Shown one piece after another: positions 1 to 40,980 of a stretch of 40,980 bases of DNA. Numbering within the stretch: position 1 is the stretch's first letter; every line of letters begins with the position of its first letter. A model generated the notes under the pieces. It did not search any database. It worked only from the letters and a program-made list of their open reading frames with translations, and was not told where the DNA came from. A program made the translations under genes and the position numbers. Location: positions 1 to 40,980 of the forward strand of contig JAABRY010000009.1 in assembly GCA_011390645.1 (NCBI GenBank), given 5' to 3'. This DNA is from Gemmatimonadota bacterium (GTDB taxonomy: Bacteria; Gemmatimonadota; Gemmatimonadetes; Gemmatimonadales; GWC2-71-9).

Positions 1-90
1 GGTGAAGCTGTCGTAAGTCGTAAGTCGTAAGTCGTAGGTCGCAAGTCGTAGGTGGGAGGTCGTATGACCTATGACCTACGACCTATGACC
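1..90. repeat. Heptad-repeat palindrome downstream of the tRNA operon
   Basis: Bases 10-86 are eleven consecutive seven-base units. First come GTCGTAA three times, GTCGTAG, GTCGCAA, GTCGTAG, GTGGGAG and GTCGTAT. Then the complementary-sense units GACCTAT, GACCTAC and GACCTAT follow, with the seven-base register kept across the switch of orientation. The two halves can pair as an imperfect hairpin. The element lies just past the last tRNA of the minus-strand operon, so it could act as a terminator or processing structure. There is no U-tract, so that role is inference. The same unit family recurs at 12915-13028. Confidence 0.85.
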
Positions 91-102
91 TTTCCCATCC
101 AG

Positions 103-175
103 AGCTCGCGATCGGGATTGAACCGATGACCTCATCCTTACCAAGGATGTGCTCTACCAACTGAGCTACGCGAGC
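103..175 (-). tRNA. tRNA-Thr(GGT)
   Basis: Read on the minus strand, a perfect seven-pair acceptor stem GCTCGCG/CGCGAGC closes a 73-base cloverleaf. It has the D-arm GTAGCTCAGTTGGTAGAGC and a T-arm with GGTTCAATCC. The anticodon stem CATCC/GGATG closes loop TTGGTAA, giving anticodon GGT (Thr). The discriminator base is T and no CCA is encoded. It is the last of four tRNAs in the operon. Confidence 0.96.
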
Positions 176-242
176 AACTGCCGTGTGCTACCCTTCCTTC
201 AATCGCGCTGCTGCCTTGGGCCGGCCAACCGGGGTCGGCCAG

Positions 243-315
243 AGCGGGCGACGGGACTCGAACCCGCGACCCTCAGCTTGGAAGGCTGATGCTCTACCAA
301 CTGAGCTACACCCGC
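243..315 (-). tRNA. tRNA-Gly(TCC)
   Basis: Minus-strand 73-base cloverleaf with acceptor GCGGGTG/CGCCCGC (one G-T pair). The D-arm is GTAGCTCAGTTGGTAGAGC and the T-arm contains GGTTCGAGTCC. The anticodon stem TCAGC/GCTGA closes loop CTTCCAA, giving anticodon TCC (Gly). The discriminator is T, as is usual for Gly tRNAs, and CCA is not encoded. It is third in the operon. Confidence 0.96.
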
Positions 316-352
316 AACGCGTCAACACACCTACCGGTTCCTGCGTCGTGCA

Positions 353-437
353 TGGTGGGGGTAGGATTCGAACCTACGTAGGGCGTAAACCCGGCAGATT
401 TACAGTCTGCTGCCATTAGCCACTCGGCCACCCCACC
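353..437 (-). tRNA. tRNA-Tyr(GTA)
   Basis: Minus-strand 85-base class II tRNA with a long variable arm, as expected for bacterial tRNA-Tyr. The acceptor is GGTGGGG/CCCCACC and the discriminator is A. The anticodon stem GCAGA/TCTGC closes loop CTGTAAA, giving anticodon GTA. The T-arm contains GGTTCGAATCC. CCA is not encoded. It is second in the operon. Confidence 0.96.
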
Positions 438-480
438 GCGGCCTGTCCATCGCCGGTTGTCCTCTTGCCCTCATCACTGG

Positions 481-553
481 AGCTGACGGCGGGAATCGAA
501 CCCACAACCGCCTGATTACAAATCAGGTGCTCTGCCAATTGAGCTACGTCAGC
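481..553 (-). tRNA. tRNA-Thr(TGT)
   Basis: Minus-strand 73-base cloverleaf with a perfect acceptor stem GCTGACG/CGTCAGC. The anticodon stem CCTGA/TCAGG closes loop TTTGTAA, giving anticodon TGT (Thr). The T-arm contains GGTTCGATTCC. Unlike the other three tRNAs it is followed directly by an encoded CCA (478-480), which may be chance. It is the first gene of the operon, about 23 bases after the predicted transcription start. Confidence 0.96.
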
Positions 554-582
554 CAAAATGCCCGGTCCACGGCCAGACCTCA

Positions 583-611
583 AACATATCCAAGGGGCAA
601 GCGGGCGTCAA
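583..611 (-). promoter_or_regulatory. Sigma-70-like promoter of the tRNA operon
   Basis: On the minus strand TTGACG (606-611) is separated by exactly 17 bases from TATGTT (583-588), a near-consensus housekeeping promoter. Transcription would start near 576, shortly before tRNA-Thr(TGT). All four tRNAs lie downstream on the same strand with only short gaps, so this one promoter probably drives the whole cluster. Confidence 0.8.
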
Positions 612-657
612 CGGCCGGATGGGACTGGCCGTGGGAGACGGGCCGGCCCAGGGTTGA

Positions 658-757
658 GGTGAAACGTGAAAGGTGAAAGGGGGTGCGAATGCGGGCCTTC
701 CCGATGCGGCGCGCAACTGCGGAGCGCCCTTTCACGTTTCACCTTTCACCTTTCACC
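658..757. repeat. GGTGAAA heptad palindrome
   Basis: The left arm at 658-681 is built from GGTGAAA, CGTGAAA, GGTGAAA and GGG. The right arm at 727-757 is CCC followed by TTTCACG and three TTTCACC units. Twenty-four bases can pair with two mismatches around a loop of about 45 bases. The 24-base left arm is identical to the reverse complement of 21661-21684. The element lies between the divergent tRNA promoter and the lipoprotein gene at 794. Confidence 0.85.
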
Positions 758-782
758 TTTTCCCCCTCACCCCTCACCCCGA

Positions 783-788
783 TATCTT
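783..788 (+). promoter_or_regulatory. Candidate -10 box of a leaderless transcript
   Basis: TATCTT ends five bases before the ATG at 794, and no Shine-Dalgarno sequence is visible. This spacing would place the transcription start on or near the A of ATG. Several other genes here show the same arrangement (20012, 28003, 28056, 36729, 37916). Inferred from sequence only. Confidence 0.5.
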
Positions 789-793
789 CCGGA

Positions 794-1369
794 ATGCGAC
801 ATACCCTCCCCTTGTTGGCCCTCCTCCTCGCGGCCTGCGGCGCGACCGACGCCACCCCGCCAAACCCCCTGCTGGAGCTCGGAGACCCGGCCGGAGACGC
901 CGTGTTCCACCCCCAGGCCCCGATTTCACCCGACCTCCGCTCGGCCTTCCTGGAGCTGACCGAGACCCGGCTCATCTTCGAGATCGGGCTGGCGCCCGGG
1001 ACCGACATGGAGAAGGTGACGGTGGGGATCAACTTCGACGCCGACGCCAATCCTGACACCGGCGACCCCTTCGCCGACCAGGGGACGGAGGCGATCGCCG
1101 AGGTGGGGGCGGGGAATCCGCCGAACGGCATCCTGGTCTTTCGGTGGCAGGGCGGTGGGTACCAGTTGCTCGTCAACCCGACGGCGCTGGTGCGGGAGGG
1201 GCTGGTGCTACGCGGTGAGATCCCGCGCGGGCTGTTGACCGGAGTGGACCGCCACAGCACCGTGCGGCTCTACGCGACGCACTATCTGGGGGACGACAGC
1301 TGGACCGGCTTCCTGGACTACATGCCCGATCGCGAACTGGCCCCGGCCCGGATCAGCCCGCAGCCCTGA
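794..1369 (+). CDS. Putative lipoprotein, function unknown
   Basis: A protein of 191 residues. The N-terminus MRHTLPLLALLLAAC is a short lipoprotein signal with lipobox LAAC, so the mature protein probably starts at Cys15 and is lipid-anchored. The rest looks like a secreted beta-rich domain. It contains an Asp-rich loop, NFDADANPDTGD, that resembles a calcium-binding turn, but I cannot assign a family. The ATG at 794 is chosen over more upstream codons because those would translate the heptad repeat, and because the lipobox then sits at the normal distance. There is no Shine-Dalgarno, but a TATCTT box lies just before the start. Its 3' end overlaps the convergent cysS by 17 bases. Confidence 0.75.
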   Translation: MRHTLPLLALLLAACGATDATPPNPLLELGDPAGDAVFHPQAPISPDLRSAFLELTETRLIFEIGLAPGTDMEKVTVGINFDADANPDTGDPFADQGTEAIAEVGAGNPPNGILVFRWQGGGYQLLVNPTALVREGLVLRGEIPRGLLTGVDRHSTVRLYATHYLGDDSWTGFLDYMPDRELAPARISPQP

Positions 1370-2831
1370 CCACTTCGGCCGACCCGTCCTTGCGGTCGCG
1401 CACTTCCCATCCCGCGGTAGTCAGGAGGTCGCGGATCCGATCGGCTTCCGGCCAATCGCGCGCATGCTTGGCGGCCAGACGCCGGCCGGCCCATGCCACA
1501 GCCCAGTCGCTGTCCCCTCCGGACTCCTCGAGTCCATCCCGCGCATCCGCCATCGTGACCACCCGCGGCCCGGAGGCCAGCGGCAACACCTGCAGCACGT
1601 CGGTCGTGCGTGACCAGACCGCCTGAAGCGACGGTCCCGGGGACTCGCCGGCATCGAGGAGGCGATTCCCCTCGCGGACCGCATCGAAGAGCGCGGCCAG
1701 CGCCCGCGGGGCGTTGAGGTCGTCGTTCATCGCCTCAGTGAAGGCGGTATCCAGTTCGGCCGCGACGGCGTCAAGCGACGGACTGCTCCCCCCTGCCCCG
1801 GCCGCCGCCAACCGGGCTCCGAACGCCCCCAACCGGCGGGACCCCTCCCGTGCGGCATCGAGCGCCTGATCGGTGAAATCGAGTGGCGCGCGGTAGTGCG
1901 TGGTCGCGAAGAGGAGCCGCACGGTGCCGGCATCGACCCCCTCCTCACGCAGGTCCCGCGCGGTGAGGATGTTGCCGAACCGCTTGCTCATCTTCGTGCC
2001 GGACATCGTGAGGAACTCACCGTGCATCCAGACACGGGCGAACTCATCGCGGCCGGTATGCGCACAACTCTGGGCGATCTCGTCCTCGTGGTGCGGGAAG
2101 ACGAGGTCGATCCCGCCGGCGTGAATGTCGAGCACTTCGGCGTCGAGTTCCTTGCCGATCAGGTCGAGCGCCATCGCAGAGCATTCGAGATGCCATCCCG
2201 GGCGACCGCGACCGAACGGTGCATCCCATGCCGCGCCGACCTGCTCGTCTTCGGCGCGCGCCGCCTTCCACAACACGAAGTCGCGTGCATCCGCCTTGTC
2301 GTACTCGTCGGCGCTGGTGCGTCCGCCGGCACCGGCCTGCAACTCGCGGGTGTCGAGACGCGACAGCTTGCCGTAGCCGGGGAACTTCGCGATGGCGAAA
2401 TACACCGAGCCATCGTCGCCCTTGTAGGCCACGCCCTTCTCCAGCAGCGACTCGACCATGGCAATCATCGGCGCGACGTATTCGGTCGCGCGCGGGTAGA
2501 CGTGTGCCGGGAGGATCCGCAGGTACTCGCGATCCTCGTGGAACGCCGCGATGAAGCGAGCGGTGTGCTCCGCGAGCGACACCTCGGCCTTGAGGGCGCC
2601 GTTGATCGTCTTGTCGTCGACGTCCGTGAGATTCATCACGTGGAAGACGCGGTACCCACTCGCCTCGAGCCAGCGCCGCAGCATGTCCTCGAAGAGGAAA
2701 GTGCGGAAGTTGCCGATGTGCGCGTAGTTGTAGACCGTCGGCCCGCACGTGTACACCGAGACGTGGGGGGGGGCGAGTGGCGCGAAAGGCTCCGCCGAGC
2801 GCGTCATGGTGTTGTGCAGGCGCAGGGTCAC
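1353..2831 (-). CDS. cysS: Cysteinyl-tRNA synthetase
   Basis: Charges tRNA-Cys with cysteine in the cytoplasm (class I synthetase, 492 residues, normal length). Visible signatures are the zinc/cysteine-site start CGPTVYN, the HIGH-type motif AHIGN, the zinc-ligand regions HLECSAMA and HHEDE, and the KMSKS-type loop KMSKR. A C-terminal DALR-like helical domain follows. The start is the GTG at 2831, giving an N-terminus VTLRLHNTMTRSAEPF that matches other CysS proteins. Longer versions would run through the upstream gene. This GTG overlaps the TGA of the mscS-like gene (GTGA), so translation is probably coupled. A nine-G run (2765-2773) lies near the N-terminal coding end. Confidence 0.97.
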   Translation of the reverse strand: MTLRLHNTMTRSAEPFAPLAPPHVSVYTCGPTVYNYAHIGNFRTFLFEDMLRRWLEASGYRVFHVMNLTDVDDKTINGALKAEVSLAEHTARFIAAFHEDREYLRILPAHVYPRATEYVAPMIAMVESLLEKGVAYKGDDGSVYFAIAKFPGYGKLSRLDTRELQAGAGGRTSADEYDKADARDFVLWKAARAEDEQVGAAWDAPFGRGRPGWHLECSAMALDLIGKELDAEVLDIHAGGIDLVFPHHEDEIAQSCAHTGRDEFARVWMHGEFLTMSGTKMSKRFGNILTARDLREEGVDAGTVRLLFATTHYRAPLDFTDQALDAAREGSRRLGAFGARLAAAGAGGSSPSLDAVAAELDTAFTEAMNDDLNAPRALAALFDAVREGNRLLDAGESPGPSLQAVWSRTTDVLQVLPLASGPRVVTMADARDGLEESGGDSDWAVAWAGRRLAAKHARDWPEADRIRDLLTTAGWEVRDRKDGSAEVVRAAG

Positions 2832-3775
2832 GCGTCGGGGTCCTTCTCGGTGGCCGGTGGGGCGATCAGCGCGCCATCCGGGCCATGGTGTCGCACGTGC
2901 ACCGTGCGCTGCGGGAAGGGAATCTCGATCCCTTCCTGGTCCAGTCGATTCTTGGCACGCCGCATGAATTCGCGCCCGACTTCCCACTGCATCCCGGGCT
3001 GCGTGCGCAGCATCACGCGAATGTGCACCGCGCTGTCGGCGAGCGAGGCCACCCCGACCACCTCGGGCGGGCCATCCAGGCGTGTCGTCCAGGACGCATC
3101 CTCGCCGAAGCGCGCGGCCTCATCCGTGAGCACCTCGATCGCGTGGTCCACCTTCGTCTCGTAGGCGACGCCGATATCGAGCACCGCCCGGGACCAGCCG
3201 CGCGTCTTGTTGCTCACCGTCGTGATCTGCCCGTTGGGGATGACGTGGAGCACGCCCTCAAGATCACGCAGCATCACCACCCGTAGCGTCATCCGCTCGA
3301 CCCCACCAGCCAGCCCGGCCACCTCGATCACGTCGCCGATCGCGAACTGGTTTTCCATCAGGATGAAGAAACCGCTGATGACGTCCTTCACGAGCGACTG
3401 CGACCCGAACGAGACGGCCAACCCGAGAATACCCGCACCCGCCAGCAACGGGGCAATGTCGATGAACTGGTTCAGCGTGAGGATCAGCGTGAACACGAGG
3501 ATGATGATCTTGCCGACGCCCTTGAGCAACGAGGCGATCGTCTGGGCACGCTTCTCGTGGTGAGACAGGCGCAGGTCGTCCCCGTCGTCGGCGACCTTGA
3601 CGATCCGGTCCGCGACGACGAGGACGAGACGCCAGACCAGATATGCGCCGAACCAGAGCAGGGCGGTCTTGAGGCCAACCACGCGCACCTCTTCGAGCTC
3701 GATGCCGAAGAGGCCGAACCAGCGTTCCAAAGTGGCGGTGATGTCGAACAACAGTGTGGAAGTCAGTCCTTGCAT
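2828..3775 (-). CDS. MscS-family mechanosensitive channel
   Basis: A small-conductance mechanosensitive channel homologue of about 315 residues, in the inner membrane, expected to release solutes on hypo-osmotic shock. Two N-terminal hydrophobic helices are followed by the conserved pore segment. That segment contains LLAGAGILGLAVSFGSQSL and then VKDVISGFFILMENQF, the typical MscS TM3 and its kink. The cytoplasmic beta domain carries the GDVIEVAG and HVIPNGQI signatures. I chose the ATG at 3775. A TTG at 3811 in the same frame would add 12 residues, and neither start has a good Shine-Dalgarno. It sits between the phosphatase and cysS, and its stop overlaps the cysS start. Confidence 0.9.
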   Translation of the reverse strand: MQGLTSTLLFDITATLERWFGLFGIELEEVRVVGLKTALLWFGAYLVWRLVLVVADRIVKVADDGDDLRLSHHEKRAQTIASLLKGVGKIIILVFTLILTLNQFIDIAPLLAGAGILGLAVSFGSQSLVKDVISGFFILMENQFAIGDVIEVAGLAGGVERMTLRVVMLRDLEGVLHVIPNGQITTVSNKTRGWSRAVLDIGVAYETKVDHAIEVLTDEAARFGEDASWTTRLDGPPEVVGVASLADSAVHIRVMLRTQPGMQWEVGREFMRRAKNRLDQEGIEIPFPQRTVHVRHHGPDGALIAPPATEKDPDA

Positions 3776-3853
3776 GGCTCGCAAACTGTGGACGCCGGGG
3801 GGTGGGGTCAACCGCAGGAATGAGATTCGGGCCGCCCCTCACCCCCTGCACGG

Positions 3854-5392
3854 TCAGACCCGCTGGATCCCCGCGACACCATGTTCGACGCGCCAGCGAC
3901 TTGCGGTTTCGACCGGCGCACCTGGCCGCGTGATGTATGGTACGACGCGGTAGTCGGTGTGCCACGCCTCCGGAGTGACCTCGCAGCGGAGGTAGCCCCG
4001 ACGGGCGCTCTGCCACTTCGTGTGCGGGTTCTCCGCGAGTGAGGTGTCGGTGACGCCCCCGGATCGGTCGGCGCCGTCTCCACCAGACGCGATGCTGGTC
4101 CCGACGAATTCGGCGGCGACGACCCTGCCCTCCGGCCGGCCGAAATCGGTGGCGAGGTCGTTGGCCCACGCGGAGTGGATGTCGCCCGTGAGGACCACGG
4201 TCCGATTGGCGGCCCGTTCCGCGATCATCGTCAGCAGCCGTTCGTGCGCCGCCGGGTAGCCGCTCCACTGATCCATCGAGACCTGCACCTCGGGGCCGGC
4301 GCGGAAGTCGAAGGGTGCCACCATGACCTGTTGGGCCAGCACCTGCCACCGCGCCCGGCTGGTGGCGACGCCGTCGGCAAGCCACTGCTCCTGACCACGA
4401 CCGAGCAAGGTGCTGTCCGGATCCGCCCAGTTGCCGCATGGCACGACCTTGTTGCCGTCCCCGCAGGGTTGGTCGCTGCGATACTGCCGCGTGTCGAGGG
4501 TCCAGAGGCTCGCCAACCCGCCCCACTGCGTGCCGCGGTGAATGGTGAGGTCTGCCCACGAGCGCACACGGGGCACGCGCACGGGTTGGTTCTCCCACCA
4601 CGCCTGGTAGGCCATCGCCCGCCGGGCGCGCATCTGCTCGGCGGACTCCATCCAGTTTTCCCCGACCTCATTCGCGTAGTTGTTGTCCACCTCGTGATCG
4701 TCCCACGTCACCAGCCACGGGCAACTGGCGTGCGCGGCCTGGAGCATGGCGTCGGACTTGTACTGCGCGTAGCGAATGCGATAGTCCTCGAGCGATTGAA
4801 TCTCGATCGTCGCATGCTTGCGCACGCCGCCGTCCCGCCCGCTGTACTCGTAGATGTAGTCACCGGTGTGCGCGATGAGGTCGAAGCGCTCCTGCGCCAT
4901 GTGCTCCAGTGCCGTGTAGTGCCCCGCCTCATAGCTCTGGCACCCGGCGACCCCGAGACGCAGGGGTTCGATGGTGTTCGCTGCTGGTGTCGTGCGGGTG
5001 CGCCCGACGGCACTCACCGCATCGCCGGCCATGAAGCGGTAGAAATAGTCGCGACCAGGTGCGAGCCCGGTCGCGTCCACGTGCACGCTGTGGCCCAGTT
5101 CCGGCGCGGCGGTGGCGCGGCCCTGTTGGATCACCCGGCCGAAGGTGTCATCCTCTGCGAGTTCCCAGCGCACGGCGGTGCGGACGGCATCCATCCCGTA
5201 GCCCGGCACCAGGGGTTCGGGCGCGAGGCGCGTCCACAGCATCACGCTGTCCGCGGTGGGGTCGCCCGAGGCGACACCCAGCGAGAACGGATCAGCCCGG
5301 AATGAGGGCCGCAAGCGCACCCGCCAGTCGGTGGGGATGACGGCGGCAAGCGCGGCGTAGCGCGCGAAGTCGAGAAACGAGCGACGGTGCAT
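3854..5392 (-). CDS. phoD: PhoD-like alkaline phosphatase
   Basis: A protein of 512 residues of the PhoD phosphatase/phosphodiesterase family, enzymes that release phosphate from phosphomono- and diesters outside the cytoplasm. The N-terminus MHRRSFLDFARYAALAAV has a twin-arginine-type motif, as known for PhoD proteins exported folded. Family landmarks in order are GVASGDPTADSVMLWTRL (N-terminal domain), AHTGDYIYEYSG, WDDHEVDNNYAN and LTGDIHSAWAND, which supply the metal-binding Asp, Asn and His residues. The expected family length is about 500 to 550. It is followed at a short distance by the mscS-like gene on the same strand. No Pho box could be recognised in the 75-base upstream gap. Confidence 0.92.
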   Translation of the reverse strand: MHRRSFLDFARYAALAAVIPTDWRVRLRPSFRADPFSLGVASGDPTADSVMLWTRLAPEPLVPGYGMDAVRTAVRWELAEDDTFGRVIQQGRATAAPELGHSVHVDATGLAPGRDYFYRFMAGDAVSAVGRTRTTPAANTIEPLRLGVAGCQSYEAGHYTALEHMAQERFDLIAHTGDYIYEYSGRDGGVRKHATIEIQSLEDYRIRYAQYKSDAMLQAAHASCPWLVTWDDHEVDNNYANEVGENWMESAEQMRARRAMAYQAWWENQPVRVPRVRSWADLTIHRGTQWGGLASLWTLDTRQYRSDQPCGDGNKVVPCGNWADPDSTLLGRGQEQWLADGVATSRARWQVLAQQVMVAPFDFRAGPEVQVSMDQWSGYPAAHERLLTMIAERAANRTVVLTGDIHSAWANDLATDFGRPEGRVVAAEFVGTSIASGGDGADRSGGVTDTSLAENPHTKWQSARRGYLRCEVTPEAWHTDYRVVPYITRPGAPVETASRWRVEHGVAGIQRV

Positions 5393-5467
5393 CTGCGGAT
5401 CCAGTCGGAGGGATGCCGACTAATCTGCAGACTGCACCGTCAGTGCGCGAGGGATGTGAAGAGACCG

Positions 5468-6550
5468 TTACGTCGCGCGTCGCGCCCGCTTCTGATGCGC
5501 GGCCTGCTCGATCGCCTCGTACAGCGGCGCCGGATCGAAGCGGACCGGGTCGGTGCACGGCAAACCGGTCTCGGCCGCCGCGCGTTCACAGGCGGCGCGC
5601 GCTTCGTCGTCGGTCATGTCGTAGGTGTTCATCGCGATGCCGACGACCTTGGACGGATGCACCATGCCCGCAATGCGCTCATACACCTCGACGTATTCGC
5701 TGAGCGGCGGGATGCGCAGCCAGGAGGCCTTGCGATAGTCGCCGATGTACTCGCGACTGGCCTGATGACAGAGGATCATCGCATCCGGACAGGATCCGTG
5801 CAGCAGGCCGAGCGTCACGCCGGAGTAGCCGGGATGGTTGATGCTACCCTGCCCCTCCACGAGCACCACATCGGCGCCCTCGGCACCCTGCACCGTGATG
5901 CGCTCCGCTGCCCCGGCAATGAAGTCGGCGACGACCGCATCCACGCCGATGCCCCAGCCCTCGATCATGATCCCGGTCTGACCCGTGGCGACGAACCGGG
6001 TACGCATGCCCCGCTTGTTGAGTCCGCGAACGAGTTGGAGCTGCGCCGTCATCTTGCCGACGTTGCAATCGGTGCCCACGGTCAGCACGACGAGCGGTTC
6101 GAGTTGCTTGGCGAGCCCGCCCGCGACCGGGAGATCGGCCGGTGGGCGGCGGATATCGGTGATGGTGCGCCCCCCGATACGTGCGGCTTCCGCGAGGATG
6201 GGGTCGTCATTGAGGAAGGTGTGCAGGCCGCTCACGATATCGCAGCCACCGACGAGTGCCTCGCGCAGCCACTCGCGCCAGGCATCCGGCAAGCGACCAC
6301 CGGTGGGCGCGATCCCGATGAGCACCGAGGTGGCACCGAGCGCCAGGCCTTCGGCCATCGAGCCGACGACGGGAATCCCCCCCCCAAAGCCGAGCACATC
6401 GTGTGCGGTGCGGCCGGCGTGGCCGCGGTCAAGCACCGCGACCACCCGGTCGGCCTGGTAACGAATGATGGAGTTGGCAGTCTTCGAGGTCATCGGACCG
6501 AAGTCACCGTCCGCGAGGATCAGGTGCTTCGGGGCGGTGGCGGTCGTCAC
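5468..6550 (-). CDS. DUF1611 family P-loop protein
   Basis: A protein of 360 residues of the DUF1611 family, which includes DgcN-type proteins. Those act with DgcA in D-glutamate/N-acetyl-D-glutamate metabolism in some bacteria. The N-terminal part has a Rossmann-like start (ILADGDFGPMTSKTANSI) and the glycine-rich GFGGGIPVVGS. A P-loop GTDCNVGKMT lies at residues 159-168, and a Walker-B-like VVLVEGQGS follows. It starts at a GTG that overlaps the pspA stop codon (GTGA), so it is the last gene of the pspA operon. No DgcA-like epimerase is next to it, so the specific substrate is not known here. A nine-C run falls in the GFGGGIP codons. Confidence 0.85.
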   Translation of the reverse strand: MTTATAPKHLILADGDFGPMTSKTANSIIRYQADRVVAVLDRGHAGRTAHDVLGFGGGIPVVGSMAEGLALGATSVLIGIAPTGGRLPDAWREWLREALVGGCDIVSGLHTFLNDDPILAEAARIGGRTITDIRRPPADLPVAGGLAKQLEPLVVLTVGTDCNVGKMTAQLQLVRGLNKRGMRTRFVATGQTGIMIEGWGIGVDAVVADFIAGAAERITVQGAEGADVVLVEGQGSINHPGYSGVTLGLLHGSCPDAMILCHQASREYIGDYRKASWLRIPPLSEYVEVYERIAGMVHPSKVVGIAMNTYDMTDDEARAACERAAAETGLPCTDPVRFDPAPLYEAIEQAAHQKRARRAT

Positions 6551-7311
6551 TTGCTATCCGTCTCCTCGATGATCTCTGCGTCGTCGGCCTCGTCCTGCCC
6601 CTGGCCGATCTGCTTCGGGGCCTCGCCCTTGCCGCCCCCGAGCATGCCCATCTTGGCCTTCAACTCGAGCAGTTGCTGGTCGGAACTGCCATGGTACTCG
6701 AGCTGCTCGAACTCCTTCATCAGGTTGTCACCGGTGAACTCCTGCTGGAGCTCCGCGGCGGCCAAGGCCTTGCGCTCGTTCGACTCGATCTTCTCCTGCA
6801 TCCGCTCGAACGACTCGAAGGCGCTCTTGTCGCCCATCCCCGAGAGGGTGTCCTGGATGCGCTGCTGCGCCTCGGCGCGACGCGCCCGCGCAATCAGGAT
6901 GTTCTTCTTGCGCTTCGCCTCCTCGATCTTTTCGTTGAGCTGGCGCAGCGAGGACTTGAGGCTCTCGGTCTCCTGCTTGCTCTTGACCCAGGTCTCGTGC
7001 AGCGACTGCGCACCCTGCAGTGCCTCGTTGTACCGCATCAGGGCCTGCTTGGCGAGGTCGTCACGCCCCTCCTGCACGGCGAGCATGGCACGGCGCTCCC
7101 AGTCCTCCGCCTGCTTCTTCATGGCGATGGCGTCGGCCTCGAGCTTCTTCTCGTCGGCAATCGCCTGCGCCACCTGCTGACGGGCCTTGTCCAACTGGCT
7201 GCGCATGTCGGTGATCAACGTGGTCAGCATCTTCTCGGGATCTTCCGCCCTTGAGATGAGGTCGTTGATGTTCGAGCGCAGCATCGTCGCGAATCGTTCG
7301 AAGATGCCCAT
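6547..7311 (-). CDS. pspA: PspA/IM30 family membrane-stress protein
   Basis: A protein of 254 residues with the PspA/Vipp1 organisation. It starts MGIFERFATMLRSNINDLIS (amphipathic helix and hairpin start) and continues with SRAEDPEKML and a long charged coiled coil rich in Glu, Lys, Gln and Ala. PspA proteins are peripheral inner-membrane proteins that polymerise and stabilise damaged membranes. The C-terminal tail (about residues 225-254) is acidic and variable. The gene lies three bases after the YbjN-like gene, with GGGAG nine bases before its ATG. The four small membrane proteins farther upstream on the same strand are plausible membrane docking partners. Confidence 0.93.
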   Translation of the reverse strand: MGIFERFATMLRSNINDLISRAEDPEKMLTTLITDMRSQLDKARQQVAQAIADEKKLEADAIAMKKQAEDWERRAMLAVQEGRDDLAKQALMRYNEALQGAQSLHETWVKSKQETESLKSSLRQLNEKIEEAKRKKNILIARARRAEAQQRIQDTLSGMGDKSAFESFERMQEKIESNERKALAAAELQQEFTGDNLMKEFEQLEYHGSSDQQLLELKAKMGMLGGGKGEAPKQIGQGQDEADDAEIIEETDSK

Positions 7312-7314
7312 CGG

Positions 7315-7701
7315 TCAGGACTCCCGGTACGGGGCAAGACTGCCCAGGTGCGAAGCGAGCGCGAGGGAGAGCGAATCCACGCTCGCCTCGAAGTCAGTGA
7401 AATCCACGCGGTCCAATTCCATCGCGGCCGTGAGCACGACGTCGTTGCCTTCGACGCCGTAGGCCCCGCGAACGAGGTCCCGCGCGTTGTACTCCATCAG
7501 CTTGCGGCAGAGCTCGCCGGCACGTGTCGTGTCGGTCGGGAGTGCCATCACCCGAATCCGCATCACCAGGACCGGCGGCGCATACTGGACCGCGATCTGG
7601 GTGCCGTCCGGCGTCCGGACCAGCCAGAGGTCGTCGGTGGTCGTCTCGACCGCGAGGTCGAGGCGGTCGAAGAACGACTGCACATCATCATGCGTGATCA
7701 T
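7315..7701 (-). CDS. YbjN-like protein
   Basis: A protein of about 128 residues with the alpha-beta pattern of YbjN/type III chaperone-like proteins. Strands such as DDLWLVRTP and QIAVQYAPPVLVMRIRVMAL are followed by helices (GELCRKLMEYN) and the conserved-looking VRGAYGVEGNDVVLTAAMELD. No catalytic residues are evident. Such proteins are usually small cytoplasmic regulators or chaperones, so an accessory role to PspA is inference from the neighbourhood. The ATG at 7701 is preferred because AAGGGGG lies five bases upstream. A GTG two codons earlier is possible. It lies between the small membrane-protein block and pspA. Confidence 0.75.
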   Translation of the reverse strand: MITHDDVQSFFDRLDLAVETTTDDLWLVRTPDGTQIAVQYAPPVLVMRIRVMALPTDTTRAGELCRKLMEYNARDLVRGAYGVEGNDVVLTAAMELDRVDFTDFEASVDSLSLALASHLGSLAPYRES

Positions 7702-7783
7702 CCCCACCCCCTTGGCCCGGGCGATGCCGGGCGTTCAGTCCGAAACGTAGTGGTAGCCGGGTCAGGGCGGCAAACCAGTGGTG

Positions 7784-8146
7784 TCAGGCCCCGTCGTGCT
7801 CAACCTTGGTGCGATCGGCCAGGAGGCGTTCGGCAAAGTCTTGTCGCTCCTCCAGCTCCAGTACCCGTGCCCGCAGTTCGTCGAGTTCGGAGTACACCTC
7901 GGACGGGACATCGAGGCTCTGGGGCGCTTCCGCGGCTGCCCCGGAGATGCGTGCGCCAATCGCCTGGCCGACCGGTCCCCGCAGGATCACCATCGCCGCA
8001 ACCATGGTCATGACCCAGATCGGGATGGATGCGGGCCCCAGGTTCTCTGTCGCTGTCATCAACCCGCCGAACAGCATCACCGCCGACACCGCCAGCGCGA
8101 CCGGTAGCCACCACGATCCGCGGGCATGTCGCATCTCAACGCCCAT
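7784..8146 (-). CDS. Small membrane/coiled-coil protein, paralogue 4 of 4
   Basis: A protein of 120 residues. Two hydrophobic segments (about 12-30 and 38-55) are followed by LRGPVGQAIGARI, then a helix rich in Glu and Leu ending LEERQDFAERLLADR. It shares both the membrane-proximal GPVGxAI and the terminal ERxxFAERLL motif with its neighbours. PspB also has one membrane segment followed by a coiled coil, so a PspB-like membrane partner of PspA is a reasonable inference, not an assignment. The ATG at 8146 is chosen because GGAGGT lies six bases before it, which makes it overlap the preceding gene by 11 bases. Confidence 0.8.
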   Translation of the reverse strand: MGVEMRHARGSWWLPVALAVSAVMLFGGLMTATENLGPASIPIWVMTMVAAMVILRGPVGQAIGARISGAAAEAPQSLDVPSEVYSELDELRARVLELEERQDFAERLLADRTKVEHDGA

Positions 8147-8522
8147 CGCCCACCTCCATTCGCCGCGAGGACTGCTCCGCGATCATGCGCTCGGCGAACT
8201 CCAGGCGGTCCTCGATTTCCATGAGACGCTGTGTCTCGAGCGAGAGCTCGTGGAGTCGATCTTCCAGTTCCGCGACGCGGCTACTCAGCAACATGTCGGA
8301 CTCGGCCGCGCCACCCTCGAGGATGCTGGCGATGGCCTTGCCGACGGGGCCACGGAGGAGGAGCCACCCCATGCCGCCGAGGCCCAGCAATCCGGCCAGC
8401 ACCGGCCCGGGGTGGTCGGCATAGCGGGCTGCGTCCACGACAAGCGCAAGGACAATCGAGGCCATCCCGGCCAACCCGAGGACCAGGAACATCCCGGCCC
8501 CGCGCGACAGCCGTCCGCTCAT
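8136..8522 (-). CDS. Small membrane/coiled-coil protein, paralogue 3 of 4
   Basis: A protein of 128 residues. It has two hydrophobic helices (about 10-30 and 40-57), the motif LLRGPVGKAIASIL just after the second, and a long amphipathic helix ending in IEDRLEFAERMIAEQ. The layout matches the paralogue downstream: membrane hairpin, GPVGKAI, coiled coil, terminal FAER motif. Its ATG overlaps the stop of the preceding paralogue (ATGA), which points to coupled translation. Function unknown; probably acts at the inner membrane with the downstream PspA. Confidence 0.8.
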   Translation of the reverse strand: MSGRLSRGAGMFLVLGLAGMASIVLALVVDAARYADHPGPVLAGLLGLGGMGWLLLRGPVGKAIASILEGGAAESDMLLSSRVAELEDRLHELSLETQRLMEIEDRLEFAERMIAEQSSRRMEVGDGR

Positions 8523-8866
8523 GCCCCCCCCTCGCGCGGGAGGCGCACCGTCTCGCGCGCCTCGGTCAGCAGTCGTTCCGTGAAATCCACGCGCTCCTCC
8601 AGTTCCGCCATCCGAGGCGCTTGCCCTTCGAGTTCGGCCACGCGTTCGCGAAGGTGCACCAGCTCATCCATCAGGTCGTCGGTCACGACACCGCGCTCGA
8701 GCCGCCGAGCCCACGCGCGCACGATGGGATAGACCAACACGACGCCAATGAACACCATGAGTCCAAGCGTTGCGACCGTCTCGATCCACGCCGGCGGACC
8801 CGTGTCCACGATGATCTGCGAGATCTCGGGTGGCACCGGCGGTGGGGCGGGAGCGTCCTGGATCAC
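8519..8866 (-). CDS. Small membrane/coiled-coil protein, paralogue 2 of 4
   Basis: A protein of 115 residues with a proline-rich N-terminus and one clear membrane helix (about 28-50, TVATLGLMVFIGVVLVYPIV). A coiled coil follows, MDELVHLRERVAELEG, and then the motif ELEERVDFTERLLTEAR. It is the most divergent member, because the GPVGKAI motif after the membrane segment is replaced by YPIVRAWARR. It starts with GTG, overlapping the upstream TGA (GTGA). The N-terminal segment has the look of a periplasmic tail, but topology is inferred. Confidence 0.78.
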   Translation of the reverse strand: MIQDAPAPPPVPPEISQIIVDTGPPAWIETVATLGLMVFIGVVLVYPIVRAWARRLERGVVTDDLMDELVHLRERVAELEGQAPRMAELEERVDFTERLLTEARETVRLPREGGA

Positions 8867-9114
8867 GGCGCCTCCTTCGACTCACGTCCATCAGTGAGCA
8901 ATCGCTCCGCGAAGTCGAGCCGCTCGTGGATCTCATTGAGTTCCATGCGCATCCGGTCCAGCTCGTCGTAGAGTGCCGGGTCCGGTTCGAGCGGGGGCAG
9001 TGGTTGCTGACCGTGGCGAATCCGTTCCGCGAACGCCTTGCCGACGGGCGTGAGCGAGATCAGAAAGATCGCGCCTCCACCAAAGATGAAGGTGATCGCG
9101 AGGACGCCTTCCAT
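8863..9114 (-). CDS. Small membrane/coiled-coil protein, paralogue 1 of 4
   Basis: A protein of 83 residues and the first gene of the pspA operon. One N-terminal membrane helix (MEGVLAITFIFGGGAIFLIS) is followed by LTPVGKAFAERI, a short linker, and YDELDRMRMELNEIHERLDF, which leads into AERLLTDGR. With about 80 residues it is close to PspB in size and plan. The ATG at 9114 is chosen because GGAGGT is placed six bases upstream. A longer reading from 9168 would add a non-conserved glycine-rich leader. I could not recognise a convincing promoter in the short gap before it, which faces the end of the serine dehydratase genes. Confidence 0.8.
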   Translation of the reverse strand: MEGVLAITFIFGGGAIFLISLTPVGKAFAERIRHGQQPLPPLEPDPALYDELDRMRMELNEIHERLDFAERLLTDGRESKEAP

Positions 9115-9199
9115 GGGACCACCTCCGAGGGAATGGGTTGACTCAGCCCCATACGGCGGGCCGCCCACAATGTTTCAGCGGGAAACGAGACCCGGGATC

Positions 9200-10081
9200 C
9201 TACTTCTTGCGGGGTTTGAGCTGCACCAGCCGCTCGCGCGCGAGTTTGCGGCCAGTTGGCGTCGCGGCGAGGCCGCCGCCTGCCGTTTCGCGGTAGCGGA
9301 CGTCCATCTCACGCCCGATCTGTCCCATGGTATCGATCACTTCATCCACTGGAATCGGGAATTCGACCCCCGCCAGCGCCATCTCGATCCCTGCGAGCGC
9401 CATCGCGGCGCCCGTGGCGTTGCGATAGACGCAGGGCACTTCGACCAGCCCGCCCAGCGGGTCGCACACGAGGCCAAGGGTGCCCTGCATCGTCAGCGCC
9501 ACGGCGTGCATCGCCTGGCGCGGGGTACCGCCGAGGAGTTCCACGCCGGCAGCCGCAGCCATCCCGGCAGCGGCGCCGGTCTCCGCCTGGCATCCCCCCT
9601 CGGCCCCGCTCAGTGACGCGCGGACCGCCACGACCGCACCGACGAGTCCCGCCGTGGCGAGCGCGCGAATCATGGCCTCTTCCGAGACCGGGTGTCGCCT
9701 CGCGATGCCAAGCAGGGTGCCAGGCAACACGCCTGCTCCACCAGCGGTCGGCGCGGCGACGATCACCCCCATCGCGGCGTTGACCTCCTGCACCGCCAGG
9801 GCGGCGGCAAGCGCGTCGGTGAAGATGGTATTCGCCAAGGGACCACGCGCGTTGGCGAGTCGGTGGGCGTCGCCACCCACGAGTCCACTGACGGAGTGGA
9901 GGTCGCCCACGAGGCCGCGCTCGACGGCGCCCTGCATCACCTTGAGCGCCCGGCGCAAGCCTGCCTCGACCTCCTCCCGTGTGCGAATGCCGGTGTCGGC
10001 CTCCGTGCGCAGCGCCAGTTCACCGAGGGAAATGCCGTCACGTTCCGCGGCGTCGACCGCCTCGAGCAAGACGTCGTACAT
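9200..10081 (-). CDS. sdaAA: L-serine dehydratase, alpha subunit (iron-sulfur)
   Basis: The catalytic half of the two-subunit, iron-sulfur L-serine dehydratase (serine to pyruvate plus ammonia, cytoplasmic). Its 293 residues carry the family signature SLSGAEGGCQAETGAAAGMA. Further cysteines in GLVCDPLGGLVEVPCVYRN give the three cluster-binding Cys residues. The N-terminus (MYDVLLEAVDAAERDGISL) also fits. It starts within the stop of sdaAB (TGATG overlap), so the two subunits are translated together. This is the Firmicutes-type split enzyme with the beta subunit first, not the single-chain enterobacterial form. Confidence 0.93.
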   Translation of the reverse strand: MYDVLLEAVDAAERDGISLGELALRTEADTGIRTREEVEAGLRRALKVMQGAVERGLVGDLHSVSGLVGGDAHRLANARGPLANTIFTDALAAALAVQEVNAAMGVIVAAPTAGGAGVLPGTLLGIARRHPVSEEAMIRALATAGLVGAVVAVRASLSGAEGGCQAETGAAAGMAAAAGVELLGGTPRQAMHAVALTMQGTLGLVCDPLGGLVEVPCVYRNATGAAMALAGIEMALAGVEFPIPVDEVIDTMGQIGREMDVRYRETAGGGLAATPTGRKLARERLVQLKPRKK

Positions 10082-10746
10082 CAGGCCACCCGTTCGATGA
10101 TGCGCACGGTCTTCACGACCGGGAGGGCGAGAATGCGCGCCATCGCCCCATCGCTCGGTGCGTGGTCGAGTTCGTAGATGTGAATGGCCTCACCGCCCTT
10201 CTGCCGTCGGGACACGCGCATCGTGGCGAGGTTGACGCTGTCGTCGGCGAGCGCGCCAGCGACACTGGCCACGATCCCGGGAACGTCCTTTGCCACCGCG
10301 ACCAGTGTGGTGTAGGCGCCAGTGACCTCGACCGGGAAGCCATCGATCGCGGTGACGAGGATGCGGCCGGCGCCGAGCGACGAGCCGATGAGGACGGCCG
10401 TCTTGCCGTCGCGCTTCACCGTGATCCGGGTGGTGTTCGGGTGATGGTCACCACGCAGGGTGGTGTTCTTGAACTCGATGGTCAACCCCTCGGCCTCGGC
10501 CGCGGTGAGCGATTCCCGCAACCGCTCGTCGTCGGGATGGTAGCCGAGTAGCCCGCCGGCGATGGCACGGTCGGTCCCGTGCCCGACCCCGGTCCGCGCG
10601 AACGAGCCATGCAGTTCGACCTGCGCATGCTCCGGGGTGCCGCCGACCAGCGCACGGGCGATCAGGCCAAGCCGACAGGCCCCCGCCGTGTGCGACGACG
10701 AGGGCCCGACCATGACCGGTCCGATGATGTCCAGCAGTGAAACCAT
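10081..10746 (-). CDS. sdaAB: L-serine dehydratase, beta subunit with ACT domain
   Basis: The small subunit (221 residues) of L-serine dehydratase. It begins MVSLLDIIGPVMVGPSSSHT, the characteristic start with the GPSSSHTAG motif, and includes RTGVGHGTDRAIAGGLLG. A C-terminal ACT domain (about 148-221, TTLVAVAKDVPGIVASVAGAL) probably senses serine or stabilises the subunit pair. The ATG at 10746 is fixed by this conserved start and lies directly behind a nine-G run (minus strand), which may serve as a purine-rich ribosome site. The preceding small gene ends 13 bases upstream. Confidence 0.93.
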   Translation of the reverse strand: MVSLLDIIGPVMVGPSSSHTAGACRLGLIARALVGGTPEHAQVELHGSFARTGVGHGTDRAIAGGLLGYHPDDERLRESLTAAEAEGLTIEFKNTTLRGDHHPNTTRITVKRDGKTAVLIGSSLGAGRILVTAIDGFPVEVTGAYTTLVAVAKDVPGIVASVAGALADDSVNLATMRVSRRQKGGEAIHIYELDHAPSDGAMARILALPVVKTVRIIERVA

Positions 10747-10759
10747 CCCCCCCCCAGTC

Positions 10760-10975
10760 TCAGACCAGCTCGGCGGAGGCAATCGCCTCGAAGGCGATCC
10801 CCACCTCGGTGTCGTCGTCCCCGCCGACGGTGACGTAGACCTCGTGTGCGGTCGGGTGCGTATCCACGACCGACGGGATGCCGATGACTTCGGAGCCATC
10901 CCGCAATGTCAGGCGCACTGAGCGCTCGTTGCCATTGGCGTAAGTCAGCACTTCGAGGATCGCGTCGAGCTCCAT
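10760..10975 (-). CDS. Small hypothetical protein upstream of sdaAB
   Basis: A protein of 71 residues, beginning MELDAILEVLTYANGNERSV and rich in beta-strand-forming stretches (RLTLRDGSEVIGIPSVVD, HEVYVTVGG). It has no membrane segment or recognisable catalytic motif. AGGG lies about eight bases before the ATG at 10975, and a GTG three codons earlier is an alternative start. Its position 13 bases before sdaAB suggests co-transcription with the serine dehydratase. On the minus strand, TAGATTT about 30 bases upstream could be part of the promoter. I do not recognise the family. Confidence 0.65.
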   Translation of the reverse strand: MELDAILEVLTYANGNERSVRLTLRDGSEVIGIPSVVDTHPTAHEVYVTVGGDDDTEVGIAFEAIASAELV

Positions 10976-11031
10976 CGTGGCCACCCTGTTGAAGTTCCCT
11001 GAAATCTAGCGGTGCTGCGCGCCAGGATCGA

Positions 11032-12876
11032 TCACGAGCCCATCATCAGGATGGCCGCTGCCCCATCGTCGTCGTCGCCAGGTGGCGGCGGGAGGGGGGT
11101 TGGGGGCGGCGCACCGAAGACATCCTGGGACCGGACGCTTGCCTGCAAGGCGTCGAGCATCGCCTCCAGTTCCTTCCGCGCGCGCTTGAGCCCCCAGCGA
11201 AAGGTCACGCGATAGAGACCGATCATCGTCCCGCCCACGCCAATCAAGGCGGCGGCACCGACCGGGATCGCCACCAGGGCGGCCCCTGCCGCCACGGAGA
11301 GGCCGATACCCAACGCTGCACCGCCTCCGCCAAGGCCGAGGCCCATCCACATGCCGATCTTGGCGTTCTTCTGCACGCCGTTGCGCAGGTCGGCAGTGAT
11401 CGTGACGTCACATTGCCGCGGGTCACCGGAGCGCGGGTGCAGCGTCACGCGCAACTGGTAGGCATCGATCACGGTGAGGTAGTAGCGGAGGGATGTCAGG
11501 CCCCGGCCACCCACATAGTCGCCCGAGGTGATTTCGCGCACCCCGAAGGTGAGCACACCGCCGTCCAGCGGGTGCCCACCGACGGTGTCGCGAAAGTTGA
11601 GTTCCCACGGGTGAGCCGGGAAGATGCGACCGATCGATTCGAGGGTGCGTACCGGGGTCGCGCGGATGGTGCGGGTGACCTGCATCGATCGATCGCTGGT
11701 CCCGACGATGAAGGTGGCGATGCGGTCTCGTCGATCGCCCACCGGCACGAGCGCCTCGCCCGGGGTGGGTGCCTCGCCCGGCATCTCCGCCAAGGCAAGT
11801 TGCACGAATTCCGCACCGATCCCTGCTTCGACAGCGGCCGATTCGACATCCGTGCGTCGATACCCCGTGGTGGGCGCCGACGGTTGCACGCCGGTCGCAA
11901 AGGCCTCGGCCTGTGCCGTGCGATCCTTAACGCGACGCGCGGCATCGGCCTGCAGTTGCGCCGCACGGAGCCAGACGGCCTTGGCGGCCTCCTCGCTGAG
12001 GACAGGATCGGGGGTCGCCTGCGGTCCGCTCTGTGCCTGCTGCAGGGCCTGTGTCAGCGCCTCGGCAAGCGCCTCGCCAGTCGCGTATCGTTCTGCAGGG
12101 TCCTTGCGGAGGCAACGATCCACGACCTGCACGAGTGCGCCGGGGATCCCAGGGGCGACCTCACCCAGAGACGGGGCAGCGCGGGTTGCCTGCATCAGCA
12201 GTACGGCGGAGGCCTGTGGTGCGTCGAACGGCAGCCGGCCGCTGAGCAACTGGAAGGCCACCACGCCGAGCGCATAGAGATCGCTGCGACCATCCAGCAC
12301 ATCGCCCGCGACCTGCTCGGGACTCATATAGTGGACGGAACCGAGCACCGTGCCATCGGCCGTGAGATTCTTCGCACGCACGTCACGCGCGATGCCGAAG
12401 TCCGTCACCGTCACCCGTCCGGTGCCACGCTCGATCATGATGTTCTCGGGCTTCACATCACGGTGCACGACCCCACGGGCGTGCGCATACGCGAGTGCCC
12501 ACGCGACCTCGCGGAGAATGCGCACCGCATCCGCTGGCGGCAGCGGTCCGCGCGAGGTGAGCCGTTCGGCCAGGTTGTCGCCATCCACGAAGCCCATCGC
12601 GAAGTACGCGAGGCCGTCCATGGCATCGGCCCGAAAGATCGGCACGATGTTGGGGTGCGAGAGCTGCGCTGCCGTGCGCGCCTCACGGAGGAATCGTTCA
12701 CGAATCGCCGGATCATCAGCGAGCGAGGGCGGCAGCACCTTGATGGCGACCATGCGGTCGAGCGAGATCTCGCGCGCCAGAAACACCACACCCATGCCCC
12801 CACGCCCCAGTTCGCGCTCGAGGGCGTACTGCTCGGCGAAGCGCGGGCGGAGGGATTCGAGGGTGATGGGGGTCAC
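11032..12876 (-). CDS. Membrane-anchored Ser/Thr protein kinase (Hanks type)
   Basis: A protein of 614 residues. The N-terminal kinase domain has the glycine loop GRGGMG (24-29), the ATP-binding Lys46 in AIKVL, the catalytic loop HRDVKPEN (from 138), DFG (159-161) and the activation segment GSVHYMSPEQ. A linker and an unfamiliar region follow. Near the C-terminus are two glycine/alanine-rich hydrophobic helices (GLGLGGGGAALGIGLSVAAG and onward), then a basic helix and a proline/aspartate-rich tail. The GTG at 12876 is chosen because GAGGAG lies eight bases before it. Upstream codons would lie in the heptad repeat. It follows uvrA on the same strand but is separated from it by the repeat element. 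Confidence 0.9.
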   Translation of the reverse strand: MTPITLESLRPRFAEQYALERELGRGGMGVVFLAREISLDRMVAIKVLPPSLADDPAIRERFLREARTAAQLSHPNIVPIFRADAMDGLAYFAMGFVDGDNLAERLTSRGPLPPADAVRILREVAWALAYAHARGVVHRDVKPENIMIERGTGRVTVTDFGIARDVRAKNLTADGTVLGSVHYMSPEQVAGDVLDGRSDLYALGVVAFQLLSGRLPFDAPQASAVLLMQATRAAPSLGEVAPGIPGALVQVVDRCLRKDPAERYATGEALAEALTQALQQAQSGPQATPDPVLSEEAAKAVWLRAAQLQADAARRVKDRTAQAEAFATGVQPSAPTTGYRRTDVESAAVEAGIGAEFVQLALAEMPGEAPTPGEALVPVGDRRDRIATFIVGTSDRSMQVTRTIRATPVRTLESIGRIFPAHPWELNFRDTVGGHPLDGGVLTFGVREITSGDYVGGRGLTSLRYYLTVIDAYQLRVTLHPRSGDPRQCDVTITADLRNGVQKNAKIGMWMGLGLGGGGAALGIGLSVAAGAALVAIPVGAAALIGVGGTMIGLYRVTFRWGLKRARKELEAMLDALQASVRSQDVFGAPPPTPLPPPPGDDDDGAAAILMMGS

Positions 12877-12914
12877 GGGGGGGGCTCCTCGGGGGGGTGG
12901 AGATCTGATATCGT

Positions 12915-13028
12915 TAGGTCGTATGTCGTAGGTCATAGGTCATAGGCTTCGCAAATCAGACGGCTCGCGAAGCCCCACGTCCGAGTCCAGTCTCACGACC
13001 TACGACCTACGACCTACGACTTACGACT
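12915..13028. repeat. GTCGTAG heptad palindrome with internal hairpin
   Basis: The left arm (12917-12944) is GGTCGTA, TGTCGTA, GGTCATA and GGTCATA. The right arm (12994-13028) is CACGACC, TACGACC twice and TACGACT twice. The arms can pair over about four units. The loop holds a second perfect stem, GGCTTCGC (12945-12952) with GCGAAGCC (12967-12974). The right arm runs into uvrA: the last codons AAG TCG and stop TAA of uvrA are repeat units. The element separates uvrA from the kinase gene. Confidence 0.87.
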
Positions 13029-15876
13029 TATTACCCAACATCCGTTTCAGGAACCGCCCCGTATGACTCGCCGCCACCTCGGCGACGTCCTCCGGGGTTC
13101 CCGCCGCGACCATCTCGCCGCCGCGCACGCCGCCCTCAGGACCGAGGTCCAGGACCCAGTCGGCGGTCTTGATCACGTCGAGGTTGTGCTCGATCACCAC
13201 GACGCTGTTCCCCTTCGCCACGAGACGATGGAGAACCTCGAGGAGCAGACGCACATCTTCAAAGTGGAGGCCGGTGGTCGGTTCATCAAGAATGTACAAC
13301 GTACGTCCCGTGTCGCGACGAGCCAGCTCGGTGGCCAGTTTGACGCGCTGCGCCTCACCGCCCGAGAGGGTCGTGGCGGCTTGGCCGAGGTGCAGGTAGC
13401 CGAGGCCGACGTCGTTCAGCAGTTCGAGGCGATCGGCGATGCGGTTCTGCGCGCTGAAGAAGTCGAGCGCATCGGCGACCGTGAGATCGAGGACGTCCGC
13501 GATGCTCTTGCCCTTGTAGCGCACCTCCAGCGTCTCGCGATTGTAGCGTCGCCCCTTGCAGACCTCGCAGGGCACGTACACGTCCGGGAGGAAATGCATC
13601 TCGATCTTGACGAGCCCATCGCCCTGACAGGCTTCGCAACGACCGCCCTTGACGTTGAACGAGAAGCGTCCGGGCCCATAGCCCCGCATCTTCGCCTCGG
13701 GGAGCTGCGTGAAGAGCTCGCGGATCGGCGTGAAGAGGCCGGTGTAGGTGGCCGGATTCGAACGCGGCGTGCGACCAATCGGTGACTGATCGATGTCGAT
13801 GACCTTGTCGAGGAGATCGAGGCCCTCGATGCGATCATGCGCGCCCGGGAGCACCTTCGCCCGGTAGAAGTGGCGCGCCAGCGTCTGATAGAGAATGTCG
13901 GTGATGAGCGTGCTCTTCCCCGACCCGGACACACCGGTCACAGCGACAAACAAGCCGAGCGGCACCTGGACATCGAGATGCCGCAGGTTGTGGGCGTGTG
14001 CCCCGACGATGCGCAGGCACCGCTCGGGATCGACCGGACGCCGCACCGGTGGGGTGGGCACCCGCAATTCGTCGCGCAGGTAGCGCGCGGTGAGCGAATC
14101 GGGGTGGGCGAGAATCTCGTCGATCGTTCCCTCGGCGACGACTTCACCGCCGAAGCGTCCAGCACGTGGCCCGAGGTCGATGATGTGATCGGCCGCGCGA
14201 ATCGTGTCCTCGTCGTGCTCCACGACAATCACGGTGTTGCCGAGGTCGCGCAACTCGCGCAGCGTATCGAGGAGCCGTTCGTTGTCCCGCTGATGCAACC
14301 CGATGCTCGGCTCGTCGAGGATGTAGAGCACGCCCACCAGGCGGGAGCCGATCTGTGTTGCCAGACGAATGCGCTGGGCCTCGCCGCCGCTCAAGGTCCC
14401 GGCCGAGCGACCCAGCGTGAGGTATTCCAGCCCGACGTCGCGCAGGAAGGTCAACCGTTCGACGACCTCCTTCAGGATGGGTTCCGCGATCTCCGGGTCG
14501 ACGGCACCGGCCTGCCCGCGGCGGGTCGGAATCGCAGAGAACCATTCAATCGATTCATCCACCGACATGGCGACCACATCGCCGATGCTCTTCCCGTGCA
14601 CCAGCACCGAGAGCGACTCAGGCTTCAGTCGCCGTCCATCACACGACGGGCAGGGCTGCTCGACCATGAAGCCTTCGAGGTCAGAGCGCACCGCATCGCT
14701 CGACGATTCGCGCCAGCGGCGCTGCACGTTGGTGAGGATGCCCTCCCATTCGCCCTCCACTTCCCGGCCGCGCCCACCCTCCGCCACGTACGTCAGCTTC
14801 TTGCCTGGCGCCCCGTGCAGCAGGATCTCTCGGGCCTTGTCGGGGATCTGGGACCACGGCTTGGCGAGGTCGAACTTGAACGCCTTCGCGAGTGTCGGGA
14901 GGACGACCTTGCGGAGGTACCCCGTGGGTTCACCCCACGGCAACACGACCCCCTCGAGGATCGAGATCCGCGCGTCGCCGAGGACGAGATCGGCGTTCGG
15001 AATGCGTGCCGTGCCGACGCCGTGGCACTCGGTACACGCCCCGAACGGTGAATTGAACGAGAACTGGCGCGGCTCGAGTTCGGGGAGCGACAAACCACAG
15101 GTTGGACACGCAAAGCGCTCGCTGAAGAGTCGCGATTCGGACGCCGTGGGTCGAGAGGTGTGCTTGATCACCTCCACGACCCCATCAGCCACACGCAGCG
15201 CGGTCTCCAGTGAATCCACCAGACGGGCCCGATCGCTCTCGCGGACCACCAATCGGTCCACTACCACCGCGATATCATGGTTCTGCCGGCGATTGAGCTT
15301 CGGCACGGCGCCGAGGTCCATGACCTCACCGTCGACGCGGACGCGCACATAGCCTTGCTGCTGGAGCTGCTCGAAGAGCTCGCGAAATTCGCCCTTGCGG
15401 CCGCGCACCATCGGCCCGAGGACTTCCAGCTTGGTGCCCTCGGGCCACGAGAGAATCGTGTCGGCGATCTGCGCGGCACTCGAGCGCGTGATCGGGCTGC
15501 CATCCACGGGACAATGCGGGACACCGGCGCGCGCCCACAGCAGCCGCATGTAGTCGTAGATCTCGGTGACGGTCCCGACGGTCGAGCGAGGATTGTGGCC
15601 GGTGGTCTTCTGCTCGATGGAAATCGCGGGCGAGAGACCCTCGATCGCATCGACGTCCGGCTTCTCCATCAACCCGAGGAACTGTCGGGCGTAGGCCGAG
15701 AGCGATTCGACATACCGCCGCTGCCCCTCGGCGTAGATCGTGTCGAAGGCCAGCGACGACTTCCCCGACCCCGATAGACCGGTCAGGACCGTCAGCGCGT
15801 TCCGCGGAATGCGGACCGTGACGTTCTTCAGGTTGTGCTCGCGGGCACCACGGACGACGAGGAACTCTTCAGCCAT
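13021..15876 (-). CDS. uvrA: UvrABC excinuclease subunit A
   Basis: DNA damage-recognition ATPase of nucleotide excision repair, 951 residues, normal length. Both ATPase halves are complete: Walker [10 protein letters not shown] and later GVSGSGKST, and signature motifs [13 protein letters not shown] and [13 protein letters not shown]. It has the first zinc module ([10 protein letters not shown] ... CTECHGVG) and the C-terminal zinc finger ([10 protein letters not shown] ... CEVCKGRR). The start [19 protein letters not shown] matches the family. The stop codon and the two codons before it are contributed by a heptad-repeat element. It diverges from the transglutaminase-like gene across a gap of 86 bases that must hold both promoters. 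On the minus strand TACCAT lies eight bases before the ATG. Confidence 0.98.
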
Positions 15877-15962
15877 AACCCCCAATGGTAAGGCGGACCG
15901 GGAACCCAGAGCAATGCGCGGGGTCATTCCACGCGGGAACAACCCTTGCAACGGACTCCAGC

Positions 15963-17528
15963 ATGTCCTCTTCCCGACCCTCCCTGCGCCGCGTGGCGGC
16001 CCTCGCCATTCTGCTGGCATGGGCCGGGGCACTGGGCTGGCTGGGCCGTCGTGAGCTCGGGCAGACCGAGGCCTCGACCCTGGCCGCACGTGCCGCGTTG
16101 CGCCTTGCACCAAGCGAGGCGTGGTTCGCCGTGATGGCTGGCGAGACCCAAGTTGGTCTGGTGGGCGTGACCCTCGATACGCTCTCCCCGGGGTACAAGG
16201 TCCTCGAGACCTCCTCGATGGAGCTGCCGCGGGGCACCGCCCTCCAGCGCACCAACCGCACCACCGAAATCACCCTTGCCCCGAATCTGGCCGTGTCAAG
16301 CATCGCGACGGTGACCAGTAGCCCCGGGCGGCGAGTCGCCACGGACCTGACAGTGCGCGGCACACGCATCACCACGACGATCACCACCGAAGGACGCGTC
16401 GTGACCGCCGAGTCGGCGGAAGGCGAAGCACCGGTGCCGATGCAGGTCGCCCCGTACCGCCTGGCATTTACCGGTGCACTGGGCGTGGGTGAGGAGCGTC
16501 GGCTTCCGCTGATGTCCGGGTGGCCCATCGGCGTGCGCGCCGGTCGAGCGGATCCGTCCACTACCACAGAGCGCGTGGTATTCGCGGACAGTTCGGTGCT
16601 TGAGGCCGATCGGGTGTGGCGAGCTGTGTTGACGGACACGACGGACGTGCGGACGATCCTCCTCGAACTCCCGACTGGGACGGTCCAGGCAACCGTTGAT
16701 GGGCGTGGTGGCTTGGTCGGCCTGCGCCATGCACTGGGCGTGCGGTGGCAACGCACCGACTTCGGGATCGCCCTGCAGGCATTTCGCGAACGTCTGGATG
16801 AACAGCGCGCGGGAATCCTGGCGGCCTTGCCGACCCTCGTCCCTCTTGCCGCGTTGCCGTCGGGTCCGGAATCAGACGAGCGCATGCACCGCTTCGAGGT
16901 ACGTCATCGGGACGGGCGTCCGCTCGAGGAATGGGCACTGCAGTCGCTGGAGGGTGGGAGGCAGCGTGTGCGGTCCGATGGCGTCGTGACGATCGTTGAA
17001 AGTGGCGCGGCCGGTCCTCGCGGTCCCGGACCCGAGATCCTCGATCCACTCATCCAGGTCACCGCCCCGGAAATTGTTGCCTTCGCAGCGCAGCTCAAGG
17101 CAACGATCACCGCTGGCGACTGGACGCGCCTCGTGACCGAACTCGGGCGCAGCGTTCGGGTGGACACCGCCGCGACCGCGGCCGAGGATGCACTCGGCGC
17201 GCTGACCGCGGGACGGGCGCGACCCGATGGTGTGGCCCGACTGCTGGTGGCAGTCCTGCGAGCCGAAGGAGCCAACGCCCGCTATGTGGTGGGGGTGCGC
17301 CCCAGCGGCGATACGTTGTACACGCATGCGTGGGTCGAGGTGTATGTGCGCGAACGCGGACAGTGGATGGCGATCGATCCCGCACGCGGACACGCTGCCG
17401 CCGCGACCGACCTGATACGACTGGCGTGGGCGGGCTCAAGCCACCCTGATGACCTGTTGCCCTACGTCGCGGACGTCCGGTTCACCCCGGTCGCGACGCC
17501 ATCCACCGAGCGCGAGGAGCAGCCGTGA
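15963..17528 (+). CDS. Transglutaminase-like exported protein, catalytic Cys absent
   Basis: A protein of 521 residues with an N-terminal signal or membrane anchor ([20 protein letters not shown]). A long beta-rich region is followed by a transglutaminase-like core near the C-terminus. The core is recognised by [22 protein letters not shown] (His455) and AIDPARG (Asp472). In active members a Cys precedes the helix that leads into LRAxG. Aligned here, that place is Pro421 in [11 protein letters not shown], so the protein is probably not an active protease or transglutaminase. Its stop overlaps the GTG of the ABC ATPase gene, which suggests a joint function with the transporter. The start has no strong Shine-Dalgarno. 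Confidence 0.75.
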
Positions 17529-18280
17529 TCCGCCTGCAGGGAGTCGTCAAGCGATACGGAAAGTTCGAGGCGGTCAAGGGCATCGATCTCCACGTCAAGC
17601 GCGGCGAACTCTTCGCCTTCCTGGGCCCGAACGGCGCCGGGAAGACGACGACGATGCGCATGATCGCGGGCATCCTTGCCCCCACGAGCGGACAAATCGA
17701 AGTGGGTGGCGTGGACATCGTCGCCAACCCGATGCTTGCCAAGGCGAAGCTGGGCTTCATCCCTGATCGTCCCTTCGTGTACGACAAGTTGACCGGCGCC
17801 GAGTTCCTGCGGTTCACGGCCGCGCTGTACGGACAGGACGGCCCGGAAATCGAAGCACGGATGGATGAGTTGCTGACGCTGTTCGAACTCGCGCCGTGGA
17901 AGCACGAGCTCACGGAGAGCTATTCGCACGGGATGCGGCAGAAACTGATCATCTCGAGCGCGTTCGTGCATCGCCCCGATGTGATCGTGGTGGACGAGCC
18001 GATGGTGGGTCTCGATCCGAAGAGCGCACGGCTCCTCAAGACCCTCTTCCGACGATTCGTGGATCGCGGCGGGACGATCCTGATGAGCACCCACACGTTG
18101 GAGATCGTCGAAGGCTTCTGCGATCGCATCGGCATCATTCGGCATGGCGAGCTGGCCGCCTGCGGCTCGCTTGCGGAACTCCGGGAACAGGCGTCGTCGG
18201 ATGGGGCGGCGCTGGAAGAACTCTTCCTGCGGCTGACCGGCGAGCACGTCGAACACGACCTGGATGCCGTCCTTGGCTGA
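17525..18280 (+). CDS. ABC transporter ATP-binding protein
   Basis: A nucleotide-binding subunit of 251 residues, of the ABC-2/CcmA-like exporter ATPase type. It shows Walker A GPNGAGKTT (34-42), a Q-loop region, an ABC signature in the variant form YSHGMRQKL (133-141) in place of LSGGQ, Walker B VIVVDEP (153-159) with D-loop VGLD, and the H-loop STHTLE. The GTG start overlaps the upstream TGA (GTGA). The gene in turn overlaps the permease gene by 17 bases. The substrate is not apparent. Confidence 0.93.
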   Translation: MIRLQGVVKRYGKFEAVKGIDLHVKRGELFAFLGPNGAGKTTTMRMIAGILAPTSGQIEVGGVDIVANPMLAKAKLGFIPDRPFVYDKLTGAEFLRFTAALYGQDGPEIEARMDELLTLFELAPWKHELTESYSHGMRQKLIISSAFVHRPDVIVVDEPMVGLDPKSARLLKTLFRRFVDRGGTILMSTHTLEIVEGFCDRIGIIRHGELAACGSLAELREQASSDGAALEELFLRLTGEHVEHDLDAVLG

Positions 18281-19976
18281 CCAGGGCCAACCCCAACCCT
18301 CGCTCCTCGCGCTGTCGAGCCCGAAGTGGCGCAGCGCGCTGGCCCGGGTGCGCACCGGTCGCAATGGCTCCGGGTCGCGGAGCGTGCTGCTCGGCGTCGC
18401 GGGATTCCTCTTCCTCGCGGCAGCATTCGGCATCTCATATCGGATCGTCACGTACTTCAAGGGTGTGCCCGAGATCGGGCCACTGCTGGCGGGCAAACTG
18501 CTGGCGATGGCGTTTCTCGCCTTTGGAGGCATCCTCCTTCTCTCGAACCTCGTGGCGGCGCTCTCGACCTTCTTCCTGGCGAAGGACCTCGACATGCTGG
18601 TGGCCGCCCCACTCGACTGGGGGCGCTTCTACCTCATGAAGCTGGGCGAAACGGTCATTCACTCCTCATGGATGGTGGCCCTCCTCGCGGCGCCGCTCCT
18701 GGCGGCGTACGGCATCGCGTGGGGGGGGGGGATCTTCTTCCCGATCATCGCGGCGGCCGCGCTGATCCCGTTCTTCGTCATCCCCGGGGTCATCGGGGCG
18801 GCGGTGACGCTCCTGCTGGTCAACATCTTCCCCGCCCGACGCGCGCGCGACCTGCTCGGCCTGGTGACGCTGCTCGCCGCCGGCGGGCTCGTCGTCTTCC
18901 TGCGGTTCCTGCAACCCGAGCAACTGGCACGCCCGGAAGGGTTCGAATCGCTGGTGGACTTCATCGCGGTGCTGCGCAGCCCGTCCCATCCGCTCCTACC
19001 GAGCGAGTGGGCGAGCGCGATGCTGATGAACTGGCTCACTCGCGTGGGCGATCCGCTCCCGGTCGTCTTGCTCTGGACAACGGCTGCGGCCTTCGTGGTC
19101 CTCGGCGCGGCCCTGCACCGACGACTCTTCATGAGCGGCTTCGCGCGCGCGCAGGAGGGAGCGGATTCCAACATTCGCGGCGCGCGATGGGACTGGGTCG
19201 CACGTCGGGTCATGCGGGGCGTGCCGCCGATGCGGCGCGAGTTCATCCTCAAGGATTTGCGGGTCTTCTTCCGCGATTCCACGCAATGGAGCCAGCTCAT
19301 CCTGCTCGGGGTGCTGGTGGTGGTCTACCTCTTCAACATCAAGGCGCTGCCGCTCTTCACCGGCGAAGAAGTGCCCGTCTTCCTGATGACGCTGATCGTG
19401 TTCCTGAACCAGGGGCTGGCGGGCTTCGTGATTGCGGCGGTGGCGGCACGCTTCATCTTCCCGTCCATCTCGCTCGAAGGGCGACAGATGTGGTTGCTCA
19501 GGTCCTCGCCGCTCGACCCGCGCGCGATGCTGCGCAGCAAGTACGTGGTGGGAATGCTGCCACTGGTGATCCTGGCGCTTGGGCTCACCGTGACCACGAA
19601 CGTGATGCTGCGCGCCTCGTCGTTCATGATGGCGGTGAGTGTCGCCACCGTGCTCGGGTACACGCTGGCCGTCGGCGGTCTGGCGCTCGGCATCGGCACG
19701 CTCTATCCGCAGTATGACACCGAGAACGCGGCCCAAATACCGACCTCCTTTGGCGGGCTGGTCTTCATGTTGCTTGCCATCGCCCTGCTTGGCGCGATCA
19801 TCGTGCTCGAGGCCCTGCCGGTGACCGATCACCTGCGCGCGGCGCGAGCGGGTGGGCCGGCTGGGCTCGGCCCCCAGGGGATCGCAGCCTTCACGGGAGT
19901 GGCGCTGTTGATGCTGGTGGCGGGCATCGTCCCGGTGCGCATGGCGGCGAAGCGGCTGGCCACCCTGGAGGTGTAG
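18264..19976 (+). CDS. ABC exporter permease, large single-chain type
   Basis: A protein of 570 residues with about 12 hydrophobic helices in two blocks (about 40-240 and 350-565), separated by a soluble loop. The loop contains RREFILKDLRVFFRDSTQWS, the amphipathic segment common in large putative ABC exporter permeases. With the preceding ATPase it forms a membrane export pump whose cargo is unknown. A run of eleven G (18721-18731) encodes Trp-Gly-Gly-Gly in a membrane helix and is the longest homopolymer in the window; slippage there would break the frame. The start overlaps the ATPase gene, so translation is coupled. Confidence 0.86.
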   Translation: MPSLADQGQPQPSLLALSSPKWRSALARVRTGRNGSGSRSVLLGVAGFLFLAAAFGISYRIVTYFKGVPEIGPLLAGKLLAMAFLAFGGILLLSNLVAALSTFFLAKDLDMLVAAPLDWGRFYLMKLGETVIHSSWMVALLAAPLLAAYGIAWGGGIFFPIIAAAALIPFFVIPGVIGAAVTLLLVNIFPARRARDLLGLVTLLAAGGLVVFLRFLQPEQLARPEGFESLVDFIAVLRSPSHPLLPSEWASAMLMNWLTRVGDPLPVVLLWTTAAAFVVLGAALHRRLFMSGFARAQEGADSNIRGARWDWVARRVMRGVPPMRREFILKDLRVFFRDSTQWSQLILLGVLVVVYLFNIKALPLFTGEEVPVFLMTLIVFLNQGLAGFVIAAVAARFIFPSISLEGRQMWLLRSSPLDPRAMLRSKYVVGMLPLVILALGLTVTTNVMLRASSFMMAVSVATVLGYTLAVGGLALGIGTLYPQYDTENAAQIPTSFGGLVFMLLAIALLGAIIVLEALPVTDHLRAARAGGPAGLGPQGIAAFTGVALLMLVAGIVPVRMAAKRLATLEV

Positions 19977-20011
19977 TGGGCGCGCCCCTTGGCCGCCCCT
20001 GCTCCCGCCGT

Positions 20012-20017
20012 TAGTCT
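20012..20017 (+). promoter_or_regulatory. Candidate -10 box before the SDR-fusion gene
   Basis: TAGTCT lies seven bases before the ATG at 20025, and no Shine-Dalgarno sequence is present (the spacer is GTCCCCC). The arrangement fits the leaderless pattern seen at several other genes in the window. No good -35 is visible. Sequence inference only. Confidence 0.4.
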
Positions 20018-20024
20018 GTCCCCC

Positions 20025-21587
20025 ATGACAATGCCTGACGATGCCAGCCCTGACCGCTCCACCCCGCTGACCGAAGCCACGGTGGAGGAGGTCATGGCGG
20101 TCCTGGAGGCCGTGGTCGCCGACCGGACCCTCCTCCTCGACCTCCCGGACGCCATCCGCATCCGGCTCACCGATCTGGCCGGCAAGGTCTACTCGCCGGA
20201 CGCCTACGCCCGCCGTCAGCTCGTGAAGGCCACGGAGCGGCGCCGGAAGGCGACCAAGATCGAGAAGGAGGAGCAGGTCCTCCAGAATACGGGAATCCGA
20301 AAGCTGCGTGTGCGCCCCGGTGTCGGGACGCCCAATTACTTCCCCCCGGTGGGGGTCGAGGCCGAGGAGGTCGAGGACCCTGATTTCCGGGAGATGCTCG
20401 AACCGCAGAACTGCTACGTCTGCAAGCAGGACTACACCGAGGTCCACCACTTCTACGACCAACTCTGCCCGGCGTGCGCCGCATTCAACTACGCCAAGCG
20501 CAGCGAGCTGGCCGACCTGAGCGGCCGCGTGGCCCTGCTCACTGGTGGCCGCGTCAAGATCGGATATCAGGCGGGGCTCAAGTTGTTGCGTGCCGGTGCC
20601 CGCCTGATCGTGACCACGCGCTTCCCGCGCGACTCGGCCATGCGCTACGCTCGGGAGCATGACTTCAGCGACTGGGCCGATCGCCTCGAAATCGTGGGAC
20701 TCGACCTGCGCCACACGCCGAGTGTCGAAGCGCTCTGTCATCGCATGGTGACGGAGACGGACCGACTCGACTTCATCATCAGCAATGCCTGCCAGACCGT
20801 GCGCCGGCCACCCGACTTCTACCGGCACATGATGGCGCAAGAGTTGTCCTCGCTCAGCGAGCTGCCGAGCGCCGCCCGCAAGCTGCTCCACCCGCTGGAG
20901 ACGATGCGCGAGGCGAACCGCCTCCCCGCTGGACAGGACGGGATGCCGACGCTGCAGGAGCTCGCCGCACAGGCGCCCGGCCTCACGCACGCCGCGGCGC
21001 TCTCACAGGTCGCGCTCCTTCCCGAGGAGCTGCTGGGTCAGTCGCACCTCTTCCCCGAGGGAGAACTGGATATCGACCTGCAGCAGGTCGACCTGCGCGG
21101 CCGCAACTCGTGGCGGCTCAATCTGGACGAGGTGCCCACGGTGGAGCTGCTCGAAGTGCAACTCGTCAACGCGGTCGCACCGTTTGTGCTCAACGCGCGC
21201 CTCAAGCCGTTGATGATGCGCACCCCCGAGCGTGACAAGCACATCGTCAACGTCTCGGCGGTGGAGGGCCAGTTCTACCGCCGCTTCAAGACCTCACGCC
21301 ATCCGCACACGAACATGGCAAAGGCGGCGCTCAACATGATGACGCGCACCTCCGCCGCGGATTATCACAAGGACGGCATTCACATGAATAGCGTGGATAC
21401 CGGCTGGGTGACGGATGAGGACCCGGTGGAGATCGCCGCCGCCAAGACCAAGGAGCACCGCTTCCACCCGCCCCTCGACATCCTCGACGGCGCCGCCCGG
21501 ATCGTGGACCCGATCATCGCCGGGTTCAATTCGGGGACGCATGTGTGGGGGAAGTTTCTGAAGGACTATCGGGAGGTGGATTGGTGA
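20025..21587 (+). CDS. Zinc-module/short-chain dehydrogenase fusion protein
   Basis: A protein of 520 residues. An N-terminal helical, charged region is followed by a Cys4 module, CYVC at 130-133 and CPAC at 148-151 (C-x2-C-x14-C-x2-C), probably binding zinc. A Rossmann domain of the short-chain dehydrogenase type starts at [16 protein letters not shown] (cofactor loop 173-180) and continues through FIISNACQT. About 120 residues are inserted before the catalytic region. There, NVSAVEG supplies Ser411 and MAKAALNMM supplies Lys433, but the position four before the Lys is Thr429, not Tyr. A YRRFK sequence just upstream could be an alternative YxxxK. The substrate is unknown and activity is doubtful without the standard Tyr. 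Confidence 0.8.
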
Positions 21588-21592
21588 AGGGA

Positions 21593-21684
21593 GATGTTGG
21601 ACGTCGGATGGTGGATGTTGGAAGGTGAAACGTAAAAGGTGAAAGGGAACGGCTGGACGCCCCTTTCACCTTTCACGTTTCACC
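21593..21684. repeat. Composite GATGTTG and GGTGAAA heptad element
   Basis: Four GATGTTG-type units (two degenerate) at 21593-21620 are followed by GGTGAAA, CGTAAAA, GGTGAAA and GGG (21624-21647). After a 13-base loop comes the exact opposite arm CCC-TTTCACC-TTTCACG-TTTCACC (21661-21684). The 24-base arms pair with one mismatch. The right arm is the reverse complement of 658-681 with no differences. The element lies six bases after the SDR-fusion gene and could end its transcript. Confidence 0.87.
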
Positions 21685-21766
21685 AGCGCTACGGAGATCT
21701 TCGACGGACAACGACTACCTAAGCCCCTCGGCGCAATAACCCGACCCTCGGCCCTCCGCTCGCCGA

Positions 21767-21819
21767 GCAGATGATGTGCACGCGTCGCGACACCTGGTCG
21801 CACGCTCACCATCATCTGC
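21767..21819 (+). promoter_or_regulatory. Inverted repeat abutting a ribosome-binding site
   Basis: GCAGATGATG (21767-21776) and CATCATCTGC (21810-21819) are perfect ten-base inverted repeats around a 33-base loop. The right arm ends directly at GGAGGT, the strong Shine-Dalgarno of the lipoprotein gene at 21831. If transcribed, the stem would sit against the ribosome site and could control its access. It could instead be an operator. Confidence 0.5.
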
Positions 21820-21830
21820 GGAGGTTCCCG

Positions 21831-23045
21831 ATGTCCCGTCACCTGCTGGTTCCCCTGATCGCGCTCGCGGCGCTCGCCGCCTGCGCCGATCGCGATCTCC
21901 CCACCGCCCCGCTGCCGGATCAGCCCGCCGCGGCCACCGATCCGACAACCACGGCCCGCGAGCGCCTGGCTGCGCGCCTTGCCGTGGCCTTGGCCGACCC
22001 GGTCACGCGCCGCGAGGTCGTGGACCGCCTCGAGGCGTCGACCGCCCCTGAAGGCAAACTGCAGTTCCAGGCCCTCGTGCGTGCGGATGGATCCCGCCTC
22101 CTCGCACGATTGGCGGCCAGCGGCGCCACGAGCGTTGCCGAGCTGGTCGCGGACCTCGACGCGGCCCGTGGCTTGGAGCTCTACCTCCCGGTCGAGGCAC
22201 ATCGGGCCGCGTGGCAGGGCGACACGCATTTCCTGGTCGGCACGATCGGCCACGACGGCGAAGCACCAGTCGCGTTCGACGCGACCGGCACTCGCAGCAT
22301 CCTCCATCCAGACCGCCCACCGACCACCCCGGTGATTGCTCTGGTGCCGCAGGAGTTCGATTTCACTGGGGGCAGGCCGCACCTGAAGTTGAGCTGCTGG
22401 ACCTACTGCGGCGGTGGCGACAGTTGGGGCGGGGGCGGCGGCGGAAGCACGTTGACACCGCAGGGTGGGCTCTACCTCACCAAGTCGCATTTCGAGGAAG
22501 AATTCGAAAGCTGGATCAAGGGGAAGCCGGAGTTCGAGTATCACGTCTACGGACACGACAAGAACGGGGATTCTTTCCAGATCTCGTGTGTCGGGGAACA
22601 CGCCGGCGGACCCTACGCCTGGGATCAGAACACCCTCGACTGGACCGGTGCCGTACCGCTCATGACCGAGGCAGACCGGGTGGCCTACGAGAAGTTGCGG
22701 CCAGGTGGGGTGGTGCGCATCGTGGCGTGGGAGGACGACGACGAGCCGTGCGTGGTGCGTGCGGACGGCGGACATATTGCCACCTTGATCCGCAATCTGG
22801 ATACCGTGTTCCGCACGTGGACCTCTGGCAAGGTCGAGCCGGGCATCATTCGTGGGATCAAGGCGGCCCCGTCGGCCTTCGACCTCGCGAAGTCGGTGCG
22901 CAACTTCATCACGACGTCCGACGACTTCATCGGCAACGCCGTGGAGACCAGCATCGCGGGCTGGGGGCCCGGTGGAGCGAACTGGTTGTTGAAGACCGAG
23001 GGAACGCGGACTACGGGGTGGTTCGTGACGGAATACCGACGCTGA
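21831..23045 (+). CDS. Putative lipoprotein, function unknown
   Basis: A protein of 404 residues with a lipoprotein signal MSRHLLVPLIALAALAAC, giving an expected lipid-attached Cys18. An Ala- and Arg-rich helical section (about 30-130) follows. A glycine-rich patch, containing CWTYCGGGDSWGGGGGG, precedes a beta-rich C-terminal half with aromatic and acidic residues (HVYGHDKNGDSFQ, WEDDDEPC). I recognise no enzyme motif. The ATG at 21831 is chosen because GGAGGT stands five bases before it and gives a proper signal peptide. The 3' end overlaps the convergent zinc-ribbon gene by 35 bases. Confidence 0.75.
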   Translation: MSRHLLVPLIALAALAACADRDLPTAPLPDQPAAATDPTTTARERLAARLAVALADPVTRREVVDRLEASTAPEGKLQFQALVRADGSRLLARLAASGATSVAELVADLDAARGLELYLPVEAHRAAWQGDTHFLVGTIGHDGEAPVAFDATGTRSILHPDRPPTTPVIALVPQEFDFTGGRPHLKLSCWTYCGGGDSWGGGGGGSTLTPQGGLYLTKSHFEEEFESWIKGKPEFEYHVYGHDKNGDSFQISCVGEHAGGPYAWDQNTLDWTGAVPLMTEADRVAYEKLRPGGVVRIVAWEDDDEPCVVRADGGHIATLIRNLDTVFRTWTSGKVEPGIIRGIKAAPSAFDLAKSVRNFITTSDDFIGNAVETSIAGWGPGGANWLLKTEGTRTTGWFVTEYRR

Positions 23046-23430
23046 GTGACGCGCCGCACGCACCGCAGAAGGCAGCGTGCGGCACGGTGGCTCCCCCGCA
23101 GGTGGGGCATGGGTGCCCACTTGCGGTGGGGGTCCGCCGCATTGGCTCGGCGTCGGGCTCCGCCGCGTCGTCAAGCACCGCGATGGCCCGCGCAGAGTAG
23201 CGATTGTGCAGCATCGTGTAGTCATCGTCAGACAGCTTGCCGGTGGCGCGATCGAACTCGATCTCCTTGAGCGCCAACAGCGCCCGACCCCGCGGCGTCT
23301 CCTCAGGGTCCGGTGGCTCGAACGCCTCCGGTGCCTGGGGTGCCGGGGCCACGATCGGCTGCAACACCAGCCAGATGAGCGCCAACCCCACGACGAGCGC
23401 CGCGATCGCCTCGACGACTTCGCTGCCCAT
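23011..23430 (-). CDS. Membrane-anchored zinc-ribbon protein of the ccm operon
   Basis: A protein of 139 residues. One N-terminal membrane helix (about 7-28) is followed by a proline-rich stretch and the segment ALKEIEFDRATGKLSDDDY. The latter resembles the soluble part of short CcmI-like and other membrane-anchored cytochrome-biogenesis accessory proteins. It ends in a zinc ribbon, CPTCGG ... CGACGA (two CxxC pairs). The ATG overlaps the ccmH stop (TGATG), so it belongs to the ccm operon. A role in handling apocytochrome or in assembly is an inference from that position. Confidence 0.75.
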   Translation of the reverse strand: MGSEVVEAIAALVVGLALIWLVLQPIVAPAPQAPEAFEPPDPEETPRGRALLALKEIEFDRATGKLSDDDYTMLHNRYSARAIAVLDDAAEPDAEPMRRTPTASGHPCPTCGGATVPHAAFCGACGASLSVGIPSRTTP

Positions 23431-24020
23431 CAGGACTCGACCTCATCGAGCGCACGCCGGAGTCGCTCGGCGGCCTCGGCATCGGGAGCTGCAGCTTCTG
23501 CGGCCGCCGCGTCCCGGCCCGCCGCTACATCGCTCCCCGACTCGACGTCGCGACGACGCGAGAGGTACGCGCCCAGCCCGAGACCGACCGTGGCGATCAC
23601 GAGGCCCGGGACGAGGTAGCCCGCGATGTTGAACCCCTCCGCGGGCGGGGCCATCAGGACCGCTTCCCCGTCGCGCTCGACATAGAACGCGATGATTTCC
23701 TCCGGGGTCTTGCCCGCCTCGATCATCGCCACGACTTCGCGATGCAGTTCCGGCGAATAGGTACAGGTGAAGTCGGTGGTGCGACAGGTGTACATGTCGA
23801 GCGTACACCCGCACGTGCAGCGCAACCGCCGCTCGATGGCGATCACGACGGGATCGTTGTCGAGCACACCAACGGTGTCGCGCTGGATGCCGACATTCCA
23901 CGGCTGGCGAAGCGGATCCGCGGAGAGGGAGTCACCCCCACTCGGCTCTTGCGCGAGCAGGGTGCGCGCGCCACCGGCGGTCAGCAGGGCAGCAAGGAAA
24001 CCACGGCGCGTGCTCTTCAT
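23430..24020 (-). CDS. ccmH: Cytochrome c maturation protein CcmH/CycL family
   Basis: A protein of 196 residues. A cleavable or anchoring N-terminus MKSTRRGFLAALLTAGGART is followed by the periplasmic thiol domain and a membrane helix (about 133-155) with an acidic alanine-rich tail. CcmH keeps the apocytochrome heme-binding cysteines reduced. In place of the usual LRCxxC the motif is LRCTCGCTLDMYTC (Cys68, 70, 72, 79), with another Cys at 86. This variant suggests altered thiol chemistry. The start overlaps the ccmF stop (ATGA). A start 28 codons upstream is less likely, because it would run deep into ccmF. Confidence 0.87.
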   Translation of the reverse strand: MKSTRRGFLAALLTAGGARTLLAQEPSGGDSLSADPLRQPWNVGIQRDTVGVLDNDPVVIAIERRLRCTCGCTLDMYTCRTTDFTCTYSPELHREVVAMIEAGKTPEEIIAFYVERDGEAVLMAPPAEGFNIAGYLVPGLVIATVGLGLGAYLSRRRDVESGSDVAAGRDAAAAEAAAPDAEAAERLRRALDEVES

Positions 24021-26056
24021 GAGGGCATCCCGGTGAGTGTGGCCTCGTAGCCGGCTTGCACCGGCGCGCGACGCTTGGTCTTCACCTGCGGTCCGCCGGG
24101 CCACATCGTGAGCATGCCGCCGAGCACCAGCACGGCACCACCGATCCAGAACCAGGCCACCAGCGGATTCACCTGCAGCACGAAGTGTGACCGCTCGGTG
24201 CCATCGGGTGAGCCGCCGTACACCACATACAGATCCTCACGCAGGTCACTGCGCAGCCCGACCTCCGTGCTCGGTTCGAAGAGCCGGTTGCCGAACGAGT
24301 CGACGTGCTGCCGCTTTTCCGACTTGATCGTCCCGATGCGGACGCCGTCACGCTTGACCTCGAGTGTCGCAGCACTGACCTGTCGGTTGAGCGCGCTGTA
24401 CTGCGAAATGCCGAGGTGCGTGAGTTCGTACGTCCAACCGAAGGGCGAGGCGATCGTGGTCGACTGCCCAGGTACGAGGTCCACCTCCGCCTTCGTCCGG
24501 AACGCGAGGCCAGTGAACGCGACGAAGTAGAGGACGATCCCGACGTGCACGATGTAGCCACCGTAGCGGCGACGGTTGCGACCCATCAGCCGCACGAGCG
24601 CGACCGGGATCGACTCATCATGCATCACGTGCCGCGCCCGCACCCCGCGCCAGAACTCCTGGCCGATGGTGCCGACGACAAAGCCGCTGATGCCGAGCGC
24701 GGCGAGTGCCCAGCCGTCGCGGAGGCCGGCGAGCAGCAGCGCCACGGTGGTGACGAGTCCCGTCACCGTCGGCACGATGAACTGCCGCTGCAAGTTGGCG
24801 GCGGAGGCCTTGCGCCATGCGATGAGCGGACCAATGCCGGTCAGCAGCAGGAGGAAGAGCCCCAGCGGGATGTTCACCTTGTTGAAGAACGGCGGACCGA
24901 CCGTGATCTTCGTGCCCCGCACCGCCTCGGAAATGATCGGGAAGAGCGTGCCCCACATCACCGAGAAGGCGATGCCGACCAGTGCGAGGTTGTTGAAGAG
25001 GAAGGCGGCCTCGCGGGAGGCGAGCGATTCAAGCTCTGCCTCCGGCTCGAGGTCCGGCCACCGTGTGTACAGCAACGTGAAGGAGAGGATCGCCGTCACG
25101 AGCAGGAAGCCGAGGAAGAAGTACCCGACGCTCGACTGGGTAAACGAGTGCACCGAGGCAATCACGCCCGATCGCGTGATGAAGGTGCCGAAGATCGTCA
25201 GCAGGAAGGTGCCGATGATCAGCCCCATGTTCCAGCGCTTGAGCATGCCGCGCTTTTCCTGGATCATCACCGAATGCAGGAAGGCGGTGAGCGTGAGCCA
25301 TGGCAACAGCGAGGCGTTCTCGACCGGATCCCAGGCCCAGACGCCGCCCCATCCGAGTTCGAGATAGGCCCACCACATCCCGATCGTGATGCCGATCGAG
25401 AGGAAGATCCACGAGGCCAGGGCCCACTTGCGCATCGCGATGATCCAGCCCGCGTCGAGCCGGCGCGCCATCAGGGCGGCGATCGCGAAGGCAAATGGCA
25501 CGGCGAGCGAGATGTAGCCGAGATAGAGCGTCGGCGGGTGGGCAATCATCCCCGGGTTTTGCAGTTGGGGATTGAGCCCGCGTCCGTCAGCGGGTGTGAA
25601 GGACAGCCGCTCGAACGGGTTCGCGCCCTCGCCGAAGAGCATCACGGCGATGAAGAACGCCGCGGTGATGTTGGTGACGCCCGCGACGTAGGGAAGCAGG
25701 TCCTTGAATCGGTTGCTCGTCAGGGCCTGGGCCAACGCGCCGAAGATGCCGAGGACGACGGCCCAGAAGAGCAAGGAGCCCTTCTGTCCGGCCCAGAACG
25801 CGGTGACGAGATAGTACTCTGGCAGGTTCCGCGAGGTGTACGCGGCGACATACTCGATGTTGAAGTCGTGGGAGAAGAGGCCCTTCCACAAGGCCGCCGA
25901 GGCCACGAGGAGCGCGGCGCAGACGGCGTAGCTCCCGCGACGGATCGCAAGGGAGAGTTCAGGCCGATCCTGCCACCGCGCGAAGAAGGCGAGCCCAGCG
26001 CTCCACACACCGATCAGGAATGCTGCCCAGAGGGCGAAGTGTCCAAGCAGGGTCAC
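24017..26056 (-). CDS. ccmF: Cytochrome c heme lyase subunit CcmF
   Basis: An integral membrane protein of 679 residues that takes heme from CcmE and attaches it to apocytochrome c in the periplasm. It shows the tryptophan-rich WWD signature WGGVWAWDPVENASLLPWL, conserved histidines (for example MIAHPPTLYLGY), many membrane helices, and a C-terminal periplasmic domain before the last helix. The length is as expected. The GTG start overlaps the ccmE stop (GTGA). The partner genes ccmABCD are not in the window. Confidence 0.96.
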   Translation of the reverse strand: MTLLGHFALWAAFLIGVWSAGLAFFARWQDRPELSLAIRRGSYAVCAALLVASAALWKGLFSHDFNIEYVAAYTSRNLPEYYLVTAFWAGQKGSLLFWAVVLGIFGALAQALTSNRFKDLLPYVAGVTNITAAFFIAVMLFGEGANPFERLSFTPADGRGLNPQLQNPGMIAHPPTLYLGYISLAVPFAFAIAALMARRLDAGWIIAMRKWALASWIFLSIGITIGMWWAYLELGWGGVWAWDPVENASLLPWLTLTAFLHSVMIQEKRGMLKRWNMGLIIGTFLLTIFGTFITRSGVIASVHSFTQSSVGYFFLGFLLVTAILSFTLLYTRWPDLEPEAELESLASREAAFLFNNLALVGIAFSVMWGTLFPIISEAVRGTKITVGPPFFNKVNIPLGLFLLLLTGIGPLIAWRKASAANLQRQFIVPTVTGLVTTVALLLAGLRDGWALAALGISGFVVGTIGQEFWRGVRARHVMHDESIPVALVRLMGRNRRRYGGYIVHVGIVLYFVAFTGLAFRTKAEVDLVPGQSTTIASPFGWTYELTHLGISQYSALNRQVSAATLEVKRDGVRIGTIKSEKRQHVDSFGNRLFEPSTEVGLRSDLREDLYVVYGGSPDGTERSHFVLQVNPLVAWFWIGGAVLVLGGMLTMWPGGPQVKTKRRAPVQAGYEATLTGMPS

Positions 26057-26478
26057 GAGGCAGCAACCTGTTCATCCCACACGGCCTCGTAGCGCGAGCC
26101 GCACTTGGCGATCACATCGGTCGCGACGAAGACACCGTCATTCCCGAACTTCCCCTCGATGACGACCTCGATGTCGTTCTCGTCGGTGAAGGTGTCGGGC
26201 ACCATCCCGGTGTAGGTGACGGGAAAGGAATTCGTGCCATCGGAGATCGTGAAGTCCACGCGTTGTACTGAAGGATCGCGCGAGATGGAACCCTTCACGA
26301 CGCTCGCCGCGACCTTGAGGCCAACGTCATGCAGCGTGGGGTCCGCTGCCGACTTCTCGACCAGTTGCGTGGGTGTGAGAAAGTAGGTGCCGGTTTGCTT
26401 CACTCCCTCGATCATCAGGAGCGTGATGGCCCCGACGATCACGGCGGCTCCGAGAGCGAATTTGACGCCTGGCTTCAT
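26053..26478 (-). CDS. ccmE: Heme chaperone CcmE, CxxxY variant
   Basis: A protein of 141 residues with one N-terminal membrane anchor (FALGAAVIVGAITLLMIEG) and the OB-fold region (VDFTISDGTNSFPVTYTG). In most bacteria the heme-binding motif is HxxxY. Here it is VIAKCGSRY, with Cys126 and Tyr130. CxxxY forms of CcmE are known from archaea and some sulfate reducers as part of a variant maturation system. The protein carries heme covalently to CcmF. It is the first gene of the operon. GGAG lies eight bases before the ATG, and TATATT upstream may be its -10 box. Confidence 0.93.
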   Translation of the reverse strand: MKPGVKFALGAAVIVGAITLLMIEGVKQTGTYFLTPTQLVEKSAADPTLHDVGLKVAASVVKGSISRDPSVQRVDFTISDGTNSFPVTYTGMVPDTFTDENDIEVVIEGKFGNDGVFVATDVIAKCGSRYEAVWDEQVAAS

Positions 26479-26507
26479 GATCTGTACTCCATCCAGAGGA
26501 TGCCCGA

Positions 26508-26513
26508 AATATA
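26508..26513 (-). promoter_or_regulatory. Candidate -10 box of the ccm operon
   Basis: TATATT on the minus strand lies 29 bases before the ccmE ATG, in the short gap after glpK. A TTGCAC stands 14 bases upstream, which is short for a standard -35 spacing, so the -35 assignment is uncertain. It is the only AT-rich hexamer in the gap. Confidence 0.45.
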
Positions 26514-26536
26514 GTCACTTCCAGTCCGTGCAAGGC

Positions 26537-27997
26537 TTACCGCTGGTGGTCCGCCCAGGCGAGGGCCGCACCGACCGCACGCCGCCACTCCGCCCGGCGT
26601 GCCTCCCGCCAATCCGTGCCCTCGCGGGGCTCGAAGACCGAGATGGCCCCGAGTGCCGTCGCCGGCGGGAGCGAATCCCCCAACCCCAGCGCGGCGAGCC
26701 GCGCCGCGCCGTAGGCGGTGAGCTCGACCCCCGCCGGGCGCTCGACCGGAACCCCCAGGAGGTCTGCCTGCATTTGCATCAGCCAGTCGTTGGCCGCGGC
26801 CCCGCCATCGACGCGCAGTGCGGTGACGCCCCCCATCGCATCCGCGAGGTCGCAGGTGCCATGTGCAATCGCCTCCAGAGTCGCCCGCACCAGATGCGCC
26901 CGACTCGTCCCCCGGGTCAGCCCCACCAGAGTCCCTCGTGCCTCGGCGTTCCAGTACGGGGCCCCGAGGCCGGTGAATGCTGGCACCAGGGTGACCCCTC
27001 CCGTATCCGGCACCGAGGCAGCGAGTGCGGCCGTCTCCTCCGCCGAGTCGATGATGCCCAGCCCGTCGCGCAGCCATTGGACCGCGGCACCCGCCACGAA
27101 CACGCTCCCCTCCAGCGCCCAACCGAGGCGCCCACCGGCATCCGCAGCGATCGTGGCGAGGATCCCCTCGGCCGGAACAGGTGGCGCCTCGTTCCCGGTG
27201 AACCGGAGCAGGAAGGCCCCGGTACCGTAGGTGATCTTCGCCATCCCCGGTTCGGTACACCCCTGCCCGAAGAGCGCGCCCTGCTGGTCCCCCACGAGTC
27301 CGGTGATCGGGAGGGCCTGACCGAACCATTCGGTGGTCGTGGTACCGACCAGGCCGGCTGACGGGACGACTCCCGCCATCATCGATTCTGGGACCCCGAA
27401 GAAGTCGAGGAGTTCGGGGTGCCATTGTCCGGTGGCGATGGCGGCGAGGAGCGTGCGCGAGGCGTTCGTCGCATCGGAGACATGCGTGCCATTGGTCAGG
27501 CGCGCGACGAGCCAGCTCTCGACCGTGCCGGCACAGAGCTGTCCCGACTCCGCCGCACTGCGGACCGCCGGGTCGGCGAGCCGGGCCTCGAGCTTGGTCG
27601 CGGAGAAGTAGGGGTCGAGCAGCAGCCCAGTCTTCTCACGAAGCCATGGTTCGTGTCCTGCCGCGCGCAGTTCGGCGCAGCGGGCAGCGGTCCGCCGATC
27701 CTGCCAGACGATGGCTCGCCCCACTGGGGCCAAGGTGTCGCGGTCCCACAGGACAAGCGTCTCGCGCTGGTTGGTGATCCCGATCGCGTCCACTGGCCCG
27801 CCGTGCTGGGCCAGCGCCTCTCGCGCCGCTGCGATGATCGAGGTGAAGAGATCCTCGGGTTCGTGCTCCACCTGTCCAGGCTCTGGAAAGTGCTGCGGGA
27901 TCTCCCGGTAGCCGCGACCGCGCACCGTACCGTCGGGTCCGAAGACCAGCGCGGTGGAACCGGTGGTGCCCTGATCGAGGGCGAGGATGGTCGGCAT
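26537..27997 (-). CDS. glpK: Glycerol kinase
   Basis: Phosphorylates glycerol to glycerol 3-phosphate with ATP (FGGY family, cytoplasmic, 486 residues, normal length). Motifs are ALDQGTTGSTALVF (phosphate 1), ITNQRET and IVWQDRRT (substrate region), KITYGTGAFLL (phosphate 2) and LRVDGGAAANDWLMQMQADL (adenosine site). The ATG at 27997 is chosen because the DQGTTG motif then starts at residue 8. Upstream codons would lie in the GTGAAC repeat. TACATT lies five bases before the ATG, suggesting a leaderless transcript. No glpF or glpD is adjacent. Confidence 0.95.
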   Translation of the reverse strand: MPTILALDQGTTGSTALVFGPDGTVRGRGYREIPQHFPEPGQVEHEPEDLFTSIIAAAREALAQHGGPVDAIGITNQRETLVLWDRDTLAPVGRAIVWQDRRTAARCAELRAAGHEPWLREKTGLLLDPYFSATKLEARLADPAVRSAAESGQLCAGTVESWLVARLTNGTHVSDATNASRTLLAAIATGQWHPELLDFFGVPESMMAGVVPSAGLVGTTTTEWFGQALPITGLVGDQQGALFGQGCTEPGMAKITYGTGAFLLRFTGNEAPPVPAEGILATIAADAGGRLGWALEGSVFVAGAAVQWLRDGLGIIDSAEETAALAASVPDTGGVTLVPAFTGLGAPYWNAEARGTLVGLTRGTSRAHLVRATLEAIAHGTCDLADAMGGVTALRVDGGAAANDWLMQMQADLLGVPVERPAGVELTAYGAARLAALGLGDSLPPATALGAISVFEPREGTDWREARRAEWRRAVGAALAWADHQR

Positions 27998-28002
27998 AAG
28001 GG

Positions 28003-28008
28003 AATGTA
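28003..28008 (-). promoter_or_regulatory. Candidate -10 box of glpK
   Basis: On the minus strand TACATT ends five bases before the glpK ATG, without a Shine-Dalgarno between them. This would make a leaderless or nearly leaderless mRNA. The GTGAAC heptads stand directly upstream, in the place of a -35 element. Confidence 0.45.
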
Positions 28009-28010
28009 CT

Positions 28011-28038
28011 GTGAACGGTGAACAGTGAACGGTGAACA
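28011..28038. repeat. GTGAAC heptad tract between divergent genes
   Basis: Four direct units GTGAACG, GTGAACA, GTGAACG and GTGAACA without an opposing arm. The tract lies between the divergent -10 boxes of glpK (28003-28008) and the enoyl-CoA hydratase gene (28056-28061). It therefore occupies the upstream promoter region of both genes and may bind a shared regulator, or it may simply be a repeat insertion. Confidence 0.85.
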
Positions 28039-28055
28039 GGGGCCCCCTCATCCCT

Positions 28056-28061
28056 TATCTT
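28056..28061 (+). promoter_or_regulatory. Candidate -10 box of the enoyl-CoA hydratase gene
   Basis: TATCTT ends six bases before the ATG at 28068 (spacer CCCGGG), with no Shine-Dalgarno. The hexamer and layout are nearly the same as at 783-794, which supports a recurring leaderless promoter type. Confidence 0.5.
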
Positions 28062-28067
28062 CCCGGG

Positions 28068-28853
28068 ATGACCTACTCCACCCTGCTCCTGGAGACGGAC
28101 GCGGACGGCATCGCCGTGGTGACCGTCAATCGCCCCGACAAGCTGAACGCCCTGAACGCGCAGGTGTTCGAGGACTTCACCGCCCTGCTCGAGGTTCTGC
28201 GCACCGACGCCTCCATTCGTGCGATCATCATCACTGGCGCGGGACCGAAGGCCTTCGTGGCCGGCGCCGACATCAGCGAACTGGCTGAGGTGGATGGCCA
28301 TGACGGACAACGACTCTCCGCGCGCGGTCAGGCGGTCTTCCGGGCGCTGGAGCACTTGCGGAAGCCGGTCATTGCAGCCGTCAACGGCTTCGCGTTGGGG
28401 GGGGGATGCGAGTTGGCGATGGCCTGCCACCTGCGCCTCGCAGCCCCATCGGCGAAGTTCGGCCAGCCAGAGGTGAAGCTCGGCCTGATTCCCGGATACG
28501 GCGGCACGGTGCGACTGCCGCGCCTCGTCGGCCGCGGCCGGGCGCTGGAATTGCTGCTCACCGCGCGCGTGATCGACGCGGAAGAGGCGCTGCGCATCGG
28601 CCTGGTGGAGCGCATCGTCCCGGCCGAGTCGTTGCTTGAAGAGGCGCGCACCGTTGCGCGCACCATCCTCACGATGGGGCCGCGCGCCGTGGCGCTCTGC
28701 ATCGCCACGGTTGACCAGGCACTCGACCTCGATCTCGATGCCGCCCTGGCGGCCGAAGCCGCCGCGTTCGGCGAGGCGTGCGCGTCCGACGACAAGCGCG
28801 AGGGCACCCAGGCCTTCCTCGAGAAGCGGCCGCCCGCGTTCACTGGTCACTGA
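28068..28853 (+). CDS. Enoyl-CoA hydratase/isomerase family protein
   Basis: A crotonase-fold protein of 261 residues that probably hydrates 2-enoyl-CoA in fatty-acid degradation. The N-terminus has VVTVNRPDKLNALN. The oxyanion-hole segments are KAFVAGADISEL and GFALGGGCELAM, and the second catalytic region is PEVKLGLIPGYGGTVRLPRL. Both glutamates expected of a true hydratase (in GGCELA and PEVKLG) are present. A nine-G run lies in the GFALGGG codons. The gene ends four bases before recF, so the two may share a transcript. Confidence 0.92.
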   Translation: MTYSTLLLETDADGIAVVTVNRPDKLNALNAQVFEDFTALLEVLRTDASIRAIIITGAGPKAFVAGADISELAEVDGHDGQRLSARGQAVFRALEHLRKPVIAAVNGFALGGGCELAMACHLRLAAPSAKFGQPEVKLGLIPGYGGTVRLPRLVGRGRALELLLTARVIDAEEALRIGLVERIVPAESLLEEARTVARTILTMGPRAVALCIATVDQALDLDLDAALAAEAAAFGEACASDDKREGTQAFLEKRPPAFTGH

Positions 28854-28857
28854 GCAG

Positions 28858-29922
28858 ATGCAGGCGGCGTCGCTGGTGGTGCGGAGCGTCCGCAACCTCG
28901 CCGACGCCGTCCTTGACATCCCCCCCCCTGGCATGGCGCTTGTCGGGCCCAACGGCAGCGGGAAGACCTCCCTGCTCGAGGCGCTTGGGTACCCCGTGCT
29001 TTTCCGCTCGCTGCGCGGCGCGCGCGATCGCGAGATGGCGCGTCACGGGGGCCCCGGCTTCCACATCACGGTGACGCGCGCGGACAGCATCGCCATCGGC
29101 GCGACCTGGACCGCCAGTACCGGACGCAAGCGGGTGACGGTCGACGGGGTCGACCAACGGGCGGTCACCGCCGCGCTGGGCCACTGGCTGGCGGTCGCGT
29201 TCCTCCCCGGTGACCCGGTTCTGGTCTACGGTGGCGCGGCTGAGCGGCGGCGCTGGCTCGACCGGATGCTCTCACTGGCCCGACCCGCCTATCTTTCAGG
29301 GTTGCTGCGGTACCGGGCCGCGTTGGCCCAGCGCAATGCCGCCATGCGTCGTGGAGATCCCCGAAGTGCCGAGCCGTTCGACGGCATCCTCGCCGAGGCG
29401 GGGGCAGCCGTCGCCTCGGCCCGGCGAGAGTGGTCGGCCACGGCAGAGGCGGGATGGCGCGACGAGTTGGCCCACCTCGGCGAGCCACTCGCGGTGGGGC
29501 TGCGGTACCGAGGAGATGAGGCGCTGGTGGACCCGGCGGCCTGGCCTGAACGCCTCGCGGGGAGCCGCACACGCGACCTCTCCCGCGGCCAGACCCATGT
29601 CGGGCCCCATCGGGACGACCTGGTGCTCACACTCGACGGCCGGCCACTGCGCTCCGTGGGCTCGACGGGGCAACAGCGGACGGCAGCCATCGCGTTGCGT
29701 CTGCTTGAACGAGAGACGTTGGCAACAGCTCGACAGGTGCGTCCGGCCCTCCTCGTGGATGATGTCTTCGCCGAGCTGGACGGCACGCGGCAGGCCCGGC
29801 TGGCGGCACGGTTGCGAGAGCACGGCGGGCAATTGGTGGTGACGGCACCGCGGGTCGAAGACCTGCCACGGGAACTGGAGCTGGTACGGTGGGACGTTCG
29901 CGAGGGAAAGGTTACAGCCTAG
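28858..29922 (+). CDS. recF: DNA replication and repair protein RecF
   Basis: An SMC-like ATPase of 354 residues that helps load RecA at gaps. It shows Walker A GPNGSGKTSLLEAL near residue 32, the long helical middle with YLSGLLRYRAALAQRNAAM, the conserved RDLSRGQTHVGPHRDD, the signature STGQQRTAAIALRL and Walker B PALLVDDVFAELD. The ATG at 28858 gives the standard N-terminus ASLVVRSVRNL. It overlaps the dciA-like gene at its 3' end. A nine-C run (28920-28928) codes for part of DIPPPG. It is not preceded by dnaA or dnaN, unlike many origin regions. Confidence 0.95.
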   Translation: MQAASLVVRSVRNLADAVLDIPPPGMALVGPNGSGKTSLLEALGYPVLFRSLRGARDREMARHGGPGFHITVTRADSIAIGATWTASTGRKRVTVDGVDQRAVTAALGHWLAVAFLPGDPVLVYGGAAERRRWLDRMLSLARPAYLSGLLRYRAALAQRNAAMRRGDPRSAEPFDGILAEAGAAVASARREWSATAEAGWRDELAHLGEPLAVGLRYRGDEALVDPAAWPERLAGSRTRDLSRGQTHVGPHRDDLVLTLDGRPLRSVGSTGQQRTAAIALRLLERETLATARQVRPALLVDDVFAELDGTRQARLAARLREHGGQLVVTAPRVEDLPRELELVRWDVREGKVTA

Positions 29923-30233
29923 GTGCCCCGATCGCCCCGATCCCGCTGGCGGAGGCGCTCGACACCTGGCTCGCGCAGTCGGGACTCGGCAAGCGCTTCG
30001 ATCTCGCCACCGTGGTCGATGAGTGGGCCGAACTGGTCGGGCCGCAGATCGCCGCCGTGACGCGGGCGCTCTCCGTCACCCCGGACGGCACGTTGATGGT
30101 ACGGGTCGCCACCCATGGCTGGGCCACCGAGCTCGGCCTGATGACCCCGAAGATTCTGGCACGCGTCAATGGCTCGAAGCGTGGCCGCGTGCAACATGTT
30201 CGCTGGATGGTCGGTCCGCTGGATCGGCCCTGA
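29889..30233 (+). CDS. dciA: DciA/DUF721 helicase-loader-like protein
   Basis: A protein of 114 residues of the DUF721/DciA family, which interacts with the replicative helicase DnaB in bacteria that lack DnaC. It is recognised by the pattern LATVVDEWAELVGPQIAAVT, then TLMVRVATHGWATELGLMTP and a basic C-terminus. It starts at a GTG 33 bases inside recF and precedes gyrB, the same order as in many actinobacterial and other origin-proximal clusters. The overlap suggests coupled translation with recF. Confidence 0.85.
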   Translation: MGRSRGKGYSLGAPIAPIPLAEALDTWLAQSGLGKRFDLATVVDEWAELVGPQIAAVTRALSVTPDGTLMVRVATHGWATELGLMTPKILARVNGSKRGRVQHVRWMVGPLDRP

Positions 30234-30242
30234 CTCACCTGA

Positions 30243-32189
<1,947 letters not shown>

Positions 32190-32190
32190 G

Positions 32191-32288
32191 GATGTTGGAT
32201 GTTGGATATTGGATGTTGGAGTTGTCAGGCGTGGTCAGGCGTGCTCCGGTGAGCAGACGCTTTGTCCAACATCCAACATCCAAGATCC
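32191..32288. repeat. GATGTTG heptad palindrome after gyrB
   Basis: The left arm (32191-32220) is GATGTTG, GATGTTG, GATATTG, GATGTTG and GA. The right arm (32265-32288) carries the complementary CCAACAT units. Twenty-four bases pair with two mismatches. The 44-base loop contains a direct repeat of GTCAGGCGTG (32224-32243). The element separates two convergent genes, so it could be a bidirectional terminator. There is no T-tract, so that is inference. Confidence 0.87.
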
Positions 32289-32290
32289 AC

Positions 32291-32536
32291 CTAGAACAAC
32301 CCCGGAAGCCCACTCGTCCCGCCCGTCCCCGGGCCCCAGTCCTCGTCATCGATGGCATCGCCAATCGGTCGCGCGCCGCCGTCTGCCAGCAGTTCCCGCT
32401 CGGCCTCCTCGAGTGCCGCGCGATCAATCGGCGTGGTGACATCGTCCTCGGGTTGCGGTCCGGGCCGATCCGTGCCCCCCTTCATGACCCACAGCAGCAG
32501 CGCGAGCACCGCGACCGCACCGAGTAGCATGCCCAT
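32291..32536 (-). CDS. Small membrane-anchored hypothetical protein
   Basis: A protein of 81 residues: an N-terminal membrane helix (MGMLLGAVAVLALLLWVM) followed by an acidic soluble tail (EDDVTTPIDRAALEEAEREL ... DDEDWGPGTGG). No known domain is recognised. Its ATG overlaps the stop of the pyrimidine nucleoside phosphorylase gene (TGATG), so the two are probably co-translated. The stop lies three bases from the heptad palindrome that follows gyrB. Confidence 0.7.
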   Translation of the reverse strand: MGMLLGAVAVLALLLWVMKGGTDRPGPQPEDDVTTPIDRAALEEAERELLADGGARPIGDAIDDEDWGPGTGGTSGLPGLF

Positions 32537-33876
32537 CAGCGCACCTCATTCCAGGGAGTGGTTTCCGACGCCGTGATCCGTTCGACGATGAGCGGCAGCG
32601 GCTCGGCGCGGTCCTGCCACGCGGTGTCGATCGCACGACGCAGCGAGGATTCCGCCGCGTCCGCGTCGGCATCGGTACGGGCATGCACGATCGCGATGAC
32701 CTCGCCACCCTCGACCCGCTGCCCGGCGCGCGGAATGAGTTCGAGACCCACGGCCGGATCCACATTGTCCGCGGCCACCCGCCGGCCGCCACCGAGTGCG
32801 ATGATCAACTCGCCGAGCGCTCGGGGGGGGAGTGGCGGCATCCGTCCGCTGTGACCAGCGAGCACATCGCGAATGACCGGGGCGGTGGGAAGCACGGCGA
32901 GATCATCGACGACCGCTGGATCACCGCCCTGCCAGCGGATCACCTCACGGAATTTCTCCAGCGCGGCCCCGGAGCGGATCGCCTGCTTCAGCGTGGTGAT
33001 CGCCTGGGGACGCGTCATCGTCTCGTTCGCCAGCAGCAACATCTCCGCACCGAGTTCGAGCGTGACCTCCAGCAGGTCGCCCGTACCCTCGCCCCGAAGC
33101 GCCTGGATGGATTCGGCCACCTCGAGGGCGTTCCCCGCCGCACGGCCGAGGGGACGGTCCATCGCCGTGAGCAGGGCGACGGTGCGGCATCCCGCCTGTT
33201 CTCCCACGCCGATCATCGTGCGCGCCAACGTGCGGGCGTCCTCGAGTGCCGGCATGAAGGCGCCACTGCCCACCTTCACGTCGAGTACCAAGGCATCGAG
33301 TTGCTCGGCGAGCTTCTTCGACATGATGCTCGCGGTGATCAGGGGAATCGATTCCACCGTGCCGGTGACGTCGCGCAGCGCATAGAGCCGACGGTCGGCC
33401 GGAACGATCTCCTCGGTCTGCCCGAACATCACGACACCGAGAGTGTCCAACTGGTGCGCGGCACGATCGAGGGGCATCCGGGTGGTAAAGCCGGGGATCG
33501 CTTCGAGCTTGTCGAGGGTACCACCGGTGTGGCCGAGTCCGCGACCGGACATCATCGGGACCGCCACCCCACACGCCGCGAGCAGTGGGGCGAGGATCAG
33601 CGACGTCTTGTCGCCGACCCCGCCGGTCGAGTGCTTGTCCACTCGCATGGCCCCGCCGGGTGTGCGCGGCAAGCGACTCCCGGAGTCGAGCATCGCGCCG
33701 GTCAGCGCGCCGAGTTCTTCAGGGGAGAGGCCGCGGAAGAAGACTGCCATGGCAAGCGCTGCCATCTGGTAATCCGGGACGTCATCGGTGGCGTAGTGCG
33801 CGATCAGCTCGCGCCATTCGTCCCCGGTGAGCACCCCGCCATCGCGCTTGCGTTCGATCAACCGCGGGACAACCAT
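32536..33876 (-). CDS. deoA: Thymidine/pyrimidine-nucleoside phosphorylase
   Basis: Cleaves pyrimidine (deoxy)nucleosides with phosphate to base and (deoxy)ribose 1-phosphate, in nucleoside salvage. Its 446 residues match the family length. The hallmark KHSTGGVGDKTSLILAPLLA is followed by MSGRGLGHTGGTLDKLEAIP and, later, ITASIMSKKLAEQLDALVLD. An N-terminal helical domain (RLIERKRDGGVLTGDEW) and a C-terminal alpha-beta domain (LIPRAGQRVEGGEV) complete it. Whether it prefers thymidine or also uses uridine cannot be told from sequence. GAGGG stands five bases before the ATG. The gene diverges from the TPR gene at 33925. Confidence 0.93.
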   Translation of the reverse strand: MVVPRLIERKRDGGVLTGDEWRELIAHYATDDVPDYQMAALAMAVFFRGLSPEELGALTGAMLDSGSRLPRTPGGAMRVDKHSTGGVGDKTSLILAPLLAACGVAVPMMSGRGLGHTGGTLDKLEAIPGFTTRMPLDRAAHQLDTLGVVMFGQTEEIVPADRRLYALRDVTGTVESIPLITASIMSKKLAEQLDALVLDVKVGSGAFMPALEDARTLARTMIGVGEQAGCRTVALLTAMDRPLGRAAGNALEVAESIQALRGEGTGDLLEVTLELGAEMLLLANETMTRPQAITTLKQAIRSGAALEKFREVIRWQGGDPAVVDDLAVLPTAPVIRDVLAGHSGRMPPLPPRALGELIIALGGGRRVAADNVDPAVGLELIPRAGQRVEGGEVIAIVHARTDADADAAESSLRRAIDTAWQDRAEPLPLIVERITASETTPWNEVR

Positions 33877-33924
33877 TCACGCCCTCGGGGCTGATGCCCC
33901 AGCCGAAGAAAGGACCAGTCGTTC

Positions 33925-34710
33925 ATGCTCGTGCCGATCGCTCGTGGCCTCGCCCTGCTCGTCGTGCTGACCGCCGCACCCATCGTGGCGCAGGGCGATC
34001 CGCTCGCGCGCGGCATCGCGGCGATGGCCGCGCATGACCTGCCGACGGCGCGCAACTGGCTCGAACAGGCGGTGGCCGCCGACCCGGACGGCTACGAGGC
34101 GAATTGGCGCTTGGCGCTCGTCCTGGTGGATCTGGGCCGCCAGACGCCCGACGACGTGAAGAGTGCCAGCCGCGACGCCCTCTATGACCGTGCCGAAAGC
34201 TATGCCCGCCGCGCGGTGTATGCGAACCCGAATGGGGCGGACGGGCACTTCGTCATGGCCAACGCGATCGGCCAGGCTTCCCTCACCAAGAGCAAGCGCG
34301 AGCGCGTCGAGCGCGCCACGGAAATCCGGACGGCGGCACTGCGTGCCGTGCAAATCGACTCGACCCACAGCGGAGGCTGGCACGTGCTCGGCCGCTGGCA
34401 CGCCGAGATCCAGCGGCTGAGCGGGGTCGAGAAGTTCTTCGCCCGCACCTTCCTCGGTGCCGGGATCTTTGACGCCGCGAGCTGGGACGAGGCCGAGCGC
34501 TGCCTCCGGAAGGCCGTGACGCTCGATCCTGATCGCATCTTCCACCGCATCGACCTCGCCGAGGTGCTCATCGACCGTGAGCAATGGAGCGAGGCTCGGG
34601 TGCACCTCGCGGCGGTGGAGCGGTTGCCGTCCGTCGACCCCCTCGATGGGACCCACAAGCAACGCGCCCGGGAGCTGTCGGCTCGGGTGGACGCGCGTCT
34701 GGCCAAGTGA
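33925..34710 (+). CDS. Exported TPR-repeat protein
   Basis: A protein of 261 residues with a signal peptide (LARGLALLVVLTAAPIVAQ, cleavage expected after Gln). TPR-like helical repeats follow, for example ARNWLEQAVAADPDGYEANW, AESYARRAVYANPNGADGHF and AERCLRKAVTLDPDRIFHRI. The pattern resembles RMD1-like TPR proteins. It probably acts as a protein-protein scaffold in the periplasm. AAAGGA lies about nine bases upstream of the ATG. Its stop overlaps the GTG of ligA (GTGA), so the two are translationally linked although no functional tie is obvious. Confidence 0.8.
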   Translation: MLVPIARGLALLVVLTAAPIVAQGDPLARGIAAMAAHDLPTARNWLEQAVAADPDGYEANWRLALVLVDLGRQTPDDVKSASRDALYDRAESYARRAVYANPNGADGHFVMANAIGQASLTKSKRERVERATEIRTAALRAVQIDSTHSGGWHVLGRWHAEIQRLSGVEKFFARTFLGAGIFDAASWDEAERCLRKAVTLDPDRIFHRIDLAEVLIDREQWSEARVHLAAVERLPSVDPLDGTHKQRARELSARVDARLAK

Positions 34711-36731
34711 CCGATCCGTCCCTCCCTGCCGACGTCGCCGCCTTGCGCGCGCAACTGGAGCGCGCCAACCGGGCCTACTACGAGCTGGATGCCCCGGAAA
34801 TCAGCGACGAGGAGTATGATCGCCTCTTCCGCCGCCTGCAGGCCCTGGAAACCGCCCACCCCGACCTCGACCACCCCGACTCCCCCACCCATCGCGTGGG
34901 GGGGGCACCGGCGGAGTTCCTGCCCAAGGCGACACATGCACAGCCGATGCTGTCGCTCGACAACGCCTTTACCGATGAGGAGCTGCGCGCCTGGCACGAG
35001 CGGATGACCCGCGTGGATGGGCGTGCCGCCGCCGCCGCGCTCGCCGTGGAAGTCAAGATTGACGGCGCAGCGCTGGCACTGACCTACCAGGATGGCGTGC
35101 TGGTGCGGGCGGTCACGCGCGGCAATGGCACCATCGGCGAGGACGTCACGGGGAACATGCGCACCTTGCCGGACATCCCGCTGCGCCTCGCGGGTGCGGA
35201 CTGGCCCACACTGCTTGAAGTCCGCGGCGAGGTCTACATCCCCCGGCGTGCCTTCGCCAAGGTGAACGCAGCCCGGGAGGCACGCGGCGAGGACCCACTC
35301 TCCAATCCCCGGAACGCGGCCGCAGGTGCCCTGCGCGCCCTCGACCCCGCTGAAGCGCGGCGGCGGCGCCTGCGCTTCTTTGCGTACCAACTGCTGGTGC
35401 TCGAAGGGGGTCCCCCCCCCACGAGTCATCACGCCGGCCTCGATACGCTGGCGGCGTGGGGGTTCCCGGTGGAATCGCACCGTACCGTGCTGCCCGGCCT
35501 CGAGGAGGTGCTGGCGTTCACGGCCGACTGGAGCGAGCGGATCCGCACGCTCGAGTTCGACGCCGACGGCCTCGTGGTGAAGGTGGATGACGTCCGACTG
35601 CAGCAGGAGCTTGGCGTGGTCGGGGGGCGGATCCCGCGCTGGGCGATTGCGCGAAAGTTCGCGGCCGAGTCGGCGTTCACGCAGTTGCTCGACATCGAGG
35701 TCAACATCGGCCGCACCGGAGCATTGGCGCCGACGGCGATCCTCGCGCCGGTGCGCGTCGGCGGGGCGATGGTGTCGCGCGCGACACTGCACAACGAGGA
35801 GATCATCGCCGCCCGCGACATTCGCATCGGCGACGTCGTCGAGGTGATTCGGGCGGGTGACGTGATCCCGAAGGTCCTCGGGCCGGACCGCAGCAGGCGT
35901 ACCGGCGCCGAGCAACCGTGGGTCGCGCCCGACACCTGCCCCTTCTCGGGCACCCCACTGGTCAAGCCTGAGGGCGAGGTCAATCGCTATTGCCCGGATC
36001 CGCACTGCCCTGGCCGTGCGTTCGAGGCGATGGTGCACTTCGTCTCGCGTGCCGGACTGGACATCGCCGGTCTCGGTCCCGAACGCCTTCGCCAGTTGCT
36101 CACCGCCGGCCTGATTCGCAATGCGGGTGACCTCTACACCCTCACCGCCGCGCAACTCATCCCGCTCGAGCGTTTTGCCGATACCGCCGCCAACGCGCTG
36201 ATCGAGGCGATTGCGGCGTCGAGGCAGAAACCGCTGCACTCGCTCCTCGTCGCCCTCGGGATTCGCCATGTCGGCAGTGCGGCGGCCAAGCTGCTCGCCC
36301 GCCGCTTCGGCTCGATGGCCGCACTTCGCATGGCCTCGCCGGAATCGATCGAGGCACTCGACGGGGTCGGCCCAGCCATTTCGCAATCCCTGCAGGAGTT
36401 CTTCGGCGACCCGGTCCATGCGGCGTTGCTCGACGAGCTCGCACGCCACGAGGTTGCGCAACACGAAGCGGTGGAGGGCCCGGTGGATGGACCGCGCCCC
36501 TTCGAGGGCCGGATCGTGGTGCTGACGGGGACGCTCCCCACGCTGAGCCGAGGTCGCGCCACGGAGCTGATCGAGCGCGCGGGCGGGACGGTCAAGTCGT
36601 CGGTCTCCGGAAAGACCTCGCTGGTCGTGGCTGGCAGCGAGGCCGGCGACAAGCTCGCGAAGGCCGAAGCGCTCGGCGTGCCGGTGATCGATGAAGCCGA
36701 ACTCTTGCGGCAACTCGGGCCCGGGGCGTAG
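34707..36731 (+). CDS. ligA: NAD-dependent DNA ligase
   Basis: Seals nicks in replication and repair, using NAD. Its 674 residues include the Ia domain (RAYYELDAPEISDEEYDRLF), nucleotidyl transferase motif VEVKIDG with catalytic Lys117, an OB fold, helix-hairpin-helix repeats and a C-terminal BRCT domain (RIVVLTGTLPTLSRGRATEL). The zinc module, normally four Cys, reads CPFSGTPL ... YCPDPHC. Cys411, Cys429 and Cys434 are present, but Ser414 replaces the second Cys. The GTG start overlaps the preceding stop. A nine-C run lies at 35412-35420. Confidence 0.97.
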   Translation: MTDPSLPADVAALRAQLERANRAYYELDAPEISDEEYDRLFRRLQALETAHPDLDHPDSPTHRVGGAPAEFLPKATHAQPMLSLDNAFTDEELRAWHERMTRVDGRAAAAALAVEVKIDGAALALTYQDGVLVRAVTRGNGTIGEDVTGNMRTLPDIPLRLAGADWPTLLEVRGEVYIPRRAFAKVNAAREARGEDPLSNPRNAAAGALRALDPAEARRRRLRFFAYQLLVLEGGPPPTSHHAGLDTLAAWGFPVESHRTVLPGLEEVLAFTADWSERIRTLEFDADGLVVKVDDVRLQQELGVVGGRIPRWAIARKFAAESAFTQLLDIEVNIGRTGALAPTAILAPVRVGGAMVSRATLHNEEIIAARDIRIGDVVEVIRAGDVIPKVLGPDRSRRTGAEQPWVAPDTCPFSGTPLVKPEGEVNRYCPDPHCPGRAFEAMVHFVSRAGLDIAGLGPERLRQLLTAGLIRNAGDLYTLTAAQLIPLERFADTAANALIEAIAASRQKPLHSLLVALGIRHVGSAAAKLLARRFGSMAALRMASPESIEALDGVGPAISQSLQEFFGDPVHAALLDELARHEVAQHEAVEGPVDGPRPFEGRIVVLTGTLPTLSRGRATELIERAGGTVKSSVSGKTSLVVAGSEAGDKLAKAEALGVPVIDEAELLRQLGPGA

Positions 36732-36742
36732 CTTGGCCCACC

Positions 36743-37303
36743 ATGCCTGACGTCTCGATCGCCCCCGCTTCCCTGCACCGACTCCGCCGACGCCTTGAGC
36801 AGTACGGTGCGGGTGAGGGAGCGGCCATCCTGCACGACGCCGGTTTCGCCACCGGGGAATCGCTCGCGGCCGCGTGGCGCTCTCGTGTGGCTGAACGCAC
36901 CGGCCTCGATGATCCCGCCGCGCTCGACGCCCGATGGTTCGGTCCCCTGCTTGATGAGCTGTGCGTGACCATGGGCTGGGGGTCACTGACGGTCACGGCA
37001 CTCGGCGATGCGGCACTGCTGCTGGAGAGTGGTGACTGGGCGGAGGCCGATCCGCACGGCGGGACGGGGTCGGGCTGTCACTTCACCTGTGGCTGCCTCG
37101 CGGCCTTCCTCACTGCGCAGGCGGGCGACCCGATCGGGGTGCTGGAGGTCGAGTGCCGCACCGGCGGCCACGACGCCTGTCGGTTTCTGGCGGGCGCCGA
37201 GGCAACGCTTGGTGTCGTGGTGGATCTGCTCGCGGCTGGCGGCGACTGGCGGGCGGCGTTTCAGGTGGTCGCGGCACCTGCCGTCCCCCCCCCAGAGGCT
37301 TAA
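36743..37303 (+). CDS. V4R (4-vinyl reductase-like) domain protein
   Basis: A protein of 186 residues. The second half is a V4R-type domain, seen in HGGTGSGCHFTCGCLAAFLT followed by GVLEVECRTGGHDACRFLAG. Its cysteines and Gly-Asp pair are typical of this small-molecule- or metal-binding fold. The first half is helical with no known motif. V4R domains occur in BchJ-like proteins and as sensors in transcription regulators, but this one stands alone and its ligand is unknown. TAGCTT lies eight bases before the ATG, with no Shine-Dalgarno. Its stop shares TTAA with the convergent phosphoribosyltransferase gene. Confidence 0.8.
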   Translation: MPDVSIAPASLHRLRRRLEQYGAGEGAAILHDAGFATGESLAAAWRSRVAERTGLDDPAALDARWFGPLLDELCVTMGWGSLTVTALGDAALLLESGDWAEADPHGGTGSGCHFTCGCLAAFLTAQAGDPIGVLEVECRTGGHDACRFLAGAEATLGVVVDLLAAGGDWRAAFQVVAAPAVPPPEA

Positions 37304-37812
37304 CCCGCGCCCAGTCGCCCTTCGAGATCCGGGCGCACCACCAACGCACCATCCACCACGACTTCACGATCCCAGGGCAGCACAATCGCCTTCTGGGTTT
37401 CGAACGCATGGTAGTCAGGCGCCCACCGCCCGGTGCGGAACGACACTGCACTGCGAACGTCCGCCGGCTGCAGCGCACGCACCGCCGAGAGCGCAAGCTT
37501 CATCGTGGCCCCGGAGTCGCAGGTCTCGTCGACGACCAGCACGCGCAATCCACGAATGGAGGGCGGCGGCCCGACCACCAGCGTGGGCTCCTCGAGCGCG
37601 TCTGGGCGCGCGATGGTCATCGTCGCAAGGTCCCGTTGAAGAATCGTCGCGATGATGGCCGCCGGAATGACCCCCGCCTTGGCAATGCCGAGGATGACTT
37701 CGGGGTCATAGCCATGCGCCACGCGCAGCGCGAGGGCGCGACAGAGTTCGCCGAAGAAGGGCCAATCCACGTCGAGGAGGTCGCGGTGGGGTTCGAACGC
37801 CGGACGTGGCAT
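37300..37812 (-). CDS. Phosphoribosyltransferase family protein
   Basis: A type I phosphoribosyltransferase of 170 residues. The PRPP-binding motif is VLVVDETCDSGATMKLA, and the earlier ILGIAKAGVIPAAIIA provides the PPi loop. The compact form fits hypoxanthine/xanthine-type or regulatory enzymes, and the base used is not determinable. The ATG at 37812 is preferred because GGAGGA lies four to five bases upstream. A start at 37863 would add a non-conserved leader. It may act together with nucleoside salvage (deoA) in this region, but is not in the same operon. Confidence 0.85.
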   Translation of the reverse strand: MPRPAFEPHRDLLDVDWPFFGELCRALALRVAHGYDPEVILGIAKAGVIPAAIIATILQRDLATMTIARPDALEEPTLVVGPPPSIRGLRVLVVDETCDSGATMKLALSAVRALQPADVRSAVSFRTGRWAPDYHAFETQKAIVLPWDREVVVDGALVVRPDLEGRLGAG

Positions 37813-37915
37813 CTGGTCCTCCAGGGGCGGGGTGAGGGTCTCGGGGAAGCTACACCCCCGCACGGAGGGCAGCCACGCAGTGGGACGGCGCGTTGCCCGG
37901 TCCCTCGCCGACGCC

Positions 37916-37921
37916 TAGTTT
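37916..37921 (+). promoter_or_regulatory. Candidate -10 box before the mini-ORF
   Basis: TAGTTT ends six bases before the ATG at 37928 (spacer TCCGGG), with no Shine-Dalgarno. This again fits the leaderless pattern. It is the only obvious promoter-like element for the three plus-strand genes that follow. Confidence 0.45.
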
Positions 37922-37927
37922 TCCGGG

Positions 37928-37960
37928 ATGCCCATTTCTTCGGACGCGCACCGCCAGTGA
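37928..37960 (+). CDS. Ten-codon leaderless mini-ORF (MPISSDAHRQ)
   Basis: The ATG stands six bases after a TAGTTT box. The reading frame gives ten residues and stops at TGA, which overlaps the GTG start of the next gene (GTGA), in a different frame. It could be a leader peptide that brings ribosomes to the TPR gene by coupling, or a chance reading. No amino-acid bias suggests attenuation. Confidence 0.4.
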   Translation: MPISSDAHRQ

Positions 37961-38400
37961 GCTGGTGGAAGCGAATCCTCGCCGGGGACGATGACGCCCC
38001 GGCCCCGCGACGCCTCGACTACCTGAACGAGGGACTCGCCCTGGAACGTCAGGGCGATTTCGAAGGTGCGCTCACGTCATACCAGCTCGCGTTGCGGGAC
38101 CAACCCAACGACGTCAAGATCCTGCAATACATTGCGATCGCCTTGTCGCGGACGGCACGCTACGAAGAGGCGATCCGCCACTATCGCCGAGCGCTCGAAC
38201 TGCAGGCTGACCTCCCGGGTGCCCACTACGGGCTTGCCTTCCTGTTGCTGCGGCGTGGGGACACGACTCGCGCTGCCGAACACCTGCGGGCCTTCCTCGC
38301 GCGGCCGCCACGCGATGGCGAGATGGCGCGCTGGGTCGACCATGCTCGGACCCGCCTCGCCGAACTCGAGGCTGAGACTCCCGCCGGGGAACCTGCTTGA
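37957..38400 (+). CDS. Cytoplasmic TPR-repeat protein
   Basis: A protein of 147 residues starting SWWKRILAG and containing two to three tetratricopeptide repeats. These are LNEGLALERQGDFEGALTSY, VKILQYIAIALSRTARYEEA and AHYGLAFLLLRRGDTTRAAE, followed by a short acidic C-terminus. There is no signal peptide. The GTG start at 37957 was chosen because it joins the mini-ORF stop and gives a complete repeat domain. Upstream codons would extend into the convergent gene. It ends at TGA, overlapping the ATG of the next gene (TGATG). Probable scaffold; partner unknown. Confidence 0.75.
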   Translation: MSWWKRILAGDDDAPAPRRLDYLNEGLALERQGDFEGALTSYQLALRDQPNDVKILQYIAIALSRTARYEEAIRHYRRALELQADLPGAHYGLAFLLLRRGDTTRAAEHLRAFLARPPRDGEMARWVDHARTRLAELEAETPAGEPA

Positions 38401-38753
38401 TGCTGCGTCGCGCGCTCCTGATCGGCTTGTTCGCCACCGCCTGCAGTGACCTCCCGGTCACCGGCGATGGTGTGGTGATCCTCGAGGTGACCACCCCGCC
38501 ATCGCTCACCTTGCGACAGGGCGAGAGCATCACCCTCGCCGCGCGAGCCTTGGACCAGCAAGGAGAAGAGGTCGCTGTCGCGATCTCCTGGGCGACGCCC
38601 GACACCACCGTCACCGTGAGCGAGACCGGTGTGGTCACCGCCCTCACCGCGAGTGGCACCGGGCGTGTCCAGGCCTCCGTTGGCACACTGCGGTCCAACA
38701 TCCTCACCTTCGCCCTGCAGCCGCAGCCCACGACCCTCCGCACCGAACCCTGA
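38400..38753 (+). CDS. Lipoprotein with bacterial Ig-like (Big2) domain
   Basis: A protein of 117 residues with lipoprotein signal MLRRALLIGLFATAC (Cys15). A single Ig-like domain of the BIG2 type follows: SLTLRQGESITLAARALDQQ, ISWATPDTTVTVSETGVVTA and ASVGTLRSNILTF. Such domains are beta sandwiches on the cell surface. The ATG overlaps the stop of the TPR gene. It is followed by the acyl-CoA ligase gene after 34 bases. Confidence 0.8.
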   Translation: MLRRALLIGLFATACSDLPVTGDGVVILEVTTPPSLTLRQGESITLAARALDQQGEEVAVAISWATPDTTVTVSETGVVTALTASGTGRVQASVGTLRSNILTFALQPQPTTLRTEP

Positions 38754-38787
38754 CCTGCCGCCTCACCATCCCGCCCCGGGAGCCCTG

Positions 38788-40584
38788 ATGTCGCCCACCA
38801 CCCTGAACGACCTCTTCCTCGACGGCGTCGCACAGCATGCGAAGATGCCGGTCGCGATGCGCCGCAAGGCGCAGGGGGAGTGGCAGACCCTGACCCACCA
38901 GGAACTGCTCACATCCGTCCGCCATGTTGCGGCCGCCCTCCGCGAGCTCGGCCTGTCCCAAGGCGACCGCGTCGCGATCCTCTCCGAGAACCGGCCCGAG
39001 TGGGCGATCACCGACTATGCCTGCCTCACGGTGCGGATGACCGATGTCCCCGTCTATCCGACACTCCCGGCCCATCAGATTGCGTATGTGCTGCGTGACT
39101 CGGGCAGTCGAGCCATCTTCTGCTCGACGCGCGCCCAGCTCGACAAGATCCTTGAAGTCCGTGGCGAACTCCCCGATCTCCAGCACCTCGTGCTGTTTGA
39201 CGATGATTCGGCGTTGCCGACCGGCGTGCTCTCGTTCCAGGAACTGGAAGCCCGCGGTGCCGCTGCGGTGGGCCAATATCCCAACTGGGAGGCCGAGGCG
39301 CGCACCGCCGTCCCCGATGATCTCGCGACGCTGATCTACACCTCCGGCACGACGGGTGAGCCGAAGGGCGTGATGCTCACGCACGGCAACATCACCAGCA
39401 ATGTGGTTGCCTCGCTCTCGGTGCTGGACCTGCTGGAAGGCGACGAATGTCTCTCGTTTCTTCCGCTGTCGCACATCTTCGAACGGATGGTCGGGCACTA
39501 CACGATGTTCTATGCCGGGGTGGTCATCAACTATGCCACCAACATGGACCTGCTCCTGCCGGAGATGGGGGAGGTCCGGCCCACCGTCCTTGCCAGCGTG
39601 CCGCGGCTGTATGAGAAGATCTATGCGCGTGCCGTCGAGGCCGCGATGTCCGGCGGCGGTCTCAAGCGCGCGATCTTCGAGTGGGCGCGCGCCACTGGCG
39701 ACAAGCGCCTCGACTACGTCCTCAACCGACGCCGCGTCCCGCCGGGGCTCGCGCTCGCCAACGGCGTCGCGGATCGATTGGTCTTCAGGAAGTTGCGCGC
39801 ACGGCTCGGCGGCAAGTTTCGTTTCTGTGTGTCGGGGGGGGCACCGCTCAACCCGGAGATCTGCCGATTCTTCATTGCGGCCGGACTGCCGATCCTCGAG
39901 GGCTACGGCCTGACCGAGACCTCGCCGGTCATCACGGTGAACACCTTCGAGATGCTCAAGCCCGGCAGCGTGGGCCGTCCGATCCCGGGCGTCGAGGTGA
40001 AGATTGCAGGCGACGGTGAAATTCTCTGCCGCGGCCCGAACGTGATGAAGGGCTACTACAACAAGCCCGACGCCACTGCGGAAGTGATTGACGCAGAGGG
40101 ATGGTTCCACACGGGTGACATCGGCGTGATCGATGCCGACGGCTGCCTGCGCATCACCGATCGCAAGAAGGATCTGATCGTGACTGCTGGCGGCAAGAAC
40201 ATCGCGCCCCAGCCGATCGAGGCGATGCTCAAGACCAACAAGTTCTTCACCAACGCCGTCATGCTCGGCGACAAGCGTCGCTTCCCGATCATGCTCCTGG
40301 TGCCAAACTTCGAGGTCGTGGCCAAGTGGGTGAAGATCAAGGGGCTCCCCATGATGGCGCACGAGGAGTTGGCCGGGGTGCCGGAGGTGCAGGACAAGCT
40401 GGAGCGTGAGGCGCGCAAGTCGTTGCGTGACCTCGCGCAGTACGAGACACCGAAGAAATTCCTGGTATTGCCGCACGACTTCTCGATCGACTCGGGCGAG
40501 CTCACGCCGAAGTTGTCGGTGCGACGCAAGGTGGTTGAGGCGAAGTACAGCGAGCAGATCGAGGCGCTGTACGCGGAGGAATGA
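38788..40584 (+). CDS. fadD: Long-chain fatty-acid-CoA ligase
   Basis: Activates fatty acids to acyl-CoA with ATP (adenylate-forming family, 598 residues). Motifs in order are LIYTSGTTGEPKGVMLTHGN (P-loop-like), a linker region, GYGLTETSPVI, EGWFHTGDIGVIDADGCLRI and DRKKDLIVTAGGKNIAP, which carries the C-terminal catalytic Lys region. It has an N-terminal insertion of the FadD15-like kind (SHIFERMVGHYTMFYAG). The ATG at 38788 follows GGGAG at five bases. It may feed the enoyl-CoA hydratase pathway, though that gene is 10 kb away. The symbol is by family only; the chain-length preference is unknown. Confidence 0.88.
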   Translation: MSPTTLNDLFLDGVAQHAKMPVAMRRKAQGEWQTLTHQELLTSVRHVAAALRELGLSQGDRVAILSENRPEWAITDYACLTVRMTDVPVYPTLPAHQIAYVLRDSGSRAIFCSTRAQLDKILEVRGELPDLQHLVLFDDDSALPTGVLSFQELEARGAAAVGQYPNWEAEARTAVPDDLATLIYTSGTTGEPKGVMLTHGNITSNVVASLSVLDLLEGDECLSFLPLSHIFERMVGHYTMFYAGVVINYATNMDLLLPEMGEVRPTVLASVPRLYEKIYARAVEAAMSGGGLKRAIFEWARATGDKRLDYVLNRRRVPPGLALANGVADRLVFRKLRARLGGKFRFCVSGGAPLNPEICRFFIAAGLPILEGYGLTETSPVITVNTFEMLKPGSVGRPIPGVEVKIAGDGEILCRGPNVMKGYYNKPDATAEVIDAEGWFHTGDIGVIDADGCLRITDRKKDLIVTAGGKNIAPQPIEAMLKTNKFFTNAVMLGDKRRFPIMLLVPNFEVVAKWVKIKGLPMMAHEELAGVPEVQDKLEREARKSLRDLAQYETPKKFLVLPHDFSIDSGELTPKLSVRRKVVEAKYSEQIEALYAEE

Positions 40585-40653
40585 GGTCAGAGTGGTGTTG
40601 CTGCGCCACGTTGCGGCGCGGGTGCCACAGCCCCGACGGGGGTGTGTCAAATG

Positions 40654-40682
40654 CGTAACGTCATTGCTGACAACGCGTTACG
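40654..40682. repeat. Short inverted repeat before a secreted-protein gene
   Basis: CGTAACG (40654-40660) and CGTTACG (40676-40682) are exact seven-base inverted repeats around 15 bases, in the 165-base gap after fadD. They could be an operator or a weak stem. A TAGTCT hexamer (40705-40710) follows and may be the -10 of the downstream gene. The remainder of the gap shows nothing I can name. Confidence 0.4.
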
Positions 40683-40749
40683 GGCTGTCCGACGGTTTGG
40701 CACATAGTCTGCAAGATGCAGGGGCATCCCTCATTGGATGGAGCTTCAC

Positions 40750-40980
40750 ATGCGGACTTCAACACTTCTTCTTGGCGCTTTGACGCTGGGCCTGGCAGCC
40801 CCGGTCGCGGCGCAGAACAATACCGGCGGTGGCGGGTGGACGGTGACCCGCAATCAGGTCTCCGGTGACCTGTTCGGGCTGACCACGACCTACACCGCGG
40901 TTGTCGGCACCGGCAACCCCAGTGTGTGGGAGCCCAACACGGCATCTACGCAGTGGATCAGCGCGTGGGACAATTTCAGC
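40750..40980 (+). CDS. Secreted protein, N-terminal part (runs off the window)
   Basis: Seventy-seven codons are open to the window edge. The ATG is preceded by GGAG at six bases. The N-terminus MRTSTLLLGALTLGLAAPVA is a good Sec signal peptide, with cleavage near AAQ. The mature start is rich in Gly, Thr, Asn and Trp (NNTGGGGWTVTRNQVSGDLF), typical of surface or exported beta proteins. Such a start is also seen in PEP-CTERM-type exported proteins, but the C-terminus needed to decide is outside the window. The gene is partial, so no function is assigned. Confidence 0.75.
   Translation, partial: MRTSTLLLGALTLGLAAPVAAQNNTGGGGWTVTRNQVSGDLFGLTTTYTAVVGTGNPSVWEPNTASTQWISAWDNFS

What the first reader, a model, noticed from the sequence alone, without database searches (positions are those of the whole stretch)
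7784..9114. Four tandem PspB-like membrane/coiled-coil paralogues in a pspA operon
Four consecutive genes of 83-128 codons overlap one another. Each has a membrane segment, a charged coiled coil and a C-terminal (E)RxxFxERLL-type motif, and three also share GPVGKAI or a close form after the membrane segment. They are followed by YbjN-like, pspA and DUF1611 genes. Known Psp systems have single PspB and PspC anchors. A coupled set of four divergent paralogues suggests a hetero-oligomeric membrane platform or a graded sensor for PspA.
Basis: partly seen in the sequence, partly recalled or inferred. Interest (0 to 1): 0.7.

Follow-up and report, generated by a model that had tools for sequence, protein, structure and literature searches.

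The report
Variable arrays of PspB-like membrane anchors
In one lineage of Gemmatimonadota bacteria, the stress gene pspA is preceded by a tandem array of one to ten different small membrane proteins that all end in the same cytoplasmic helix, and the same helix also ends other, scattered membrane proteins, which suggests a shared socket for a common membrane-protection partner.

Summary
Four overlapping genes (window 9114-7784, minus strand) encode membrane proteins that share a C-terminal helix with the core E-R-x-D-F-x-E-R-x-L. They are followed by a CesT/Tir (YbjN-like) gene, pspA and DUF1611.

In 46 of 48 pspA loci fetched from this family and a sister family, one or more such genes lie upstream of pspA (arrays of 1-10, median 4). 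The sister family that includes Gemmatimonas has none. Other families of the phylum carry a single profile-homologous gene at the same place, so this is a lineage-specific expansion of a PspB-like gene. The four fail the Pfam and NCBIfam PspB cut-offs. One unlinked relative passes Pfam PspB and also matches the array profile. PspC is absent from most of these genomes.

Unexpectedly, the same C-terminal helix also caps unlinked proteins: 2 in this genome and up to 16 in one relative. They include TM2-domain and zinc-ribbon proteins. The module is therefore a promiscuous, undescribed C-terminal domain, not a pspA-only feature.

My best explanation is a set of diverse membrane anchors presenting one cytoplasmic docking or assembly helix, most likely to PspA. 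That binding step is inferred, not shown.

The parts
8863..9114 (-). g1, 83 aa: one TM segment, juxtamembrane TPVGKAFAERI, C-terminal helix with ERLDFAERLL. Member of the widely conserved founder-like subfamily A (MEDILAIxLIFGGG...)
   Evidence: AlphaFold2 mean pLDDT 91.6, helices 2-21, 23-35 and 46-80
8519..8866 (-). g2, 115 aa: proline-rich N-terminus, one TM segment, C-terminal ERVDFTERLL (subfamily C)
8136..8522 (-). g3, 128 aa: two TM segments, GPVGKAI, C-terminal DRLEFAERMI
7784..8146 (-). g4, 120 aa: two TM segments, GPVGQAI, C-terminal ERQDFAERLL (subfamily L, always the last gene of the array in this genus)
8896..8922 (-). core of the C-terminal module in g1 (RLDFAERLL)
8567..8593 (-). 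core of the C-terminal module in g2 (RVDFTERLL)
8181..8207 (-). core of the C-terminal module in g3 (RLEFAERMI)
7820..7846 (-). core of the C-terminal module in g4 (RQDFAERLL)
7315..7701 (-). CesT/Tir-type (YbjN-like) chaperone-fold gene, first half of the CesT/Tir-PspA dyad
   Evidence: PF22550 CesT_Tir_1 1.7e-20; YbjN 0.0027, below its cut-off
6547..7311 (-). pspA (PspA/IM30 family), the only one found in this genome
   Evidence: PF04012 1.5e-48; one match in the genome
5468..6550 (-). DUF1611/DgcN-like P-loop gene overlapping pspA by 4 nt; also downstream of pspA in L099 and L108
   Evidence: PF07755 1.5e-73
9200..10081 (-). flanking gene, sdaAA-like; upstream neighbour of the array. sdaAA is directly followed by CesT-pspA in genomes that lack the array
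   Evidence: sequence; synteny in L066, L069, L088 and L103

Best explanation
The locus is a lineage-specific tandem expansion of a PspB-like gene that sits upstream of the CesT/Tir-pspA pair. Each gene makes a small inner-membrane anchor (one or two TM segments, C-terminus in the cytoplasm). The membrane part, juxtamembrane helix and linker have diverged, while the final ~25-residue helix (ELxER[LV]DF[AT]ER[LM]LA) has been kept almost unchanged. I think the constant helix is a docking or assembly module read by one shared cytoplasmic partner, most likely PspA helped by the CesT/Tir protein, so that different membrane anchors (and scattered TM2, zinc-ribbon and other tagged proteins) can recruit or position the same membrane-protecting machinery at different membrane sites or cues. 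Shown: the genes, operon order, conservation, expansion, predicted topology and the dispersed tagged proteins. Inferred: cytoplasmic docking, PspA as the partner, and any sensing role.
For: Array next to pspA in 46 of 48 fetched loci of families f1 and f3, and none in 13 fetched f2 loci. A single homologous gene lies at the same place in other Gemmatimonadota; profile-profile probability 97.9, E 4e-13. Link to PspB: the unlinked copy L112 passes Pfam PspB (27.2 vs cut-off 25.6 bits) and scores 36.6 bits on the array profile built without it. E. coli PspB scores 17.7 bits on that profile and 0 of 1000 cytoplasmic shuffles reach this. F, E and R of the core are invariant in 79 divergent members, whereas TM and linker columns are not. 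Invariant residues lie largely off the a/d heptad positions, as expected for a partner-binding face (inference). Mean K+R is 3.6 after versus 0.2 before the TM, so the C-terminus is predicted in the cytoplasm. Diverse anchors share the tag.
Against: No interaction data. In E. coli PspB does not bind PspA without PspC (PMC3068692), and PspC is found in only 4 of 47 f1 genomes. The tag also occurs on many proteins far from pspA, and G051 has 13 dispersed copies with none at pspA, so the partner could be something else. Gemmatimonadaceae keep CesT-pspA with no strong tagged proteins, so PspA does not need them there. Some array genomes lack the CesT gene between array and pspA.
Confidence: 0.42

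Rival explanations
1. The constant helix is a self-assembly module. Array members and dispersed tagged proteins form mixed coiled-coil bundles under the membrane (a hetero-oligomeric platform), and PspA is affected only indirectly or through membrane properties.
For: The module is helical and coiled-coil-like (AlphaFold2 helix 46-80; weak hits to coiled-coil families). E. coli PspB self-associates (PMC3068692). All carriers share the same module, which is what self-recognition needs. Overlapping genes favour co-translational assembly.
Against: The most conserved residues lie largely off the a/d positions of the predicted coil, which a simple two-stranded coil would not require. Some genomes hold up to 21 carriers, which would give little specificity.
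Confidence: 0.28
2. The module is a general C-terminal tag for a hub protein other than PspA, and the pspA neighbourhood is only where the ancestral gene happened to sit.
For: Dispersed carriers outnumber linked ones in several genomes (G093 about 16 vs 5; G051 13 vs 0) and lie beside unrelated genes. Two f1 genomes with no detected pspA still carry tags (G067, G087).
Against: Linkage to pspA is kept in nearly all loci of two families, and in single-copy form in other families. The two pspA-less genomes are fragmented and incomplete.
Confidence: 0.22
3. The array is a series of sensors for distinct membrane or envelope signals, with copy number tuned to habitat.
For: TM regions differ strongly between subfamilies, and copy number varies 4-9 within one genus.
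Against: No ligand, stress or expression data; there is little periplasmic sequence to sense with; no promoter signal was found to help.
Confidence: 0.15
4. Coiled-coil convergence or neutral gene amplification without a specific function.
For: Short low-complexity helices are easy to evolve, and copy number is unstable.
Against: Invariant F-x-E-R core across 79 members with 20% mean column identity; dN/dS of 0.12-0.46; conserved first and last genes.
Confidence: 0.04

Closest known systems
PspB (PF06667 / TIGR02976), Proteobacteria
   Same: Small inner-membrane protein, N-terminal TM, cytoplasmic C-terminal helix, encoded beside pspA. L112 aligns PspB RMRERIQALESILD with QMHERIDFTERLLT.
   Different: g1-g4 are below both curated cut-offs; they carry an F-x-E-R core; 1-10 tandem copies; some have two TM segments; they lie upstream of pspA with no PspC or PspF in the operon.
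CesT/Tir-PspA dyad operons (Ravi et al. 2024, PMC11237479)
   Same: The CesT/Tir gene directly upstream of pspA is the same dyad.
   Different: Reported dyad operons carry band-7, spermidine synthase, YjfL-type or polyamine genes; no array of small anchors and no Gemmatimonadota are mentioned in the main text.
SHOCT and SHOCT-like C-terminal modules
   Same: Short C-terminal helical module attached to varied membrane proteins; proposed role in assembling membrane complexes.
   Different: No SHOCT hit in Pfam for g1-g4; a single long helix rather than a bi-helical domain; different signature.
PspB duplicates in psp operons (example AOL22920.1 in PMC11237479)
   Same: More than one PspB-type gene in a psp operon.
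   Different: Duplicates only, in canonical pspABC operons; here up to ten divergent paralogues.

Membership tests
PspB (PF06667 / TIGR02976) | Score above the curated model cut-off | tested here: not met
   g1-g4: no PF06667 hit; only g2 reaches TIGR02976 at 11.2 bits vs 51.7. The array-like unlinked copy L112 does pass PF06667, 27.2 vs 25.6 bits.
PspB (PF06667 / TIGR02976) | One N-terminal TM plus cytoplasmic C-terminal helix | tested here: inconclusive
   Met for g1 and g2; g3 and g4 have two predicted TM segments. C-in topology predicted from charge.
PspB (PF06667 / TIGR02976) | Detectable homology to PspB | tested here: inconclusive
   hhalign with E. coli PspB alone 28.5% probability; shuffle test 0/1000 for E. 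coli and 1/1000 for Klebsiella PspB; transitive link through L112.
PspB (PF06667 / TIGR02976) | Encoded with pspA | tested here: met
PspB (PF06667 / TIGR02976) | Works with PspC | tested here: not met
   No PspC in the operon; PspC in 4 of 47 f1 genomes, and in G000 on another contig. Physical interaction not testable.
CesT/Tir-PspA dyad | CesT/Tir-superfamily gene directly upstream of pspA | tested here: met
   PF22550 1.7e-20; pspA starts 3 nt after the CesT/Tir stop codon
SHOCT domain | Match to the SHOCT model | tested here: not met
   No SHOCT among hits of g1-g4 or among the 25 most-matched families for 79 members (the full list of 93 was not shown).
Any described Pfam domain for the C-terminal module | Consistent hit across members | tested here: not met
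   The most frequent Pfam hit covers 6 of 79 members, weakly.

The most novel reading that the evidence does not exclude
A previously undescribed promiscuous C-terminal module (ER-x-DF-x-ER-x-L) marks a whole set of membrane proteins in one bacterial lineage, encoded partly as a variable array beside pspA and partly scattered on TM2, zinc-ribbon and orphan anchors, and serves as a common cytoplasmic address for the bacterial ESCRT-III-like protein PspA in the near absence of PspC.
Probability: 0.35. Interest if true: 0.82.

Novelty: new variant of a known kind. Interest (0 to 1): 0.6.

Why it matters
How PspA/ESCRT-III-like proteins are recruited to membranes outside Proteobacteria is open; most phyla lack PspB. 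If the tag binds PspA, it gives a short, testable recruitment motif on dozens of proteins and a natural system in which anchors have been multiplied and diversified around one constant docking helix. Even if the partner is something else, the module appears to be an undescribed C-terminal domain linking many otherwise uncharacterised small membrane proteins of Gemmatimonadota.

Tried and rejected
Pfam and NCBIfam scans of g1-g4 gave no membership; weak hits (GspM, bZIP, TgpA_N, SlyX-like PRK models) are generic TM or coiled-coil noise. Pfam PspB over 150 Gemmatimonadota genomes found only L112 above cut-off. PDB profile search hit only channel and coiled-coil chains with E of 0.016 or worse. 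More PspB diversity could not be gathered: plasmid tblastn gave mainly enterobacterial copies, and the E. coli genome could not be searched with the profile. No sigma-70-like promoter or terminator was found. Functional meaning of neighbours of dispersed copies: no common theme. A fold search was not run because a model of separate helices would give meaningless matches. Occurrence outside the phylum was not tested.

Full report
What is there. The window belongs to a 2.93-Mb draft Gemmatimonadota genome (G000, 86% complete). On the minus strand the order is sdaAB-like, sdaAA-like, g1, g2, g3, g4, CesT/Tir (YbjN-like), pspA, DUF1611. g1-g4 overlap by 4, 4 and 11 nt; CesT/Tir to pspA is a 3-nt gap; pspA overlaps DUF1611 by 4 nt. 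The four small genes end in NEIHERLDFAERLLT, MAELEERVDFTERLLT, LMEIEDRLEFAERMIA and VLELEERQDFAERLLA. That pattern occurs only in these four places in six frames of the window and in none of 200 shuffles. Purifying selection on g1, g2 and g4 is clear (dN/dS 0.12-0.46, synonymous sites near saturation).

How conserved it is. I collected pspA loci from named genomes and from unnamed species genomes and searched them with a profile of the module. In the window's family (f1) and a sister family (f3), 46 of 48 fetched pspA loci have one or more members directly upstream; of the two exceptions, G099 is cut by the contig end and G051 lacks them. In the family that includes Gemmatimonas (f2) 13 of 13 fetched loci have none, and the order there (named loci L066, L069, L088, L103) is sdaAB-sdaAA-CesT-pspA. 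Among 39 arrays with upstream sequence, copy number is 1-10, median 4. Of 250 successive gene pairs 141 overlap or abut and 81 more lie within 30 nt. Within the window's genus the counts are 4, 5, 5, 6 and 9, with the same first subfamily (A) and last subfamily (L) and a variable middle. Neighbouring members are more alike than non-neighbours (Mann-Whitney p = 2e-7), with pairs up to 71% identical, so tandem duplication is the source. Only 10 of 199 members have their best match inside their own array, so most subfamilies are older than the species.

Where it came from. Other families of the class carry one gene at the same place, upstream of CesT-pspA (L086, L089, L090, L096, L098, L099 and others), ending in QDFLTRLLE or EEQRFMTRLLE. 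Profile-profile comparison with the array family gives 97.9% probability, E 4e-13. A second related copy, between bshC and murJ, occurs in G000 and G005. For PspB itself the evidence is weaker: E. coli PspB scores 17.7 bits on the array profile, above all 1000 shuffles of its cytoplasmic part, and Klebsiella PspB is reached by 1 of 1000. One unlinked copy (L112) satisfies both the Pfam PspB model and the array profile. I call the family PspB-like, not PspB.

What the proteins look like. AlphaFold2 on g1 gives a TM/juxtamembrane helix (2-21, 23-35), a loop, and a final helix 46-80, mean pLDDT 91.6. Across 79 divergent members (20% mean column identity) F68, E70 and R71 of g1 are invariant and E64, R65, D67 and L73 are at least 90% conserved. 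The juxtamembrane P-h-G-[RK]-A-x-A-x-R-[IL] is the second conserved stretch. With a/d positions at 59, 62, 66, 69 and 73, most of the invariant residues fall outside the coiled-coil core; I read this as a partner-binding face (inference). Basic residues follow the TM (3.6 vs 0.2 K+R), predicting a cytoplasmic C-terminus.

The unexpected part. A search of whole genomes with the family profile shows that f1 genomes hold 2-21 copies. Many lie far from pspA: G000 2, G008 3, G035 4, G023 9, G051 13, G093 16. Of 57 dispersed carriers examined, 44 have a strongly hydrophobic segment (8% of background ORFs do), and in those where the signature is matched it ends 8-24 residues before the C-terminus. 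They include TM2-domain proteins (PF05154; G000 L193 2.3e-17, G093 L184 7.2e-19, and several more by sequence), proteins with an N-terminal zinc-ribbon-like segment (L185, below Pfam cut-off; L208 by sequence), and ~250-aa proteins (L209, L236). Their neighbours share no theme. So the C-terminal helix is a promiscuous module, not in Pfam.

How it probably works. Diverse anchors, one constant cytoplasmic helix, and persistent linkage to CesT-pspA suggest recruitment of PspA (or assembly of a platform for it) at the membrane. Against a simple copy of the E. coli scheme: there, PspB contacts PspA only with PspC present (PMC3068692), and PspC is found in only 4 of 47 f1 genomes. Either the module binds PspA directly here, or it self-assembles, or it binds another hub. 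I put these at 0.42, 0.28 and 0.22. No step beyond sequence and predicted structure is shown.

Relation to the literature. Ravi et al. 2024 (PMC11237479) describe the CesT/Tir-PspA dyad and PspB duplicates; the main texts of that paper and of PMC9239133 do not mention Gemmatimonadota or arrays, and two further searches of the open library found nothing on this. The dyad is known; the expansion and the dispersed module appear new to the sources I could search.

Noticed in passing
L193:2887-3270 (G000 contig C266), also L184, L207, L216, L220, L223, L226, L229, L235, L237: TM2-domain proteins capped with the same C-terminal ERxDFxERLL helix; found in several genomes, including one copy in the window's own genome.
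   Followed up: partly
L194:2962-3252 (G000 contig C201) and L232:2996-3277: A related small protein (ending EENQFVRRLLEE...) lies between bshC and murJ; similar sequences (L251, L254, L255, L257, L264) occur in other families, so it may be a second conserved PspB-like gene.
   Followed up: partly
L116, L117, L180, L190, L199, L224, L236, L112: Several tagged proteins end exactly in -TPV (6 of 195 vs 3 of 2823 other coding-like ORFs, Fisher p 5e-6; post hoc, one of the 3 is itself tagged). The S/T-x-V end resembles a PDZ ligand. Unexplained.
   Followed up: partly
L185, L208 and L209, L236: Proteins with an N-terminal zinc-ribbon-like segment and ~250-aa proteins (L236 without Pfam hits) carry the same C-terminal module.
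   Followed up: partly
G000 contig C261:10192-10365 (L195:2981-3169): A 62-aa PspC-domain protein is present in the window's genome, unlinked to pspA, although PspC is missing from almost all related genomes.
   Followed up: no
L137 (G051): pspA lies in a uvrA-CesT-pspA context with no array beside it, while 13 tagged genes persist elsewhere in the genome.
   Followed up: partly
L128, L134, L140, L141, L146, L149, L152: In one group of genomes the CesT/Tir gene is not found between array and pspA, and the last array member (often with a proline-rich N-terminus) lies 25-28 nt from pspA.
   Followed up: partly
L158 (G018): Two array members appear fused in one frame with a masked residue between them; fusion or assembly artefact not resolved.
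   Followed up: no
window 102-553: Cluster of four tRNA genes (Thr, Gly, Tyr, Thr) on the minus strand.
   Followed up: no
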